NCBI GenBank assembly: GCA_021793645.1
Contig: JAJYSJ010000013.1
Span: 1 to 64,000, forward strand
Direction of reading: 5' to 3'
Length of the DNA: 64,000 nt
From: Bacillota bacterium
Lineage (GTDB): Bacteria; Bacillota; Sulfobacillia; JAJZYS01; JAJYTV01
The position numbers and the translations under genes were made by a program. Shown here piece by piece: positions 1 through 64,000 of this stretch. The notes under the pieces were generated by a model. The model saw nothing but the letters and a program-made list of their open reading frames with translations. It ran no database searches and was not told the origin of the DNA. Each line of letters opens with the position of its first letter. Position 1 is the first letter of the stretch.

Positions 1-252
<252 letters not shown>

Positions 253-293
253 TTGTTTGCAGTTGTGAGCGCCCTCATTGGCACTCATCTCTT

Positions 294-410
294 TCCGGTG
301 GTTATGGCGGAGGTGTCCCACCCGTTCCCATCCCGAACACGGAAGTGAAACCCTCCAGCGCCGATGGTACTCGCCTCGCAAGGGGCCGGGAGAGTAGGAC
401 GCCGCCGGAA
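294..410 (+). rRNA. rrf: 5S ribosomal RNA
   Basis: A segment of about 117 nt contains the universal 5S motif CCCGTTCCCATCCCGAACAC and the closing TCCGG...CCGGA helix, about 40 nt after the 23S end. It is the last gene of the rRNA operon, and the only tRNA-free spacer visible is between 23S and 5S. End positions are taken from the pairing of the terminal helix. Confidence 0.95.
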
Positions 411-418
411 AACCTTTG

Positions 419-451
419 CCCCCCGCAGCCTTCGCTGCGGGGGGCCTGTTG
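419..451 (+). terminator. Rho-independent terminator of the rRNA operon
   Basis: A GC-rich hairpin, CCCCCCGCAGCC / GGCTGCGGGGGG with a short TTCGC loop region, follows 5S by about 10 nt and is followed by a T-rich stretch (CCTGTTGTGTTT). It ends the rrn transcript. Confidence 0.85.
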
Positions 452-1017
452 TGTTTGCTTCAGGCGCTAGCGGAGCTGCCTCGCGTCCGGGCGAGTCCGA
501 CTAGGCATCCGGCATGCGCCGCAAAGCCTTGCGGACAGCGCGCTGCACCTCGTCGAAGGGCAGCATGGCATCCAACACTTCCTGCAGCCCAATCGCTTTG
601 CAGATGGCCTCTGCCATCGTGATGATCCCAGGCGGCACCCCCCCACGTGCAGAACCATGGCCCTTTCTCAGGTCCTGGCTATCGCCTTTTGCTTCTTCCA
701 GTTGGTGGCGGCGGGTCCGGAATGTGGTCCAGTCCGTCGTCGAGAGGTGGATGTGGCGCACGATCATCGGCGATCGTGAAACGAGCGCCGTCGGACTAGG
801 AGGCCGCCGCGCCGTCCTCGGAATACGGAAACTTCGAATCGGCGTCGACGACGTCGTCGTCGAATAAACGAGCACTCGGACCACTTTCTCGGACATGCAT
901 TCCGCCGCGCGGCGTAGAAATGCGAGCAGCTCTTCGCAATCGCCGGTCGGTGACCGCGGCGCCGACGACTTCGCTCGCGCCGAACACCATCGCCCCCGGC
1001 GTGTCGGATGCCGCGCT
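452..1017. other. Gene-poor stretch, possible transposase remnant on the minus strand
   Basis: No credible complete gene is visible here. On the minus strand, about 501-760 codes for a peptide that ends in a hydrophobic/acidic segment beginning GIITMAEAICKAIGL. That segment faintly resembles the N-terminal part of IS1634-type transposases, but it is short and the frame upstream is low-complexity Ser/Thr/Arg-rich shadow. If real, it is a degenerate fragment. Nothing else stands out. Confidence 0.3.
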
Positions 1018-1638
1018 TCAGACCTCCGCGCGGAATGTCCTGCCGAGCTCCTCGCCGAGGGTGAAGTAGTGCCGAAAGCTGTAAATGAGCGGTCTCCACG
1101 TGACGGGATTGATGTGCTGGGGATCGTGGACGACGGCGGCATGCGCGTGGATGCGCACGGCCTCCACTTCGACGACGGCGAAGGCTGGGCTGTCCCCGGA
1201 GATGCGCAGATGGCGGACCAGAGCCTCGATCTGCAACGGGCATTCCGCGATGCGCTGCGACCGGACCACGCTGGAAGGCACCGGCGTCAGTCCGCTGGCA
1301 GCAAACTTCTGCGCCTCATGGCGAAAGCCCATCGCCTGCTTGCCCTCTGGCACCGGGTCCGCACCAGTCAGTGGCGCGAGCGCCTCGACCGCACGAAACA
1401 GGCGAACGTCCGGGACGTTCAGCACGCACTCCGGATGCACCATCAAATTGTCTGCAGACTGGCTGCCCAATCCGACCCCGATCACGAGACGGTTTCCGAG
1501 TGCCCAAGAAGAGGAGATCGGGGCGATATTCGTCGACCCATCAGGATTCAAGGTGCTGAGAATCACGACGGGCGTGCCATAGTAGAGAACCTTCGGCTGC
1601 ACCTCGACCATCAGTGGTCGCGCTGCGTAGTTCAACAT
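1018..1638 (-). CDS. Flavin reductase-like (FMN-binding split-barrel) protein
   Basis: About 206 residues. The body matches the flavin-reductase-like / DIM6-NTAB split-barrel family, with an early segment STLNPDGSTNIAPISSSWAL followed by a glycine-rich GVGLGSQSADN stretch, which in this family lies at the FMN site. Members bind FMN as homodimers; the substrate is unknown here. I chose ATG 1638 because GGGAGAG lies just upstream; a longer form from 1650 (MGEL...) is possible, and sequence further upstream reads as low-complexity shadow. It is divergent from the ArsR-type gene at 1745, about 105 bp away, which may regulate it. Family call is firm; function is not. Confidence 0.7.
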   Translation of the reverse strand: MLNYAARPLMVEVQPKVLYYGTPVVILSTLNPDGSTNIAPISSSWALGNRLVIGVGLGSQSADNLMVHPECVLNVPDVRLFRAVEALAPLTGADPVPEGKQAMGFRHEAQKFAASGLTPVPSSVVRSQRIAECPLQIEALVRHLRISGDSPAFAVVEVEAVRIHAHAAVVHDPQHINPVTWRPLIYSFRHYFTLGEELGRTFRAEV

Positions 1639-1744
1639 CAACTCTCCCATGCAGGGTCCGAATGACATGAGTGTAGTGCAGGAACAATTCGCTGGACGCC
1701 GAAATATGCTTGCAACACATCGAGCGACCCAAGGGGGGAGAGCA

Positions 1745-2434
1745 GTGTCGGGGCAACCGGACTTTTCGAGCGTCCTCTCGCTGATCGCGGAACCGTCCCG
1801 CGTCGCGATGCTCGTGGAGTTGATGGAGGGGACGATGCTGCCCGCGGGCGAGCTCGCGCGGCGCGCTGGCATTACGGCCCAGACGGCCAGCGGGCATCTC
1901 TCCCTTCTCGCCCAGGCAGGACTCGTGAAGGTTGAGGCCCAAGGCCGTCACCGCTATTACCGTCTTGCGAGCGAACCAGCGGCCAATGCACTCGAAGCGC
2001 TGCTCGTGCTCGCGCCGCCCACAAAGGTGCGCTCTTTGCGCGAGTCGGACGCGCTTCGGCGCTTACGCAAAGCGCGCACCTGCTACGACCACGTCGCGGG
2101 CGAGCTGGGCGTCGCACTAGAGGAGGCGCTGCGCACACGCGGCGCGCTTGTGCTGGACGGGCGGAACTACGTTCTAACCGGCACCGGTGAGGAACTATTG
2201 TCGGAACTCGGGGTGAACGTCCCCGCTTTGCGCAGCACGCGCCGGGCGTTCGCCCGGACTTGCCTGGATTGGAGCGAGCGCCGCTACCACGTGGCAGGTG
2301 CGTTGGGCGCCGCCGTCGCGACGCAGTTCACCGAGCTAGGATGGCTGCAGCGCATTCCGGGCGGGCGGGCGCTATGTGTGACGCAGACCGGGCGCGAGGG
2401 ACTAGAGGGCGCCTTCGGATTGCGCTTGGATTAG
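1745..2434 (+). CDS. ArsR-family winged-helix transcriptional regulator
   Basis: About 229 residues. The N-terminal winged helix shows the ArsR pattern: SRVAMLVELMEG, then helix-turn-helix ELARRAGITAQTASGHLSLL, then a wing GLVKVEAQGRHRYYRL. The C-terminal half is an additional domain rich in Arg/Leu with Cys and Trp, typical of longer ArsR proteins that sense small molecules rather than metals; no CXC metal motif sits in the recognition helix. GTG 1745 is preferred over ATG 1649 because GGGGGGAG lies a few bases upstream and the reading frame before it is not family-like. It is divergent from the flavin-reductase-like gene, so the shared 1640-1745 region probably holds its operator. Confidence 0.8.
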   Translation: MSGQPDFSSVLSLIAEPSRVAMLVELMEGTMLPAGELARRAGITAQTASGHLSLLAQAGLVKVEAQGRHRYYRLASEPAANALEALLVLAPPTKVRSLRESDALRRLRKARTCYDHVAGELGVALEEALRTRGALVLDGRNYVLTGTGEELLSELGVNVPALRSTRRAFARTCLDWSERRYHVAGALGAAVATQFTELGWLQRIPGGRALCVTQTGREGLEGAFGLRLD

Positions 2435-2436
2435 CT

Positions 2437-2485
2437 GCACGGTGCAAAGGGGCGCAGCCGACGGCTGCGCCCCTTTGCACCGTGC
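2437..2485. terminator. Long bidirectional hairpin terminator
   Basis: A near-perfect inverted repeat of about 22 bp per arm (left arm begins GCACGGTGCAAAGGGGCGCA, right arm is its complement) fills the whole gap between the two convergent genes. There is no strong T-tract on either side, but the position between convergent stops fits a shared terminator. Confidence 0.75.
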
Positions 2486-4177
2486 TCAGGCCGTTGTAGT
2501 CCCGGCGGCACCTTCCAGTCCGAGTTCCTTCACGGCCATCTCCCGCATCAGATACTTTTGCACCTTTCCGGTGACGGTCATCGGGAAAGCCTCGACAAAC
2601 GTGACGTAGTGCGGCACCTTGTAATGCGCGATCTGGCCGCGCGCAAACTCGCGCATCTCCTCCTCCGTCGCGGCCTGACCGTTCTTGAGGCGGATGCAGG
2701 CCATCACCTGCTCGCCGTACTTGCTGTCGGGCACACCAATGACCTGAATGTCGGCGACCTTCGGATGGGTGTAATAAAACTCTTCGATCTCGCGCGGATA
2801 GATGTTCTCGCCCCCGCGGATGATCATGTCCTTGATGCGGCCGACAATGTTGACGTAGCCGTCCTCACGCATCACGGCGAGATCGCCCGTATGCATCCAG
2901 CGCGCGCCGTCGATCGCCTGGGATGTCGCGGCCGGGTTGTTCCAATAGCCGAGCATTACGGCGTAGCTTCGCGTAACGAGTTCGCCTGGTTCGCCGCGTT
3001 GCACGACCGCGCCGGTCGCCGGGTCCACAATCTTGATCTCGACGTGCGGATGCACCTTGCCGACCGTCGAGACGCGGAGGTCCAGTGGATCGTCGCTGCG
3101 CGTCTGGGTCGACACCGGTGACGTTTCGGTCATGCCGTACGCGATCTCCACTTCGGCCATGTGCATCCGCGATTGGACTTGTCGCATCACCTCGACGGGA
3201 CAGGGGGAACCAGCCATCAGTCCGGTGCGCAGTGAGGACAGGTCGTAATTTCCGAATGCCGGATGCTGGAGTTCTGCGATGAACATCGTCGGCACGCCGT
3301 GCAGTGCCGTGCAGCGTTCCGCCTCAACCGTCGCCAGCACTTGCTCCGCGTCGAACCCCTCGCCGGGGATGACCATCGTCGCACCGTGTGTGACGCAGGC
3401 GAGGTTCGCCAGCACCATGCCAAAAGTGTGGTAGAACGGCACCGGGATGCACAACCGGTCCCGTTCGCTGAAATGCATCAGTTCGCCGATGAAGTAGCCG
3501 TTGTTCAGGAGGTTATGGTGGCTGAGCGTAGCGCCTTTTGGCATCCCGGTCGTTCCAGACGTGTACTGGATGTTTACCGGGTCGTCGAACTGCACTTCGC
3601 GCTGGCGGGCTTGGAGCTCAAGGTCGGGCACGCGGTCTGCGAGCGCCAGCAGGTTCTGCCAGCGCATCGTTCCCTCGGGCGCGTCGTCGCCGAGGACCAC
3701 GACTTCCTTCAGATCGGGGAAGTCAGGGGTTTGCACGTGGCATTCCGCCAGTGAGGGGAGGAGATCGCGCAGCATTGCGAGGTAATCGCTCCTGCCGAAA
3801 GCCGGAGCCATGATCAGTGTTCGGATGCCGCTCTGCTGCAGAGCGTAGGACAGTTCGCGTAGACGGTATGCCGGGTTGATGTTGACAAGGATCGCACCGA
3901 TCTTCGCGGTGCCGAATTGGGTTACGACCCACTCCCAGCGGTTTGGGGACCAGATGCCGACCCGTTCACCCGATGCTACGCCGAGTTCGAGAAGCCCGCG
4001 TGCCAAGGCCGCAGCCTGGTCCCCAAGTGCGCGATAGGTCAAACGGACGTTCTTTGTGCGGTCGACGAGGGCCTCCCGATCACCGAAGCGCAGGACTGTC
4101 TTGTCGAATAGTTCGCCGATGGTCTGTCCTAGGAGTGGCTGGTCCGAGGCTCCGTGCACATAGCTTGGAGAAGGCAT
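2486..4177 (-). CDS. AMP-dependent fatty-acyl-CoA synthetase / ligase
   Basis: 563 residues, a full-length ANL-superfamily acyl-CoA synthetase. The P-loop-like AMP motif [11 protein letters not shown] is near residue 205, the A5 motif [10 protein letters not shown] is in the middle, A7 is [19 protein letters not shown], and the C-terminal catalytic Lys region reads [14 protein letters not shown]. It activates a carboxylic acid (probably medium/long chain fatty acid) as acyl-AMP and then acyl-CoA in the cytoplasm. ATG 4177 has GGGAGG eight bases upstream, so the three-residue-longer start at 4186 is less likely. It sits alone between convergent and divergent neighbours; no other beta-oxidation genes are nearby. 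Confidence 0.9.
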
Positions 4178-4284
4178 CCTTCGCACCTCCCAATCGCGTT
4201 TTACGGATTGGGAGCGACTTTCGGCGCAAGGCTACGGGCACCTGCAAAGCGCCCGATTGTGACAAATTGCGACTCTGGATTACC

Positions 4285-4653
4285 TCACCCATGTGGCTTG
4301 CCGCGCCGCGGCACTGGCAGGTGCATGCGGTAGCGCGCGACCAATCGGTAGAGGGGATCGGCGATGCCGAAGGCGATGCCGAGGGTGAGCAGCAAAGTCA
4401 TTGGCCAGTTGCCCAGGCGGCGATAAACGGCCCGCAGCGCCTTGGCGCCGCGTAGCCAGCCGTCCGGACCCTGCACGTGAATGGCGGTGAGAAGCTGCTG
4501 CTTCGTTGGGCCATCCGGTGGTTCTTGCGCATCCTGCAGCGGAAGCAGGACGAGACCGCAGGCGTCCGCATCTTTGCGCCAGCCATCTGCGGCCGAGGTG
4601 CAGATCGGGCAGGTTCCGTCGTAATAGACGGTAAGCTGCTCAGCGTCTGCCAC
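4285..4653 (-). CDS. DCC (DUF393) thiol-disulfide-like small protein
   Basis: About 122 residues. The hallmark is near the N-terminus: YYDGTCPICTSAADGW, the DxxCPxC signature of the DCC/DUF393 family, a thioredoxin-like fold group with a putative CPxC redox pair. A basic tail ends in MHLPVPRRGKPHG after a hydrophobic MTLLLTLGIAFGIADPL segment that may touch the membrane. GTG 4653 has GGGAGG eight bases upstream, so I take that start rather than more distal ones. Biochemical function of the family is not established. Confidence 0.75.
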   Translation of the reverse strand: MADAEQLTVYYDGTCPICTSAADGWRKDADACGLVLLPLQDAQEPPDGPTKQQLLTAIHVQGPDGWLRGAKALRAVYRRLGNWPMTLLLTLGIAFGIADPLYRLVARYRMHLPVPRRGKPHG

Positions 4654-4722
4654 GGCGAACACCTCCCGCTTCAGTATAGTCCCTCTCGCTCTGCCCTGCG
4701 GCCGGACAGGATTCGCCGCACC

Positions 4723-5055
4723 GTGCCACGAAGAGATGGCTTCAAATCGCTGTCCACAAAGCGGGTTTTGCGCTTGTCCGGTTCGCTGCATGAGCTTCTC
4801 TTCGAGGCTTTGCTCGCACTCAGGAACCCAGACGAGTGCAGCGCCTTTTTGGCTGACCTATTGACACCGCAGGAGTGCGACGCAGTGGCGCAGCGCATTG
4901 CTGTTGCGCGTGCGCTGCAAGAAGGCGCCACCTACGAGCAGGCGGCCGCCCAGACGGGTGCATCGTCTGCAACGATCAGCCGCGTGCGGCGTGCTCTGTT
5001 CCTCGGGAGCGGCGGCTATGAGATGGTCTTGCGGCGCATCAGCGGCATCGAATGA
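4723..5055 (+). CDS. YerC/YecD-family TrpR-like DNA-binding protein
   Basis: Small helical protein. The core from HELLFEALLALRNPDECSAF to the end matches the YerC/YecD family: a TrpR-like fold with helix-turn-helix EGATYEQAAAQTGASSATIS followed by RVRRALFLGSGGYEMVL. B. subtilis YerC is about 100 residues, matching this core. The start is uncertain: GTG 4723 gives 110 residues; TTG 4768 or 4774 would match the family's usual N-terminus better, and no candidate has a strong ribosome site. Role in the cell is unknown. Confidence 0.65.
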   Translation: MPRRDGFKSLSTKRVLRLSGSLHELLFEALLALRNPDECSAFLADLLTPQECDAVAQRIAVARALQEGATYEQAAAQTGASSATISRVRRALFLGSGGYEMVLRRISGIE

Positions 5056-5098
5056 GCGATCACCTCGTACGGCACCCTTGGTGTGGGAGGGATCGCAG

Positions 5099-5530
5099 AT
5101 GGAATCGAGATCGCTCGTGCCTTGGCCTGACCGGGAGGATGTAGGGCGGTTGATGGAGTGGCCGCAACGCGTCTGGTCGCAGATGATGCGCGATATGCCA
5201 ACCGTGGAGGTCGCGGACGAGGGCGACGCGCTGCTTGTGCGTGTTGAGATCCCCGGCGTCGACCCGGACGACATCGACGTTGAGGTGACGCAGCAGCAGG
5301 TCACGGTGCGGGGCGAGATCCGTCAGTCCTCTGGGAGCGAAAGCCAGGGAATCTACCACAGCGAGCGCCGGTACGGTCGGTTCCACCGCAGCGTTCCGCT
5401 CCCGGTGGCGATCGACCCCGAATCGGCCCAGGCAAGCTACAGGAACGGCCTGCTGGAAATACGCCTACCGCACAGCGGTGCAGGCCGGAGGAAGTTGCGC
5501 GTTCAGTCTGGCGAACAGCGGCCACACTAA
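5099..5530 (+). CDS. Hsp20/alpha-crystallin small heat-shock protein
   Basis: 143 residues with one alpha-crystallin domain: TVEVADEGDALLVRVEIPGV through DIDVEVTQQQVTVRGEI to the C-terminal strand NGLLEIRLPHSGAGRRKLRV. An ATP-independent holdase that forms oligomers and keeps unfolding proteins soluble. GGGAGG lies about eight bases before ATG 5099. It follows the YerC-like gene by 43 bp, so the two may be cotranscribed. No CIRCE or CtsR site is apparent upstream. Confidence 0.9.
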   Translation: MESRSLVPWPDREDVGRLMEWPQRVWSQMMRDMPTVEVADEGDALLVRVEIPGVDPDDIDVEVTQQQVTVRGEIRQSSGSESQGIYHSERRYGRFHRSVPLPVAIDPESAQASYRNGLLEIRLPHSGAGRRKLRVQSGEQRPH

Positions 5531-5597
5531 CTGATCCCCGGGCATCTGGCCGGTCTGCTATGATGTTGTGACAACATGCAGAGACTGGAGGCCTACG

Positions 5598-6587
5598 ATG
5601 CAACGCAAAGCCGCAGTAGTCCTAACCTTGGCGCTTGCGCTGGGGCTTGGGGGATGCGCCTCTGGCAGTAGCGGCCAGGCCGCGGCTGCCAAGACGCATT
5701 CTGCGGTCCACCTTGTGCATACCGTGCAGCCGGAGCAGACCAGACAGGCGGCCGCCGAAGCGCTGCCTGCCCACATCTACTATCAAAATCAGGTTGTCAT
5801 TCTGATGTACCACGGCCTTGGCCAGCACGCGCACGGCGACATTATTACCCCGGCGGCATTTGCCGGAGAAATGCACGCGCTGCAGTCGGCGGGCTTCAGG
5901 TTTGTCACCCTGGGACAGGTGGCTTCGTTCCTAAACGGCGGTACAATCCCGCCGAACGCCGTTACCCTGACCTTCGACGATGGCCTCGAGAGTGTCTATA
6001 CCTACGCCTACCCGATCCTGCTGCGCAACCGCATACCGTTTGCGACGTTCCTGATCGCCGGGCGCGTCAATACGTTCATGGGAGACCTCTCCTGGACGCA
6101 GGTCAAGGCGATGGTCGGCTCAGGACTCCTGACAGTGGGATCCCACACGTTCAACAGCCATGGCGCGGTCGCGAGCGGCCCGAAGACGACCGGCGCCGCT
6201 TTGACGACCCACATCTACAGCCTGGTCAGCGGGCAGATTGAATCGAACGCACACTATCAGGCGCGCGTCGAGGGAGATCTTGTGCGGGCGCGAAAGATCC
6301 TGCAATTGGAAACCGGCCAGCCGGTGGCCTGGTTCGCATACCCGTTCGGAGCGTATGATCCGGCAGTGGAGCAGATGCTGCTCCAGGCAGGCTACAGCTA
6401 TGCCGTTACGACCCTGGGTTGGGGTACGTCGCACTACGCGCGGCCGCTATCCCTGCCGCGGGAGAACGCTGGCACGCCGAAGACCACGCCAACCTCGATC
6501 GTCAATATGGTCCTATACGTGGCGCACCTCACGGCGAAGGACCCGACCTACCAGACGCCGCAGCAGTGGGTGCCGATCTGGCCCTAG
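5598..6587 (+). CDS. Polysaccharide deacetylase lipoprotein (NodB domain, IcaB/PgaB-like)
   Basis: 329 residues. The N-terminus is a lipoprotein signal (AVVLTLALALGLGGC, lipobox GGC), so the mature protein is anchored on the outer face of the membrane. The NodB domain is clear: VILMYHGLG, TLTFDDGLESVYTYAYPIL with the catalytic Asp pair, SHTFNSH with the metal-binding His pair, and WFAYPFGAYD. Related proteins remove acetyl groups from surface glycans such as poly-N-acetylglucosamine or peptidoglycan. ATG 5598 follows GGAGG closely. It converges, with a 4-bp overlap, on the AcoX-like gene. Confidence 0.88.
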   Translation: MQRKAAVVLTLALALGLGGCASGSSGQAAAAKTHSAVHLVHTVQPEQTRQAAAEALPAHIYYQNQVVILMYHGLGQHAHGDIITPAAFAGEMHALQSAGFRFVTLGQVASFLNGGTIPPNAVTLTFDDGLESVYTYAYPILLRNRIPFATFLIAGRVNTFMGDLSWTQVKAMVGSGLLTVGSHTFNSHGAVASGPKTTGAALTTHIYSLVSGQIESNAHYQARVEGDLVRARKILQLETGQPVAWFAYPFGAYDPAVEQMLLQAGYSYAVTTLGWGTSHYARPLSLPRENAGTPKTTPTSIVNMVLYVAHLTAKDPTYQTPQQWVPIWP

Positions 6588-7582
6588 CCGCCGAGGGTGA
6601 ACGCGCCGCGCGAGGCTGCCAAGGCAAGCGCGGTTGCGATCTCGATCACGACCGGTCCGTCTTGCAGGACGCAGAGCTGGGCCTGTTCGCCATCGAGCAG
6701 ACGGGCGATCGGTTCGCCGTCGAGGGCGACGGAACGGGGCCCTGGTCCGACCGGAACGATCACTCCCAACGGAAGGCGCTCAAAGCTGGTCACGCCGACC
6801 TGCTCGACAAGACCGGGGCCGATCGCGGCCACTGCGCGGCGTGCCGCTGTGGGACTGCAGAAGGCCCGGGCACCCTGCGGATCTGTGATGGAGAGGGGTT
6901 CGAGCGCGGCGATGACGGCAGACCAGCCGACGGTGCCGGGCGTGGCTTGCGTCACGACGATCTGTTCGACGTCATCGGGATCCCAGACAGCCTGGGTTCC
7001 ATGGTAGGACGGCCGAAGCACCACGGCGTCCACCAGACCCCATTCCTCCGGTGCTCCTTCACGTGCAAAGGCGATGCGCTTGCGCCGTACCAAGGCCTCG
7101 GGAGTAAGGCCGCGGGCGACAACCCCCAGCGCGAGGCCGGCGGCAGTCGCTTCGGCCCAAAGGGGGAAGGCGTTGTTGGTACCCGTGGACATGGGCAGCA
7201 GCGGGAGGTCGCCGATCTCTGGTGCGACCAGTCGGGAAGTGCCGTCTCCACCCAGCACCAAGAGCGCTGCAACCCCTGCGTCGCGCATTGCGCGCGCTGC
7301 TCGCCGCGTATCGTCCGGCGAGCGGCGCAGTGGGAGTTCCAACGGTTCGGCGGTGAAGTTCGGGCGCCGAATCGGCGAGAGGCCTGCGAGAGCCTGATCT
7401 ACGAGGTGCATTGCATCGCGCAGGTAGAGGACGCGGTCGACGCCGGCGGCACCGATGCCGACCAGGGCGCGGCGCAAGAGAGCAACCTTCTCTGGTGCAG
7501 TGACGACGGTCGCTTCGCTGACAAGCCGACGGATGTCCTTGCCGGCGGCCGGATTCGCGATGATGCCAACCGTGACAGCCAC
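6584..7582 (-). CDS. ATP-NAD kinase / AcoX-like family protein
   Basis: About 332 residues. Seen: an N-terminal VGIIANPAAGKDIRRLV strand-loop and a central LLVLGGDGTSRLV motif, the GGDGT signature of the NAD kinase/diacylglycerol kinase superfamily, followed by PLLPMSTGTNNAFP as in AcoX-type proteins. Classical NAD kinases have NGGDGT then FLGIN; the STGTNNAFP version is typical of the AcoX-like branch, whose reaction is unproven. GTG 7582 follows GGAGG by about ten bases; ATG 7603 lacks a ribosome site. Divergent from the cobalamin adenosyltransferase gene. Confidence 0.75.
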   Translation of the reverse strand: MAVTVGIIANPAAGKDIRRLVSEATVVTAPEKVALLRRALVGIGAAGVDRVLYLRDAMHLVDQALAGLSPIRRPNFTAEPLELPLRRSPDDTRRAARAMRDAGVAALLVLGGDGTSRLVAPEIGDLPLLPMSTGTNNAFPLWAEATAAGLALGVVARGLTPEALVRRKRIAFAREGAPEEWGLVDAVVLRPSYHGTQAVWDPDDVEQIVVTQATPGTVGWSAVIAALEPLSITDPQGARAFCSPTAARRAVAAIGPGLVEQVGVTSFERLPLGVIVPVGPGPRSVALDGEPIARLLDGEQAQLCVLQDGPVVIEIATALALAASRGAFTLGG

Positions 7583-7744
7583 TGGGAGAGCGCCTCCGTC
7601 CATGTTGCCGCAAGCGGCGATATCGCGGTTATTGTACCATTGCAGTACGCCTTCCACTGTTTGCCTCGTGCCGGCAGTAGACCTTGCGGAAGGTTCAAGG
7701 TGCTTCGGCGAGAATTTGTTCTAGAATTAGAAGGAAGGATGACC

Positions 7745-8302
7745 ATGCGCATCTACACGCGGCTCGGTGACCAAGGCGAAACCAGCCTATACACTCCGAA
7801 GGGGGTGCCTCAGCGCCTCCACAAGAGCCACGCGCGTGTCGAGGCTTACGGTACCATCGATGAACTGAACGCGCAGGTGGGAGCGGTTCGGGCCGAGCTT
7901 CCGACGGACGATCCGACCCAGCCGATCCTGCAGTTTGTGCAGCATCGCCTGTTCCATGCTGGCTACGACATCTCGACGATGCCACAGGACGGAGTGGCGC
8001 CCCAAGCGATCAAACCGGATGACACGGCGTGCCTCGAGTCCGAGATCGATCGCGTCCAACGCGAACTGCCCCAGCTGCGGCAGTTCATCCTACCCTCTGG
8101 GGTGCGCGCCGCGGCCATGCTGCAGATCGCGCGCACGGTTGCACGCCGCGCTGAGCGACGCGTCGTCTCATTGCGCGAGGATCCGCTCAACCCGGAAGTA
8201 GTGCGTTTTTTGAACCGCTTGTCTGACCTGCTGTTTGTCCTGGCGCGCGATGTCAACCTGCGGCTGGGGCAAGGAGAAGAGACGGTGGACTGGCAAGTAT
8301 AG
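7745..8302 (+). CDS. Cob(I)alamin adenosyltransferase, PduO type
   Basis: 185 residues. It opens with the family signature TRLGDQGETSLY, followed by the KSHARVEAYGTIDELNAQVG helix, RTVARRAERRVVSL with the conserved arginines, and FLNRLSDLLFVLARDVN. The enzyme transfers adenosyl from ATP to cob(I)alamin, giving adenosylcobalamin for B12-dependent enzymes. ATG 7745 is taken because GGAAGG lies six bases before it, whereas the ATG at 7739 abuts the ribosome site. The membrane protein gene follows after 28 bp. Confidence 0.92.
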   Translation: MRIYTRLGDQGETSLYTPKGVPQRLHKSHARVEAYGTIDELNAQVGAVRAELPTDDPTQPILQFVQHRLFHAGYDISTMPQDGVAPQAIKPDDTACLESEIDRVQRELPQLRQFILPSGVRAAAMLQIARTVARRAERRVVSLREDPLNPEVVRFLNRLSDLLFVLARDVNLRLGQGEETVDWQV

Positions 8303-8330
8303 ACGAAGAGCGCGCGAGGGGAGTGGCAAG

Positions 8331-9500
8331 ATGAACCGGTATGCGGCTGCTTCCGGCGTCAGCCTGTTGGCGGCCGCACTCGCGGCCCTCTGGCTGGCGC
8401 TCACGCGGTCTCCCTTCGCTGCGATGGACCTGCGGATATGGCTTGGCTATGGTGCCGCAGGCTTTTTGGCGGCGGGTGTCGGCCTGGAAATCGTGCGTTC
8501 TGGCGCCTACGCCCCACCACACCGGTTCAGCCAGGTCTACCTCTGGTCGGCCATCGCTGGCATCGCGCTTCTCTCGTTGCCGCCCTCGGGCAGAGTCGCC
8601 GGACTGCACCGACTTGGCTGGCTGGGATTCGTCGTCAGCGCCGTGGACTACGCCTACCTGATCTGGTGGCGGCCGCCGATGCCCGCCAAGCAGCCTGAAG
8701 CCTTCGGAGATGTCCTGGTCCCCGGGAAGCAACTGCGCCGCAGCGACCCGGTGCGCGACGGTGTGGCGCGCGCGATGGTTGCAGCCGGGCCTGCCTACCT
8801 CTTCCTCGTCGCCGTGGCGGGGATCGTGACAGGGAACGTCCTGGGCAGCCGCAGCGAACTGCTGCTTCTCTTCGGCTGGCTTTCGTCCCTTTCTCTGGGC
8901 GGGGCCCTCTACATCTGGCCACGTCTGCTGGCGCACCCCGCAGGATCCCGCCACCTGGCACGCTGGGGCGCCGCTCTTTGGCATCTCGGCCTCGTGCTGT
9001 CCGTCATCACGCTGCGCACGTGGCTGCTCGGGCTCACGGGACTCGGGGCACTGCTGCTGCTGGCGGATCTTGCACCGACTCTGCGCGGCGTGCGGCGCGG
9101 GCGACCGTATGTAGTCGGCTCGCGGCGCCGATACCCCAAGGTTGGAGCGAGGATCGGCTTTGTGCTTGCAGCGCTGCTGCTGCTCGCCCTGAGTTTGTCC
9201 CCGCTCCTCCCTCAGGGCGTCCTTGCCTGGCAGCGCATCCTCTCCATCGCCTTCGCCGTTGCAGCGAACCTTACCCTGCTGCACCATCTTCGGCCCGTTT
9301 TCGGCGCCCAATTCCTGCGTGCGCGCGGCGGCTGGATGCCAAGCCTGCTTGCGCTGTCCACCCTTGGCCTGGGCGCCTTCCCAACCGAGTTTGCCGCTGC
9401 GGCCGCAGTGGCCAGCATCTATCTCGCTGCAAGCTGGCTGCCAGGACTTCCCCTGCGGCCACAAAAGCAAGAGGAGCGGCGTACCCGCCGTCCCGTCTGA
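8331..9500 (+). CDS. Polytopic membrane protein of unknown function
   Basis: 389 residues and very hydrophobic. Roughly ten to twelve transmembrane segments can be read, from SLLAAALAALWLAL at the N-terminus to AAAAVASIYLAASWLPGL near the end; the tail is basic (QKQEERRTRR). Central His residues (LAHPAGSRHLARW, LWHLGLVLS) and LLHHLRPVF recall heme- or copper-handling membrane proteins such as NnrS, but no family signature is firm. GAGGGG sits upstream of ATG 8331. It is probably cotranscribed with the cobalamin adenosyltransferase gene. Confidence 0.6.
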   Translation: MNRYAAASGVSLLAAALAALWLALTRSPFAAMDLRIWLGYGAAGFLAAGVGLEIVRSGAYAPPHRFSQVYLWSAIAGIALLSLPPSGRVAGLHRLGWLGFVVSAVDYAYLIWWRPPMPAKQPEAFGDVLVPGKQLRRSDPVRDGVARAMVAAGPAYLFLVAVAGIVTGNVLGSRSELLLLFGWLSSLSLGGALYIWPRLLAHPAGSRHLARWGAALWHLGLVLSVITLRTWLLGLTGLGALLLLADLAPTLRGVRRGRPYVVGSRRRYPKVGARIGFVLAALLLLALSLSPLLPQGVLAWQRILSIAFAVAANLTLLHHLRPVFGAQFLRARGGWMPSLLALSTLGLGAFPTEFAAAAAVASIYLAASWLPGLPLRPQKQEERRTRRPV

Positions 9501-9599
9501 TCGGGGAGGAGAACCCCGCACCGCCCGCGAAAGCGCTCGATGCGTCCGGGATGGAACGGGCGGCAGAAGGAGGCGGAGGCGCATAGAGCGCCGGGTGGT

Positions 9600-11594
9600 A
9601 TGGGAGATGTTGTACCCGACAGCGTCCGTAGTGTGGGCCTTTTCGGCCACGGCGGTTGCGGCAAGACGACACTCGCGGAAACCCTCCTCTTCAAGGCTGG
9701 AGCCCTAGATCGCCGCGGTCGAGTTGACGACGGCACGTCGAACCTCGACCAGGAACCAGAGGAACACCGCCGGCACATCAGCCTGAGTCTGGCTGTGGGT
9801 TCAGCTCTCTATCAAGGAAAGCGGCTGTATCTGATCGATACCCCGGGATACCTGGATTTTGTCGGCGAGGCACTGGCGGCGCAGCGCGTCGTAGACCTCG
9901 CTCTTTTGGTCGTTGATGCGGCATCGCCGGTGGAGGTTGGCGCGGAACTGGCGATGGCGCGGCTGCGCGAAGCCAAGGTACCGTGCATGGTCTTCGTCAA
10001 CAAGCTGGAGCGGGAGAACGCGGACCCCGAAAAGGCGCTTGCGGCGCTGCGCGAGGCGTTCGGCGAGAACCTTGCGGCGCTCACCTGGCCGATCGGCCTG
10101 GAAGGGGGACTGCGCGGCGCCTATGCGGTATGGAAGGGCGAGGGCTACGGAGCCGACGACCAGGCGCTCGCGGATATCCCGGAAGTTGCGGGAAGCTTGC
10201 GCGAGCAGCTGTCAGAGCGCGTTGCGGAGGCGGACGACGAAGCGCTGGCGCGTTACCTCGACGAGGGGGACCTGCCGCCTGAGCTTCTGGTGCGTGCGAC
10301 GCGGGAGGCTATCGCGATGGGCAGCTTCGTGCCCGTTCTCTTCGGATCCGCGCAGACACTCGCGGGAACGAAGCTGGTGCTCGACGCGATCGCCGAGTTC
10401 GGACCCGCTGCGCGGGCCGCCGACAACGCCAGCGACGAACCTGTCGTCTTCGTGTTCAAAACGACGGCGGACCAGCACGTTGGCCGGCTCAGTTTTTTTC
10501 GCGTCGTCTCGGGCCGGCTGCGGCCAGACGCCCATCTCCACAACCTGTGCCGCGGCAAGGATGAGCGCGTGGGCCAGATCTACCGTATGCGTGGTCGCCT
10601 GCAAGACCCGGTGACTGAACTCGTTGCCGGAGAGATCGGGTCGGTGGCGAAACTTTCCGAGACGCAGACGGGCGACACGCTCGCTCTGCACCCAGGCGGT
10701 CAGCTGCTGCCGCCGATCGCGTTCGAGGAGCCGGTGTTCCGGATGTCACTAAAGGCGAACAGTGCGGCGGATGACGACCACCTCCCGGTCGCGCTGCACC
10801 GCCTGCTGGAGGAGGACCCGACCCTGCGCATCGAGCACCCGAGCGGCCACGAAACGGTCGTGGCTGGACTTGGGGAGATGCAGCTCGAGGTGCTGCACGA
10901 CCGGCTGCGACGGAAGTTCTCGGTGGACGTGGCGATGGAGCTGCCCGAGGTGCCCTACCGAGAGACGCTGCGAGGCAACGTGCGCATCGAAGGCAAGCAC
11001 AAGAAGCAGAGCGGAGGCCACGGCCAATACGGCCACGTGTGGCTGGAGCTGTCGCCGGCTGACGGAGAGGAGTTCGTCTTCGAGGACAAGATCTTCGGCG
11101 GCGTTGTGCCCCAGCAGTATCGACCAGCGGTGGAGAAGGGCGTGCAGGAGGCGATGGCGCAGGGCGTGCTGGCAGGCTATCCTGTGGTCGGAGTGCGCTG
11201 TGCGCTCGTCGACGGCAGCTACCATTCCGTCGACTCGTCCGAGATGGCGTTCAAGGTGGCGGGTGCGCTGGCGTTCCGCGAAGGCGCCCAGCGCGCGAAG
11301 CCAGCACTGCTCGAACCGATCGACGAGGTCGAGATCGATTGCCCCGAGGCGGCGATGGGCGACATTATCGGTGTCTTGAATCGGAAGAGAGGCCGCGTCC
11401 TCGGCATGGAGACCGACGCCGGACGCGGCAAGGTGCGGGCGCTCGTCCCGCAGGCAGAACTCCAGCGCTACGCGATCGAACTCCGTTCGCTCGCAGGCGG
11501 GCGCGCGCGCTTCACCCAGCGCTTCGCGCTTTACGACGAGGTTCCGGCGCAGATCGCGCAGCAGATCATCCAAAAGGCGAAGGCGGGAATCTAG
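9600..11594 (+). CDS. Elongation factor G-like translational GTPase (EF-G2 type)
   Basis: 664 residues with the domain order of EF-G. G1 is GHGGCGKTT (about residue 16), the switch-II/G3 motif is DTPGYLDF, and G4 is NKLE instead of NKMD. Domain II, the EF-G domain IV signature (KHKKQSGGHGQYGHVW) and the C-terminal domain V (GDIIGVLNRKRGRVLGME) are all present. Compared with FusA it is shorter, the G-domain is more divergent, and it is not beside rpsL/rpsG/tuf, which fits the EF-G2 paralogue group whose cellular role is unsettled. It is followed after 2 bp by the HAD gene, so the two are translationally linked. Confidence 0.85.
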   Translation: MGDVVPDSVRSVGLFGHGGCGKTTLAETLLFKAGALDRRGRVDDGTSNLDQEPEEHRRHISLSLAVGSALYQGKRLYLIDTPGYLDFVGEALAAQRVVDLALLVVDAASPVEVGAELAMARLREAKVPCMVFVNKLERENADPEKALAALREAFGENLAALTWPIGLEGGLRGAYAVWKGEGYGADDQALADIPEVAGSLREQLSERVAEADDEALARYLDEGDLPPELLVRATREAIAMGSFVPVLFGSAQTLAGTKLVLDAIAEFGPAARAADNASDEPVVFVFKTTADQHVGRLSFFRVVSGRLRPDAHLHNLCRGKDERVGQIYRMRGRLQDPVTELVAGEIGSVAKLSETQTGDTLALHPGGQLLPPIAFEEPVFRMSLKANSAADDDHLPVALHRLLEEDPTLRIEHPSGHETVVAGLGEMQLEVLHDRLRRKFSVDVAMELPEVPYRETLRGNVRIEGKHKKQSGGHGQYGHVWLELSPADGEEFVFEDKIFGGVVPQQYRPAVEKGVQEAMAQGVLAGYPVVGVRCALVDGSYHSVDSSEMAFKVAGALAFREGAQRAKPALLEPIDEVEIDCPEAAMGDIIGVLNRKRGRVLGMETDAGRGKVRALVPQAELQRYAIELRSLAGGRARFTQRFALYDEVPAQIAQQIIQKAKAGI

Positions 11595-11596
11595 CA

Positions 11597-12328
11597 TTGA
11601 GCGATCGGCGCCACCTCCTGGTGGATCTCGACGGAACACTTCTCGGTATGGACATCGACCGCTTCTTGCCTATCTACCTTGAGCGTTTGGGCTCCTACGT
11701 CGGGGAGGCGGTTCGCCTCCCCGACTTCTCGCATCGCTTCATGGGGGCTGTGCAGGCGATGATCGCACCGCGCAGCGAGCCGCAGACCAACGAACGGGCA
11801 TTCTACACCGCATTCCGTGCGGGGCTTAGCGAGGACCTCTCAAAGCGCTGCGACGACGCGTTCGACGCGTTCTATCGCGAGGTGTTTCCGCAGCTGCGCG
11901 CCCACACCCGACCGATCCCAGGAGCACGCCGCTTTATCGCCGCTGCCCGGGATCGAGGCTACCACCTGACGCTCGCGACGAGTCCGGTGTTCCCGCTGCG
12001 GGCTATCGTCGAACGGCTGGCCTGGGCGGGCATCGGTGCCGACGTCTTTGAGCGGATCACCAGCTTTGAGAACTGCCACTTCGCGAAGCCCGACCACCGC
12101 TATTACCGGGAAGTTCTGGCGATGGCAGGGTGCGGCCCGCGAGATGCGCTGATGATCGGCAACGACCGGCGTGACGACGGTGCGGCAACCGCTGTCTCAA
12201 TACCGCTCGCCTGGGTAAACGGTAGCTTCAAGCGCACCCAAGACCCGATTGGCCAGCCGGTCTGGCGCGGCTCGATGCGGAAGCTTGCGCAGGCCATGGA
12301 AGAGGGGAATGCACCGTTCGCACGCTAA
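11597..12328 (+). CDS. HAD-family hydrolase (phosphatase)
   Basis: 243 residues. HAD motif I is LLVDLDGTLLG at the N-terminus (nucleophile Asp and acid Asp), motif II is LTLATSPVF, and motif III/IV is AKPDHRYYREVL followed by ALMIGNDRRDDGAAT. The cap is an alpha-helical C1 insertion. It hydrolyses a phosphate monoester or phosphoramide; the substrate cannot be read from sequence. The start is TTG 11597, three bases after the EF-G2 stop, with a weak AGGCGGG upstream. Its end abuts the methyltransferase gene. Confidence 0.82.
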   Translation: MSDRRHLLVDLDGTLLGMDIDRFLPIYLERLGSYVGEAVRLPDFSHRFMGAVQAMIAPRSEPQTNERAFYTAFRAGLSEDLSKRCDDAFDAFYREVFPQLRAHTRPIPGARRFIAAARDRGYHLTLATSPVFPLRAIVERLAWAGIGADVFERITSFENCHFAKPDHRYYREVLAMAGCGPRDALMIGNDRRDDGAATAVSIPLAWVNGSFKRTQDPIGQPVWRGSMRKLAQAMEEGNAPFAR

Positions 12329-12330
12329 AA

Positions 12331-13482
12331 CTGCGCTCCGGTGAGCACAGGGCACTGCATGGACACCCTTGGGTGTTCCGCGGCGAACTGCGGGAGGTGC
12401 CTGCAGACCTGCAGCCGGCCGAGATCGTACAGGTGGAGGACATGCGGGGACACATCGTGGGCGCCGGGTACGCAAATCCCGCGTCGAGCATCCTCGTGCG
12501 CCTGTTGACGCGAGGGACGGCCCTGCCCTCCCCCGATTGGGCGAAGGCGCAGCTCTTGCGGGCGATCGCACGGCGCAAGGAGAGGATGGGCGACGTCCCC
12601 GATCTGCGGCTGGTACACTCCGAAGCCGACGGGCTACCGGGACTCGTCGTGGAGCGCATCGCTGGTTACGCGATTGTGTCGCCGGACACCCTGGGTGCAG
12701 AGGAACTACTCCTGCCATGGCTGCTTCCCGAGATCGAAGCTCTGGCGCCAAACGGCGTCGTACTGCGGGCGCTGGCGCCGATCCGCCAGCGCGAGGGACT
12801 GGCCCCACGACTCGAGATGCTGCGCGGACGGGCCCCGCAGGCCCCTGTGGTCGCGCAGGAAGGCGACATCCGCTATGAAGTCGACCTGTTCGGGGGACAG
12901 AAGACCGGACACTACTTCGACCAGCGAGAGAATCGTGCACTCTGCCGTAGCCTCGCCGCCGGGCGGCGGGTGCTCGACGTCTTCTCCTATACCGGCGGCT
13001 TCGCCATTGCGGCGGCGCTGGGCGGCGCATCCGAGGTGATGGCCGTCGACAGTTCCGAAGAGGCGCTTCAGACCCTGGAGCGCAACGCGGCGCTCAACGG
13101 TGCCGCGGTGGCAGTGCGCGAAGAGAACGCCTTCGACCTTTTGCGGCAACTGGTGCGCGACAAGGAGCAGTACGACCTCATCGTGCTGGACCCGCCGCCC
13201 TTTGCGCGCGGCAAGGACCATCTGGATGCAGCCCTGCGCGCCTACAAGGAGATCAACCTGCGTGCGATGCGCCTGCTGGCTCCGGGCGGCTACCTCTTGA
13301 CCGCCAGCTGCTCGCACGCAGTGTCGCTTGCCGACTTCCTCGCGGTCGTTGACGATGCCGCGCAAGACGCCGGCGTGCCCCTCACTCGCATCGCGGTGCG
13401 AGGTCCCGCCCCGGACCACCCCGTACGGGTGGAGGTCCCGGAGTCGGACTACCTACACCTTCTTGCCCTGCAACGCGACTGA
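12331..13482 (+). CDS. Class I SAM-dependent rRNA methyltransferase (RlmI/RlmK-like, PUA domain)
   Basis: About 383 residues. An N-terminal PUA-like domain (HPWVFRGEL, GAGYANPASSILVRLL), a middle EEHI-like domain, and a C-terminal Rossmann methyltransferase with RVLDVFSYTGGFAIAAAL (SAM motif I), the catalytic region IVLDPPPFARGKDHL and ASCSHAVSLADF. Homologues methylate a cytosine C5 in 23S rRNA. The start is unclear: PUA-like residues continue upstream of GTG 12373 (LRSGEHRALHGHPWVF), and the frame has no ATG, GTG or TTG there, so I annotate from CTG 12331, just after the HAD stop. A GAGGGG ribosome-site-like sequence is at 12302-12307. Confidence 0.8.
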   Translation: MRSGEHRALHGHPWVFRGELREVPADLQPAEIVQVEDMRGHIVGAGYANPASSILVRLLTRGTALPSPDWAKAQLLRAIARRKERMGDVPDLRLVHSEADGLPGLVVERIAGYAIVSPDTLGAEELLLPWLLPEIEALAPNGVVLRALAPIRQREGLAPRLEMLRGRAPQAPVVAQEGDIRYEVDLFGGQKTGHYFDQRENRALCRSLAAGRRVLDVFSYTGGFAIAAALGGASEVMAVDSSEEALQTLERNAALNGAAVAVREENAFDLLRQLVRDKEQYDLIVLDPPPFARGKDHLDAALRAYKEINLRAMRLLAPGGYLLTASCSHAVSLADFLAVVDDAAQDAGVPLTRIAVRGPAPDHPVRVEVPESDYLHLLALQRD

Positions 13483-13486
13483 CCGC

Positions 13487-13533
13487 TTTACAACCGGCAG
13501 GGCCTGCCTATAATAAGGTCAGGGAAGGTCAAA
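13487..13533 (+). promoter_or_regulatory. Sigma-A promoter with CtsR operator before ctsR
   Basis: -35 TTTACA (13487-13492), 16-bp spacer, -10 TATAAT (13509-13514). A CtsR box, GGTCAGG-GAA-GGTCAAA, occupies 13517-13533 over the start point. It matches the known heptad direct repeat GGTCAAA-NNN-GGTCAAA except for two bases in the first copy. This indicates autoregulation of the whole ctsR-mcsA-mcsB-clpC operon. Confidence 0.88.
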
Positions 13534-13555
13534 TACCCACTGGAGGAAGCCAAAG

Positions 13556-14014
13556 ATGTCGCTCACCTTGGCGGACGCCATTGAACGCCACATACTTGCG
13601 CTCCTTGAAGAGAGCGGGGAAGCAGCCCTGCAGCGGGTTGACCTGGCGAGGCACTACGACTGCGCGCCATCGCAGATCAACTACGTCCTGAGTACGCGCT
13701 TCTCGCCTGAGCGGGGATTTGTGACCGTCAGCCGCCGGGGTGGCGGGGGTTACATCCGTATCGTGCGGTCCGTCGAGCCCGAATTGCCGCAGATGGCGGC
13801 TATGCTGCGCCGATCCCAATCCGGGATCGCCGAGGCGGGCGCGGTTGCGATCATCGCGCGCTGCAACGCCAGCGGGTGGCTTGGCGAACGCGAAGCGCAG
13901 ATACTCATGAGCATGGTGCGCCGCGATGTGTTGGACCTTCCGCTGCCCGAGCGAGACCTCCTGCGCGCCAGACTCCTTGCCGCCGCGCTGCTCGCGGTCT
14001 CACAGGGGAGGTGA
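13556..14014 (+). CDS. ctsR: CtsR, class III stress gene repressor
   Basis: 152 residues. The winged helix is diagnostic: DYCAPSQINYVL-like helix (DCAPSQINYVLSTRFSPERG) and the glycine wing SRRGGGGYIRIV. CtsR represses clp genes by binding GGTCAAA repeats and is released by heat and McsB arginine phosphorylation. GGAGG lies about ten bases before ATG 13556. It is first in a four-gene operon with a CtsR box at 13517-13533. Only four bases separate its stop from mcsA. Confidence 0.95.
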   Translation: MSLTLADAIERHILALLEESGEAALQRVDLARHYDCAPSQINYVLSTRFSPERGFVTVSRRGGGGYIRIVRSVEPELPQMAAMLRRSQSGIAEAGAVAIIARCNASGWLGEREAQILMSMVRRDVLDLPLPERDLLRARLLAAALLAVSQGR

Positions 14015-14018
14015 GCCG

Positions 14019-14519
14019 GTGACCTGTCAGGAATGCGGCCTTCGTCCCGCGTCGGTGCATCTGACCAAAGTGGTGAACGGCCACGTCGAGCAGACGCACC
14101 TTTGCGGGACCTGCGCCCAGCAAAAAGGAGAGTTCCAGTTCTTCACCGATCCGGCATCGCTCCTTCAGAACCTTCTGGCCAACTTCGTTGGACAGGAGCA
14201 GGTGGCAGAGCCGAAGACGGAGGTCCGCTGTTCGAGCTGCGGCTTCCGGTTCAGCGAATTCCGAGAGACCGGACGCCTCGGGTGTCCCGCGTGCTACACG
14301 CAGTTCCGCAGCGAGCTCGAGCCCATGCTGCGGCGTTTGCATGGCACGACGGACCACCGCGGCAAGCTGCCGACACGGCGCGGGCAGGCCTTTGAGCGAA
14401 CGCGCCGCATCCAGGCATTGCGTGACCGCTTGCAGCAGGCCGTGCAGCGCGAAGAGTACGAGACCGCAGCAAAGCTGCGAGACGAATTGAAGGCAGCCGA
14501 AGCGGGGGGAGCTTCATGA
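14019..14519 (+). CDS. mcsA: McsA, zinc-binding activator of McsB
   Basis: 166 residues. Four CXXC pairs are seen (CQEC, CGTC, CSSC, CPAC), arranged as two zinc ribbons, followed by a C-terminal UVR motif (QREEYETAAKLRDELKAAE). McsA activates the McsB arginine kinase and senses redox/metal stress. The start is GTG 14019 behind GGGGAGGTGAG. The stop overlaps the mcsB start by four bases (ATGA), a sign of translational coupling. Confidence 0.94.
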   Translation: MTCQECGLRPASVHLTKVVNGHVEQTHLCGTCAQQKGEFQFFTDPASLLQNLLANFVGQEQVAEPKTEVRCSSCGFRFSEFRETGRLGCPACYTQFRSELEPMLRRLHGTTDHRGKLPTRRGQAFERTRRIQALRDRLQQAVQREEYETAAKLRDELKAAEAGGAS

Positions 14520-15568
14520 ACCTTGAGGGCCACCTCTCATCCCCGCGCAGTGCTTGGACGTCCGGCGGCGGGGAGATGTCGGACGTCGTCGTTTCGAGCC
14601 GCGCTCGCCTTGCGCGCAACCTCGATGGCTACCCATTTCCCGAACACCTGCAGCCCGATCCCGGCGAACAGGTGGTGCAGCGGGTCCAGGGCGCTGTTAC
14701 GGGGCTCGGCCGCGGCTGGGAGTTCTATCGTCTGCAGGGCCTCAGTGCTGTCGACCGGCAGGTGCTGCTGGAGAAGCACTTGATCAGTCCGCAGCAGGCC
14801 CAGTCGCCCGACCGCGCCGCGCTCGCCCTGCGCGAGGACGAAGCCCTCAGCGTAATGGTTAACGAGGAGGACCATTTGCGCGTGCAGGCGATCCTGCCCG
14901 GGCTGGCCGTCGGACATGCGCTTCGCTTGGCGCTGGAGACGGACGACCGCCTCGAGCAGAACCTCGACTTCGCCTTCACCCCCGACCGTGGGTACCTGAC
15001 CGCCTGCCCGACCAACGTCGGAACAGGGCTGCGCCTTTCGGTCATGCTACACCTGGGCGGGCTGGCCCGAACGCAGCGCATCCAGCAGTTGCTGCAGGTT
15101 TTGCCGAAGCTCGGACTTGCGGTGCGAGGGCTCTACGGTGAGGGGACAGAGGCGATCGGCAATCTCTTTCAGATCTCCAATCAGATCACCCTGGGCCAGA
15201 CCGAAGAGGAGGTGGCGGGAGGCATCGAGCGCGCTGCGCTCGAAGTGATCGAGCAGGAGCGGCAAGCGCGTCGGCTGCTCGCCGAGAACGCACTGCCGGA
15301 GGTACAGGACCGCGTCCACCGAGCCTACGGGATTCTGCGCTACGCGAGGCTGCTGGGCGCCGAAGAGGCGATGCACCTCCTTTCGGATCTCCGGCTCGGT
15401 ACGGAAATGGGCCTTCTCCAAGTGCCCCTGCCAATGGTCAATGAGCTTCTCCTGCTGGCCCTGCCAGGCTTTCTCTCTCGCACAGTCGGTCACGAACTGC
15501 AGCCAGCGGAGCAACGTGCCGCACGGGCAAACCTGATCCGGGAACGGCTGCAGAAGGAGGTTGGATAA
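14516..15568 (+). CDS. mcsB: McsB, protein arginine kinase
   Basis: 350 residues, usual length. The phosphagen-kinase fold is recognisable: [18 protein letters not shown] near the N-terminus, [12 protein letters not shown], and the [19 protein letters not shown] active-site loop. McsB phosphorylates arginine in CtsR and in misfolded proteins, marking them for ClpCP. It overlaps mcsA by four bases and is followed by clpC after two bases, so all four proteins come from one transcript. Confidence 0.95.
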
Positions 15569-15570
15569 CG

Positions 15571-18015
<2,445 letters not shown>

Positions 18016-18026
18016 CCTGCCACCGA

Positions 18027-18068
18027 GCGACCCTGCCTGCGAACGGTCGCAGGCAGGGTCGCTTTTCT
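18027..18068 (+). terminator. Rho-independent terminator after clpC
   Basis: A perfect 16-bp stem, GCGACCCTGCCTGCGA / TCGCAGGCAGGGTCGC, with loop ACGG, is followed directly by TTTTCT. It ends the ctsR operon 12 bases past the clpC stop. Confidence 0.93.
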
Positions 18069-18160
18069 CTACAAACTCGCTAGGCGCTGCTCGCCGCATG
18101 CAATCGCTCGGACTAGTCAGCGTAGCCTAGGGGGGAAGGCATTCAGGGAGGGCCGGCAGT

Positions 18161-19207
18161 GTGCGTGACGAAACCGAACGTCTGCATCAGATCCTGCGTC
18201 GGGTGGCGCCCGGGACACCGCTGAGAGAAGGATTGGAGAACGTACTGCACGCAGGCACCGGCGGCCTGATCGTGCTCGGGGACTCCCCAGAGGTGTTGGG
18301 CCTTGCAGCCGGTGGGTTCCGCATCGACTGCCCATTTTTGGCGTCGGCAGTCTACGAACTGGCAAAGATGGACGGAGCGATCATCCTATCGGCGGACGGA
18401 GACCGCATCCTGCACGCCAATGTGCAATTGGTGCCCGACGCACGGCTGCCATCGCTCGAGACAGGCATCCGCCACCGCACCGCGGAACGGGTCAGCCGCC
18501 AAACCGGCTGTCTAGTCGTCGCGATTTCGCAGCGCCGCCGTCAGATCACGCTCTACAAGGGAGCGCTTCGTCACGTCCTACGCGATGCCTCGGTGGTGCT
18601 GGGCCGAGCGAACCAGGCCCTGCAGACGCTGGAGCGGCAACGACTCGCCCTAAGGTCGGAAATCGAGGAACTTGGGGCGCTGGAGTTCACAGGCGATGTA
18701 ACGTTGGACGATGTCGTGGCGATCATCCAGCGTGCGGCATTGGCGGATCGGATCGCTGCCGAGGTGGCCGGCTACATCGAGGAACTCGGGTCCGAGGGAC
18801 GCCTGGTCGCGATGCAGCTCCAGGAATTGATGCGCGGTCTGCCGGAAGAGATCCTCTACGTACTGCGCGACTATGCGGCGAAGTCCGACATTGCCTACGC
18901 TCGCGAGATCCGCGACCAGCTTGCGGAATGGAGCGCGGACGCAATCTTGGACCTTAGCGCGATCGCGCGCCTTCTCGGCCACCCGGGAGAGCTCGAGCAA
19001 GTCGTCCAGCCGCGCGGACTGCGCGTGCTCCGTCATGTCCCACGCCTGCCTCCGCCGGTAGCGGAGCATCTTGCTGAGCGCTTCGGGACTCTGCTGCGGC
19101 TTCTTTCGGCCAGCATCGAAGAGTTGGACGACGTCGAGGGGATTGGCGCGACCCGTGCCCGTTCAATCCAGGCACACTTGCAGCGCATGCGTGAACTGTC
19201 CCGCTAA
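18161..19207 (+). CDS. disA: DisA, DNA-integrity scanning diadenylate cyclase
   Basis: 348 residues. The DAC domain motifs are ELAKMDGAIILS (DGA) and TGIRHRTAERVSRQTG (RHR), both required for c-di-AMP synthesis from two ATP. A central helical linker leads to a C-terminal HhH region (DDVEGIGATRARSIQAHL) that binds branched DNA. The protein couples DNA integrity to c-di-AMP level, delaying sporulation when DNA is damaged. GTG 18161 follows GGGAGG. Its place after clpC is as in other Bacillota, although radA, often between them, is absent here. Confidence 0.95.
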   Translation: MRDETERLHQILRRVAPGTPLREGLENVLHAGTGGLIVLGDSPEVLGLAAGGFRIDCPFLASAVYELAKMDGAIILSADGDRILHANVQLVPDARLPSLETGIRHRTAERVSRQTGCLVVAISQRRRQITLYKGALRHVLRDASVVLGRANQALQTLERQRLALRSEIEELGALEFTGDVTLDDVVAIIQRAALADRIAAEVAGYIEELGSEGRLVAMQLQELMRGLPEEILYVLRDYAAKSDIAYAREIRDQLAEWSADAILDLSAIARLLGHPGELEQVVQPRGLRVLRHVPRLPPPVAEHLAERFGTLLRLLSASIEELDDVEGIGATRARSIQAHLQRMRELSR

Positions 19208-19231
19208 CTCGGATTGGGTCAGCAAATGAAA

Positions 19232-19256
19232 TGCGTCCGGCGATGCGCCGGACGCA
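19232..19256. terminator. Hairpin terminator between disA and the convergent gene
   Basis: A perfect 11-bp stem, TGCGTCCGGCG / CGCCGGACGCA with loop ATG, lies 24 bases beyond the disA stop and 16 bases before the end of the minus-strand gene. No long T-run, so efficiency is uncertain; it may serve both strands. Confidence 0.7.
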
Positions 19257-19271
19257 GGGGAACCATCCCGC

Positions 19272-19667
19272 TTAGGAGAAGTTGAAAATGCCGAGCGCCG
19301 AAATGCGCTGTTGCTCCTTCAGCAGGCAGTCATAGAGGTTCATGTCGACCGTATTCAGCACGCCCGTCATGTAGAAGAGCGTCTGGCCGATCTCGGTTTC
19401 AAGCACCTCACGGCAGTTGTCGCATAGTTGCCCGCGCACACCGGAATCGAGGAAGGTGCGCAACTGCTCCAGCGAGATGCCCTCGGGGATCGGGTGCTTT
19501 TCCGCATGGACCGTGATGCACCCGCAGTCGGTCACTGCCTTGGCAACCGCGCGGTTTACGCGTGCGACCGATTCCTGCAGTTTGGACACGGTGTCGAGGA
19601 CGTTCTTGTGGCGGATGAGGCACTCGCCGACGGTCTCTTGGAACTGATCGCACAGGAGGTCTTTCAT
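19272..19667 (-). CDS. DUF1573-type small Cys-containing protein
   Basis: 131 residues. It resembles a short protein of sporulating Bacillota often placed near disA/carD: MKDLLCDQFQETVGECLIRH at the start, RVNRAVAKAVTDCGC in the middle, a CDNC pair, and NLYDCLLKEQQRISALGIFN at the end. Its overall helical layout recalls MazG-type nucleotide pyrophosphohydrolases, but no catalytic motif is visible. GGAGGAGGGG lies eight bases before ATG 19667. Function unknown. It lies against the direction of the surrounding core genes. Confidence 0.6.
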   Translation of the reverse strand: MKDLLCDQFQETVGECLIRHKNVLDTVSKLQESVARVNRAVAKAVTDCGCITVHAEKHPIPEGISLEQLRTFLDSGVRGQLCDNCREVLETEIGQTLFYMTGVLNTVDMNLYDCLLKEQQRISALGIFNFS

Positions 19668-19748
19668 CCGCTCGACCCCTCCTCCAAGGTGGCCTCATTA
19701 TACCGACCGTCAAAGTCGGGTGTCAACGCGGGGCTCCGCGAGGTGTGC

Positions 19749-19777
19749 TTGAACGAGGGACAAGGTGTAGTTATAAT
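19749..19777 (+). promoter_or_regulatory. Sigma-A promoter for carD
   Basis: -35 TTGAAC (19749-19754), 17-bp spacer, -10 TATAAT (19772-19777). Expected transcription start about 19784, about 60 bases before the proposed CTG start of the CarD gene. Confidence 0.85.
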
Positions 19778-19843
19778 AAACCTTTCATCCTATTGACGAA
19801 GACCATCCGTGCCCCCTACCGTAGAGGAAGGGGGCGTTGCGCA

Positions 19844-20320
19844 CTGGAGTACGCGGTCGGTGATCGTATCGTATATCCCCTGCACGGGGCTGGCGTCATC
19901 GAAGGGGTCGAGCAGCGCGACGTGCTTGGCCGCACGGAGGAATACTACATCGTTCGTCTGATCGTTGGTGACATGCGTGCACTTATCCCGGTCTCCCGTG
20001 CGGATGCGGCAGGGATCCGTCCGGTCGCAGATCGCGCCCGCATCGAGCAGGCGCTCTTGGCATCGCGCGAAGTGGTGGAGACGCATGCTGGCTACGGCGA
20101 GCGGTTCCGTGCGAACAATGCCAAACTGCGCGCGGGCGATGTGGAAGCTGTTGCAGAGGTCGTCGGAACGCTCTCGCGCCGCCAGCGTCAGCGTGGTCTC
20201 TCGGCTGGTGAAGCCAGGCTCTTTGAACAAGCCTGGCAGATATTGCTGTCCGAGGTCGCCTTGTCAGCCCGCATCCCGCCAGATCGTGCTGACGCCTTCT
20301 TACGCGACTCTGTCGGGTGA
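19844..20320 (+). CDS. CarD/CdnL-family RNA polymerase-binding regulator
   Basis: About 158 residues. The N-terminal RNAP-interacting Tudor-like domain is clear: YAVGDRIVYPLHGAGVIEGV followed by YYIVRLIVGDMRALIPVSRADAAGIRPV. The helical C-terminal part (LSAGEARLFEQAWQILLSEVAL) is the DNA-binding domain. CarD proteins bind the beta subunit and stabilise open complexes, notably at rRNA promoters. The start is not ATG/GTG/TTG: CTG 19844 gives the family N-terminus (MEYAVGDR) about ten bases after AGGAAGGGGG; TTG 19792 would leave no room for a ribosome site after the promoter. Confidence 0.85.
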   Translation: MEYAVGDRIVYPLHGAGVIEGVEQRDVLGRTEEYYIVRLIVGDMRALIPVSRADAAGIRPVADRARIEQALLASREVVETHAGYGERFRANNAKLRAGDVEAVAEVVGTLSRRQRQRGLSAGEARLFEQAWQILLSEVALSARIPPDRADAFLRDSVG

Positions 20321-20405
20321 ATCGTATCCGTCCCTGCCGTTTGGGCGAATCTAGTCCCGAAAGGACACGATTGGCAGGGGAGGAAAACATGTCGATGTTC
20401 TTCAT

Positions 20406-20435
20406 TTGCGGCCATCGGAACGGATCTCCTATAAT
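20406..20435 (+). promoter_or_regulatory. Probable sigma-A promoter for the yacL-ispDF pair
   Basis: -35-like TTGCGG (20406-20411), 18-bp spacer, -10 TATAAT (20430-20435), about 30 bases before the ATG at 20466. The -10 box is perfect; the -35 is weak. Confidence 0.6.
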
Positions 20436-20465
20436 TAGTCCCGTGAGAAGGACGGTGACTCCACG

Positions 20466-21575
20466 ATGAGAGCGCCCTGGCGCAGTGCACTGACCCTGTT
20501 CGGCCTGCTCCTTGGCCTTCTGTTCGGATACTACTTGATGCGTGCGCTGACTCATGGCGGAGTCAGCTTCACAGCATTCCAGCAGATCGGGGCCGCGCTT
20601 GTGCTTGGGGCACTCGGCGGCTTCCTTGGCTTCTTCTCCGCTGCGGCACTTGATCGGGCCATGCGGCGGTTGAACGGCTATATGGAGCGACGCGTATCGC
20701 ACTTTACGGCACAGGAACTGATCTCTGGCGGGGTTGGACTCCTCTTTGGCCTCCTCGCCGCATTCCTTCTCAGCACACCTCTCAACGCAATTCCGATCGT
20801 CGGCAACATTCTGCCGATCCTCTTCGCGATCTTCCTCGGCTACGTCGGCGGCTACCTTGGGCTGGGCGTCGCGCGCAAGCGCCGCGCCGAGGATCCGCTG
20901 GTGCCAGAGAAGACGTCAGTGCGCGGCAAGGCGACACGGAGCACCCCGAAGGTCGTGGACACCAGCGTCGTGATCGACGGCAGAATCGCCGACATCCTCG
21001 AGACCGGGTTCATCGAGGGGCCGATCATCGTGCCGCAATTCATTCTGGACGAGCTCCGCCACATCGCGGACTCGGCCGATGTGCTGAAGCGCAACCGCGG
21101 CCGGCGGGGGCTCGACGTCCTCAACCGCATCCAGAAGGAAATGGACGTGACCGTCCGAATCGAGGACAAGGACTTCCCTGGCCTTGAGGTCGACATGAAG
21201 CTCCTACGCCTCGCGAAGCACATGGACGGCAAGGTGCTGACCAACGACTTCAACCTGAACAAGGTGGCTGCACTGCAAAACGTGCCGGTGCTGAACATCA
21301 ACGAGCTCGCCAATGCGGTCAAGCCGGTGGTGCTGCCGGGCGAGGAGATGGTCGTGCACATCATCAAGGACGGCAAGGAGCCGGGCCAGGGCGTCGCGTA
21401 CCTTGACGACGGGACGATGATCGTCGTCGACAGCGGCAAGAAATATATCGGCGAGACGATTCCCGTACTCGTGACGTCGGTGCTGCAGACCGCGGCGGGA
21501 CGGATGATCTTCGCCAAGCCGAAGTCCGGGGAGCGTCAGGAGCCCAATGGCAACCGGGTCCAAGCGCAACCTTGA
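20466..21575 (+). CDS. YacL-like PIN/TRAM domain membrane protein
   Basis: 369 residues. Four hydrophobic segments occupy about residues 8-30, 40-60, 85-110 and 112-135, then a PIN nuclease domain starts at KVVDTSVVIDGRIADILETG with acidic residues also in IVPQFILDELRHIAD and VLTNDFNLNKVA. A TRAM domain follows (VVLPGEEMVVHIIKDGKEPG to GETIPVLVTSVLQT). The family is universal next to ispD in Bacillota; the RNA target is unproven. Its 3' end overlaps the ispDF start by 29 bases in another frame, so the two are cotranscribed. Confidence 0.9.
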   Translation: MRAPWRSALTLFGLLLGLLFGYYLMRALTHGGVSFTAFQQIGAALVLGALGGFLGFFSAAALDRAMRRLNGYMERRVSHFTAQELISGGVGLLFGLLAAFLLSTPLNAIPIVGNILPILFAIFLGYVGGYLGLGVARKRRAEDPLVPEKTSVRGKATRSTPKVVDTSVVIDGRIADILETGFIEGPIIVPQFILDELRHIADSADVLKRNRGRRGLDVLNRIQKEMDVTVRIEDKDFPGLEVDMKLLRLAKHMDGKVLTNDFNLNKVAALQNVPVLNINELANAVKPVVLPGEEMVVHIIKDGKEPGQGVAYLDDGTMIVVDSGKKYIGETIPVLVTSVLQTAAGRMIFAKPKSGERQEPNGNRVQAQP

Positions 21576-22692
21576 GACTGCGGCGCTGATCGTTGGCGCC
21601 GGGTCTGGTGAGCGCTTCGGAAGAGCGAAAGCGTTTGTTTCCTGGCGAGGCGAGCCGCTCCTCTTTTGGGCGGCTCGCCCCTTCGCGCGCATTGCACAGA
21701 TCGACCGACTGGTGCTTGTGGTGCGCGAGGCCGACCAGGAGGCTGCATACCAAGTGCTGCATCGGCTCGGAAAGCGCGGCAGCGTTGCCGTGGGCGGTGC
21801 GACGCGCAGCGCGTCGGTACGCGCAGGGCTCGCGACGCTGCCAAGGGCCGTCGGACGCGTCCTGGTGCACGACGCTGCACGGCCGAACGTCTCTGAGCAG
21901 CTCGTGGCGCGGGTTCTTGAGGCAACTGGCGAATGTGTCCTGCCTGCGCTCCAGATTCACGACGCGCTCCATCGAGCCCAGGCACAAGCTGCGGTGATCG
22001 ATCGAAACGGCGTTTTGCGCGTGCAGACGCCGCAGATGCTGGACCGCGACCTGCTGGCCAGACTGCACGCCGAGAACCCGGAGGCGGCTGACGACGGAGG
22101 TCTCGCAATCGCCGCGGGGGTCCAGGTGCAGTACGTCGCAGGCGAGGAGGGGAATGTGAAGGTGACGACGCCACAGGACCTTGCATGGCTGGATCGGATC
22201 ACTGGAGGTCTGCGCGTCGGACAAGGCTTTGATATCCATCGGCTGGAGGCTAACCGCCGGCTGGTCGTCTGCGGTGTGGAACTCGAGTCTGAGCGCGGAG
22301 CGATAGGCCACTCTGACGCAGACGCCGCTTGCCACGCCTTGATGGACGCCATCCTCGGTGCGGCGTCGCTCCCCGATATCGGTTATTACTTTCCGCCTGG
22401 CGACCCTCGATTTGCCAACGCGGACTCGATTGGACTCCTTGCAGAGGTAGGAAGACTTGCGCGCACAGCTGGCTGGTCGGTTGTGCATGCCGACCTGACT
22501 GTCCTGCTGGAAGCGCCGAAGATCAGCCCGCATCGCGACGAGATGCAAGAGCGGCTGGCCGGTGCGCTCGGTCTTGACGCGGCTGCCATCTCGATCAAGG
22601 CGACGACGGCAGAGGGCCTCGGTCCGATCGGCGCGGGCGATGGGATCGCGGCTTGGGCGGTTGCGACCTTGCGAGCATGGTCGGAGGACTAG
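21547..22692 (+). CDS. ispDF: Bifunctional IspD-IspF fusion (MEP isoprenoid pathway)
   Basis: 381 residues. Residues 1 to about 220 are IspD, 2-C-methyl-D-erythritol 4-phosphate cytidylyltransferase (LIVGAGSGERFGRAKAF nucleotide loop, LVHDAARPNVSEQL, LRVQTPQMLDRD). Residues about 222-381 are IspF, 2-C-methyl-D-erythritol 2,4-cyclodiphosphate synthase (RVGQGFDIHRL with the metal-binding DxH, GHSDADAACHALMDAILGA, ADLTVLLEAPKISPH, IKATTAEGLGPIGAGDGI). Fusion of these non-consecutive steps is known in some proteobacteria but most Bacillota keep two genes. It overlaps yacL at its start, and its TAG stop overlaps the TAG of the convergent kinase in a CTAG palindrome. Confidence 0.93.
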   Translation: MATGSKRNLETAALIVGAGSGERFGRAKAFVSWRGEPLLFWAARPFARIAQIDRLVLVVREADQEAAYQVLHRLGKRGSVAVGGATRSASVRAGLATLPRAVGRVLVHDAARPNVSEQLVARVLEATGECVLPALQIHDALHRAQAQAAVIDRNGVLRVQTPQMLDRDLLARLHAENPEAADDGGLAIAAGVQVQYVAGEEGNVKVTTPQDLAWLDRITGGLRVGQGFDIHRLEANRRLVVCGVELESERGAIGHSDADAACHALMDAILGAASLPDIGYYFPPGDPRFANADSIGLLAEVGRLARTAGWSVVHADLTVLLEAPKISPHRDEMQERLAGALGLDAAAISIKATTAEGLGPIGAGDGIAAWAVATLRAWSED

Positions 22693-23711
22693 CTGCCGCT
22701 GATGATCGGAAGGCGGATGGAGACGACCCCGCCGCCGCCAATGCGGTTGTACGCGGTGATCGTACCGCCGTGCGCGGTGATCACGCGCCTGCAGATCGAG
22801 AGGCCAAGACCTGTACCTGTGGGTTTTGTGGTGAAAAAGGGTTCAAAAATGTGCGGCAACACATGATCGGGGAATCCAGGGCCGCTGTCCAGAACGTCCA
22901 GACGGCAGCGCGCCCCTTCGCTGCTGAGCTTGAGCGTAATGATCCCGGAGCGGGGCGAGGCATCGCTTGCGTTGCGTATGAGGTTCAGGAGAACCTGATG
23001 AAGGTGGAGGGCGGAACCTACACTGAGCAGCGGAACGCTGCCAAGCTCCACATCCATGCGCTGTTCGCGTGCAGCAAGCATGGCTTTACAGGCCACGACG
23101 GCCTCCTGTACGGCATTGCGCAGATCAATTCGCTCGTGCCGGTCGTCACGTGGCTCCATGAGCGCCATCAGGTCGCTGAGCAGGTCGTTGATGCGGTCCA
23201 GTTCGCGCAAGGCGACGTCGGCGTGCTCTGATGTGAGGCCTGGCCATTCCTCTCGCATCTCCTCGAGGATGCCGCGGATTGCTGTGAGGGGATTGCGGAT
23301 CTCGTGCGCGGCGGACGCCGCCAGTTCTGCACTAAAGTCGCTGCCGTCCGCAGCCGGGAGTCCAGCGAGGGGCACCGGCACGAGTATAAGCAACCAGCGA
23401 TAGGGCCTCCACGCCGCTTGACGCATCAGACGGCACCAATACGCATTCAGGTCTGGCCCGAGGGCTGCGACGCGGGTTACCGTTTGGCCGTCGATGAGCT
23501 CCATCGGGTTGATACCAACTTTTCGCAAGACAGGGATCAACGGGCGACCGACCGTAGATACCTCCGGAATGAGACGGCTTGCTCCAGGCGAAGATAGGCG
23601 AATTGACCCGCGCCGATCGGCTGCGATGAGCACGGTCTTGGGCGAACGAACGATCCGCCCCGCGGCGTCCCAGGCTCCAACGCAGATGAGGAGTTTATTC
23701 CATGCGTCCAA
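22689..23711 (-). CDS. Sensor histidine kinase, orphan, probably cytoplasmic
   Basis: About 340 residues. HisKA dimerisation helix with H-box ASAAHEIRNPLTAIRGIL, then a HATPase_c domain: LLNLIRNASDASP (N box), DSGPGFPDHVLPHIFEPFFT (G1/F) and GTGLGLSICRRVITAHGGTI (G2). The N-terminal 130 residues look like a degenerate PAS sensor; no transmembrane pair is evident. No response regulator is nearby, as with sporulation phosphorelay kinases, which fits a spore former but is inference. The start is uncertain: TTG 23711 follows AAAGGCGG by six bases; TTG 23768 is the longest possibility. Confidence 0.82.
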   Translation of the reverse strand: MDAWNKLLICVGAWDAAGRIVRSPKTVLIAADRRGSIRLSSPGASRLIPEVSTVGRPLIPVLRKVGINPMELIDGQTVTRVAALGPDLNAYWCRLMRQAAWRPYRWLLILVPVPLAGLPAADGSDFSAELAASAAHEIRNPLTAIRGILEEMREEWPGLTSEHADVALRELDRINDLLSDLMALMEPRDDRHERIDLRNAVQEAVVACKAMLAAREQRMDVELGSVPLLSVGSALHLHQVLLNLIRNASDASPRSGIITLKLSSEGARCRLDVLDSGPGFPDHVLPHIFEPFFTTKPTGTGLGLSICRRVITAHGGTITAYNRIGGGGVVSIRLPIISGS

Positions 23712-23840
23712 GCCCAACCGCCTTTCGCGCCTGCGGTGCTTTGAACGGCCCCAAAACAGGTCGGTCAAGACGTGATTTTGCTTTTACTTCGCGAAGATAC
23801 CAGAGAATTCCTTCCAAATTTTTAGTACATCCATCAGGTA

Positions 23841-24110
23841 TTGACGAAGGACTTCCGAACGCGCACAATCTACTTCCAAAGGTGAGGAACGGTAGAGTAC
23901 CCGAGAGCGTTCGCCGCAGAGAGGGCAGACACGGCTGCAAGCTGCCTGCGGACGTCTAGGGGAAGTGCGACCGGGAGCTGCGGCGGTGAGCAGGAAGCAA
24001 GCCGTCGCCGGATTGGGCTGCGTGATTGGCCCGCGAGGGCGGCTATGCCGCCGAAGCAGAGTGGAACCGCGGACCGACCGCCTCTGGGGCGTTCGGTCTT
24101 TGGATTTTTC
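23841..24110 (+). promoter_or_regulatory. Cysteine T-box riboswitch leader of cysE-cysS, with promoter and terminator
   Basis: A promoter (-35 TTGACG 23841-23846, 17-bp spacer, -10 CACAAT 23864-23869) begins a long untranslated leader. Stem I features are visible: GGTGAGGAACGG..AGAGTA, the AGAGAG bulge and a distal GGCTGCAAG loop. A Cys codon TGC lies in the likely specifier loop (23966-23968, context GGAAGTGCGACC). The T-box itself, GAAGCAGAGTGGAACCGCGG, ends at 24071. It is followed by the competing terminator hairpin GACCGACCGCC...GGGGCGTTCGGTC and a T-run near 24105. Uncharged tRNA-Cys should promote read-through into cysE-cysS. Confidence 0.9.
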
Positions 24111-24127
24111 GGGAGGAGCGATGCCGG

Positions 24128-24808
24128 ATGTTTCGTCGGCTCAGGGAAGACGTGAATATGGTCTTCGAGCGCGATCCGGCGGCGAAGAGTACACTGGAAG
24201 TAGTCCTCACTTACCCTGGCCTGCATGCCCTGTGGTTCTACCGCAGCGCCCATCGTCTCTACCTCGGCCGCCATTACGTGCTTGCGAGGCTAATGTCTCA
24301 GTTCGCGCGCTTCGTGACGGGGATCGAGATCCATCCGGGAGCGCGCATCGGCCGCCGGCTGTTCATCGACCACGGCACCGGGGTCGTGATCGGCGAGACA
24401 GCGGAGGTCGGCGATGACGTGACCCTCTACCAGGGAGTCACCCTTGGCGGTACTGGCAAGGAGCATGGCAAGCGCCACCCGACGATCGGCAACCGCGTGA
24501 TGATCTCTGCCGGTGCGAGGGTTCTGGGGGCAATCACCATCGGCGACGACTGCAAGATCGGTGCGGGTGCCGTAGTCGTGAAGCCAGTTCCGCCGCACTG
24601 CACTGTCGTCGGCATCCCGGGGCGGATCGTCCGCATCGCGGGACAGCCGGTGGCCAAGGAAGTCGACCTTCAGCATGGGGATCTACCCGATCCGGTCACT
24701 GAGGCCATCTTGAGCCTGACCGCCACGATCGACCGCCTGGAGGCGCGAATCGCCGAGTTGGAGGGGAAAACCCAACACAATGGCATCGAAATCGATACGT
24801 CTCTATAA
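24128..24808 (+). CDS. cysE: Serine O-acetyltransferase
   Basis: 226 residues. The N-terminal helical part ([38 protein letters not shown]) is followed by left-handed beta-helix hexapeptide repeats: [21 protein letters not shown] with the catalytic His, [40 protein letters not shown]. It makes O-acetylserine from serine and acetyl-CoA, the precursor of cysteine. ATG 24128 is ten bases after GGGAGGAG. Downstream of the Cys T-box and overlapping cysS by 29 bases, so cysteine supply and tRNA charging share control. Confidence 0.94.
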
Positions 24809-26186
24809 CACATTGACGCAGTCGAAGCAGCCGTTCGTGCCGTTGGAGCCGGGAGTGGTGCGCATGTACGTCTGCGGCCCAACGGTCTATCATCATCTGC
24901 ACGTCGGAAACTTTCGCTCCTTCGTCATCTTCGATACCTTGGCAAGGTTCTTCGAAGGACAGGGTTTCCGAGTCCTGCGGGTGCAGAATTTTACCGACAT
25001 CGACGACAAGATGATCGCGCGCGCGAAGGAACTGAACGTGAGCGTTCCGGAACTGGCGGAGCGTTACATCGCACAGTACGCGGAGGATGCCCAGGCGCTT
25101 GCGATCGAGGAGCCGTACGCTGCGCCGCGTCCTACCGAGCATATCGAAGAGATCGTCTCCCACATCGGCGACCTGGTCGCAAAGGGCCTCGCTTACCCGC
25201 TTGAGGGAGACGTATACTTTCGTGTGTCCGCATTCCCGGGCTATGGCAAGCTGTCGCACCAGACGTCGGAGGAGCGCCTTGCCGGGGCGCGAGTGGAAGT
25301 GGACGAACGCAAGGAGGAGCCTGCCGATTTCGTCCTCTGGAAGGGCAGTCGACCCGGCGAACCGAACTGGCCTTCGCCCTGGGGACCCGGCAGGCCTGGC
25401 TGGCATATCGAATGCTCCGCCATGGCGCGCTGCTATCTCGGCGACACACTGGACATCCACGCCGGCGGGCAAGACCTCATCTTTCCGCATCACGAGAACG
25501 AAATCGCGCAATCTGAGGGACTGCTCGGGCATCCTTTCGCGCGATACTGGCTACACGCAGCGATGTTGACTATGGATGGTGCTAAGATGTCGAAGTCCCA
25601 GGGGAACATTGTGCCGCTTTCCGACCTTCGAGTTCGCTACCGGCCGCAGGCAATCCGGCTCTTCCTGCTGAGCGCGCACTACCGCACGCCGCTCGCCTTT
25701 CGTGAGGAGCTGATCGAAGGCAGCGAAGCCGCCCTCACCAGAATCGAGAATTGCCTGACACGCCTTGGGCACCTTTTGCCCCATGCCGCACCGGACGACA
25801 AGGGCGATCAGTCCTACCTCGAGCATCTCGAGCATGCCGAGCGCGCCTTTGACGAGGCGCTCTCGGATGATCTCAACACGGCTCAGGCGCAGGCAGTACT
25901 GTTTAACGTGGTGCGTGAGGCCAACACGCTCCTGGACGTCGACTCGGCCCAGAGCGTGATCCGCCAGGCGGACAGCTTCTTGCGCCGCAGCCTTGCAACG
26001 CTCGGCATCACGCTCGCCGAGGATGCCGTGGAACTCGGCGATGAGGTCGAACGCTTGATCGCGGAACGCGAGCAAGCGCGCCGTAGCCGAGACTTCCAAA
26101 CTGCAGATCGCATCCGTGATGACCTACGGGCCAAGGGCATCGTGCTCGAGGACACGCCGCAGGGCGTACGGTGGCACCGTGGTTGA
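24780..26186 (+). CDS. cysS: Cysteinyl-tRNA synthetase
   Basis: 468 residues, usual length. Class I motifs: HLHVGN (HIGH) near residue 40 and KMSKSQGNI (KMSKS) near 268. Zinc ligands include Cys in MYVCGPTVY and the WHIECSAMA and [10 protein letters not shown] segments. The enzyme charges tRNA-Cys. It overlaps cysE at its 5' end, and its stop overlaps the first codons of rlmB; mrnC, often found between cysS and rlmB in Bacillota, is absent. Confidence 0.96.
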
Positions 26187-27222
26187 GCGCAAGCGCCCGA
26201 GCGGACCGAGCCGACGTACAGGCCAAGGTCCGGTGCGCGGCCATGCTCAGAGGTCGCGTCGCCCTGCGCCGCTGCAGCACAGTGAGGAGCAGCCCCGCGG
26301 CCGCAGGCCGCTCGACCAAGGGGAGGACCGCTCGAGGGGTCCAGCCTCGGCGCCCCGCCCTATGCGGCCCCCGAATGGTACATCGCGGCCGGCAGTAAGA
26401 GAGGACCACTCGAGGGCCTCGGCGCCTCGCCCTATGCGACCCCCGAATGGTACACCGCGGCCGGCGTCAAGCGAGGAGCGCGCACTCGTCGTGTTCGGGC
26501 GCCGAGCGGTGATTGAGGCGCTGCGCGCTGAGCGCACCGTGAATCGGTTATGGGTGGACGAGTCCACCCCTGCTGCAGCCTTCGCTGCCGTGTTCGAAGC
26601 TGCAAACGCCCGCGGGATCCATGTGGAGCGCGTACCGCGCTCCAAACTGGAGGCGCAGGCGGGTGCGCATCACCAAGGTGTGGTAGCGCTCTGCGCGCCG
26701 ATTGCATATGTGGATATCGAGACGCTTCTTGCCCGCGCTGCGGCGCGGGGGGAACCGCCGCTCCTACTGCTGCTGGACGGCGTGCAAGACCCGCAGAACA
26801 TCGGCAGCCTGATCCGGACAGCGGAAGTGGCCGGGGCGCATGGCCTTGTGCTGCCGGAGCGCAGAACCGGTGCTGTGACGGCGGCCGTCGTGCGTACGGC
26901 GGCGGGCGCGGCGCTCGTACTGCCGATTGCTCGGGTGAAGAATCTCGCGCAGGCGGCCCTTCGCTTGCAGGAGGCGGGAGTGCAGGTGGTTGTGGCACAT
27001 CCGGCCGCGGAGGAACTCGTATACAGTGTGGATCTTTGCGGACCGACAGCAATTGTGGTGGGGGGAGAGGGGCAGGGCGTTTCGGATTTGATGCGCAGAC
27101 GTGCGGATTACGTCGTCGCGCTTCCGCAGTCAGGCTCGATCGGCTCATTGAACGCTGCTGTAGCAGGAGCCCTGATGGTCTACGAGGCGGTGCGGCAACG
27201 CGTTGCCAAGGCTCGTCCTTGA
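26179..27222 (+). CDS. rlmB: TrmH/RlmB-family 23S rRNA 2'-O-methyltransferase with long N-terminal extension
   Basis: About 347 residues. The last 250 are a normal SpoU/RlmB protein: a substrate-binding domain (VFGRRAVIEALRAERTVNRL) and a knotted SPOUT domain with LLLLDGVQDPQNIGSLIRTA, VVGGEGQGVSD and LPQSGSIGSLNAAVAGALMVYEAV. It methylates the ribose of G2251 (E. coli numbering). The first 100 residues are unusual: an Arg/Pro/Gly/Ser-rich, probably disordered tail with two copies of ASAPRPMRPPNGT. GTG 26179 overlaps the cysS stop; a start nearer the folded domain is possible, but no strong ribosome site is seen there. Confidence 0.85.
   Translation: MVERKRPSGPSRRTGQGPVRGHAQRSRRPAPLQHSEEQPRGRRPLDQGEDRSRGPASAPRPMRPPNGTSRPAVREDHSRASAPRPMRPPNGTPRPASSEERALVVFGRRAVIEALRAERTVNRLWVDESTPAAAFAAVFEAANARGIHVERVPRSKLEAQAGAHHQGVVALCAPIAYVDIETLLARAAARGEPPLLLLLDGVQDPQNIGSLIRTAEVAGAHGLVLPERRTGAVTAAVVRTAAGAALVLPIARVKNLAQAALRLQEAGVQVVVAHPAAEELVYSVDLCGPTAIVVGGEGQGVSDLMRRRADYVVALPQSGSIGSLNAAVAGALMVYEAVRQRVAKARP
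26339..26464 (+). repeat. Tandem duplication inside the rlmB 5' extension
   Basis: Two diverged copies of about 60-65 bp lie head to tail: copy one at about 26343-26393 (CAGCCTCGGCGCCCCGCCCT and on), copy two at about 26417-26465 (GGCCTCGGCGCCTCGCCCTA and on). Each encodes SAPRPMRPPNGT followed by SRPA or PRPA. The copies keep reading frame. Confidence 0.75.
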
Positions 27223-27248
27223 CGCTTCTTTAACGGTTCCCTTATAAT
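27219..27248 (+). promoter_or_regulatory. Sigma-A promoter for sigH
   Basis: -35 TTGACG (27219-27224), 18-bp spacer, -10 TATAAT (27243-27248). The -35 overlaps the rlmB stop codon. A leader of about 77 bases separates it from the sigH start. Confidence 0.82.
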
Positions 27249-27331
27249 GCGCATAGTTTGAAGTGTTCTCTCGCCTAGAGGCCAAATCGTGATGCCTGGA
27301 TCACAGTGGATATGGACGGAGGCGAGACATA

Positions 27332-27991
27332 TTGAGCGTGAGCGCACAGCGCGAGGTATCTAGTGAATACGATTTGATGGTCGATGAGGAAATCGTCGAA
27401 TTTGCACGAGACGGAAGTCATATTGCGCTCGAATTTCTCATCAATAAGTATAAGAACTTTGTACGCGCCAAGGCGCGTTCATACTTTCTGATCGGTGCAG
27501 ACCGCGAGGATATCATTCAGGAAGGCATGATCGGCCTCTACAAAGCCATTCGCGATTATCGCAGCGACAAGCTTTCGTCGTTCCGTGCATTTGCGGAACT
27601 GTGCATCACGCGCCAGATTATCACCGCGATCAAGACGGCTACGCGCCAGAAGCACATTCCGTTGAACTCATATGTCTCCTTGAACAAGCCGATCTACGAA
27701 GACGATTCGGATCGGACGCTGCTCGACGTGATCTCTGGGACGAAGGTGTCGGATCCCGAGGAACTCGTGATCAACCGCGAAGAGTTTGGCGACATCGAGG
27801 AGAAGATGGGCGAAATCCTGTCGGACCTCGAGTGGCGGGTGCTCATGGCGTACCTGGACGGGAAGTCCTACCAGGAGATCGCCCTCTCCCTCGGCCGTCA
27901 CGTGAAGTCGATTGACAATGCGCTGCAGCGCGTGAAGCGGAAGCTGGAACGCTACCTCGACCTGCGTCGGCAGGAGCCGCAGGAGGACTAG
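27332..27991 (+). CDS. sigH: RNA polymerase sigma-H factor
   Basis: 219 residues, nearly the same length as B. subtilis SigH. Region 2 is highly conserved (DGSHIALEFLINKYKNFVRA, GADREDIIQEGMIGLYKAIRDY, SSFRAFAELCITRQIITAIK), and region 4 is LSDLEWRVLMAYLDGKSYQEI followed by KSIDNALQRVKRKLERYL. SigH directs early sporulation and transition-state genes. TTG 27332 lies about ten bases after GGAGGCGA. Its position after cysS-rlmB is the standard Bacillota order. Confidence 0.95.
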   Translation: MSVSAQREVSSEYDLMVDEEIVEFARDGSHIALEFLINKYKNFVRAKARSYFLIGADREDIIQEGMIGLYKAIRDYRSDKLSSFRAFAELCITRQIITAIKTATRQKHIPLNSYVSLNKPIYEDDSDRTLLDVISGTKVSDPEELVINREEFGDIEEKMGEILSDLEWRVLMAYLDGKSYQEIALSLGRHVKSIDNALQRVKRKLERYLDLRRQEPQED

Positions 27992-27992
27992 G

Positions 27993-28544
27993 TCAGGGCT
28001 TCTGCATGGACCAGAGGTAGCGTGCGAGAGATCCGGACTGGGCCTGCGTCAGGCTGCCGGGGTTGTTGAATGGCATGTTCTTCTGAATGAAAGACTGCAG
28101 GGCCGCCTGCGTCTGGAACCGCGTGATGAGCCCGGCGTCCAGCTTTGGCGCTGTGGCTCCTTTGCCGTTTGCGCCGTGGCAGACTTGGCACTTCTGCTGG
28201 AAGAGTGCTGCGGCCTGCGCGTTGGAGCCGGTCGGGTTGCCTGTCTGCGTTGTGGTGCCGGTCGTCGGCGGCGCGGCGGCTGTAGAGGAACCGGACTTCG
28301 AGGAAGTCGATGACTTCGAGGACTGAGAGCCCTTCTTCGACGAGGCAGCGTCCTTGCCCTTGCTCTTTGATTTGCTGCCCTTCGAAGAGCTGCTCGACGA
28401 GGATTTACCGCTGGAGCTCTTCGAGCCCGCGCTTTGCGACTGCTTCGAACTAGACTTGCCCGCGGCACCCTGCTTGCCACTGCAGCCGCCTGCGATGAGG
28501 CCGATACAGAGCGTAGCAACCGCGATTCCCGTGAAGATACGCAT
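27993..28544 (-). CDS. Lipoprotein c-type cytochrome with Ser/Lys-rich linker
   Basis: 183 residues. Lipoprotein signal MRIFTGIAVATLCIGLIAGGC; then about 75 residues made almost only of Ser, Lys, Gly and Thr, a flexible tether; then a small cytochrome c domain with heme site CQVCH and a late MPFNNPGSL segment that supplies the methionine ligand. The design is that of B. subtilis CccB-like electron carriers anchored outside the membrane. It is convergent with sigH, with one base between stops. Confidence 0.85.
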   Translation of the reverse strand: MRIFTGIAVATLCIGLIAGGCSGKQGAAGKSSSKQSQSAGSKSSSGKSSSSSSSKGSKSKSKGKDAASSKKGSQSSKSSTSSKSGSSTAAAPPTTGTTTQTGNPTGSNAQAAALFQQKCQVCHGANGKGATAPKLDAGLITRFQTQAALQSFIQKNMPFNNPGSLTQAQSGSLARYLWSMQKP

Positions 28545-28633
28545 TGTCTCCCTCCTGCGGCTAGCGTCCCCGCTGGGGAAGAAGGCATGCGCTTGCCCGG
28601 TCGCACCGCGCGATGCTATGCTAACCGCGCCGG

Positions 28634-28709
28634 GCTGGCGTAGCTCAACTGGCAGAGCAGCGGATTTGTAATCCGCAGGTTAAGGGTTCGAGTCCCTTCG
28701 CCAGCTCCA
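28634..28709 (+). tRNA. tRNA-Thr (anticodon TGT)
   Basis: A cloverleaf of 76 nt including encoded CCA: acceptor GCTGGCG / CGCCAGC, anticodon arm GCGGA-TTTGTAA-TCCGC, T-arm GGGTTCGAGTCCC. The loop TTTGTAA gives anticodon TGT (Thr). Confidence 0.95.
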
Positions 28710-28718
28710 GAAAATTCC

Positions 28719-28744
28719 AAGGGCCCCGCGCGCGCGGGGCCCTT
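28719..28744. terminator. Terminator after tRNA-Thr(TGT)
   Basis: A perfect palindromic GC-rich hairpin, AAGGGCCCCGCGC / GCGCGGGGCCCTT, with the tRNA-Thr ending ten bases before and the gerC stop about 55 bases beyond. It may end transcription from both sides. Confidence 0.8.
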
Positions 28745-28798
28745 GCGTGCATCGCTGCAGGGTGATGGTTTTCGGGAGACGGACTGGCCGCGAGCGCG

Positions 28799-29932
28799 CT
28801 ACTTGATCCCCCTGTCCAATAGGCCCGAGTTTGAGGCCGCGATCTGGACATGGATCGTCACACCTAGGTGCGGGAAGACACCGTCCGACCAGTGGGTGGC
28901 CACCCGGCTCCAGGCAGCTGGCTGGTGCTCGCGGATCTGTTCGCCGAACCCGACGGCGTCGCTCTTGTTTACCTGCAGTTCGTGGATCGTGGTCGCCAAG
29001 AGCTGCTCGAGGCGGGACGCGGCGGAGTCGTAGATCTGCTTGCGGAATAAGGGGCCCGCGAGATTGCCGGGACAGCTGCTCATCTGCGTGATGTGCCCGG
29101 TTGCTTTTAGGCTGAGCCAGAGCGATCGGACATCCCCTTGGACCACGTTGGCGCCAAGGCTAGGGTGCGTCGCTTGCAGGTCGATGCTCACCTCTCCCCC
29201 GGACGGGCACTTCGCGTCGAGCGCAGGCGCGACGGCGTGGCCTGAGATCAGAGCGATGCCGCGGGAGGCGCCACCGCCGATGTGGCCGACCAGTCTGGTT
29301 CCAGTGAACAGATCCATCCCGTCGAGGGCGAAGTTCTGACCGAGCGCCGTGATCCGGGGGATACTCACCTCCTCGCCGGTGGCGGTGAGCAGATTGCCCA
29401 CCTCGAAGATGCGCCGAGGAGCGACGTCCGACTGGATGCGCTCAGTGAGACTCAGGTTGTCCAGTGCCTCGGCCGGATACGCGGCGTTGACCGGTTTCAG
29501 TTGCATCAGCGTGGGGAGGTCCTGCGACTTGGCAACGTATACCCAGGCGATGGTGCGCGACTTGTTCTCGCGACCGAAGTAGTCCAGCACATCCGGCAGT
29601 CCTCCGGCCGCGGCCAGTTCCTCGCTGACGATCACATCCTGGATCTGGCCGAAGTAGAGCCGTCGCGGCGCATGTTCGTCGGCTGCGCGAACCGCATCAT
29701 AGAGGGTGCGCCCGTCCCCTGCGAAGTTGGTGGAGGCGCGGGATGCCTGTCCGGAGCTGGTGATGCTCGTCAGGTTCTCCGGCACAACGGTGCCCACGAT
29801 CGCGTGGATCCGCCCCGGGGAGCCATCGACCCCGACGATGGTGGCAAAGCCGAGGCGCTCAATGGCGTACTGGTCCCAGCAGCCGGACAGCAGCGGGACA
29901 AGCAGGAGGATGCCGAGGAGTAGCCTACGCAT
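28799..29932 (-). CDS. Ger(x)C-family spore germinant receptor lipoprotein (C subunit)
   Basis: 377 residues. Signal peptide and lipobox MRRLLLGILLLVPLLSGC followed by the family start WDQYAIERLGFATIVGVD, then RLYFGQIQDVIVSEELA and a C-terminal half with the GerAC-C domain (QIYDSAASRLEQLLATTIHE). In spores GerC proteins sit on the outside of the inner membrane with the A and B subunits. Its start overlaps the B-subunit gene by 8 bases. Last gene of the cluster. Confidence 0.88.
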   Translation of the reverse strand: MRRLLLGILLLVPLLSGCWDQYAIERLGFATIVGVDGSPGRIHAIVGTVVPENLTSITSSGQASRASTNFAGDGRTLYDAVRAADEHAPRRLYFGQIQDVIVSEELAAAGGLPDVLDYFGRENKSRTIAWVYVAKSQDLPTLMQLKPVNAAYPAEALDNLSLTERIQSDVAPRRIFEVGNLLTATGEEVSIPRITALGQNFALDGMDLFTGTRLVGHIGGGASRGIALISGHAVAPALDAKCPSGGEVSIDLQATHPSLGANVVQGDVRSLWLSLKATGHITQMSSCPGNLAGPLFRKQIYDSAASRLEQLLATTIHELQVNKSDAVGFGEQIREHQPAAWSRVATHWSDGVFPHLGVTIHVQIAASNSGLLDRGIK

Positions 29933-31028
29933 GGATCGCCTTCTTCCTCGGGCGCAGCCGGCAGGTGACGGCAGCGCTCACCACGGAGAGCAGGATGGCA
30001 GGAAACGAGAGGAAGTACCAGATGGCGACCACACTGGCTTCCACTTCCCCGAGGCTGTGCAGGCGCAGGCTGAACAGGGCGGTCAGGCTGAGGGAAATCT
30101 GGCCGATCAGGGCGTAGGCGCGGACGCCAAGGGCATCCGCAATCATCTCCGCCGCGAGCAGACCCCACAGGATCAGCTTCAGTGAGACGAAGATGACCCA
30201 AGCCGACATGATGAGGGTGTCGAGGCGCTCGATGATGAAGCCGAAGTGGATTGTCCGCACGGCCGTCAACGGCGGCACGGTCAGCATGCTGGCATGCTCC
30301 ACGCTGAACATGAGAAGCGGCATTGCCGTTGCCATCAGCAGCAATGCGGTGTTGATGACAAGGGCGAGCACCATGGCGCGTCTGACCCCTTCGTGGTCCC
30401 TGGCGAAGGCGCCGAGATAACTCCCGAACACGACTTCGGCGAGAAACGTGAAGACGTAGTAGGCACCGGTGGTGAAGACGGCGGGGTGCTGGGGCCAGAT
30501 CGGCATGAGCCGGCCGACATTGTACCAGGGCAGCCCGAGCAGCCACATGCCGATGATCGTCGCGATGCCGACAGGGACGAACAGTTCCGCGAGGCGGCCG
30601 ACCACCTCGAGTCCTCCCGTCACGCCGTAGAGGACGACCGCGAGCGCGACGGCCAGGATCGCCCACGGCGGAGTGCGGGCCAGAAGGGCCGTGTGCAAGA
30701 GCTGCACGTAGCCGCCCCAGAGATTGATGGTCGGCACGAGGATTGCCAGGCCGAACAGGATCAGCACGAGGCGACCGAACAGGCCACCGTGCGCATTCAG
30801 GACATGGGCGAGGGAGCGCCCCTTCGACCGATGGACGATCTCGAAGGACAGTAGCAGGGGGCCGACTGTGTAGATGGAGGCGATCGCGATCGCCCAGAGC
30901 GCGTCCTTGCCGAATTGCGTGATCATTGGGTGGGGCAGCAGCATGACTTCGGTCGGGAAGGTCGCGATGCAGAGCAGGTACATGAGCTGCCGGCTGGTGA
31001 TGACATGCCGCTCCGAGAAGTTCATCAT
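29925..31028 (-). CDS. GerB-family spore germinant permease (B subunit)
   Basis: 367 residues with about ten transmembrane helices (for example LLCIATFPTEVMLLPHPMI, LWAIAIASIYTVGPLLLS, LVLILFGLAILVPTINLWGG, WYFLSFPAILLSVVSAAVTC). It matches the endospore germination permease family (APC superfamily), whose B subunit binds the germinant. The reading frame begins ITSRQLMYLLC after a short soluble tip. It overlaps gerC at its end and starts four bases after the A subunit stop. Confidence 0.88.
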   Translation of the reverse strand: MMNFSERHVITSRQLMYLLCIATFPTEVMLLPHPMITQFGKDALWAIAIASIYTVGPLLLSFEIVHRSKGRSLAHVLNAHGGLFGRLVLILFGLAILVPTINLWGGYVQLLHTALLARTPPWAILAVALAVVLYGVTGGLEVVGRLAELFVPVGIATIIGMWLLGLPWYNVGRLMPIWPQHPAVFTTGAYYVFTFLAEVVFGSYLGAFARDHEGVRRAMVLALVINTALLLMATAMPLLMFSVEHASMLTVPPLTAVRTIHFGFIIERLDTLIMSAWVIFVSLKLILWGLLAAEMIADALGVRAYALIGQISLSLTALFSLRLHSLGEVEASVVAIWYFLSFPAILLSVVSAAVTCRLRPRKKAIHA

Positions 31029-31032
31029 GGTT

Positions 31033-32475
31033 TCATGGCATTTCGGGGTTTTGCCCCTTCATCGGCCAACGGATCAAGCGCGGCAGGCGGCCGGTGTGCC
31101 AGGGTGCGATCGGCGACAGGTAGGCGACGCCGAAGGACCGCAGCTTCGCCATGTGCAGCAGGAGCAGCAGTCCGTAGGACGCGACGCCGAACAGGCCTAG
31201 CGAGGCTGCGGCGACCATCGCCGGGAAGCGCAGGAAGCGAATGATGAGGGCGTTTTCGTACTGCGGAGCCGTAAAGGAAGCCAGGGCGACAATCGCGACC
31301 AGCACGATCACCGGCGCGGAGATGAGGCTGGCCTGCACGACTGCCTGGCCGATGACGAGTGCGCCGACGATCGAGATGGTCTGGCTGAGGGAACTCGGCA
31401 GGCGGATGGCTGCCTCACGCAACACCTCGATGATCACAGCCATCAGCACCACTTCGGCGAAGACCGGCAATGGTACACCGGTGCGCGAGCGCGCGACGGC
31501 AAAGGCGAGCGGTGTGGGCAGGAGTTCCTGGTGCACCTGGGTGATCGCAATGTAGGTCGACTCCAGCAGAAGCGCGGTGATGATGCTGACCCAGCGCAGC
31601 AGCCGCGACGTATCAGCCAAGAACCGCGGAAGGTAGCGGTCCTCCGCCGAGGTCATCATATCTGCGAAGGTGGCTGGTGCGAGCAGCGCCTGCTGCGATC
31701 CGGTGAGGAAGATCGCGTACCGGCCGCGGAGGATTCCCAAGGCGGTGGTGTCGACCCGTTCGGTCAACTGGACGTTGACGAACGGCGACCAGGAGTCGTC
31801 GACGAGCGAGATCTTGAGATCCGCTACATCGACGAAGGATAACTCTTCCGCACGTGTGAGACGCTTTAGAATCTCCTCCCGGACACTTGGCGACGCCTGA
31901 CCAGCCACATGACAAAGCGCTACCTTGGCTTCGGAACGTGGCGTCAAGGGGACGTACTCGACGCGCAGATTCTGCGACTGCACCAGGATTCGCAGCAGGG
32001 CCAGGTTCGCAGGCAAGGAAGGCGTGAAGGCCTGGTGCGGTCCGCGCACCACGCGCTCTGTCTGCGGCGTTGTCGGCTGCAGGCTGCTGGGGAACGGCAG
32101 AACGGACGCGCTGCGCGTTCCCGCAATGAGCAGAACGGCGTTGCCTTGCAGGAGGGCCGCCACGGCCGCTCGCGGCGAGGACACAGTGCGGACCTCAGGT
32201 ATGCTGGAGAGGACTCCTTCGCGCGCATACTTCAGCACCGCTGGCGCCAGGGTAGAAAGGTCCACAGAGCCTTCCTGATACAGCAGAACCGCAGGTGTCG
32301 CAGCGTTTGGCACCGGACGCGTGACGATGTCATCGGATGGGTCGATCTGTGAACGGATCGCCTTGAGGTCTCGCTCCAGGTCGCCTTGAAAGGTGTCTTC
32401 CGCCTCTACGAGCGCAGCCGTAAGACGGGCCTGCGTATCGAATTTTGCCAATTCCGGCGGTTGTTGGCCAGGCAT
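31033..32475 (-). CDS. GerA-family spore germinant receptor protein (A subunit)
   Basis: 480 residues. A large soluble N-terminal domain (FQGDLERDLKAIRSQIDPSD, VLLYQEGSVDLSTLAPAVL, LVDDSWSPFVNVQLTERVDT) precedes about five membrane helices, including the family core TGVPLPVFAEVVLMAVIIEV and ISIVGALVIGQAVVQASLIS. GerA subunits assemble into the nutrient-gated ion channel of the receptor. ATG 32475 (MPGQQPPEL) lies six bases after GGAGGG; the upstream extension is Arg/Gly-rich shadow. Confidence 0.88.
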   Translation of the reverse strand: MPGQQPPELAKFDTQARLTAALVEAEDTFQGDLERDLKAIRSQIDPSDDIVTRPVPNAATPAVLLYQEGSVDLSTLAPAVLKYAREGVLSSIPEVRTVSSPRAAVAALLQGNAVLLIAGTRSASVLPFPSSLQPTTPQTERVVRGPHQAFTPSLPANLALLRILVQSQNLRVEYVPLTPRSEAKVALCHVAGQASPSVREEILKRLTRAEELSFVDVADLKISLVDDSWSPFVNVQLTERVDTTALGILRGRYAIFLTGSQQALLAPATFADMMTSAEDRYLPRFLADTSRLLRWVSIITALLLESTYIAITQVHQELLPTPLAFAVARSRTGVPLPVFAEVVLMAVIIEVLREAAIRLPSSLSQTISIVGALVIGQAVVQASLISAPVIVLVAIVALASFTAPQYENALIIRFLRFPAMVAAASLGLFGVASYGLLLLLHMAKLRSFGVAYLSPIAPWHTGRLPRLIRWPMKGQNPEMP

Positions 32476-32530
32476 CACATGCCCTCCTCGGGCACCTAGC
32501 CTCCCCGACCCGTTTGGCGCATATCCGACG

Positions 32531-32794
32531 CTATCGCCGACGCTCCGGTGCGACAACGTGCGGCGTGGCTGCAAAGCGCTCTGGTTCAGCCATCTCGCGT
32601 ACAGGGCGGATGACGTGCAGGTTTTGAACGCGCCCTGCGACGGTGCTGTGGTTTGGAGGGAGGGATAAGTGGGCGAACAACCGGGTTCGCCCCGGGCCGA
32701 AGTAGAGCAGTACCATCAACGCGGCGTACACGCCGAGTGCCAAGAGAAGGCCGGTGAACAGCAGTAGCAGGCCGATTGGCGTCAGAGGGGTCAT
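32531..32794 (-). CDS. Small membrane protein upstream of the germination operon
   Basis: 87 residues. One or two membrane segments from residue 5 to about 32 (PIGLLLLFTGLLLALGVYAAL, MVLLYFGPG), then a hydrophilic basic tail. A strong ribosome site GGAGGTGG lies before ATG 32794, so it is likely a true gene. It is 55 bp ahead of gerA on the same strand. Some ger operons carry a small D subunit of similar size with two helices; this could be that, but similarity is not assured. Confidence 0.6.
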   Translation of the reverse strand: MTPLTPIGLLLLFTGLLLALGVYAALMVLLYFGPGRTRLFAHLSLPPNHSTVAGRVQNLHVIRPVREMAEPERFAATPHVVAPERRR

Positions 32795-33331
32795 GTTCCC
32801 ACCTCCGCATGGTAAGCGGCGATGCCGCTTTGCGTGATTGGCTCACTACATGTATACGCAGCGCTTGCCGAATTATGGGACAAGGCGAAGAATGCATCGG
32901 GCAAGCGCCATGACGCTTGCCCGATGTGCAGGGGTGCCTCCTCGCGCACTTCTAGAAACTGCAAGCATGCGGATGCTGAGCTGACGTGACAGATAAGCGC
33001 GTTGGCCGCCCCGGTGGGACGCAAAGATGGCTGTCGTCGACACACGGGAAGTCGGCTCGACAGCCTGGCTGCGCGGTTTACCCGAGCAGAAGGTTGTGTG
33101 ATGGCTGCCCGCGGCTGTCATGGGAGATCGCCGTTGTGCAGCTCGACGCACTTGGTGCGCAATATACCAAGACGCGCCGCTACTTACCTCGTCAGCACGA
33201 GCACATGCTGAAGATTGTCTTGCAGGGGTTTGACCTGAGGTATGCGACCCTGTCCTTCCTCTTCGGGACATAACCGCCGCTGTCAGTTAGCTCGGACAAC
33301 AAGCCCAACAGCAAATTGAGATGCTGTGTTG
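32795..33331. other. Gene-poor region before the tRNA cluster, with an inverted repeat
   Basis: No reading frame here has a ribosome site or recognisable domain. A perfect 13-bp inverted repeat, CATCGGGCAAGCG / CGCTTGCCCGATG with loop CCATGA, is at 32895-32926, about 100 bases upstream of the minus-strand small gene; it might terminate transcription entering from either side. The ger promoter should lie between 32800 and 32890, but I cannot name the sigma factor. Confidence 0.5.
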
Positions 33332-33361
33332 TTGCTCGAAAACGCTCGATTGTGCTATGAT
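33332..33361 (+). promoter_or_regulatory. Promoter of the Tyr-fMet-Thr tRNA cluster
   Basis: -35 TTGCTC (33332-33337), 18-bp spacer, -10 TATGAT (33356-33361), about 44 bases before the first tRNA. Confidence 0.6.
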
Positions 33362-33404
33362 CTCTCATGCTGTTCGGTTAGTGCGTATGCGCACTGAACG
33401 ACGC

Positions 33405-33489
33405 GGAGGGGTACCGAAGTGGCCAAACGGGGCGGTCTGTAAAATCGCTGGCTCTGCCTTCGTTGGTTCGAATCCAACCCCCTCCACCA
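33405..33489 (+). tRNA. tRNA-Tyr (anticodon GTA)
   Basis: A class II tRNA of 85 nt with a long variable arm: acceptor GGAGGGG / CCCCTCC, anticodon arm GCGGT-CTGTAAA-ATCGC giving anticodon GTA, T-arm GTTGGTTCGAATCCAAC, encoded CCA. Confidence 0.93.
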
Positions 33490-33491
33490 TC

Positions 33492-33569
<78 letters not shown>

Positions 33570-33570
33570 C

Positions 33571-33646
33571 GCTGACGTAGCTCAGTTGGTAGAGCACCTG
33601 CATGGTAAGCAGGAGGTCTCGGGTTCAAATCCCGACGTCAGCTCCA
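33571..33646 (+). tRNA. tRNA-Thr (anticodon GGT), integration target
   Basis: 76 nt, acceptor GCTGACG / CGTCAGC, anticodon arm CCTGC-ATGGTAA-GCAGG giving GGT, T-arm CGGGTTCAAATCCCG, encoded CCA. Its 3' 45 bases recur at 38132-38176, marking an integration event at this gene. Confidence 0.94.
33602..33646 (+). repeat. Left attachment-site repeat (3' half of tRNA-Thr)
   Basis: 45 bp from the anticodon loop to the CCA, repeated in the same orientation at 38132-38176 with one mismatch (G at 33634 against A at 38164). This is the classical footprint of a tyrosine-recombinase integration into a tRNA gene. Confidence 0.88.
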
Positions 33647-33657
33647 TCGAAAACTCG

Positions 33658-33690
33658 CTCCCCGCAAGGCTTTGCGGGGAGTCTTGTTTG
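33658..33690 (+). terminator. Terminator after tRNA-Thr(GGT)
   Basis: Stem CTCCCCGCAA / TTGCGGGGAG with a short GGCT-like loop, followed by TCTTGTTTGGTTG. It is inside the island boundary, so it probably came with the inserted DNA. Confidence 0.82.
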
Positions 33691-33788
33691 GTTGCTTATG
33701 TCGGCATCCATCGCACAGATCTCGTTTTGGGGCCAACATGGTACGGTCGTGGGCGAACCAACGATCCATTGCGGCTCCGCTTCACACG

Positions 33789-34100
33789 TCAGCTTAGGAA
33801 TCTACCAGAAAGTGACGCCAACTCGGCGACTCCGTTGCGCATTGTCTTAGCATGCGACTGAAGTTCTGCCATACCACTCCGAACGCGGAGCGCCGCCGTG
33901 AGCCCCGGTTCGAGTTCGGGCTCACGGGTAAGAAGCCAGGTTGCCGCCTCTTGCTTCGTGCAAGCACGGCCCGATTCGATGCCGAACATGCACCGCACGA
34001 TGTTGAGAAGGCAAGGTGACAGCTCCTCGACGGGGGCATCCGATGAGCGTACAAGGAGTTCACTGAGGTACTGCCTCAGGCCCGTGCGCAGAAGCGCGAG
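33789..34100 (-). pseudogene. C-terminal fragment of an AadA-like nucleotidyltransferase
   Basis: The minus strand reads, without a start codon, GLRQYLSELLVRSSDAPVEE then CLLNIVRCMFGIESGRACTK and QEAATWLLTREPELEPGL. This pattern (xLNxxRxxxxxxxGxxxSKxEAAxWxL) matches the C-terminal helical domain of AadA-type aminoglycoside adenylyltransferases. Only about 100 residues remain, and the nucleotidyltransferase core is missing from this strand. The core of such a protein lies beside it on the opposite strand (34103-34567). It cannot function by itself. Confidence 0.65.
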
Positions 34101-34102
34101 CG

Positions 34103-34567
34103 TTGGCTGAGACGTTGCGAGGTTTCGCGGCGTCTGCCACGGCCGTGCTTGGCGATGACCTTCTTGGACTCTACGTCAACGGTTCCCTGACGATGGGAGA
34201 TTTCCATCCGGCATCAAGCGACATCGACTTCCTTGCAGTGACCAGCCGGCCGCTGAACGAAGGCGACCTTTCAGGCATCGCCGGTGTCCATGCGGATCTT
34301 GCACGGAAGCCGTTCGGCGATCGATTGGAAGGCAGCTACGCTGCGGCGGGTCGCCTTCGGCCGTGGGGTATTGAGGGACACCTTGTTTCCGTTGAGCCAG
34401 GAACGCAACCGACTCTCGGTCCTGGCGCTTACTCGGCCGACAACATGTGGGCGCTTCGAAACACAAGCGTCGCGCTCATGGGGGCTCCGCCCGAATCCAT
34501 CATGCCGGACGTCGACGAGAAGACACAAGGGAGGAATCGAAGTGGAGGCGGTCGAGAGCGGCCTTGA
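34103..34567 (+). pseudogene. N-terminal fragment of an AadA-like nucleotidyltransferase
   Basis: About 140 family-like residues from TTG 34103: AVLGDDLLGLYVNGSLTMGD then FHPASSDIDFLAVTSRPL, which holds the GS...DxD catalytic motif of the Pol-beta nucleotidyltransferase fold, followed by GAYSADNMWALRNTSVALMG and PPESIMPDV. Family members have about 260 residues; this one ends at 154 with an unrelated Arg/Gly tail (TQGRNRSGGGRERP). The missing C-terminal domain is on the other strand at 33789-34100. Resistance activity is not expected. Confidence 0.65.
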
Positions 34568-34625
34568 GTCCTTGTTCGTCAGGCACGTCGCACCACTACT
34601 CCCTGTCAAGCGGCAGGCTCGGCCT

Positions 34626-35048
34626 TCAGTCTACCAGAATAAGCCTACGCCCAAGAGCACGCATCACGCGGTCAACCGTGGAGAGGGTAGGATTGGCGCC
34701 GGAACGTTCCCACTTTTGTACAGCTTGGAAGGTTACGTCCAATCGCTTGGCCAGTTCGGCTTGGGTGATACCAGCCCGCTCCCGCTCCAATCGGAGTAGA
34801 ACCGGCCACGCAACATGTGGATCGGGTTCAACCCACAGCACGTCAGAGACTCCCGCGCCGTCCGGAGGCTGCGGGATGGAGTCCCCGTGATCTAGCATGG
34901 CACCCAGCACGCCCGTAAGCGCTGCCCTGGCAGCTGCTCTGGCAGATTCGTCATCCTCACCATACGTCAGCACGTTGTCCAGAGGCGGCAGGGCCTGCGC
35001 ATAGACAACGCCGTCCTCCGTCCAAGTGCGGAAGGGGTATTGTAGCAT
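34626..35048 (-). CDS. hicB: HicB-family antitoxin with HTH domain
   Basis: About 140 residues. The N-terminal HicB fold opens with MLQYPFRTWTEDGVVYAQAL, PPLDNVLTYGEDDESARAAA, with a partial RNase-H-like layout. A C-terminal HTH (GITQAELAKRLDVTFQAVQKWERSG...) is of Xre type. HicB neutralises HicA and represses its own promoter. ATG 35048 overlaps the hicA TGA (TGATG), so the two are translationally coupled. The palindrome at 35242-35257 is the likely operator. Reading frame intact. Confidence 0.88.
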   Translation of the reverse strand: MLQYPFRTWTEDGVVYAQALPPLDNVLTYGEDDESARAAARAALTGVLGAMLDHGDSIPQPPDGAGVSDVLWVEPDPHVAWPVLLRLERERAGITQAELAKRLDVTFQAVQKWERSGANPTLSTVDRVMRALGRRLILVD

Positions 35049-35230
35049 CACGATTGTCTTGCCTCCTTCCGGATAGCGGCGACCAAGCCGGTTGGCAGAT
35101 CCCTTGACCCATGAACGGGTATTGGGATCGGTCGCCTCCCTGCTTTCACCATGATGTGATGGGAGCCCTCGATCCTGTCCAGGAGCCAACCTTGGCTCTC
35201 CAGTTCCCTGATCAAGTCCTTCCCCGTCAT
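35048..35230 (-). CDS. hicA: HicA-family mRNA interferase toxin
   Basis: 60 residues from ATG 35230 (MTGKDLIRELESQGWLLDRI), with the catalytic His segment GSHHIMVKAGRRPIPIPVHG and the C-terminal RDLPTGLVAAIRKEA. HicA has a double-stranded RNA-binding-like fold and cuts mRNA. The upstream eleven residues of the longest frame lie over the promoter, so the internal ATG is preferred; the transcript may be nearly leaderless. Intact and paired with hicB. Confidence 0.88.
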   Translation of the reverse strand: MTGKDLIRELESQGWLLDRIEGSHHIMVKAGRRPIPIPVHGSRDLPTGLVAAIRKEARQS

Positions 35231-35241
35231 ATTAGCAGTAT

Positions 35242-35257
35242 ACAACCTAGAGGTTGT
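35242..35257. promoter_or_regulatory. Palindromic operator in the hicAB promoter
   Basis: ACAACC-TAGA-GGTTGT is a perfect 6-bp inverted repeat with a 4-bp centre, about 12 bases upstream of hicA on the minus strand. On that strand it lies between a weak -35 (TTCATG) and a -10 TATACT, so HicB bound here would block RNA polymerase. Confidence 0.65.
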
Positions 35258-35713
35258 CACATGAAAGGCTGGGCTTCCTGTCTCAGTGCATCGCCTTGAT
35301 ACGTAGGCGGCGAGGCACGGCTGCGGGCGCAGAGGTCCGTCGGGCGAGACAGATCAATGGGGCCAAAAATGGGGCCGTAGGTCTTGCATCTTGGTGCAGC
35401 CCGATGGAACTCGTTGCACATCGGACCGAAATTCGAAGGCCACGAGAACCGCGCCCGAAACACACTTCGGCATGTTAAAGCATCTAGATCTAACTCGATG
35501 TAAGTGCCCTTTTTAACCCGTCTTTCGAAGGTGCCGAGCCTAGTAGTGTGCTTAGCTGATTGGTGACAGATGGGCTGGCGTACTGGCTTTTGGGGTTGTG
35601 TATAGCCTCGGATTCGAGTTGTTTGGCACGTGAATAGACAAGAATAGGGCGCCTCTATTTGGTAGAATGGAGTTACAAGACAACCATTTCGCCAATAAGG
35701 AGGCACCCGTTGG
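35258..35713. other. No recognisable gene; upstream flank of the IS1380-type remnant
   Basis: Lower-GC sequence than its surroundings from about 35470, with no reading frame carrying a ribosome site or known motif. The 5' end of the transposase gene is just to the right (AAGGAGG at 35696-35702). The left terminal repeat of the insertion sequence should be in this stretch, but I cannot identify it without the right end, which is missing. Confidence 0.4.
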
Positions 35714-36706
35714 GTGAATCGTAGCACTCGTCGAGGACGGTCTGCAATAGTCCGTGAGAAGTTTGATCTGGAGGGCGCGACCGGGTTCGGCGGCGCCAAT
35801 CTGTTGGTGGACTACGCCCAGAAGATCGGGTTGCGCAAGGCGATCCGCCGGGAGACGCGCAGGTTCGAGAAGCGGGACAACGCCATCTACCCCTTGGCCC
35901 GTACGCTGGAGCTGATGGTCTTCGGCCGTGTGCTGGGAGTAGGTCGGCTGCATGAGTTCGAGGTGTTGGAGAAAGATGATCTCCTGCGCCTGAAGCTTGG
36001 TCTGCACAAGATGCCGGATACGACGCTGCTGTACCGTGACCTGGAGCGGCTCAGCGAGGATCGGCACCGGGACTCCCTGCGCCGGCTGGCGCGGTTCGCC
36101 GCCGGACGCGTCCTCGGCAAGGAAGTTCATCCTGGACATGGACAGCACCGTGGAGACCGTCTACGGCCAGCTGCAGGGCGCAGCGGTTGGCTACAACCCC
36201 ACAAAGCATGGCCGCGCGAGCTACCACCCGATCCTCGTCTTCGATGGGATCTCCCGCGTGGCGATCCGCGCTGAACTGCGGCCAGGGAACGCCGTCGCGG
36301 CGACGGACGCCCTCAGTGTGCTCGACCGCTCCCTCGAAGACGTCACCAAGACCGGAGCAAAGGTGATCGGCTTCCGCGGCGACAGGGGCTTTCAGGGGAA
36401 AGAGATCTTCAAGCACCTCGAAGGTCTTCGCATTGACTACGCCATCAAGACAGCGGTGGACCGCAAACTGGCCGATTGGGCGGCGGACCTCACGTTCCAG
36501 GAGATTGGCCTCGATGGGGACGATCTCCTCGAAGCGGTGGAGGGGATCTACCAGAGAAGTTCCTGGAGCCGGCCGCGACGCGTCGTCTGCCTGCGCAAGC
36601 GCATTGCGAGCGGCCTTTGCGCCGGGGCCACCTACGACCAGCAGGCGATCGTCACGACGCTCACCGCTGACCCCGAGGATGTCTATCACTTCTACAACCA
36701 AGCTGC
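35714..36706 (+). pseudogene. IS1380-family transposase, frameshifted and 3'-truncated
   Basis: The start GTG 35714 follows AAGGAGG. The first frame gives the N-terminal part (REKFDLEGATGFGGANLLVD to DSLRRLARFAAGRVLGK), then a one-base shift near 36115 moves the protein to the next frame, which continues KFILDMDSTVETVYGQLQGA, the first Asp of the DDE core, and GYNPTKHGRASYHPILVFD, typical of IS1380. The second frame ends family similarity at FYNQ near 36705; the last part of the transposase is gone and the frame runs antisense into vapC. No activity is expected. Confidence 0.82.
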
Positions 36707-37111
36707 TCAAAACGGCGAGATGTATCGGACCCCCTCTATGGATCTGCCGGAAGGCCCGTCTTCGCTGAGAATGGTAGAGATACCATTCTGCACAGCTATT
36801 GCCCAGATCATCGCATCCCAAAAGCTCAACTGATGCTCGCGCACGCCAGCCAAAGCTCGTGAGACGGTCGGTGCCGTCGGAGATAAAACTTGCCACGAGG
36901 CCGTGAGAGCCTCTACGTCGTGCAGGATCACTTCCACGGCGTGACCACTGCGCAGGAGGACGTTGGAGAACTCCGATAGGACCTGAACCGATAGAGCACC
37001 GACACTATGAATCTCTTGCAATGCGGCCAAGGCGGTGGTCTGGCGCGCTCTGTCCGTGTTTACACCTGCCGCGTAGACGAGGATATTGGTATCCACTAGC
37101 GTCGTGATCAT
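36707..37111 (-). CDS. vapC: VapC-like PIN-domain ribonuclease toxin
   Basis: 134 residues. PIN motifs: ITTLVDTNILVYAAGVN (first Asp), QVLSEFSNVLLRSGHA (Glu), SFWDAMIWAIAVQNG (Asp) and a final ILSEDGPSG with GVRYISPF. The acidic cluster chelates the metal for RNA cleavage. ATG 37111 overlaps the vapB stop by four bases (ATGA). The gene is complete although the IS1380 remnant ends exactly at its stop. Confidence 0.88.
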   Translation of the reverse strand: MITTLVDTNILVYAAGVNTDRARQTTALAALQEIHSVGALSVQVLSEFSNVLLRSGHAVEVILHDVEALTASWQVLSPTAPTVSRALAGVREHQLSFWDAMIWAIAVQNGISTILSEDGPSGRSIEGVRYISPF

Positions 37112-37353
37112 CCGGGGGGCATCCTATCCTCGTAGAGGTCTTCCCTCCGCCAAGCGCGGACTCGGCCATCTGCGGGACGGCTGGCCCACTCCTGGAGTAG
37201 CGCGTGCCATTTCTTGTCCGCAACATCTTCCTGGCCCAACCGGAGCGCGATCGCGTCGCGCACTAGTGCGCCCTCGGATCGTCCAGTGCGCTTGGAGAGA
37301 CGCTTGAGGGCCTCATCCTGTTCGCGCGGGATAAAAATCTGCTTTCGGATCAC
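37108..37353 (-). CDS. vapB: VapB-like ribbon-helix-helix antitoxin
   Basis: 81 residues. The N-terminal ribbon-helix-helix is plain: RKQIFIPREQDEALKRLSKR then TGRSEGALVRDAIALRLG. The C-terminal tail with Trp residues (WHALLQEWASRPADG) should wrap VapC. GTG 37353 has GAGGTGAG six bases upstream. It is directly behind a decayed hicB copy (stop at 37369), so the four genes form one minus-strand unit. Confidence 0.85.
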   Translation of the reverse strand: MIRKQIFIPREQDEALKRLSKRTGRSEGALVRDAIALRLGQEDVADKKWHALLQEWASRPADGRVRAWRREDLYEDRMPPG

Positions 37354-37368
37354 GGCGCCTCACCTCAT

Positions 37369-37646
37369 TCACCTATGACCTACGTCTATGATATGTGTTG
37401 GTTGTGGGCGTGGCAAGAAGAACAAACCTAACCGCAGGTCGATAGTTCGACGACTGTCTTCGATGGGTCGGGGATAGGAAAGACCATCCTCACGCAGTCC
37501 CCTTAGGTGAAACGCAATGACGTCCCGCATGTTCGCCAAGGTCTCCTCTACGGATGCGCCGGCGGCGACGCAGCCCGGAAGATCGGGGGCGTACGCGGAA
37601 TAATGGGCACCGATGTGTTCAACGACCAGGGCTAACGGCGCATCAT
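37369..37646 (-). pseudogene. Second HicB-like antitoxin, frameshifted at its start
   Basis: The frame reads ALVVEHIGAHYSAYAPDLPG then CVAAGASVEETLANMRDVIA and FHLRGLREDGLSYPRP, a clear HicB partial RNase-H fold. The proper start ATG at 37646/37643 behind AAAGGAGTGAG leads into ATG CGC CGT TAG: one lost base in the usual MRRYALVVE start makes a stop in the fourth codon. No alternative start exists in the right frame, so it is probably silent. Confidence 0.75.
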
Positions 37647-37833
37647 CTCACTCCTTTGAGACCGGCCTGCTTCAAGATGCTGTTTAGCGTGCCGACCGCA
37701 AGATCGCGGCTTTTCCCGCGATCGTCACCCTGCCAGGCTTGTTGGGGTGCTTGTACTGCCGGTGACTCCCCACAATGGTCACGAGATACCAGTCGTCTCC
37801 TTCGATGAGGGCGATCACGTCGGCAACCTTCAT
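37643..37833 (-). pseudogene. Second HicA-like toxin, frameshifted in the middle
   Basis: From ATG 37833 the frame gives MKVADVIALIEGDDWYLVTI then VGSHRQYKHPNKPGRVTIAG (HicA with catalytic GSHRQY), then a shift at the GGGAAAAG run near 37708 puts the remainder, RDLAVGTLNSILKQAGLKG, in another frame; the first frame stops after RSAR. Its last bases overlap the ATG of the second hicB. The toxin is truncated before its C-terminal helix. Confidence 0.78.
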
Positions 37834-37889
37834 GAGGCGCATTCTCCGAAGGCTGAGCCGAAGGGCTCAGCCTTCGGAGAATGCGCCTC
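37834..37889. repeat. Perfect 26-bp inverted repeat next to the decayed hicA
   Basis: Left arm 37834-37859 (GAGGCGCATTCTCCGAAGGC...) and right arm 37864-37889 are exact complements with a 4-base loop GAAG. The left arm abuts the ATG of the decayed hicA on the minus strand. No T-run follows on either side. Confidence 0.85.
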
Positions 37890-38131
37890 CGCGCCGTGAA
37901 CGCGACGACATCGCCTGCCCGGTCTACGACGCGGACGGCCTTGGCGGTCGTTACCGTGTTGGTGCCCAAATTGGTGCCATTCACGCGAGATGAGACGAAA
38001 TGAATAGGGGTCGATAGGATGAAGAGGCGCGCGCCTAAACGCCATGAAAGCCGCTCTAGGAGCGGAGTTGATGCACTCCAATCCATCTCATTTCACACTA
38101 CCGCACATCGAGCAAACGGACTGCCTCCTAA

Positions 38132-38176
38132 ATGGTAAGCAGGAGGTCTCGGGTTCAAATCCCAACGTCAGCTCCA
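38132..38176 (+). repeat. Right attachment-site repeat (partial tRNA-Thr copy)
   Basis: 45 bp identical, but for one base, to the 3' half of tRNA-Thr(GGT) at 33602-33646. No 5' half of a tRNA is present before it: the preceding bases do not pair to an acceptor or D-arm. It marks the right edge of the island. Confidence 0.88.
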
Positions 38177-38186
38177 CTTGAAGTCG

Positions 38187-38218
38187 AGGCCCCGCGCAGC
38201 GCGCGGGGCCTTTGGCTT
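38187..38218 (+). terminator. Terminator beyond the island, probably the original one of the tRNA operon
   Basis: Stem AGGCCCCGCGC / GCGCGGGGCCT with loop AGC, followed by TTGGCTTTG. Placed right after the partial tRNA copy, it looks like the terminator of the tRNA operon before the insertion. Confidence 0.75.
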
Positions 38219-38484
38219 TGCTCGTGCCGAGTTGTACGGGACTGCGTTGCTACGAATTTGCCACTATTCTTGACCGAACGCTAGGACGCCGGACACAGGG
38301 ACGCGGTGAGCCGTCAAATGCTGACCAGGGAAGCCAACTCATAAGCCAGTATTCTCTCCTCAAGAGCGCGCGTTGGAGATCGCCGGCCTGAGCATTCGCC
38401 TCGTCGACGGCGGGTCTCCCCGGGTGTACGGCTTGGCGAGTACGCCGCATGAATGCCGATCGACCGGGACTTCCTCTCAAACGG
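38219..38484. other. No recognisable gene
   Basis: The stretch between the island edge and the IS256 remnant contains no plausible reading frame or RNA gene. It may include one end of the degraded insertion sequence. Confidence 0.4.
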
Positions 38485-38850
38485 TCAAGTCCGGAATGTG
38501 ATGTAAATTCGTTCTGGCATGCGGGTCAGTCAGCAGTGGTCGCCCTGGGGTCTGCGCCAGTCTCGGTAGGCGGCCATTTCGAAGTACTTGCAGCCGGTGG
38601 GCCAAGCCTCGTGCTGCTCCAAGAGGAGAGCCCCAAGCAGCCGTTCGACGGAGGCGCGCCGGCGAATCTCCTCGTTCAGTCGGTCGACGATGTTCGTGGT
38701 GCGTAGCCGCTTGCGATAGGGCTCCGGTTCGCCGAGAGTGGCGACCGCGTCGTCGAAGCCATTCCCAGGCGCTGTACGGCTTGTGGTACCCGGTCGGCCT
38801 ACGCCGTGTCTGACTTTCCGGAGTTGGCGGCGACGTGCAGAGAAGGGCAC
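38485..38850 (-). pseudogene. IS256-family (Mutator) transposase C-terminal remnant
   Basis: The minus strand reads YRKRLRTTNIVDRLNEEIRR then RASVERLLGALLLEQHEAW and TGCKYFEMAAYRDW. LRTTN-xxE-RLN-EEIRRR is the conserved end of IS256-type transposases; the normal spacer between RRR and LLGALL is shortened. N-terminal and DDE core parts are missing, and the frame is broken before the fragment. A dead remnant. Confidence 0.8.
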
Positions 38851-38892
38851 CCAATGACCGAAGGGCCCAGTGCCCCTCTCTGCGCGCTTGTG

Positions 38893-39519
38893 TCAGCCTC
38901 TCCGGCCTCCTGCGAGCCAAGCCGCCATACCGCCCACGAGATTCGAGACTTGCCGGTAGCCTAGCCGGTAAAGGAACTGCACTGCCTCGCCGCTGCGGGC
39001 GCCGCTGGCACAGACAAAGACCATCGGCTCGTCCTGCTGCAGTTCGCCGTAGCGCTGTCCGAACTGCGAGAGTGGAATGTGCTCTGAGCCCTCGATGTGG
39101 CCCGAGTTGAATTCCCATGCCTCACGGACGTCGATCAGGCGAGGTGTCCTACCCTCCTGCAGCATGCGCGAAAGTTCGTCAGCTGTGATCTGACCGACCG
39201 CCGCCAGCGGGCCGCCCGCCTGCTTCCAGGCCGCAATGCCCCCGTCGAGCAGTCCCTGCACGGTAAAGCCGGCCCGGTTCAGTTCTTGGGCGGCGAAATC
39301 CGCTAGGGGAGTGTTGTCCGACACCAGCACCACCGGAGCCTCCTGCTTGAGGTAGAAGGCCGCCTGCTGGGCAAAGCCATTACGGGTGTAGGGAACGTTG
39401 ATCGACTCCGGAATGTGCTCGCGCGTGTATGCAACGGGTACGCGCACATCGACGACCTGCGCACCGGCGACCTGTGCGTCGCGTAGGTCTGCGACGGAAA
39501 CTGACAATGCCTCGCTCAA
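38893..39519 (-). CDS. Tandem rhodanese-domain sulfurtransferase
   Basis: 208 residues with two rhodanese domains. The first (QVVDVRVPVAYTREHIPESI, VVLVSDNTPLADFAAQELNR) lacks an active Cys, having Ser/Asp at the loop. The second has it: LIDVREAWEFNSGHIEGSEH and MVFVCASGARSGEAVQFLYR, loop CASGAR. It should pass sulfane sulfur to or from the persulfide. TTG 39519 lies behind GGGGGAG. It is 39 bp downstream of the metallo-beta-lactamase gene on the same strand, giving a CstA/CstB-like pair. Confidence 0.85.
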   Translation of the reverse strand: MSEALSVSVADLRDAQVAGAQVVDVRVPVAYTREHIPESINVPYTRNGFAQQAAFYLKQEAPVVLVSDNTPLADFAAQELNRAGFTVQGLLDGGIAAWKQAGGPLAAVGQITADELSRMLQEGRTPRLIDVREAWEFNSGHIEGSEHIPLSQFGQRYGELQQDEPMVFVCASGARSGEAVQFLYRLGYRQVSNLVGGMAAWLAGGRRG

Positions 39520-39558
39520 CTGATCCCGCTCCCCCTAACTGACGTAGGCTCTAACCGC

Positions 39559-40317
39559 CTAGTCGAGTCCCATGTTGTGGCGCTTGATCTCCTGATAACG
39601 GTCGGGCAGAGGCTTCATGCCGATCCGGACGAACTCGGCGAATCCAGTGCCTGTCTGTGTCTGCAGCGCTGCGTTAAAGCGCTGCTCGAAGCCGATGGTC
39701 GATGAGGCTTTGGCGCTCATGCCCGCACCGCCACAGGCTGATACGCCATAGTGCCCTGGATAGAGCTCGACGAATTCCGGATAAGCGGCGAGTTTCTCGA
39801 CGCTCTGCCGCAGCCGCCCGAGGCGACCTTGGATATCCTCATCGCTCAGTTCGTCCACTGCGAGGTCTGGGCGTGCGACGTCTCCTACAAACAGCGAGTC
39901 TCCGGAAAGGATCATCCACGGAAGATCCAGGCTGCGGCTTCCATCGAAGACCAGGAGGGAAATGCTCTCGTCCGTGTGGCCCGGAGTATGTAGCACGCGA
40001 ACGCGGTTCCTGCCGATGGAGATCTCGTCCCCGTCGCCGACTGGCACGAAGGGATAGGTGACGGCTGCATCCTTGTGCAACATGTAGATCGCGCCAGTTG
40101 CGGTGGCGAGTTCTCGCCCAACCGACACGTGATCTGCGTGCAGGTGGGTGTCGACGATCTGCGTCACCTGCAGTCCGAGGTCGGCTGCCCGCAGTACGTA
40201 TTCGTTTACTCCGACGGCTTCAAGCGGATCGACGACCAGCAGTTCGCCGCTCTCCGGACAACCCACCAGGTACGAAGCGCAGCCGAGTCGCGGGTCGAGG
40301 ATCTGATGGAAGACCAA
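39559..40317 (-). CDS. Metallo-beta-lactamase-fold persulfide dioxygenase-like hydrolase
   Basis: 252 residues. Metal ligands are clear: DTHLHADHVSVGRELA, LHTPGHTDESISL, LSGDSLFVGDVARPDL, and YPGHYG. The GDxxFxGDxxRPDL pattern is typical of persulfide dioxygenases (ETHE1/CstB group), which oxidise persulfides to sulfite with one iron. TTG 40317 lies ten bases after GGGAGG; longer forms would extend over the promoter. It is followed by the rhodanese gene. A CsoR/CstR-like palindrome lies just upstream. Confidence 0.85.
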   Translation of the reverse strand: MVFHQILDPRLGCASYLVGCPESGELLVVDPLEAVGVNEYVLRAADLGLQVTQIVDTHLHADHVSVGRELATATGAIYMLHKDAAVTYPFVPVGDGDEISIGRNRVRVLHTPGHTDESISLLVFDGSRSLDLPWMILSGDSLFVGDVARPDLAVDELSDEDIQGRLGRLRQSVEKLAAYPEFVELYPGHYGVSACGGAGMSAKASSTIGFEQRFNAALQTQTGTGFAEFVRIGMKPLPDRYQEIKRHNMGLD

Positions 40318-40336
40318 GTCAGTCTCACCTCCCAAG

Positions 40337-40380
40337 ATACCTGTGTGGGTATGATACAGAAACACCAGCAGGGTGGTCAA
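40337..40380 (-). promoter_or_regulatory. Promoter with CsoR/CstR-like operator for the persulfide operon
   Basis: On the minus strand, -35 TTGACC (40380-40375), 18-bp spacer, -10 TATCAT (40356-40351). The palindrome ATACCTGTGTGGGTAT at 40337-40352 overlaps the -10 and start region. CsoR-family repressors bind ATACCC...GGGTAT-like sites; CstR controls cst sulfide genes. Confidence 0.65.
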
Positions 40381-40610
40381 CATTTCGAATCATACAGCGC
40401 TGAGTATGGCACCTTGAGCTTGCAGAGAGATTCTCAAGCCTGAGCCGCTTGGGACCCGCGGTAAGGTGGTACACACCAGATGCACTGTGGATGTGAAGCC
40501 AGGACGCTTGCGCGGTGTGCACCTGCATGTACGTTTTGCCGTGTGGCTCCGCGCTGCGCTCGGCCTGGCTTGGTATAATAGAAAAAGTTTGCACGCGTTG
40601 GAGGATGACC

Positions 40611-42059
40611 ATGGCGGGTGTTCGCACGCGGTATGCCCCCAGTCCGACGGGATACATGCACCTGGGCAACCTGAGGACGGGGCTTTATGCCTACCTGACG
40701 GCAAAGCAGCAGAATGGGCAGTTTATTCTTCGCATCGAGGATACCGACCAGGAGCGCGAGCGCGAGGGCGCGGTGCGGGCGATCTACGACACGCTCGCAA
40801 GGGTCGGTCTGCAGCATGACGAGGGACCGGACGTAGGCGGCCCGTATGGGCCGTACATTCAGAGCGAGCGCCTTGGAGTCTACAGCCGTTATGCCGATGA
40901 ACTCATCGGCCTTAGTGGAGCATATCGCTGCTTTTGCGCGCCGGAGGAGACCGAAGCGCAGCGCGAAGAGGCCCGACGTAGGCATCAGCCGTTCAAAGAT
41001 GCTCGTTGCCGCGCACTTTCTCAGGACGAGATCGATGATCGTCTTGCAAAAGGGCAGCCATTTGTTGTCCGCCAGCGGACACCCCTCACCGGCACGACTA
41101 GCTACGACGATGTGGTGTTTGGCCGCATCTCGATCGACAACGCCGAACTCGACGACAGCGTGCTCTTGAAGTCTGACGGCTTTCCAACCTACAACTTTGC
41201 CAATGTGATCGACGACCACTTGATGGAGATCACCCACGTCATGCGCGGTGCGGAGTACCTTTCCTCGACGCCGAAGTACATTCTCATCTACCAGGCCTTT
41301 GGCTGGGACATCCCAGTGCACGTTCACCTGCCGGTGATCAACAAGTCCGCGACTGAGAAGCTCAGCAAGCGCCATGGCGACGCGTCCTTCGAGGACTACT
41401 ACAACAAGGGCTACCTGCCCGCTGCCATCCTCAACTACATCGCGCTGCTCGGCTGGGCCCCTGGAACGGATGAGGAGTTCTTCACGCTCGCAGAGCTCGT
41501 CGAGCGCTTTTCCTTCTCAGGACTCTCGAAGTCCCCTTCCATCTTCGACCCGAACAAGCTGCGCTGGATGAACGGCGAATACGTTCGCAAGCTCTCGCTG
41601 CAGGAGTTCCATCGCCTTGCTACCCCCTGGTATTCGGACGACGTTCGGGCTTCCGGCGTCGATCTGCTTCGCCTGAGCCGTCTTCTGCACCAGCGCACTG
41701 CGGTGCTCTCTGAGATCCCGGAGAGCATTGACTTCGTGGCAGCACTGCCGGACTACGACACGAGCCTCTTTACCCACAAAAAGATGAAGACCGACTCCGT
41801 AATCGCTTTGCAGAGTCTTCGCGCGGCGAGAGGAGCCCTCGAAGCACTAACGCCGTTTTCGCAGGACGATGTACACGCTGCTTTGGAGAGTCTTGCGGCC
41901 AGCCTCGGCGTCAAGAACGGACAGGTCATGTACCCGGTGCGCGTCGCACTCTCCGGCAAGGAATTCACCCCCGGCGGAGCGAGCGAGATCTCGGAACTCA
42001 TCGGTCGCGACGAGGCGCTCCGCCGGATCGACGTCGGAATCGCCAAGCTCACGCAGTAG
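40611..42059 (+). CDS. gltX: Glutamyl-tRNA synthetase
   Basis: 482 residues. Class I motifs: RYAPSPTGYMHLGNLRTGLY (HIGH as HLGN) at the N-terminus and ATEKLSKRHGD (KMSKS as KLSKR) near residue 250. The C-terminal anticodon-binding domain ends with GREFTPGG-like SGKEFTPGGASEISEL. It charges tRNA-Glu, and possibly tRNA-Gln for later amidation as in most Bacillota. ATG 40611 is six bases after GGAGG; the in-frame ATG at 40605 abuts it. A TATAAT box is at 40574-40579 without a clear -35. In many Bacillota gltX lies with cysE-cysS; here they are 14 kb apart. Confidence 0.95.
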   Translation: MAGVRTRYAPSPTGYMHLGNLRTGLYAYLTAKQQNGQFILRIEDTDQEREREGAVRAIYDTLARVGLQHDEGPDVGGPYGPYIQSERLGVYSRYADELIGLSGAYRCFCAPEETEAQREEARRRHQPFKDARCRALSQDEIDDRLAKGQPFVVRQRTPLTGTTSYDDVVFGRISIDNAELDDSVLLKSDGFPTYNFANVIDDHLMEITHVMRGAEYLSSTPKYILIYQAFGWDIPVHVHLPVINKSATEKLSKRHGDASFEDYYNKGYLPAAILNYIALLGWAPGTDEEFFTLAELVERFSFSGLSKSPSIFDPNKLRWMNGEYVRKLSLQEFHRLATPWYSDDVRASGVDLLRLSRLLHQRTAVLSEIPESIDFVAALPDYDTSLFTHKKMKTDSVIALQSLRAARGALEALTPFSQDDVHAALESLAASLGVKNGQVMYPVRVALSGKEFTPGGASEISELIGRDEALRRIDVGIAKLTQ

Positions 42060-42081
42060 CTCGGCCGACTCGCTTCTCGGC

Positions 42082-42348
42082 CTAGTGCGTGAACTGAATC
42101 AGCCAGACGAGTCCGCCCAGGATGACAGCCGCCAGTGCGACCACTGAGGCGGGGCGCCAGACAGCCGGCGGCTCGCACAGGCGACTGCGGACGTGTCGGC
42201 GCAGCGTTGTGGCGGGATCGCCTTCCAGCAGCCGGTCGTACGCCGGACCGATGTTGCGCAGGGCCCGTTCGAAGCGATCCCCATCCCGCATGATGTCTGC
42301 ATGTAAGCGCTCGCGCCCCCGGTGTAGGCGGACCGTTACGGCCGACAC
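42082..42348 (-). CDS. Sigma region-4.2 tail fused to a membrane anchor (second half of broken ECF sigma)
   Basis: 88 codons from a GTG at 42348. It begins SAVTVRLHRGRERLHADIM, the recognition helix of an ECF sigma factor region 4, in a different frame from the preceding gene. It then carries about 45 residues (DRFERALRNIGPAYDRLLEG, RHVRSRLCEPP) and one membrane helix, ASVVALAAVILGGLVWLIQF, at the end. The tail looks like a small membrane-bound anti-sigma module, either fused to sigma or started at the internal ATG (MRDGDRFER). It cannot be expressed as full sigma unless the frame changes. Confidence 0.5.
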   Translation of the reverse strand: MSAVTVRLHRGRERLHADIMRDGDRFERALRNIGPAYDRLLEGDPATTLRRHVRSRLCEPPAVWRPASVVALAAVILGGLVWLIQFTH

Positions 42349-42764
42349 GCTGAGACCGAGCGAGGGCGGATGTCCTCAAGTCGCAATCCGAGCGCGGAAT
42401 GCATGACGTCTCGCTCGTCATCGGGCAGAGCGCTGACGAGCCATGCCATACGGATGCAGTCGTTCGCACCGTCCTTGGCGTCCTGGGGTTGCACCCTGTG
42501 AGGCTGCCGCCGACGGATATCGCGTGCCACGTTGTGGGCGACGGCCAGCAAGAGCGTCACATCGTAACGCGGCCTGGGACGCTCGACGTAGTGCAGATAG
42601 CGGATCCATGTCTCCTGCGCGGCGTCTGCGGCAAGTTCGGGATCTCCCAACATGCCGAAAAGGTATCGCATGACTTGTGGTTCGTGCAGGCCGTAAAGGC
42701 GATCGAACTCTTCTTCTTTCGCGGGCTGCATGTCTGGACCCCAGCCTTTGGCAGTGCCGTTCAT
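42336..42764 (-). CDS. ECF RNA polymerase sigma factor, frameshifted in region 4
   Basis: 142 codons. Region 2 is intact: FDRLYGLHEPQVMRYLFGML, AADAAQETWIRYLHYVERP, LLLAVAHNVARDIRRRQPHR. Region 4 starts well (SALPDDERDVMHSALGLRLE DI as SALPDDERDVMHSALG plus LRLEDI) and then changes to RPRSVSACRP and stops; the correct continuation PSLGLSVSAVTVRLHRGRER is in the next frame. The shift is at about 42365-42372 (ATCCGCCCTCG). ATG 42764 has no good ribosome site, so the start is uncertain. Probably inactive, or needs frameshifting. Confidence 0.6.
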   Translation of the reverse strand: MNGTAKGWGPDMQPAKEEEFDRLYGLHEPQVMRYLFGMLGDPELAADAAQETWIRYLHYVERPRPRYDVTLLLAVAHNVARDIRRRQPHRVQPQDAKDGANDCIRMAWLVSALPDDERDVMHSALGLRLEDIRPRSVSACRP

Positions 42765-42971
42765 CCATTAACACGACGCCGGTACGCATTTGGTTTCGCA
42801 GGATTGGCAGGATCTATCTGGGAAGATGCATTGGGGGATCATCCGGAACGTAGGAGCGGTTCGTGTGTGGCCGGCATAGGCTAACCCGGAACGGTCGGAA
42901 GCCATCATTAGGCGGAGTCGCGGTGCACGACGGAGGTCCGCTGCCGCGCCCAGAAAGGGGCGAACCACCCC

Positions 42972-43328
42972 GTGAACATCCTCCACAGCATCGCGGCGTC
43001 GTTGATGGGCTACCCTCCCGTGGCAGCTTCCATGGGCACCTTGCTTGTGTTCGTATTTGTCGATGTGGTGCTCGGAGTCGCCGCAGCGGTCAAGAAGCGG
43101 AGATTTGAACTCGTACGGGTCGCTGACTTCGTCGGAGGGGACCTGCTCAAGGCCCTCGTCGTTCTCGCGTTCGGTGTTGGAGCGCAGTCGAACGCCTATC
43201 TCGCCAGCGTGTTCTACTTGACGGCTGCGGCCGTGCTGACGACCCTCGTGGGGAAAATCAACAGCAACTTCAAAACGGTCTTTGGCGTGAACCCGCATAT
43301 CCCTCCGCCGCCTACCCCTGGATCCTGA
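42972..43328 (+). CDS. Holin-like small membrane protein
   Basis: 118 residues with about three membrane stretches: SMGTLLVFVFVDVVLGVAAAV, ALVVLAFGVGAQSNAYLA and VFYLTAAAVLTTLVGKI, then a Pro-rich end (HIPPPPTPGS). The DVVLGVAAAVKKRRFELVRV core and the GGDLLKALVVLAFGV segment resemble phage holins of the superfamily common in Bacillota phages and sometimes kept as chromosomal genes. No endolysin or other phage gene is near. The start GTG 42972 has AAAGGGG about 13 bases upstream. Confidence 0.6.
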   Translation: MNILHSIAASLMGYPPVAASMGTLLVFVFVDVVLGVAAAVKKRRFELVRVADFVGGDLLKALVVLAFGVGAQSNAYLASVFYLTAAAVLTTLVGKINSNFKTVFGVNPHIPPPPTPGS

Positions 43329-43329
43329 C

Positions 43330-43366
43330 AGAACGCCCCGCACCTCCAAGAGGGGCGGGGCGTTCT
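43330..43366. terminator. Bidirectional terminator between holin and nitrilase genes
   Basis: Perfect 12-bp stem AGAACGCCCCGC / GCGGGGCGTTCT between the convergent stops at 43328 and 43380. Confidence 0.85.
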
Positions 43367-43379
43367 GATGGCTGCGCGG

Positions 43380-44201
43380 CTATGGCCCGGCTGGCGTCTT
43401 GGCGTAGACAGCGGGCTTGCGGTCCCGCAGACCTGTGAGGTCCGAGAAGCGAATGGAGCCGACTGCATCAAGGTCGAGCTGGGCGAACAGCGTGCCTTCT
43501 TGCGAATTGTCCAGGATCGCGAGGACATCTCCCGTTGGCGTGACAATTTGACTGTGACCGCCGAAGTTCAATGCGCCCTCGCTGCCGGCGCGGTTGCAGG
43601 CGATGACCCAGCATCCGTTCTCGATGGCGCGGGCGCGCAGGAGAGTGTCCCAGTAGCCGATGCTTGGCTCGTCCCAGGCTGATGCCACGAGCAGGACCGT
43701 TGCTCCGGCGAGCGCACTCGCGCGACCCCACTCCGGAAAGGCGACATCCCAGCAGATGCCGAGCCCAACTGTCGCGCCGCCAATTTGCGCCAGCCGGAAC
43801 TCTGCTCCATCCGCGAAATACAACTGCTCTTCCTGCCAGAGGTGCACCTTGCGGTACATCGGTCGCAATGCCCCGTCCGGAGCGATCAGAAGGAGTGAAT
43901 CGTAGATGACGCCCCCATGCTTCGGGTGGCGTTCTGGCAAGCCGACGGCCAGGTGCACTTTTGCATCCTGCGCAGTCTGCTGCAGGCCAGGCAGCGCTGC
44001 CAGAGCCTGCGCCGACAGGGACCAGAAGTCGGACCTGCCGTCGTAGCCCGTGAGGGCGAGTTCCGGGAAGACGACGAGGTCGAGGGGACCGTGCGCTCCT
44101 CGAAGGGAGCGCACGGTGTCAATCATGCGCAGCGCGTTGCCCGCCACATCGCCAAGCACTGGTGCGATTTGGGCGATGGCGACGCGAAGGGTCTTAGGCA
44201 T
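43380..44201 (-). CDS. Carbon-nitrogen hydrolase (nitrilase superfamily amidase)
   Basis: 273 residues. The Glu-Lys-Cys triad is visible: VVFPELALTGY (Glu), MYRKVHLWQEEQL (Lys) and VGLGICWDVAFPEWG (Cys). Superfamily members cleave amides such as omega-amides or N-carbamoyl compounds; the substrate cannot be fixed. The permease gene lies six bases upstream on the same strand, and a class-III aminotransferase is nearby, so it may act on an imported amino-acid amide or carbamoyl product. Confidence 0.85.
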   Translation of the reverse strand: MPKTLRVAIAQIAPVLGDVAGNALRMIDTVRSLRGAHGPLDLVVFPELALTGYDGRSDFWSLSAQALAALPGLQQTAQDAKVHLAVGLPERHPKHGGVIYDSLLLIAPDGALRPMYRKVHLWQEEQLYFADGAEFRLAQIGGATVGLGICWDVAFPEWGRASALAGATVLLVASAWDEPSIGYWDTLLRARAIENGCWVIACNRAGSEGALNFGGHSQIVTPTGDVLAILDNSQEGTLFAQLDLDAVGSIRFSDLTGLRDRKPAVYAKTPAGP

Positions 44202-44207
44202 TGCGGC

Positions 44208-45620
44208 TCAGGCGCCCCCGTCCTGGCCGATGGTAGCAAGGCTGGCATCGATCGACGCTGCGCGCTGGGCATTGCGCGCGCGGATCGACCGTACCTGCCA
44301 AAGGCCGATCACAGCGCCGAGGATCGAGATCACGGCAGCGATCCAGACCGGGAATGCGGGCGGCACGAAGGTCGTCCAGAGGCCGACGAGGATCGTCAGG
44401 ATCGAGAGCGTTGGCAGCAGGCCGTGCCGGACGAAGCCGAACTTCCCGAGCTTCTTGTAGAAGGACATCAGTCCGGCGTTGCCGATCAGGTGCGCGATGA
44501 ATTCGGCCATCGTCGCGCCGAGCAGAAGGAAGATGAAGCCGGCGCCCGGTCCCTGCCAGAGCCCGACGACGACGATCAGGAGGAGCGATGCCAGCGTCAG
44601 CACCAGAATCGCGTTCACCGGCGTGCCGCTCTTGGCGTCAACCTTGGCGAGCGCCTGCGGCATCAGACCCGCCTTCCCGAAGGAGTACAGAAGGCGGCTC
44701 ACCACGATCGTCGAAGCCACGTTGATTCCGATGACGCTGTTGAGCGCCAGAAGACCGATGACCACCTCCGGCCCGAGGCCGAGATAGTTGTGGATCACGA
44801 TGAGCCCCGGGATATTCGCGGCGGCGAACGCCCCCATGTGCAAAGGCCCCCAGCCGATCGTGAAGGCGTAGGAGACGAGGATGTACATCGCCGCCACGAT
44901 CGCGGTCCCGATGATCAGCGCCCGCTTGATCGTTTTTGCCGGCGCCTCCGCTTCTTCGCCAAGATAGACGACAGCCGTGGACCCGGACATGCCGAATGCC
45001 GCGACGAGCATCGCGATGCCGAAGCCCGAAAGACCGCCCGAAGCGAAGTGCGGCGTGAAGACCGAGAGCGTGTTGTGATCGCCCGCACGCGAGATGATCA
45101 CGACGCTCACCACGAGCAGAATCACGAGTTCGATCAGCACCGTAACAATCCCGTAGTTGAGCGACAGCTTGATTCCCTTGATATTGAGCAGGTAGACGGG
45201 GATGAGGAACACGATTGCCAGCGGGAGCCAGAACCATGAGGGCAGCGCGACGCCGAACAGGCCGAGCAGGAACGGAACGAGGATGCCGAAGAAGAGGCTG
45301 TTGGCGGGGATCAGGAAGAGATAGTAGAGTGCATAGGAAATACCGGCCATGTAGCCGGCCTCCGTACCGACGCCCTTCGCGACGAAGTAGTACATCCCGC
45401 TGGCGCTCGAGAGGCGCAGGGAGAATTGGTACGGTGTGTTGATCCAGAGAAAGACGATGACGATGCCGGCGAGGTACGCCAGCGGCAGCGAACCCAGCCC
45501 GAAGGCTGCAGCCGCCGTCAGGGCTGTCGTGGCGGAGCCGAGCGGACCATTGGCCATGAGGCCCTGTGCGAGCACGTGCCAGAAGGAAGCGGAATTCTTG
45601 CGCAGAGTCCCTGTAGACAA
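44208..45620 (-). CDS. APC-family amino-acid permease
   Basis: 470 residues and about twelve transmembrane helices, for example LAYLAGIVIVFLWINTPYQF, SGMYYFVAKGVGTEAGYMAG (APC helix 2-3) and VVIGLLALNSVIGINVASTI. It belongs to the amino acid-polyamine-organocation superfamily. TTG 45620 is eight bases after GGGGGAGG. It forms an operon with the nitrilase (six-base gap) and sits downstream of the IclR-aminotransferase pair, so the cluster probably imports and breaks down an amino acid or amine. Confidence 0.88.
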   Translation of the reverse strand: MSTGTLRKNSASFWHVLAQGLMANGPLGSATTALTAAAAFGLGSLPLAYLAGIVIVFLWINTPYQFSLRLSSASGMYYFVAKGVGTEAGYMAGISYALYYLFLIPANSLFFGILVPFLLGLFGVALPSWFWLPLAIVFLIPVYLLNIKGIKLSLNYGIVTVLIELVILLVVSVVIISRAGDHNTLSVFTPHFASGGLSGFGIAMLVAAFGMSGSTAVVYLGEEAEAPAKTIKRALIIGTAIVAAMYILVSYAFTIGWGPLHMGAFAAANIPGLIVIHNYLGLGPEVVIGLLALNSVIGINVASTIVVSRLLYSFGKAGLMPQALAKVDAKSGTPVNAILVLTLASLLLIVVVGLWQGPGAGFIFLLLGATMAEFIAHLIGNAGLMSFYKKLGKFGFVRHGLLPTLSILTILVGLWTTFVPPAFPVWIAAVISILGAVIGLWQVRSIRARNAQRAASIDASLATIGQDGGA

Positions 45621-45847
45621 CCCGGTTTCCTCCCCCGTGTATGAGCGGTCAGCGCCGGAAGGCGCGGTCAGGGAAGCACTCCTTTCTGAGGAAAATTACA
45701 GCAGCACTGAAACTGCATAACTATGGCCTTTGCCAAGCGCTGTCCCGATATCGCTCGGGAGACGCTGGAAGAGGCTGTGTTACTCAGTTCTTGCGCGGCC
45801 CGTCACTACCTGCTCCGCTAGGCGGAGGATGCAGGGATAGAGAATAA

Positions 45848-46609
45848 TTATGCTGTAGGGTCCGGCATGAGCCCACTGCGCAGCCGATCTGAGATCTCTT
45901 GTGCCGAAGCGACTACTCGAGGCGCGCAGGCAAGTAGATCTGCGATCGGCTTGCGGTGACTCGGCGCGGTGAGGGAGAGGCTGGCAACCACCAGACTGTC
46001 CTGAAAGATCGGCGCGGCAATGCAGTTGATGCCCAGCTCCAGTTCCTGGTCGTCGACGGCGAAGCCGCGCCTGCGCGTCTCGGTGAGATCCCTCTCAAGC
46101 GCTTTACGGTCGGTGATCGTACGCTTCGTGTAAGGACGAAGTTCGCTGCGGGCGATCAGGTCGCGGCGGGCGCCATCTGGCATGTGGGCAAGCAGTACCT
46201 TGCCCATGGCAGAGGCGTGAATGGGGGCGCGAAATCCCGTATTGAACGCGACTTGCAGGAGGTGGCTCGACTTGAGGGTCTCAATGCAGACGGCGGAGTC
46301 GGCATCGAGTGTGGCGATCTGCACATCTTCTTGGAGATCCGCGGTCAGCCGCTGCAAAATGTCCTTGGCGGCCAGACGGACGTCTTGGGCCGCGCCACCC
46401 GTGTAACGCTTGAATTGCTCTGTCAGGCGGTACTTGCCACGCTCGTCGGCACGGACGAAGCCGAGTTCCTGGAGTGACCCGAGGAACCGTAGTAGGGTTG
46501 GGTCGGCGAGGGATACCCTGCGGCCCAGTTCATGCAGTCCGACACCCTCCGCTCCGGGCGACGCCAGGGCATCCAGGATTTCGAAGAGGCGCGACACTCC
46601 GCGCAGCAT
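45848..46609 (-). CDS. IclR-family transcriptional regulator
   Basis: 253 residues. N-terminal winged helix RGVSRLFEILDALASPGAEG, LHELGRRVSLADPTLLRFLG, then the IclR effector domain with VAFNTGFRAPIHASAMGKVL and GFAVDDQELELGINCIAAPI. Such regulators bind small organic acids and control catabolic genes. ATG 46609 overlaps the aminotransferase TGA (TGATG), so both are translated together. Probably controls the aminotransferase-permease-nitrilase cluster. Confidence 0.88.
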   Translation of the reverse strand: MLRGVSRLFEILDALASPGAEGVGLHELGRRVSLADPTLLRFLGSLQELGFVRADERGKYRLTEQFKRYTGGAAQDVRLAAKDILQRLTADLQEDVQIATLDADSAVCIETLKSSHLLQVAFNTGFRAPIHASAMGKVLLAHMPDGARRDLIARSELRPYTKRTITDRKALERDLTETRRRGFAVDDQELELGINCIAAPIFQDSLVVASLSLTAPSHRKPIADLLACAPRVVASAQEISDRLRSGLMPDPTA

Positions 46610-47880
46610 CAGCGCCCCCGGACCTTCGCGATGGCTTTGTCGAGGATCTCGATTCCCTTGGAAAGGTCCGACTCGCCGACGTTGAGCGGTGGGATGAAAC
46701 GCAGGGCGCTGCTTGCCGTTCCGCAGGGATAGATGACGAGGCCAAGATCTAGGCAGTGCTGCAGGACGGACTTGGTGAACTCTCCGTCCTCGGGACGGCG
46801 CTCGCCAAACTCGATGCCGATCATCAGCCCGGGACCGCGCACCTCGGCGATCTCTGGGTGTCGTACCTGCATTGCCTTGAGGGCGGTTGTCGCCTCCGCG
46901 CCCAGCCGCTGGGCACGCTGCGGCAGATTCTCCTCCCGCAGCACCTTCAGCGTGGCTCTCGCTGCGGCGGCCGCCACCGGGTTGCCCCCGAAGGTCGTTC
47001 CGTGGCTGGCCGGAGTCCACTTGCGCATGATTTCCGGCGTCGAGGCGGTTGCGCCGAGCGGCAAGCCTGAAGCGATCGCCTTCGCGACCGCCATGATGTC
47101 CGGCGTGACGCCGTAGTGCTGTGCCGCGAACATCTCACCGGTTCGTCCGAAGCCGGTTTGGACCTCATCGTAGATCAACAGGGCTCCGGCCTTGTCCGCA
47201 CGCTCGCGCAGGCCCTGGAGGAACTCCCTGGTCGCCGGCACGTAGCCGCCTTCGCCCTGGATCGGCTCGACGATGAACGCTGCCACGTCCTCCGGCAGCA
47301 CGACGTGCAGCAGCAGTTCGTCGAGTTCCTGCAGGGCACGCTCTGTCGCGCCTTCGGGTGAGAGTTTGTCGCGCAGAGGATAAGGGAAGCGGCCATGCAC
47401 CGCTCCCGGCAGCGGCTGGTAGCCGTGGCGGTATTTCGCCTTCGACGCCGTGAGAGCCAGTGCCCCCAGGGTGCGGCCATGAAACCCGCCGCGAAAGCCG
47501 ATCACCATTTGCCGCCCGGTGACGTAGCGCGCCAGCTTTACGGATCCCTCCACCGCTTCCGAACCCGAGTTGCCGAAGAAGAACATGCCGATTTCCCCAG
47601 GCATCGCCGCGGCGAGGTCTTCCGCGAGATCCAGCAGCACATCGTACTGGTAGACGCCGACGGGAGCGTGGATCAATCTACCGGCCTGCTCGCGGATCGC
47701 CGCGACGACGTCGGGATGGTTGTGCCCGAGGGGTAGGGCGGCCATCCCGGACACGAAGTCGAGGTAGACGCGTCCGTCTTGGCCGTATACCTTGGTTCCC
47801 TCCGCCCGTTCGATCGGCATATTGGGCCAGTCGATCGAAAGTGAGGGTGCGAGAAGATCGTGCATGGATCTGTGGGCCAT
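46609..47880 (-). CDS. Class-III (acetylornithine/GABA type) PLP aminotransferase
   Basis: 423 residues. Fold-type I subgroup II features: VYLDFVSGMAALPLGHNHPD, FFFGNSGSEAVEGSVKLARY (phosphate loop GSEA), LLIYDEVQTGFGRTGEMFAA (PLP Asp), AVAKAIASGLPLGA (catalytic Lys) and HGTTFGGNPVAAAAA. It moves an omega-amino group of a substrate such as GABA, beta-alanine or ornithine to an oxo acid. ATG 47880 lies seven bases after GGAGG; 67 upstream codons in frame are not family-like. Operon with IclR. Confidence 0.88.
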   Translation of the reverse strand: MAHRSMHDLLAPSLSIDWPNMPIERAEGTKVYGQDGRVYLDFVSGMAALPLGHNHPDVVAAIREQAGRLIHAPVGVYQYDVLLDLAEDLAAAMPGEIGMFFFGNSGSEAVEGSVKLARYVTGRQMVIGFRGGFHGRTLGALALTASKAKYRHGYQPLPGAVHGRFPYPLRDKLSPEGATERALQELDELLLHVVLPEDVAAFIVEPIQGEGGYVPATREFLQGLRERADKAGALLIYDEVQTGFGRTGEMFAAQHYGVTPDIMAVAKAIASGLPLGATASTPEIMRKWTPASHGTTFGGNPVAAAAARATLKVLREENLPQRAQRLGAEATTALKAMQVRHPEIAEVRGPGLMIGIEFGERRPEDGEFTKSVLQHCLDLGLVIYPCGTASSALRFIPPLNVGESDLSKGIEILDKAIAKVRGR

Positions 47881-48228
47881 GGCGGTTCCTCCTTGGACTG
47901 GAACTAGCGCCGGCTTGCGGCTAAGTGCAACTTTACCGCCGCTTTTCGTAGCACCTGCTACAGCAGGCGGAAGATATTCCTGAGTCGGTGCGGCGGGCGG
48001 CGGTTCATTTACGAGAGGGCGCAGCTGGACTGCGGGCAAGGCGTTCTGTGAGGAGCATGTAACCTCCGGGGTACTGTGCAAGAGTGCCTAAAAAACTCGG
48101 CTTTTCGGCAAGGCTTTCTGCAGCGACTTTGCGTGCAGGGAGGGCGCCTAGCCAAGCGAAGCCGCGTCCTCAGCCCTCTCTAAGGCACGCATGTCACAAT
48201 CAGTGCATTAGCAAAAGGGGGAGCGATC
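47881..48228. other. Divergent intergenic region
   Basis: 348 bp between the divergent aminotransferase and membrane-protein genes. It should hold both promoters and probably the IclR operator, but no hexamer pair stands out enough to place them. No reading frame with a ribosome site is present. Confidence 0.4.
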
Positions 48229-48543
48229 GTGGACGGAGTGGCTGATGACCGCTTGGGTCGCAGCGGTCGCCATACGGCAACGGAAATGACCAAGGAGGAG
48301 GCCCAGTTGCGGGCCCGATCCTGGAAGCGGGGCCTGTGGTGGGCTGCTGCGATCGGTTTCGTCGTGCTGTGGCAGGCAGCTGCGCACCATGTTACCGGTG
48401 TGACGAGCCGCTCTACACCGTCGACAACGCAGCAGCAGAACAGCGGAGGATTCGTTCCCAGCCAGACGCCGACGCAGAGTCAGGGCTTCGGTTTTGGCAG
48501 TGGTGGCAACGCGCAGCCGCTCACCCAGACGTCGGTTTCGTAA
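48229..48543 (+). CDS. Small single-pass membrane protein with Gln/Ser-rich exterior tail
   Basis: 104 residues. A charged N-terminus (DRLGRSGRHTATEMTKEEAQ), one membrane helix (RGLWWAAAIGFVVLWQAAAH) and then a low-complexity tail of Gln, Ser, Thr, Gly and Phe (TTQQQNSGGFVPSQTPTQSQ). GGGGGAG precedes GTG 48229. apbE starts three bases after its stop, so it is the first gene of that operon. Family not recognised; perhaps a partner of the redox proteins. Confidence 0.65.
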   Translation: MDGVADDRLGRSGRHTATEMTKEEAQLRARSWKRGLWWAAAIGFVVLWQAAAHHVTGVTSRSTPSTTQQQNSGGFVPSQTPTQSQGFGFGSGGNAQPLTQTSVS

Positions 48544-48546
48544 CGC

Positions 48547-49464
48547 ATGAGCGCAGCACCGCTCGGCAGGGTGCGCTTCCTCGCGATGGGGACCACGGTC
48601 GAGGTGCATGCCCTCGCAGTAGACCTCGCCAAGGCAAGCGTCGAGGTTCAGCGGCTCTTTCGCGCCTGGGAGGCCACCTTGACCCGCTTTCGGCCCGATA
48701 GCGAGATTTCGGCATTGAATCGCTCTGCAGGACGTGCGTTTGTCGTGAGCGATCTGCTTTTTCGGGTTGTGTCGACGGCCCTGCATTGGGCGCAGGCGAC
48801 GCAGGGGACCTTTGATCCGACGCTTCTGCATCAGATTGAACGCCTCGGATACCGCAGGACGTTTTCCGATATCGAGCACGGCGAGCCGCTCGCGCCGCTC
48901 GATGCACCGATCGAACCGGGCGGCCAGTGGCGCTCTGTCAGGATCGAACCGAGCACCCGTATGGTCACCCTGCCCCTGGGCACTGCACTCGACCTCGGCG
49001 GAGTGGCCAAGGGCATGGCAGTCGATGCTGCCCTGGAGGCGTTGCGCGGGGCAGGTGTACGGACGGCGCTCGTCAATGCCGGCGGAGACCTCGCGGTCAG
49101 CGGGTTGCCGCCCGATCGCGATGCGTGGCCGGTCGCGGTGGCGGAACTGCCAGATGAGGTGATTCCGCTGCAGCGTGGTGCAATCGCCACGTCGGGCGTG
49201 CAGCGACGTCGCTGGAAACAGGGCGACGTAGAGCGCCACCACCTGCTGGATCCTCAGACCGGCTACCCTGTTAAGACGGGTCTGCAATTTGTGACCGTCG
49301 TGGCGGCTACGTGCACCGAGGCGGATGTCGCGGCGACCACTGCGTTCTTGCTCGGCGCGAAGGCGGGCAGCGACTACCTGAGAGCAAGGAAACTCGCCGG
49401 CCTTTTCGTCCCGGTGGATGGTACACCGATTCGCGTTGGGTCCTGGCCGACAAAGGCGAGGTGA
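48547..49464 (+). CDS. apbE: ApbE, FAD:protein FMN transferase
   Basis: 305 residues. ApbE motifs: RFLAMGTTVEVHAL at the N-terminus, FRPDSEISALNRSAGRAFVV, ALDLGGVAKGMAVDAALEAL, TALVNAGGDLAVSG and HHLLDPQTGYPVKTGLQFVT, where the Asp/Thr bind Mg-FAD. It covalently attaches FMN to a Thr of secreted or membrane redox proteins. There is no evident signal peptide. It is followed by the ferric-reductase-like gene within nine bases; a classical flavinylation motif is not obvious in either neighbour. Confidence 0.92.
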   Translation: MSAAPLGRVRFLAMGTTVEVHALAVDLAKASVEVQRLFRAWEATLTRFRPDSEISALNRSAGRAFVVSDLLFRVVSTALHWAQATQGTFDPTLLHQIERLGYRRTFSDIEHGEPLAPLDAPIEPGGQWRSVRIEPSTRMVTLPLGTALDLGGVAKGMAVDAALEALRGAGVRTALVNAGGDLAVSGLPPDRDAWPVAVAELPDEVIPLQRGAIATSGVQRRRWKQGDVERHHLLDPQTGYPVKTGLQFVTVVAATCTEADVAATTAFLLGAKAGSDYLRARKLAGLFVPVDGTPIRVGSWPTKAR

Positions 49465-49472
49465 TCGAAGCG

Positions 49473-50564
49473 TTGGAGTGGCAGTGGATCGCAGCCCGTG
49501 CATCGGGCTTCACCGCGTATGGCCTCGTCACCCTGGCGACCGTATTCGGCCTGCTGCTCAGCCAACGCTGGCAGTCGCGCCGTGTGTGGCCGCGCTTAAT
49601 CAACGATCAGATGCATCAGCACGTCGTGTTGCTGGCCGGTGTTTTCACCGCGATTCACGGCATCGCTGTCTGGGTTGACCCGTTCACGAAGTTCACCTGG
49701 CTCGAAGTGGTCCTACCTGGCATTAGCCACTACCGCCCGCTCTGGATGGCGCTTGGCATCGTCGCGGCATACCTCGGCATGGCGGTCGTAATCACCGGCT
49801 GGCTGCGACCAAAGATCGGGTACGCATGGTGGCGCCGCCTGCACTACCTGACCTTTATTGTCTGGCTTCTCGCGACGCTGCATGGGCTCGGCGACGGGAG
49901 CGATTCGCGCACAGCCTGGGCGATCGGCATCTACGGCATCAGTTCGGCTGCGGTCGTCGGTCTTACCCTTGCGCGCCTTCTGCGCCCCGCCGGAAGCCGT
50001 GCCAGAAGCATGCCCGGATGGGCAGGACTTACCTCGGTCATCGCGCTCGGTGGTCTCGTGTTCGCACTCCTTGGCCCTTTGCGCCCAGGATGGAATGCCA
50101 TTGCGAACGGCGGCAAGGGCTCTGGGAGCAGGCTAGCCACTGCGGTTCTCGCAACAAACGTCCAGGCCGCCTACTCGGCGCCCTTTCAAGGCAGCGTGAC
50201 ACAGCAGGGGCCCGATGCCCAGGGCGTTGTCACGCTGAGCTTCGACCTGCTCGTCCAAGGTGGGCCGTACGGCGTGATGACGCTCACCTTGCAAGGCACG
50301 GCACTCCCCAGCGGCGGCGTCGCACTCACCGGCAGCAGCCTAGCGCTCGGCACTCCCGCAGAGCCGGGCCTCTACGAGGGAGGCCTTGCGCAGTTGAACG
50401 GAGGGCGCTTCAGCGCAACATTGCGCGGCAATGGCCTAAGTCCAATCACAGTTGTGGGCAATCTGTCCGTTGACAGCAGCAACAATGTGCAAGGCATCGT
50501 GCAGGTACAGCCGGGTGTCACGCAGGAAGGTACTGGCTCCGGGCCTGACGGCGGCGGCTTCTAG
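49473..50564 (+). CDS. Ferric-reductase-like heme membrane protein with extra C-terminal domain
   Basis: About 363 residues. Roughly six transmembrane helices. Two helices carry spaced His pairs, HVVLLAGVFTAIH and LHYLTFIVWLLATLH, as in the ferric-reductase/MsrQ heme-binding fold. After the last helix (VIALGGLVFALLGPLRPGW) comes about 130 residues of beta-rich sequence (GVVTLSFDLLVQGGPYGVMT, GNLSVDSSNNVQGIV) with no known family. TTG 49473 is seven bases after GAGGTGATC; GTG 49461 would overlap apbE. With ApbE it suggests a membrane electron-transfer unit. Confidence 0.75.
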   Translation: MEWQWIAARASGFTAYGLVTLATVFGLLLSQRWQSRRVWPRLINDQMHQHVVLLAGVFTAIHGIAVWVDPFTKFTWLEVVLPGISHYRPLWMALGIVAAYLGMAVVITGWLRPKIGYAWWRRLHYLTFIVWLLATLHGLGDGSDSRTAWAIGIYGISSAAVVGLTLARLLRPAGSRARSMPGWAGLTSVIALGGLVFALLGPLRPGWNAIANGGKGSGSRLATAVLATNVQAAYSAPFQGSVTQQGPDAQGVVTLSFDLLVQGGPYGVMTLTLQGTALPSGGVALTGSSLALGTPAEPGLYEGGLAQLNGGRFSATLRGNGLSPITVVGNLSVDSSNNVQGIVQVQPGVTQEGTGSGPDGGGF

Positions 50565-50630
50565 AGAGTGACCGAACGCGCGCCGGGAGCGATGGAAGCC
50601 CCCGGCGATTTGCTTTGCCCTGTCAACTGC

Positions 50631-50659
50631 TTGAGCCGCTGAAATATTCGCGATACGAT
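50631..50659 (+). promoter_or_regulatory. Sigma-A promoter for the MFS gene
   Basis: -35 TTGAGC (50631-50636), 17-bp spacer, -10 TACGAT (50654-50659), 35 bases before the TTG start. A weaker hairpin, CGCCGGG...CCCGGCG at 50581-50607, lies between this promoter and the preceding gene and may be the terminator of that operon. Confidence 0.65.
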
Positions 50660-50693
50660 AAATAAGTCGTCATCTCGTCGAGGGGGCCTTGTT

Positions 50694-51971
50694 TTGTCGA
50701 AGAGTCCGTCGCCCTATTCCTTTTCCGCATGGAAAAGCCTAGGCCCCGTCGCGCGGCAACTGATCACGGTCCGGCTGTTGCGCAGCATCGCACAAGGTGC
50801 ACTCGCAGTCGATTTCACGCTCTATTTGAGTGCGCGCCACTGGAACGCGCCGGAGATCGGCCTCCTGCTGATGGGCGGGGGACTATTCGGTGCATTGCTC
50901 AGCGTGATCGTCGGCGTGACAAGTGACCGCTTTGGGCGCCGTGGCTTCCTGCTCGTGTATGAGACGGGACTCGTCATCGGCACCGCCGCCGTGGTGCTTG
51001 CTCCGTCGACGTGGGTGATAGTGCTAGTGGCCGCGATTTTCGGCTTTGGACGGGGAGCGAACGGCAGTTCTGGCCCATTCGCCCCTGCCGAGCAGGCGTG
51101 GCTAGCTCAGGTTTTGCCGACGGCCAGGCGCGGAACGGTCTTCAGCCTGAATGCAGGTCTGCAGTTCTTCGGCATGGGCGTCGGATCTCTGTCGGCCGCC
51201 GCACTGCCGCACCTCATTCCCGGTGCAGGGGGCGCCGCAGCCTACCTGCCGCTGTTCTTGCTGAACCTCCTTGTGGCCGTCGTGAACCTTGGACAGATCT
51301 GGAGCCTGCGGGAGATGCCGCCTGGTCTTGCCGAGTCCCGTCCTCCAGCGGCCGCAGGATCGGTTGCGGAGGAGGCGGTGACGAAACGGGAGAACCGGGC
51401 GCTGGCATCCCTCACCATCGTGAACATGGTCAACTCCCTGGGCGTCGGCTTGGTTGCCCCCCTGATGCCGTACTGGTTCTCTGTGCGGTTCGGTGTCGGC
51501 CCCGAGGCGATCGGTCCGGTGTATGCTCTGACCTTCTTCCTAACCGGCGCTTCGTCGCTCGTGATCGGGCGGGTCTCCGAGCGCATCGGCCTCATCCGCT
51601 CGATCGTGCTGCCTCGGATGGTAGGCGTGGCGCTGCTGGTTGCCATCCCCTTCATGCCGTCCTTCGCGTTCGCGGCGGTGCTCTACGTACTGCGCTCGGT
51701 GCTCAACCGGGGATCGGTGGGCGCGAGGCAGGCGTTCAGCGTCGGCCTTGTTCGCGACCGGCGGCGTGGCCTTGCGAGCAGCCTAAACGCAGTCTCCTGG
51801 AGCCTTCCAGCCTCCATCGGTCCTGCCGTGGGCGGGTGGTTGATCGGTTCCGGTGCCATGTTCTGGCCGTTCCTGCTGGCATCGGCGCTGCAACTCGGCT
51901 ACGTCGTGCTGTTCCCCAAGGTGATGGGACGCTACGAGACGCGTTCGGCCGGGGCCCGAGACACCGCGTGA
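50694..51971 (+). CDS. Major facilitator superfamily transporter
   Basis: 425 residues with twelve transmembrane helices in two halves split by a charged loop (LREMPPGLAESRPPAAAGSV). The MFS loop motif between helices 2 and 3 is GVTSDRFGRRGFLLVYETG. The substrate is unknown; drug or sugar efflux are common for this layout. TTG 50694 follows GAGGGGG. The decayed ornithine-cyclodeaminase-like gene begins 20 bases downstream, so they were one operon. Confidence 0.85.
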   Translation: MSKSPSPYSFSAWKSLGPVARQLITVRLLRSIAQGALAVDFTLYLSARHWNAPEIGLLLMGGGLFGALLSVIVGVTSDRFGRRGFLLVYETGLVIGTAAVVLAPSTWVIVLVAAIFGFGRGANGSSGPFAPAEQAWLAQVLPTARRGTVFSLNAGLQFFGMGVGSLSAAALPHLIPGAGGAAAYLPLFLLNLLVAVVNLGQIWSLREMPPGLAESRPPAAAGSVAEEAVTKRENRALASLTIVNMVNSLGVGLVAPLMPYWFSVRFGVGPEAIGPVYALTFFLTGASSLVIGRVSERIGLIRSIVLPRMVGVALLVAIPFMPSFAFAAVLYVLRSVLNRGSVGARQAFSVGLVRDRRRGLASSLNAVSWSLPASIGPAVGGWLIGSGAMFWPFLLASALQLGYVVLFPKVMGRYETRSAGARDTA

Positions 51972-51990
51972 CGACGGGGGCGAATTGACC

Positions 51991-52220
51991 ATGCAGACGC
52001 TGGTGCTCAATGCGGACGACGTCCGCGAGCTGCTCTCGCAGGAGGTGTGCATCGGCGCGTTGGAGGATGCTTTTTCTGGCGCTGGGACGAGGCGAGGCCG
52101 TGCAGCCGCTGCGCGTCGCCGCATGGCGTCCTGATGCCTTGGGAGCCATGGCCGCCATGCCGGCGTTTCTCGGGCAGCCGGCCGTGCTCGGGGCCAAGGT
52201 TATCGCCGTGTTTCCTGAAA
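51991..52220 (+). pseudogene. Ornithine cyclodeaminase/mu-crystallin-like gene, 5' part (frameshifted)
   Basis: From ATG 51991: MQTLVLNADDVRELLSQEVC then IGALEDAF, matching the family start; at the TTTTT run near 52070 the frame moves and the next frame continues LALGRGEAVQPLRVAAWRPD, AMAAMPAFLGQPAVLGAKV and IAVFPE. The reading frame is then cut by the insertion element at 52221. Family enzymes bind NAD and act on ornithine, alanine or related amino acids. Two independent breaks make it dead. Confidence 0.82.
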
Positions 52221-52286
52221 CCTCTGTTTCAGAGGTGTGTGGGAATCCGAGGGGGTTGGCTATACTGATCCCTGAGGTGGAACCAC

Positions 52287-53294
52287 ATGGCAGTTCCGGC
52301 GGTACAACAGCTCGCGCAAGTCATCAGCCAACTTCCGCCGCTGGACCAAGAGTTCCTGTATCGTCGTCTGGAGAGGCTTCTCCAGCCCAAACTCAGCCCA
52401 CAGGTCGTCGTAGACTTCAGGGAGAAGCGCTTTGCCAACGGGTTCCGTTGCCCGCACTGCCACGGAACCCACATCCACCGGCACGGCAAGTACAAGGACC
52501 GTTGGCGCTACCGCTGCGTTGACTGCAGGAAGACCTTCAACGACGCGACCGCTTCGCCGCTCGCTGGTTCGCACCGCGACATTGCCACCTGGTTGAAGTA
52601 CGCGAAGTGCATGAGCCAGGGGATGTCGATACGCCGGTCCGCGCAAGAGGTTGGCGTCAGCGTGCCGACCGCCTTCTACTGGCGGCACAAGATCCTCACC
52701 GCGTTGCGCAACCTTCCAAAGCCCTCATTGACGGGCATTGTGGAAGCGGACGAGACCTTCTTCCTGGACTCGCAGAAGGGGTCACGCAATCTCAGGCGAC
52801 CTGCAAGGCACTCAGGTGCCAAGGCACCACTACGCGGCATCAGCCACCACCAGGTCTGTGTGCTCGTCGCGCGCGACAGGCAGACATCCACCGTCTCCGA
52901 GGTCGTCGGGCACGGGCGCGTAACAGCGGAGCAGATAGGGACTGCCTTGGACGGAGTGCTGCACGACTGCGTACTCTGTACTGACGCGGCAAGTGCGTAC
53001 CGCACGTATGCCAACGAGAAGGAGATCCCGCTCGAAGCCCTAAACGCTCGACGGGGCGTGAAGAAGCGGGGCATCTACCACCTCGGCAACGTCAACGGCT
53101 ACCACAGTCGCCTCAAGAGGTGGATTCGTCCCTTCAACGGCGTAAGTACCAAGTACCTGCCGAACTACCTTGTCTGGTTCCAGCGTATAGATTCCATGCA
53201 TAACATTCCCCGCAACGTCGTTGCCAATCGTCTGCTGGATCATAGTCACACACCGATGGTGTTCACTACTACAAAAGATCTTGGTTGTGCTTGA
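52287..53294 (+). CDS. IS1595-family transposase (ISXO2-like DDE domain)
   Basis: 335 residues. An N-terminal zinc ribbon, CPHCHGTHIHRHGKYKDRWR with YRCVDCRKTF, is followed by helix-turn-helix (RSAQEVGVSVPTAFYWRHKI) and the catalytic core GIVEADETFFLDSQKG (first Asp), VLCTDAASAYRTYA (second Asp) and NVNGYHSRLKRWIRPFNGV, where Asn occupies the usual third position. It is intact, so the element could move. A GAGGTGG-type ribosome site is about nine bases before ATG 52287. Confidence 0.9.
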   Translation: MAVPAVQQLAQVISQLPPLDQEFLYRRLERLLQPKLSPQVVVDFREKRFANGFRCPHCHGTHIHRHGKYKDRWRYRCVDCRKTFNDATASPLAGSHRDIATWLKYAKCMSQGMSIRRSAQEVGVSVPTAFYWRHKILTALRNLPKPSLTGIVEADETFFLDSQKGSRNLRRPARHSGAKAPLRGISHHQVCVLVARDRQTSTVSEVVGHGRVTAEQIGTALDGVLHDCVLCTDAASAYRTYANEKEIPLEALNARRGVKKRGIYHLGNVNGYHSRLKRWIRPFNGVSTKYLPNYLVWFQRIDSMHNIPRNVVANRLLDHSHTPMVFTTTKDLGCA

Positions 53295-53309
53295 GTTCGA
53301 CAGTATACT
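53281..53309 (+). promoter_or_regulatory. Promoter for the passenger lipoprotein gene
   Basis: -35 TTGGTT (53281-53286), exactly 17-bp spacer, -10 TATACT (53304-53309), about 20 bases before ATG 53329. It overlaps the transposase stop, so the passenger can be expressed by itself. Confidence 0.65.
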
Positions 53310-53328
53310 GGCAATAGGAGGAAAAGCA

Positions 53329-53634
53329 ATGAAACGCATGATTGTCTTTGTTGCACTTGCTATCGCACTTGTCGGGGCAGGATGTGGAGCACAGAAGGAC
53401 GTCGCGCTGCCTCATGGCTCCATCATTACGTGGCATGGACGGTCGTACGAGGTTTCAGGCAACACGGTGCCTGACTCCAGGGTGCGTTGCAACTTAGGTC
53501 AGATCTCTGGCGTGAGCAGCCCAATTCCTCACGCTTGTCGCCTTGTGGGAAAGGACGCATCGAGTCCCAACAAGACCATCGCGATTCACCTTGGTCCTGG
53601 AAAGAATGTGATCGCATTCTTCATCGGGGAGTGA
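53329..53634 (+). CDS. Small secreted lipoprotein carried by the insertion sequence
   Basis: 101 residues. Lipoprotein signal MKRMIVFVALAIALVGAGC, then a mature domain of about 80 residues with HGSIITWHGRSYEVSGNTVP, two Cys (RVRCNLG and PHACRLVG) that could form a disulfide, and KNVIAFFIGE at the end. GGAGG lies before ATG 53329, and a hairpin terminator follows. I do not recognise the family. It is inside the IS, so it is a passenger gene that travels with the transposase; a role in host benefit or immunity to incoming copies is only speculation. Confidence 0.8.
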   Translation: MKRMIVFVALAIALVGAGCGAQKDVALPHGSIITWHGRSYEVSGNTVPDSRVRCNLGQISGVSSPIPHACRLVGKDASSPNKTIAIHLGPGKNVIAFFIGE

Positions 53635-53716
53635 CTGTCGGCTGACCCCAACTCTCGCTTCTCGGATTAGGAAGCCCCCCGATCGACGCAAGACGATTGA
53701 CGCAAAAATGCAAAGC

Positions 53717-53735
53717 GGGCGGCAGACTGCCGCCC
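53717..53735 (+). terminator. Hairpin terminator at the right end of the insertion sequence
   Basis: GGGCGGCAG-A-CTGCCGCCC, a perfect 9-bp stem, about 80 bases after the lipoprotein stop and just inside the right inverted repeat. It would limit transcription leaving the element. Confidence 0.65.
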
Positions 53736-53772
53736 TAATGAGCCCAATTCCCACACACCTCTAAAACAGAGG

Positions 53773-53990
53773 TTTCCTGAAAACAGCCAGCGCGGCATGC
53801 CCTCGCATCAGGGGGTAGTCGTATTGCACGATCCCCTGGATGGGAGACTTCTGGCCATCGTCGATGCGGGCGCCATCACAGCGATTCGCACAGCTGCCGC
53901 AAGTGCGCTGGCGACGCGGATCTTGGCCCGTGAGGACGCGGGCGTCCTGGCAGGGTGCGGTGCACTATTATGGAGTAAAAGAATGGGTTA
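53773..53990 (+). pseudogene. Ornithine cyclodeaminase-like gene, middle part after the insertion
   Basis: Reading from the repeated TTTCCTGAAA: SQRGMPSHQGVVVLHDPLDG, RLLAIVDAGAITAIRTAAAS, ALATRILAREDAGVLAGCGA. This is the segment just before the Rossmann NAD loop of the family. Similarity ends near 53960 (ALLWSKRMG stop), where a normal gene would continue for about 180 residues. The end has been lost to a second rearrangement. Confidence 0.82.
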
Positions 53991-54191
53991 GGGTGCAGGT
54001 CAACATAACTCTTGAGCAGATTTGGGCGAAGAGACAAAGCACGTCTCTCCTTGGCCTACACACAAGTTTATCCAGGAGTGACCGCAAAGCGGGGTAATTG
54101 CTTTCGCAGAAGGGCCCCTCACCTGTTAGATTGAAAGGTGATGGTCACGAGGTTGAACCACGACATTCTAGCGGAAGGTGAGTTATTCTCT

Positions 54192-55424
54192 ATGCCGTCA
54201 CCGGCAGAGCCTTACCTGTCTCACCAAACTCGAATTGCACGCTACGCCGACGTATCCACTGCCCTCGCGTTACTAAGTGATGAACAGCTTCGCGAGCTAG
54301 TGAAACAGGCTGTGGTCCTTGATTCCGGTATCGGTGGTGCGACGGCGTTGTTGCGGCTTGAGGATACGTTGGTCTTCGTGAAGATCGTTCCACTTACAGA
54401 ATTGGAAAGACGCCCCGAGAATGTCATGTCCACTGCAAACGTGTTCCAACTCCCCACATTTTGTCACTACGGCATAGGTTCGCCAGGCAGTGGCGTGTGG
54501 CGCGAGGTCGCCTCCCACGCCATGACGACGAACTGGGTATTGGCGAAACGGTCTGAGAGCTTTCCGCTGATGTATCACTGGCGGGTGCTACCAAAGACAG
54601 AAAGCCGAATGCCCACCCCTGAGGAACTGTCGGATGTCTCCCGTATGGTCGCGTTCTGGGACGGCTCCTTGGCAGTGCGGGATCGTCTTGAGGCAATTGA
54701 GAAACCGTTGACCAGTGTCGTACTCTTCTGCGAGTACTTTCCCTATAATCTGTACGACTGGCTGACAGAGCAGGTCGCTAGCGGTGAAGATGCTGCCAAC
54801 TCGGCGTTCAATATGTTGGAGCCAGAGTTGCGATCTGCGGTCTCTTTTATGAATGCGAACGGGTTACTACACTTTGATGTTCATTTCAGAAACATTCTTA
54901 CCGACGGACGAGGTATATATATTTCAGACTTCGGTCTTGCGACAAGATCTCGCTTCAAGCTATCCGAGTCCGAACTGGAGTTTCTCGGGAAAAACAGGAC
55001 TCATGACGGGTGTTATGTGGTGACCGAGTTAGTGAACTGGCTTGTAATGGCTTTGACCGGCCTGATGCAGCGAACAGACCGCGTAGACTTCATACGACGG
55101 TGCGCTGACGGTTACGAGCCGACGGAGGTTATGGCTTCAGCCGCAGCGATCATCAAACGTTACGCACCCATAGCCGTCGTGATGAACGAATTCTATAGGA
55201 ATCTCGATGTGCCGCGATCTGGTAGCCATGGGCCGGCCCCTCGGCGAGGACGGCCAGCACCAGAAGTGCGGGGAGGGACGGAAGCAGCGCATCCATACGG
55301 AGCCACCACAGTGGGTATGGCGCATCTGTCAAGCTCTCCGTTGCCTGCACTGAGAGCAAGAGGGGGCTGCCCCTCTGCGTCCGCTCGGCCGCGTTCGGGA
55401 CAGCCCCGTTGGTGCGCGTTCTAG
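54192..55424 (+). CDS. Protein-kinase-like phosphotransferase with chimeric C-terminus
   Basis: About 410 codons. Kinase-like features: LEDTLVFVKIVPLTELE (strand with Lys), VVLFCEYFPYNLYDWLTEQV (hinge), MNANGLLHFDVHFRNILTDG (catalytic loop HxDxHxxN) and GIYISDFGLATRSRFKLSES (DFG). It could be a Ser/Thr kinase or an aminoglycoside-phosphotransferase-like enzyme. Base composition is lower in GC and codon use differs from neighbours, which suggests transfer. After about FYRNLDVP (near 55205) the frame runs antisense through a PadR gene fragment, so the last 70 residues are not native. ATG 54192 follows GGAAGGTGAG; GTG 54138 is a longer alternative. Confidence 0.65.
   Translation: MPSPAEPYLSHQTRIARYADVSTALALLSDEQLRELVKQAVVLDSGIGGATALLRLEDTLVFVKIVPLTELERRPENVMSTANVFQLPTFCHYGIGSPGSGVWREVASHAMTTNWVLAKRSESFPLMYHWRVLPKTESRMPTPEELSDVSRMVAFWDGSLAVRDRLEAIEKPLTSVVLFCEYFPYNLYDWLTEQVASGEDAANSAFNMLEPELRSAVSFMNANGLLHFDVHFRNILTDGRGIYISDFGLATRSRFKLSESELEFLGKNRTHDGCYVVTELVNWLVMALTGLMQRTDRVDFIRRCADGYEPTEVMASAAAIIKRYAPIAVVMNEFYRNLDVPRSGSHGPAPRRGRPAPEVRGGTEAAHPYGATTVGMAHLSSSPLPALRARGGCPSASARPRSGQPRWCAF
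55205..55296 (-). pseudogene. PadR-family regulator, N-terminal fragment
   Basis: From ATG 55296 the minus strand reads MDALLPSLPALLVLAVLAEG then PAHGYQIAAH, the hallmark first helices of PadR regulators. The frame then loses similarity near 55205 and stops at 55153. About 30 of roughly 110 residues remain. The kinase-like gene lies over it on the other strand. Confidence 0.65.
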
Positions 55425-56560
55425 TATCCGTTGCCCGGGTAGCTCCAGAGATGGCCGCCAATGGGGTTGTTCGTTGCGCCAGGCACGATGCCGTTCGGCA
55501 AGAGATCCATGCCGTCCGGTATGTCGAGGTATCCGGGAGCACTGCCGGGCACTCCGGTGTGGCCGTACTGCCAGACAATTTGATTGGACTTCGGGTCGAT
55601 GATGATCACCCGGTCGTTGTAGTCGTCGTTCAACATCACGAGACCGTTCGGGAGCTGCACGGCGAGAGAGGGGTGGTTTAGGGCGCCGGGGCCGCAACTG
55701 ACCTGGTATTGCCAGAGGACCTTACCTTGGGGCGACATGATCACAATCGCTCCCGGCTGCGTGTAGAAGGCGCAGATGATGTTGCCGCTCGGGGTGAAGT
55801 TCGCGTCGGACGGGTAGTAGAAGGTGCTCGGGAAGTGCACGGTGTACTGGATCTGGCCCTGCTTATCAAGCAGGATGGCGTCGTTGCCGCCGATCTGTGT
55901 GACGAGCATGCCGCCGTTCGGTGCGGGGAAGTCTCCGTTCGGGGCGCCGAAGGTCGTCGGCGGGTTCACGCTGTAGACCCCGGTCTGGCCGTACTGCTTG
56001 ATGATCTGGTGCGTCTTGCGGTCGATGAACAGGATGCGCTGGTTTCTGATGTCGGCGACCGTGATCACCTGGCCGTTCGGCGTGTCGTAGAGGAACGCGT
56101 CGTCGGGGGTGTTCAGGTAGCCGGGCACGCTCCCCGCGACGCCCGCGTGCCCGTAGGTCCAAACGATCTGCTGCGTCTTGAAGTTGATCACCGCAAGGGT
56201 GTCTTGTCCTTCCTCATTCGTGATGATCTCGTTGAAGCGGGGGCTGAAGAAGACGTCGTCGTCGTCGTGGATCGGCGAGGTGGTGCCGGGGGACGGGAAC
56301 TGCCAGACAATCTTCTTCTGCGGCGTGACGAGCAGGATGCGGTTGTTGTGCGAGTCCGCGATCAGTACATCGCCCGGAAGAATCGAACTTGCGGTCGTCG
56401 ATCCCCAGGGGAGATTTGGCTTTTTGGTGGCTGCGGACTTCTGCGCGACTGTGGGATGCGCCTTCGGCTTGGGCGCCTGAGCCGTTTGGCCGCACGCGGC
56501 GAGCGGCAGTGAGAGAAGCAGCAGCAGCGCGATGAGGGACATTCGAAAGCGGATCGCCAT
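55421..56560 (-). CDS. Secreted beta-propeller lipoprotein (arylsulfotransferase/PQQ-like repeats)
   Basis: About 379 residues. Lipoprotein signal FRMSLIALLLLLSLPLAAC. The rest is a run of about six blades with the pattern N-x-I-L-x-V/I-x-x-x-T/K-x-x-I-V-W-x-Y-G: DVLIADSHNNRILLVTPQKK, NFKTQQIVWTYGHAGVAGS, DIRNQRILFIDRKTHQIIKQ, DPKSNQIVWQYGHTGVPGS. The fold suggests binding rather than a given reaction; no catalytic motif is visible. ATG 56560 is chosen at the signal peptide; a start at 56542 also works. Upstream frame to 56767 is shadow. Confidence 0.78.
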   Translation of the reverse strand: MAIRFRMSLIALLLLLSLPLAACGQTAQAPKPKAHPTVAQKSAATKKPNLPWGSTTASSILPGDVLIADSHNNRILLVTPQKKIVWQFPSPGTTSPIHDDDDVFFSPRFNEIITNEEGQDTLAVINFKTQQIVWTYGHAGVAGSVPGYLNTPDDAFLYDTPNGQVITVADIRNQRILFIDRKTHQIIKQYGQTGVYSVNPPTTFGAPNGDFPAPNGGMLVTQIGGNDAILLDKQGQIQYTVHFPSTFYYPSDANFTPSGNIICAFYTQPGAIVIMSPQGKVLWQYQVSCGPGALNHPSLAVQLPNGLVMLNDDYNDRVIIIDPKSNQIVWQYGHTGVPGSAPGYLDIPDGMDLLPNGIVPGATNNPIGGHLWSYPGNGY

Positions 56561-56757
56561 CGCTTCAACACCACCACTCTTGGGAAATTGCGAGGCCAGT
56601 CTACCATGTCCAAGCGCCCCAATGCGCGGCTCCCCTGACTGCAATGGCACAGGCAGGTTTGCCCAGGGACCGAGCGAAATGGAACCCCAGTAAGCAGCGT
56701 CCGACGACTGGCCATCACAAACAGCGATGGCAGTGTTCTTGGAGAGGTGAGAGTTAA

Positions 56758-57669
56758 TTGCGCACATTCGAAAGGGCAGGGCTCCCCAGGCTGCCGGTCA
56801 TCGGTCAGGGCACCTGGTTCATGGGCGAACGACGCGCGCAGCGCTCCGCAGAAGTCGACGCCCTGCGGCTCGGCATCTCGCTGGGCATGACGCTCATCAA
56901 CTCGGCGGAGCTCTACGGTGCGGGCGGTGCGGAGGAAGTCGTCGGCGACGCGATCACGGACTGCCGCGACGATGTCTTCGTGGTCACCAAGGTGTGGCCG
57001 TCCCACGCGCGCGCCCAGGACGTCGAACTCGCTGTGCGCGAGTCGTGCAGGCGCATGCGGACCCCGTACGTCGATCTAGTGCTGCTCCACTGGCCGACGC
57101 GCAGCGTTCCCCTCAAGGAGACAGTGAACGGGTTGCGCGCTATTCAGCGCGCCGGGCTTGCACGCCACGTCGGCGTGAGCAACTTCGACGTCGCATGGCT
57201 CGAGCGTCTGCGCCGCTGCGAAGAGCACCCAGGCGAGATGCTCGCGAACGAAGTACCTTATAGCCTGTCGGAGCGCGGCGTCGAGCGGGGCGTGCTGCAG
57301 GAAGCGCAGGAGCACGGCAGGCTCGTGCTGGCATACAGTCCGCTCGCACACGGGCGCTACAGCGGCTGGGAGGGCAAGCCGGGACTGCTTGCGGCAGCTC
57401 GGACGCATAGCGCGACGCCGCTGCAGATCGCGCTCGCGTGGACGGTGCAGCGCGGGGGAATCGTGGCGATCCCGAAGGCCCTCTCGCCCGCGCACATCCG
57501 TGCGAATGCTGCTGCTGGCGACATCGTGATCAGCCCGGAGGAGATGGCGGCGATCGGGCTGGACTTCCCAGAGGCGACGAAGCCCTTCCGCCCAGCCCTT
57601 CCGGCAAACATGGCGATGCACCGACTGGCGTTTGGCGCCATGCAGCTGCAAAAGCGGCTGCGCGGCTGA
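56758..57669 (+). CDS. Aldo/keto reductase
   Basis: 303 residues, TIM barrel. Family motifs: LGISLGMTLINSAELYGAGG, DVFVVTKVWPSHARAQDVEL with catalytic Lys, YVDLVLLHWPTRSVPLKETV with His, HVGVSNFDVAWLERLRRC, and the NADPH motif AIPKALSPAHIRANAAA. The usual catalytic Asp of (I)DTAexYG is Asn here (INSAELYG); the Tyr remains. Reduces carbonyls with NADPH. TTG 56758 follows GGAGAGGTGAG by several bases. Divergent from the propeller lipoprotein gene. Confidence 0.85.
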   Translation: MRTFERAGLPRLPVIGQGTWFMGERRAQRSAEVDALRLGISLGMTLINSAELYGAGGAEEVVGDAITDCRDDVFVVTKVWPSHARAQDVELAVRESCRRMRTPYVDLVLLHWPTRSVPLKETVNGLRAIQRAGLARHVGVSNFDVAWLERLRRCEEHPGEMLANEVPYSLSERGVERGVLQEAQEHGRLVLAYSPLAHGRYSGWEGKPGLLAAARTHSATPLQIALAWTVQRGGIVAIPKALSPAHIRANAAAGDIVISPEEMAAIGLDFPEATKPFRPALPANMAMHRLAFGAMQLQKRLRG

Positions 57670-57846
57670 AGCCGCAGGGGACGTATCGGCACGCCCTGCG
57701 ATGGCAAGGATCATGCAAGGGCACCAGACATTTCCTCGCGGGATTTTATCATTCTGTCGAGACAAGCCGCGCCGAAGGCGGTAGGCTGATAGCGTGTACG
57801 CCGCCCTCGCGGCGGAAAATCGTTTCGTGGGGGAGTCGGGCGGGCG

Positions 57847-59052
57847 ATGCGTGTTCTGCGAGTCTTCGGCGTCCTGGTGCTGATCGTTGTCCTGCTCGCC
57901 GTCGTCCAGATGGTGCGGGGCGTCCCGGCGCCTTCAGTGTCCTTGCAGGCGGCGATGAAGACCGTTCCGGGCCCTTCACCGAGATTGCCCTGGCCGACGA
58001 GCGGTGAAGCGGCCGTCGCGGTTCAGGGGATCGGCTCGATGGGCAGCTACGGGGGCAACGCGCCCATGCCGATCGGCAGCGTCGCGAAGGTCATGACCGC
58101 GCTGCTCGTTCTGGAGAAGCACCCGCTCTCCCTGAACCAGCAGGGTCCGAGCATCACGATGACCCAGGCCGACGTGCAGACCTACCAGCAGGACGCGGCG
58201 ACGCACCAGTCGTACGTGGCGGTCGCCGCCGGCGAGCAGCTGACGGAGTACCAGCTCCTCGAGGGACTGCTGGTGCCGTCGGGGAACAACTTCGCGCAGA
58301 TCCTGGCGCGCTGGGTCGGCGGCAGCCAGGCGCAGTTCGTGCAGATGATGAACGCGAAGGCGAAGTCGCTCGGCCTCAAGAACACGACGTACGCCGACGC
58401 GAGCGGTCTCAGCCCGTCGACGGTCAGCACCGCGGGAGACCAGCTCAAGCTGGCGGAGGTCGCGATGCAGAACCCCGTGTTCACGCAGATCGTCGCTGAG
58501 CCGCAGGTCATCCTGCCGTCGCCGGAAGGCCTCGTGTACAACTACAACAAGGAAATCGGCCACACGCTCGGCAAGGACACCGTGATCGGGGTGAAGACCG
58601 GCTCCACGCTCGCGGCCGGGGGTTGCTACATCTTTGCGATGCAGCGCAACATCGCCGGCAGGAACGTCATCGCGTACGGCGCCGTGTTCGGGGCCGGCGG
58701 ACTCTACCCGCTCGATACCGCGATCTCCGAAGGGACCACCCTGGGCACCTCCGCCCTGAACGCGGTGATGCCCGTGCGTGTGGTGCAGAGCGCGAGCCAG
58801 GTCGGGAGTCTGTCCGCACCCTGGCAAGGATCGGTCGGCGTTCAAGCAGCGCAGGGTGTGCAGTTCTACGGTTGGGGCGGGTTGCCCGTCAAGCTCTCGC
58901 TCAAGGCGAAGCCGCTGAAGGCGCCTCTTCCCGTCGGCAGCGACGTCGGGCAGTTGCGCGTGCAGGTCGGTCATCAGACGCAGTCCGTGCGGCTCAAGAG
59001 TTCGGGTACCGTGTCCAGCCCCTCGCTGCGCTGGCGCCTGCTCCGGCTCTAG
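57847..59052 (+). CDS. D-alanyl-D-alanine carboxypeptidase (DacF-like, S11 family)
   Basis: 401 residues. A signal anchor (VFGVLVLIVVLLAVVQMV), then the penicillin-binding motifs: SxxK in MPIGSVAKVMTALLVLEK, SxN in LLVPSGNNFAQI, and KTG in VIGVKTGSTLAAGG. A C-terminal beta domain follows. It removes the last D-Ala from peptidoglycan stems; in spore formers such enzymes shape vegetative or cortex cross-linking. ATG 57847 is close behind GGGCGGGCG, a weak ribosome site. A terminator follows at 59107. Confidence 0.9.
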   Translation: MRVLRVFGVLVLIVVLLAVVQMVRGVPAPSVSLQAAMKTVPGPSPRLPWPTSGEAAVAVQGIGSMGSYGGNAPMPIGSVAKVMTALLVLEKHPLSLNQQGPSITMTQADVQTYQQDAATHQSYVAVAAGEQLTEYQLLEGLLVPSGNNFAQILARWVGGSQAQFVQMMNAKAKSLGLKNTTYADASGLSPSTVSTAGDQLKLAEVAMQNPVFTQIVAEPQVILPSPEGLVYNYNKEIGHTLGKDTVIGVKTGSTLAAGGCYIFAMQRNIAGRNVIAYGAVFGAGGLYPLDTAISEGTTLGTSALNAVMPVRVVQSASQVGSLSAPWQGSVGVQAAQGVQFYGWGGLPVKLSLKAKPLKAPLPVGSDVGQLRVQVGHQTQSVRLKSSGTVSSPSLRWRLLRL

Positions 59053-59106
59053 GGCCGGCAGGCAGGAGCCGCTTCCTGCAATTGCGAACACTTGTACCGC
59101 CAAGAT

Positions 59107-59139
59107 GCGGCCCCGCCGGCGATTGGCCGGCGGGGCCGC
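59107..59139 (+). terminator. Terminator after the carboxypeptidase gene
   Basis: A perfect 14-bp GC stem GCGGCCCCGCCGGC / GCCGGCGGGGCCGC with loop GATTG, 55 bases beyond the stop. No T-run. Confidence 0.75.
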
Positions 59140-59178
59140 ACGCGCCAAGGGTCGCTTGGGAAAAGGGGAAGCAACGCA

Positions 59179-60318
59179 ATGCGTGCCCGTCCAGAAGCGG
59201 TGCGCCGCGCGCTCATCGCGCACCTGGGGCTCGCGGCCCGCGAGCGGCGGAGCTTCGCGCAGACGGTCGCTGCGCTGGGCGCCGTCCAGATGGATCCGAT
59301 GCGCATCGTGGCCCCTGCGCACCTTCTGACCCTGCGCCTGCGGCGCGGCCCGACATCTGAGGTTGCCTTTTCCAGGACGCTTGCGTCGGGGGCGGTCTTC
59401 GAAGCGCGCTTGAAGGAACGCTGCATTGTGGCAGCCCAAGACCTTCCGGCAGCGGTACCGCAGTTCGCGCGGGCTCGCGCGGAAGGATTGCTCGTCAAGC
59501 GGGGACTCGAAGGGATCGCTGCGGAGATTATCACGGAGATCTCCCGCGGTGCGCGCTACAGCCGAGAACTCGGAACGGAGCACCGGGTCGCGAGCTTCTG
59601 GGACGAGAACCCTGCGAGCATGAAGGCGACGACGATGGCACTCGACATCCTGGCTTACGAGGGTAGGGTGATCGTCTGCGGCCGGCGCCGCGGTGAACGG
59701 CGCTATGACCTGCCGGAGCGGCTCTTTCCGGCGTGGGAACGAACGATCGGGGATCGCACCGACGCGCGGATCGCTGCGGCGCTGCACTATGGGCGCACGA
59801 TGGGCGTCTTCCTCGCGACGGATCCCTACCTCGGCTGGTCGATGGAAGATGCGTCTGCACGCCGTGCCCTCGCACAGGAGTTGTGCGCCTCGGGAGAATG
59901 GGAAGAGCTGCACATCGACGGGGTCGAACGCCCTTACCTTTGCACGCGGGACGTGGCCCAGCTACTTGCAGATCCATCTCCGGTCCGGGGGGTGCAGATC
60001 CTCGCGCCACTCGACAACCTTCTGTGGGACAGAAGGCGCCTGCGTGATCTCTTCGACTTTGACTACAAGTGGGAGGCCTATACCCCGGCCGCACAGCGAC
60101 AGGTCGGACCGTACGGCATGCCTGTGCTGCTTGACGGACGGCTGGTTGCGGAACTGGACGCGCGCCGGGACCAAGAAGGCGTACTGCGCTTTCGCATTGC
60201 CGCGCGCACAAGGCTGCGCGCGGCGGAGGACCGACGCATCGCACATGCCGCCGAGCGGCTCGCCAGTGATCTTGGCACCACCGCCTTAGCGCAGCAGGTA
60301 CCAGCGGCGGTGCGCTAG
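59179..60318 (+). CDS. AlkZ/YcaQ-like winged-helix DNA glycosylase
   Basis: 379 residues. The N-terminal part has the catalytic QxD-type motif of this family (ALGAVQMDPMRIV) after ALIAHLGLA; later GRRRGERRYDLPERLFP, and the conserved end LAPLDNLLWDRRRLRDLFDF with YKWEAYTPAAQRQVGPYGMP. HTH_42 proteins such as AlkZ/YcaQ unhook interstrand cross-links or remove alkylated bases. ATG 59179 follows AAAAGGGGA. The gene stands alone; no biosynthetic cluster is near. Confidence 0.85.
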   Translation: MRARPEAVRRALIAHLGLAARERRSFAQTVAALGAVQMDPMRIVAPAHLLTLRLRRGPTSEVAFSRTLASGAVFEARLKERCIVAAQDLPAAVPQFARARAEGLLVKRGLEGIAAEIITEISRGARYSRELGTEHRVASFWDENPASMKATTMALDILAYEGRVIVCGRRRGERRYDLPERLFPAWERTIGDRTDARIAAALHYGRTMGVFLATDPYLGWSMEDASARRALAQELCASGEWEELHIDGVERPYLCTRDVAQLLADPSPVRGVQILAPLDNLLWDRRRLRDLFDFDYKWEAYTPAAQRQVGPYGMPVLLDGRLVAELDARRDQEGVLRFRIAARTRLRAAEDRRIAHAAERLASDLGTTALAQQVPAAVR

Positions 60319-60342
60319 AAAACCATGCCCGGAGGGGATTGC

Positions 60343-60870
60343 GTGACGGTAAGGATGCGGGCGGCAGGCATCTTCCTATTGGCACTGACGCTCGGCGCCT
60401 GCGGCACGGTCAGACCGGCTGCGAAGCCGGTTCCCAAGCCCAAGCCGACATCGAGTTGGGTGCTCTACACGAACCGCAAGGTTGGCGTGTCGCTGGGCCA
60501 TCCTCAAGGATGGAAGCCCGTGAAAGGATACCTCTGGCGGATCGGCGGCGCGGACGGCTTCCTTCAGCTCCTCGCCCTGAACGGTGCGGACTGGACCGCG
60601 CAGCAGGCCGCGCAGAACCAAGCTGCACAACAGTTGCACCCTTTTGGCACCAATCCGACGATCGAGCCGCTCACTGCTGGCGGCCAGGCGGGATACCTCA
60701 TCATGCCGTCCAAGGACGCGAACCAGCCGACGGGAGCGCCTGTGGCTGAACTGGTCCTGCCGTACCCGACCGTGGAGACGATCGACGGCGTGCAATACCA
60801 CTTCTTCATCCTCGATGCGACGGCATCTCTGATTCAACGGATTGCCGCGACAGTGCACTTTTTGCAGTGA
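60343..60870 (+). CDS. Secreted lipoprotein of unknown function
   Basis: About 175 residues. Lipoprotein signal RMRAAGIFLLALTLGAC, a Pro/Lys linker (AAKPVPKPKPTSS) and then one domain with WVLYTNRKVGVSLGHPQGW at its start and IQRIAATVHFLQ at its end; the layout is that of PsbP-like/DUF1795 lipoproteins, whose role is unclear. GTG 60343 is five bases after GGAGGGG; ATG 60325 lacks a site. Followed by the aminotransferase gene. Confidence 0.72.
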   Translation: MTVRMRAAGIFLLALTLGACGTVRPAAKPVPKPKPTSSWVLYTNRKVGVSLGHPQGWKPVKGYLWRIGGADGFLQLLALNGADWTAQQAAQNQAAQQLHPFGTNPTIEPLTAGGQAGYLIMPSKDANQPTGAPVAELVLPYPTVETIDGVQYHFFILDATASLIQRIAATVHFLQ

Positions 60871-60893
60871 AACTCGCCAGGAGGGTGAACCAC

Positions 60894-62057
60894 ATGCGCC
60901 TCTCGCCGGCCGCAGAGGCCATTCCCCGTTCCGGCATCCGCGCCATGGCTGCCCTTGCGCAAGGCAAGGAGGGGCTCCTCCACCTGGAATACGGTGAGCC
61001 GGGCTTCTTCGCGCCTGAAGCGGTACGGCGTGCCGCTGCGCGTGCTGTCATGGAGGAACGCATCGTCTACACGCCGACGGATGGCCCTTTGGAACTCAAG
61101 AGAGAGATTGCGGCCAAGCTGCTGCGCGTCAATCGGGTCGCGGTCGATCCAGAGCAGGTCTTCGTTACGCACGGTGGCGTGGGTGCGCTCTACGCCTCGC
61201 TTGGCAGCGTACTCGGGCCCGGCGATCGCATCCTGATGCCCGACCCCGGTTGGCCAAACGTTCTCGGACAGGTGTACACGCTCGGGGCAGAACCCGTCTT
61301 CTACCCGCTTGAGGCGGAGCGGGGCTTCCAGCCGGAGCCTGAGTCTTGGCCGGTGGATGAGCGTACGCGTGCGGTGCTGATCAACAACCCTTCGAATCCC
61401 ACCGGTGCGCAGTTCGGGCGGGACATGCTCGAGCGCATCGCCGCATTCGCCCGCAAGCACGAGCTCTGGGTGCTCTCCGACGAGGTGTACGACCAGGTCT
61501 ACTTCGGCGAGCGCCCCATCAGCATGCTAGAGGTCTACCCGGAAGGGACGCTGGCGAGCTTCAGCTTCTCGAAGACGTACGCAATGACCGGCTGGCGGCT
61601 CGGCTACGCCGTGCTGCAGCCGGGGATGCGCGACTGGACGACCAAGGTTGTCGAGTCGTGCTACTCATCCTCGTCGATGGTCGCGCAGCGCGCCGCGCTG
61701 GCGGCCCTGACGGAGGTAGGGGAGGCCGAGATCCAGCGGATGGTCGACTCCTATCGCGCAACGCGCGACCGAGCCCTTGCCATCCTGGCGCAGGCCGGCC
61801 GGCAGCGCTATGTGCCCGAGGGTGCCTTCTACCTAATGCTGCCCGTACCACGGGGCGTGTCGTCCGAAAGCTTTGCGCGCCTGCTGCTTGAGCGCAAGGG
61901 GCTCGTCGTCGTACCTGGCTCAACATTCGGCAAGCGGGCCGATGCAGAGGTGCGCATCAGTCTTGCGGCCGGAGAGGAAACGGTTGCCGACGGTGTGTCG
62001 CGCATCCTAGAACTGACCCAGGAGTTCGAGTATGGCGCTTCGCACCTAGGAATCTGA
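60894..62057 (+). CDS. Class I/II PLP aminotransferase
   Basis: 387 residues. Fold-type I, subgroup I: LLHLEYGEPGFFAPEAV, VYTPTDGPLELKREIAAKLL, LINNPSNPTGAQFGRDML (Asn, substrate), VLSDEVYDQVYFGERP (Asp) and SFSFSKTYAMTGWRLGYAVL (catalytic Lys). It looks like an aspartate/aromatic or alanine aminotransferase. ATG 60894 follows GGAGGGTG by seven bases; a GTG start overlapping the lipoprotein stop is less likely. thiE starts three bases after it. Confidence 0.88.
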   Translation: MRLSPAAEAIPRSGIRAMAALAQGKEGLLHLEYGEPGFFAPEAVRRAAARAVMEERIVYTPTDGPLELKREIAAKLLRVNRVAVDPEQVFVTHGGVGALYASLGSVLGPGDRILMPDPGWPNVLGQVYTLGAEPVFYPLEAERGFQPEPESWPVDERTRAVLINNPSNPTGAQFGRDMLERIAAFARKHELWVLSDEVYDQVYFGERPISMLEVYPEGTLASFSFSKTYAMTGWRLGYAVLQPGMRDWTTKVVESCYSSSSMVAQRAALAALTEVGEAEIQRMVDSYRATRDRALAILAQAGRQRYVPEGAFYLMLPVPRGVSSESFARLLLERKGLVVVPGSTFGKRADAEVRISLAAGEETVADGVSRILELTQEFEYGASHLGI

Positions 62058-62059
62058 CA

Positions 62060-62674
62060 GTGCAACTCGATGTCCAAGCGCTTCGACTGCAACTGATTGT
62101 GCCTGCGCGGCGTGACGTCTTCGCGGCGGTCGAGGCGGCGATTGCGGGCGGTGTCACTCTCGTGCAGCTGCGCGAGAAGGCGCTGCCTGACGGCGAGGTG
62201 TACGCCGTCGGCAAGGAGCTTTGCAGCCTCGTCCACTCGTGCGGAGCGCTCTTCTGCGTCAACGACCGGGTGGACTTGGCGCTGGCGCTCGACGCGGATG
62301 GAGCGCATGTCGGCCAGGGTGACCTGCCCGCGGAGGCAGCGCGCCGGATTCTTGGCCCGAACCGCTTCCTTGGGCTCTCATGCCACGACTCCGCGCAGAC
62401 GCGCGCGGCGAGGGAGGTCGACTACCTCGGGTTCGGACCAATCTTCGCGACGCCGTCGAAAGACGACGCCGAAGCGCCCACCGGTGTTGGACAGCTGCGC
62501 GCGGCGGTCTCGGCCGCATCGCTTCCGGTTGTGGCGATCGGCGGCATCGGACCGGTGACGGCCCCAAATCTTGTGGATTCCGGAATCGCTGGCATCGCCG
62601 TGATCTCTGCGATCCTGGGAGCGGAGGATCCGCGGGCGGCCGCGACGGAGCTTCGCCGCGCAGTCGGATGGTAG
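62060..62674 (+). CDS. thiE: Thiamine phosphate synthase
   Basis: 204 residues, TIM barrel. Motifs: GGVTLVQLREKALPDGEVYA, LFCVNDRVDLALALDADGAH, VGQGDLPAEAARRILGPNRF, VDYLGFGPIFATPSKDDAEA and PVVAIGGIGPVTAPNLVDSG. It joins HMP-PP with HET-P to give thiamine phosphate. GTG 62060 comes right after the aminotransferase stop. Other thi genes are not in the window. Confidence 0.92.
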   Translation: MQLDVQALRLQLIVPARRDVFAAVEAAIAGGVTLVQLREKALPDGEVYAVGKELCSLVHSCGALFCVNDRVDLALALDADGAHVGQGDLPAEAARRILGPNRFLGLSCHDSAQTRAAREVDYLGFGPIFATPSKDDAEAPTGVGQLRAAVSAASLPVVAIGGIGPVTAPNLVDSGIAGIAVISAILGAEDPRAAATELRRAVGW

Positions 62675-62709
62675 AGTCCGGCCCTTCCCTGGTGCGGGAG
62701 GTGCACACC

Positions 62710-63168
62710 GTGGAGATCCGCAGAGCGCAACCGCGAGAAGCCCCAAGTCTCACGGCGTTGGCCTTTCGGTCGAAGGCGGTATGGGGCTACAAAGATGCCT
62801 TCATGGAGCAGTGCCGTGAAGAGCTGACGCTGACAGCAGAGTACATCTCTTCGCGCGAGGTGTACGTGATCGGATCGGACCTGCGGGTCGTCGGGTTCTA
62901 TGGGATGTCAATCAGAGGTCCGATAGCAACCCTAGACTTCCTGTTTGTAGATCCGGGATTCCTGCGTGAGGGCATGGGAAGAGATCTCTGGAACCATGCA
63001 ATCGCACGCGCGAAGTTGTCTGGTGCCGCATCTGTGTCGATCGACGCAGAGCCGCATGCGGAACTGTTCTACCGGTTGATGGGCGCGCAGCGAATCGGCG
63101 TCACTGCGTCCGGATCCATCCCTGGCCGCGTCCTGCCGCAATTGCGTTTCACGATAATTGACAGTTAG
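62710..63168 (+). CDS. GNAT-family N-acetyltransferase
   Basis: 152 residues. The start EIRRAQPREAPSLTALAFRS is GNAT-like; strand DLRVVGFYGMSIRGPIATLD leads to LFVDPGFLREGMGRDLWNHA, the acetyl-CoA loop (RxGMGR), and the end holds AEPHAELFYRLMGAQRIG. Substrate unknown. GTG 62710 follows GGGAGGTG by six bases; earlier starts would overlap thiE. Confidence 0.85.
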   Translation: MEIRRAQPREAPSLTALAFRSKAVWGYKDAFMEQCREELTLTAEYISSREVYVIGSDLRVVGFYGMSIRGPIATLDFLFVDPGFLREGMGRDLWNHAIARAKLSGAASVSIDAEPHAELFYRLMGAQRIGVTASGSIPGRVLPQLRFTIIDS

Positions 63169-63255
63169 GCACTTCCGGGCTGCTGCAGGCGGTGGGGGAA
63201 GTACCAGGGCGATTGGGGTGTCCAGGCCGAGACGAGCCCGGAGCCGGGCGGTGCA

Positions 63256-64000
63256 TTAGGACTCTGCGGCGATCTCGCGTACGACCTGCTCGTCCGTCAT
63301 CTCCCGACCCTCATGCTGCTCATCCCAAACTTCCCCACCCTTGCCGGAGATGGTGATCGTGTCGCCCGCGCCGGCTAACGCCATGGCGCGGCGGATGGCC
63401 TCGTAGCGGTCTAGCACGACCTCCGTCGGCACTCCGCTTTCGCGTGCTCCTACCGCCACCTCTTCGGCTGTCTGCTTCGGTCCCTCGCTGCGCGGGTTGT
63501 CGACTGTGACGATCAGATGGTCTGCCAAGGCGGCCGCGATCGCACCCATCAGAGGGCGCTTGCCGCGGTCGCGCTCTCCGCGTCCGCCGAACACGGCGAT
63601 GACCCGGCCCCGCGAGGCCCGTCGCGCGAGCCGCAAAAGTTGTACGAGTCCAGCGGGATTGTGCGCATAATCGATCACGATGCGATACGGTCGGCCAATG
63701 TCCTCGATCACCTGCAGGCGGCCCTTGACCCGCTGCAGATCGGAAAGGCCCCGTAGTGCGACCGCCGCAGGTACACCAAGGGACGTCACCGCGGCTGCGG
63801 CCGCCATCGCATTCTCGACATTGTGCGGTCCCGGCAAGAGGAGTGAGAACGCATGCCGCTCCCCATCGATTCGCAGCGTGACGCGGCTGCCGGAAAGGCC
63901 CAGGTCCTCGCTGGAGACGAGTGAAACGTCTGCGTTTTTACCAAAGGTGCGGATCGGCACTTTCGTGACGCTGCGCAGGTATTCAAACGCTGGGCTGTCA
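63256..64000 (-). CDS. MurE-like Mur ligase, C-terminal part (cut by window edge)
   Basis: About 248 residues are inside the window and the frame stays open at the edge. Seen: SLLLPGPHNVENAMAAAAAV, YRIVIDYAHNPAGLVQLLRL, VIAVFGGRGERDRGKRPLMG, and LIVTVDNPRSEGP, the DNPR motif associated with meso-diaminopimelate-adding MurE. The last part, ITISGKGGEVWDEQHEGREM, departs from the usual GKGHE. It is therefore either MurE or a close paralogue acting on UDP-MurNAc peptides. Confidence 0.82.
   Translation of the reverse strand, partial: DSPAFEYLRSVTKVPIRTFGKNADVSLVSSEDLGLSGSRVTLRIDGERHAFSLLLPGPHNVENAMAAAAAVTSLGVPAAVALRGLSDLQRVKGRLQVIEDIGRPYRIVIDYAHNPAGLVQLLRLARRASRGRVIAVFGGRGERDRGKRPLMGAIAAALADHLIVTVDNPRSEGPKQTAEEVAVGARESGVPTEVVLDRYEAIRRAMALAGAGDTITISGKGGEVWDEQHEGREMTDEQVVREIAAES

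Follow-up and report, generated by a model that had tools for sequence, protein, structure and literature searches.

Most insertion sequences (ISs) encode a transposase only, though a few carry one passenger gene. A locus in the window (the whole 64,000-nucleotide stretch of Bacillota DNA analysed here) raises the question of what a lipoprotein gene is doing next to an IS1595-family transposase. Does the gene travel with the element, or is it a host gene that happens to have an IS for a neighbor? The reading favored here, with a probability of roughly 0.85, is that the window element is an autonomous transporter IS (tIS) of the IS1595 family, a two-module unit with exchangeable cargo behind a promoter of the element's own. 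The tIS kind is already known; what is new is the variant found here, in which exchangeable lipoproteins occupy a constant expression slot.

The Element in the Window

The complete element spans 52220-53773 (1,554 bp), and the transposase and the 101-residue lipoprotein gene both lie between its ends. The left terminal inverted repeat (52220-52246, plus strand) and the right one (53747-53773, minus strand) are identical at 26 of 27 positions, and homologous ends are found in the sister copies. A target-site duplication, TTCCTGAA, flanks the element at 52212-52219 and 53774-53781; its length of 8 bp was fixed via the copies C28, C20, C14, and C67. The earlier note had described a complete IS1595-type element, and this is borne out by the repeats, the exact duplication and the intact transposase. 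Two of its measurements need adjusting. The terminal repeats are real but 27 bp long rather than 26 bp, the comparison with sister copies making the element one base longer on each side. The flanking direct repeat is real as well, but it consists of 8 bp and not of the 10 bp in TTTCCTGAAA. The longer version is ruled out by C28 (TAAGTCAA) and C20 (ACTCCGTA), which are compatible with 8 bp only, and its surplus matching bases are element end bases plus chance. Could the whole arrangement be a chance pattern? It is not: a 26/27 repeat is combined with an exact 8-bp duplication, and the arrangement is repeated at eight further sites. Since the cargo gene lies within the repeats and the target duplication, it travels with the window element.

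The element sits in a host gene of the ornithine cyclodeaminase/mu-crystallin type (by resemblance), with the 5' part at 52001-52219 and, from a comparison of the joined flanks, the continuation at 53782-53963, both on the plus strand. Removing the element and one duplication in silico restores the open frame of this gene, and uninterrupted versions are present in two congeners (G003:C308, 87% identity; G001:C24, 79%). The host gene is broken again about 180 bp past the element, and a protein-kinase-like ORF follows at 54138-55424; no repeats were found around the second break or this ORF (window 53964-55424). The minus strand at 55421-56767 encodes another, larger lipoprotein-like protein, in which LVTPQKKIVWQ-type motifs recur; it has no connection with the element.

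The transposase (335 aa, 52287-53294, plus strand) consists of a zinc ribbon and a DDE_Tnp_IS1595 domain with conserved D155, D233, N270, and H273. The claim that it is intact holds, and the curated cut-offs of both NCBIfam and Pfam assign it to the IS1595 family (NF033547, 193.5 bits against a cut-off of 75; PF12762, 46.7 against 27; PF12760, 27.8 against 25.4). The catalytic triad of this family is made of two D plus E, N or H, depending on the subgroup. D155 and D233 are invariant among 26 transposases, and the third catalytic position is N270 or H273, not E. The transposase promoter has a probable -10, TATACT, at 52261-52266 on the plus strand, within a sequence common to the sister copies (GGGTATACTGA). 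A transposase domain with an N-terminal zinc ribbon, terminal repeats and an 8-bp duplication thus place the window element in the IS1595 family. What makes it a tIS is a passenger (53329-53634) with no role in transposition that lies inside the ends together with the transposase.

Sister Copies and Transposase-Free Cassettes

A search for copies with or without the passenger had been proposed as a check. It found sister copies, each readable one with a different cargo gene in the slot. The host is represented only by draft metagenome bins, and the copies C53, C43, and G006_C114 stop at contig ends. At the DNA level the window's own genome has four long copies (C53, C28, C10, and C43; 85-88% identity). 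A further, diverged copy, C14, is in two pieces, and C26 and C20 hold remnants. The 101-residue gene is absent from every own-genome sister copy that is readable 3' of the transposase, and another gene takes its position. C53 has a BNR/YCF48-like lipoprotein there, C28 a DUF4232-like lipoprotein, C10 a membrane protein and C14 a 392-aa lipoprotein, and there are further cargo genes in C26 and C20. The C14 transposase (L019 3471-5887) is split by an element with overlapping IS3-type orfA/orfB frames; the cargo downstream is open.

Exact 8-bp duplications were found at eight further sites (C28, C14, C20, C67, G002_C36, G005_C4, G004_C60, and G004_C47, the last read by eye). The earlier note had reasoned that copies lacking the gene, together with a fixed chromosomal place for it, would speak against a passenger. 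Copies without this gene do exist, and they carry other cargo inside duplications of their own, so the passenger hypothesis stands. Three copies, C20 (1,245 bp, duplication ACTCCGTA), C67 (665 bp, TTGCCGTT) and G002_C36 (783 bp), have both repeats and intact duplications with no transposase between them. This is the anatomy of a mobile insertion cassette (MIC), which the window copy does not have. The C67 cassette (L030, G000:C67) contains a lone GNAT acetyltransferase gene behind the shared junction. No complete element without cargo occurs among the copies found. G002_C228 was considered as such a copy and rejected, because its cargo is cut off by a second IS, IS1380-like by resemblance, which lies immediately behind the ribosome site (L069 4540 onward).

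A Constant Junction at the Cargo Start Codon

What do elements with unrelated cargo have in common? Cross-copy comparison reveals a constant junction block, AGTATACTGG(A)AATAGGAGG...ATG, which lies at 53302-53331 (plus strand) in the window copy and ends at the cargo start codon. The consensus among copies is CTTGAG...AATGGAGTATACTGGAAATAGGAGG, then about 7 bases, then ATG. A 20-base junction pattern with up to three mismatches matches the own genome at seven places and five relatives at 16, against 0 for a reversed-pattern control, and a sequence model of the block detects about 34 sites in nine of the ten family genomes. In pairwise profiles of elements with different cargo, identity is mostly 82-96% as far as the start codon of the cargo; beyond it the value drops to about 40%, as between unrelated DNAs. 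The average over 199 pairs with unrelated cargo stays high across the ribosome site as far as ATGAA, after which it is close to background. This drop puts the exchange point at the start codon or very near it. Like the anatomy and the duplications, the constant block is read directly from the sequence. A shared signal peptide found no general support as the homologous swap point: third-codon identity over codons 2-8 is 0.29, little above the 0.25 and 0.24 of later stretches. A few cargo pairs, e.g., G006_C45/G004_C131, may share more beyond the junction. The unrelated cargo lipoproteins of G002_C329 (L072) and G004_C47 (L062) have a short post-lipobox stretch, IRHGGP, in common, hinting that recombination can also fall within the cargo.

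The block bears on a further claim, that the lipoprotein gene has a promoter and ribosome site of its own. It does not. The same block stands ahead of unrelated cargo, so both belong to the element. The ribosome site itself is confirmed as AGGAGG at 53316-53321 and is kept in nearly all sister copies. The -35/-10 pair at 53281-53309 is a mixed case. An alignment of 20 junctions gives TTGGTT at 53281-53286, a 17-bp spacer and TATACT at 53304-53309 (plus strand). TATACT is the -10 conserved across the sister elements, but the usual -35, TTGAGT about 16 bp upstream of it in other copies, is lost here: a 9-bp deletion has shifted the ancestral TTGAGT, at 53291, out of register. With the usual -35 displaced, TTGGTT is the only properly spaced candidate in the window copy, and a simple sigma-70 scan gives the window cargo promoter no score. 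The proposed terminator, too, is confirmed in part only. There is a strong GC-rich hairpin at 53717-53735 (GGGCGGCAGACTGCCGCCC, fold z -2.3), a possible terminator, but it has no T-run on the plus (coding) strand and a terminator scan calls the opposite strand only.

What the Slot Carries

The cargo set was gathered via the junction block from ten genomes of one uncultured Bacillota family, a procedure that misses cassettes without the block. Its 29 cargo genes form 17 families with no detectable mutual similarity. Fourteen of the 17 are lipoproteins (signal peptide plus lipobox), compared with about 2% of ordinary genes. A strict lipobox rule applied to the first 24 cargo sites gives 16/24, against 7/373 for ORFs in a 400-kb sample of the own genome (Fisher p ~1e-17, kinship of copies ignored). 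Since the cargo copies are related, the family count of 14/17 is the fairer figure. The remaining three families are two of membrane proteins (C10/G008_C232 and G008_C225) and the GNAT acetyltransferase of C67, and because of them the slot is not strictly lipoprotein-specific. The structure of the C26/G005_C4 cargo type yielded only a common Ig-like domain. A suggestion that cargo has moved more recently than transposase (dS 0.26 for cargo vs. 0.54 for transposase in G004_C60/G005_C4) was set aside, the sliding profile having no clear step.

Where did the cargo come from? For four cargo types, homologues free of any IS are found on chromosomes of the same bacterial family. That of the window cargo is G002:C75 and that of the DUF4232 type is G007:C49. 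Homologues of the C26/G005_C4 and C14 types lie adjacent to each other, beside a formate-dehydrogenase-like gene, in G005:C40 and G007:C10 (L205 1498-3623, L201 111-2254), and these two types also occur separately as element cargo. One clue to the origin of the promoter block is that the chromosomal C26/G005_C4-type genes have a weakened version of the junction, equally far from the start as in the elements, with no more than seven mismatches in 5/6 of them (a level reached by 0.23% of 6,137 control starts). The element may have taken its promoter and ribosome site from a gene of this type, or such genes may be old insertions whose ends have been lost. The block is absent near other chromosomal lipoproteins in the own-genome sample.

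The 101-Residue Lipoprotein

The window cargo (53329-53634, plus strand) is, as claimed, a gene for a 101-aa lipoprotein, with a signal peptide and the lipobox VGAG-C19 (MKRMIVFVALAIALVGAGC). These were recognized by inspection, and the strict lipobox rule used for the cargo statistics misses the protein. The lipobox cysteine and its surroundings are kept in the sole close homologue, G002:C75 (44-47%), which lacks element ends and is located beside a molybdopterin oxidoreductase gene. There is no junction block upstream of this homologue and no obvious lantibiotic locus around it. Two other candidate homologues, G044:C36 and G340:C136, were discarded because the match is weak and a stop falls within each frame.

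The earlier note had also pointed to homology search and structure prediction for this protein. The former drew a blank, with nothing significant in PDB sequences (E 1 or better), PHROGs, Pfam or NCBIfam; the latter brought out a weak likeness in fold to NisI and SpaI, the lipoproteins that guard producers against their own lantibiotics. The predicted model, built from a two-sequence alignment, is beta-rich and has a mean pLDDT of 70 (62-88 by block over residues 21-101). It contains two cysteines beyond the lipobox that are conserved in the G002:C75 homologue. NisI/SpaI domains occupy the top four VIA-align rows (Z 6.0, 5.1, 4.8, and 3.9; next unrelated row 3.2), although a Z below 8 may mean no more than a common fold arrangement. 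NisI is also the first Foldseek match, at an E of 0.53. The likeliest role of the window cargo is that of a surface lipoprotein with a NisI/SpaI-like fold.

What if the likeness extends to function? The window lipoprotein would then be a lantibiotic-immunity protein of the NisI/SpaI kind, and the element would spread peptide immunity. The agreement of the two structure searches argues for this. The quality of the model and the Z values argue against it, as do the lack of a PDB or Pfam sequence match and the position of the G002:C75 relative outside any obvious lantibiotic locus, and on balance it is rather unlikely. The window cargo resembles NisI and SpaI in being a small secreted lipoprotein whose mature part is predicted to have a fold that ranks these two first. 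It differs in having no detectable sequence similarity to them and in lying outside a lantibiotic operon.

Related Elements in Bacilli

Of 151 genomes of the class, those with the transposase at E < 1e-40 all belong to one family. In named genomes the nearest transposases are from Bacillota bins and then, for the most part, from Bacilli at 40-46%. Among elements of Paenibacillus, Bacillus, Niallia, Neobacillus, and others, both ends could be placed in 38, and the 8-bp duplication is exact in 36 of these. They contain 0.36-2.4 kb 3' of the transposase, usually with one gene on either strand. By Pfam, the passengers include streptomycin adenylyltransferase, APH, GNAT, methyltransferase, RibD_C, HAD, DinB/MST, glyoxalase, metallophosphatase, and SUKH proteins. 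Each cargo has a separate promoter and there is no common junction; lipoproteins are a minority (about 5/38 by rule). The Bacilli elements thus show neither a constant slot nor a lipoprotein bias, which makes both of these traits of the window's bacterial family.

Some of these elements deserve mention for themselves. One in Paenibacillus rubinfantis (L106 3357-5458), with an exact 8-bp duplication, has an ANT(6)-type adenylyltransferase as its sole passenger (Pfam 2.5e-121), and another in Paenibacillus lutrae (L093 3411-5770), likewise with an exact duplication, has only an APH-type phosphotransferase (1e-32). Elements with GGCTGTTTTCG-type ends (e.g., L096-L101, L110-L113, L130, and L134) mostly have the passenger on the opposite strand, reading inward from the right repeat, whereas with GGCTATGTTAAA-type ends it is mostly on the transposase strand. 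That the Bacilli elements each have a different single gene, ANT(6)- and APH-type genes among them, suggests that a large IS1595 branch is a general one-gene carrier overlooked by annotation pipelines.

How Might the Slot Work?

The favored reading, a two-module tIS, can be put as follows. The constant module would consist of the left repeat, transposase, promoter, ribosome site, and ATG, and the variable module of the cargo gene plus the DNA 3' of it, after which comes the right repeat. The transposase presumably recognizes both repeats, moves the whole unit and creates the 8-bp duplication, with the cargo carried along. Cargo would be expressed from the promoter and ribosome site of the element, and any gene joined at the ATG would be switched on wherever the element inserts. 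In this bacterial family the slot appears to have been filled repeatedly, mostly by lipoprotein genes from host chromosomes. Transposase-less copies with both repeats would amount to small mobile cassettes, which a transposase acting in trans could move. Replacing cargo at the start codon would need recombination that also supplies the right repeat. This might come about by a deletion once the element has inserted beside a host gene, or by recombination with another copy downstream of such a gene. That the element is active today, that its cargo is expressed and swapped by recombination, and that there is a benefit are inferences. As to the benefit, the window lipoprotein might perhaps, on slender grounds, confer immunity to a membrane-active peptide.

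Is a slot needed to explain the data? Perhaps each element is an ordinary tIS that captured one host gene by chance, the lipoprotein excess reflects tolerated neighbors, and the promoter is a remnant of an IS end. The related Bacilli elements behave in just this way, with one passenger of any kind in either orientation behind its own promoter, and part of the cargo in the window's family is not lipoprotein. This account is possible but unlikely, as it leaves unexplained why, throughout the family's genomes, unrelated cargo begins at an identical base, the start codon, behind one and the same promoter and ribosome site, and why lipoproteins dominate the cargo families so far above background. 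A much less probable account sees the lipoprotein genes as fixed genes of the host that share a native promoter, beside which the IS inserted repeatedly or which it captured secondarily. The degenerate junction in five of the six chromosomal homologues of one cargo type is in keeping with it, and the block may indeed stem from a host lipoprotein gene. Yet cargo is enclosed by exact 8-bp duplications in nine cases, the interrupted gene is intact in relatives, and the block is missing from other chromosomal lipoproteins and from the homologue of the window cargo. For the window copy the account is contradicted outright, because the duplication encloses the cargo.

It might also be that cargo is neutral filler for the host, kept since the right repeat lies beyond it. 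Most cargo has no Pfam assignment and no known phenotype, as filler would. However, dN/dS is 0.18-0.40 for ten homologous cargo pairs (several of them distant with saturated synonymous sites, and one including a chromosomal gene), and therefore the cargo proteins have been selected to keep their sequence. Open frames and signal peptides are retained, and the transposase-free C20, C67, and G002_C36 still have an open cargo frame. Part of the constraint could predate capture, one pair being IS-borne vs. chromosomal and several being distant. Neutral filler is nonetheless improbable. The purifying selection is, like the 17 families, the lipoprotein excess and the IS-free homologues, a direct observation on the genomes compared. 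A bolder version of the favored tIS reading holds that the slot is a dedicated one, which evolved in this lineage from a plain insertion sequence for an integron-like sampling of host lipoprotein genes, exchanged time and again at its promoter, ribosome site and start codon. It would spread and vary the surface lipoproteins of the family (some perhaps for immunity) and would have arisen from the 5' region of one captured host lipoprotein gene. This is tentative, with odds clearly short of even. On the favored reading itself, a whole lineage has exchangeable cargo behind a constant promoter, biased to surface lipoproteins, and bacteria thereby have a simple means of duplicating, turning on and diversifying surface proteins that needs no integron, plasmid or phage.

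Comparison with Known Systems

Titles, abstracts, and passages, with subscription literature and ISfinder outside the search, yielded no lipoprotein-carrying IS1595 element and no constant promoter slot. That IS1595 elements with passengers were already known, as the earlier note had stated, is right. They are the tIS of Siguier, Gagnevin and Chandler (2009), as cited in passages of PMC3129680, PMC11891212, and PMC9330008, where the transcription regulator in ISNha5 is given as an example of a passenger. The window element likewise has an IS1595-family transposase, terminal repeats, an 8-bp duplication and a passenger unrelated to transposition. It differs in that its lineage has a constant block of promoter, ribosome site, and ATG before 17 unrelated, mostly lipoprotein, cargo families. 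The Bacilli IS1595 elements are also one-gene carriers with repeats and 8-bp duplications, and they differ in having promoters of their own and no constant junction. At the simple end of the family is ISApl4 (IS1016 subgroup), described in a passage of PMC12561309 as 712 bp long with a transposase only; it shares the transposase family and the 8-bp duplications with the window element and has no passenger.

IS231 and MIC231 are modular IS4-family elements and mobile insertion cassettes of the Bacillus cereus group, according to passages in PMC2266710 and PMC6542083. Both sets comprise autonomous ISs and transposase-free cassettes with common ends and varied passengers. The transposase family is another one, however, and the extra DNA of IS231 is placed between the left repeat and the transposase in the passage of PMC2266710, whereas in the window lineage it lies 3' of the transposase, behind the shared promoter. 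The integron cassette offers a working comparison rather than membership: interchangeable genes would in both cases be driven by a fixed promoter of the element, and the window lineage differs in being moved by an IS1595-type transposase, with no integrase or attC-like site noticed in the elements.
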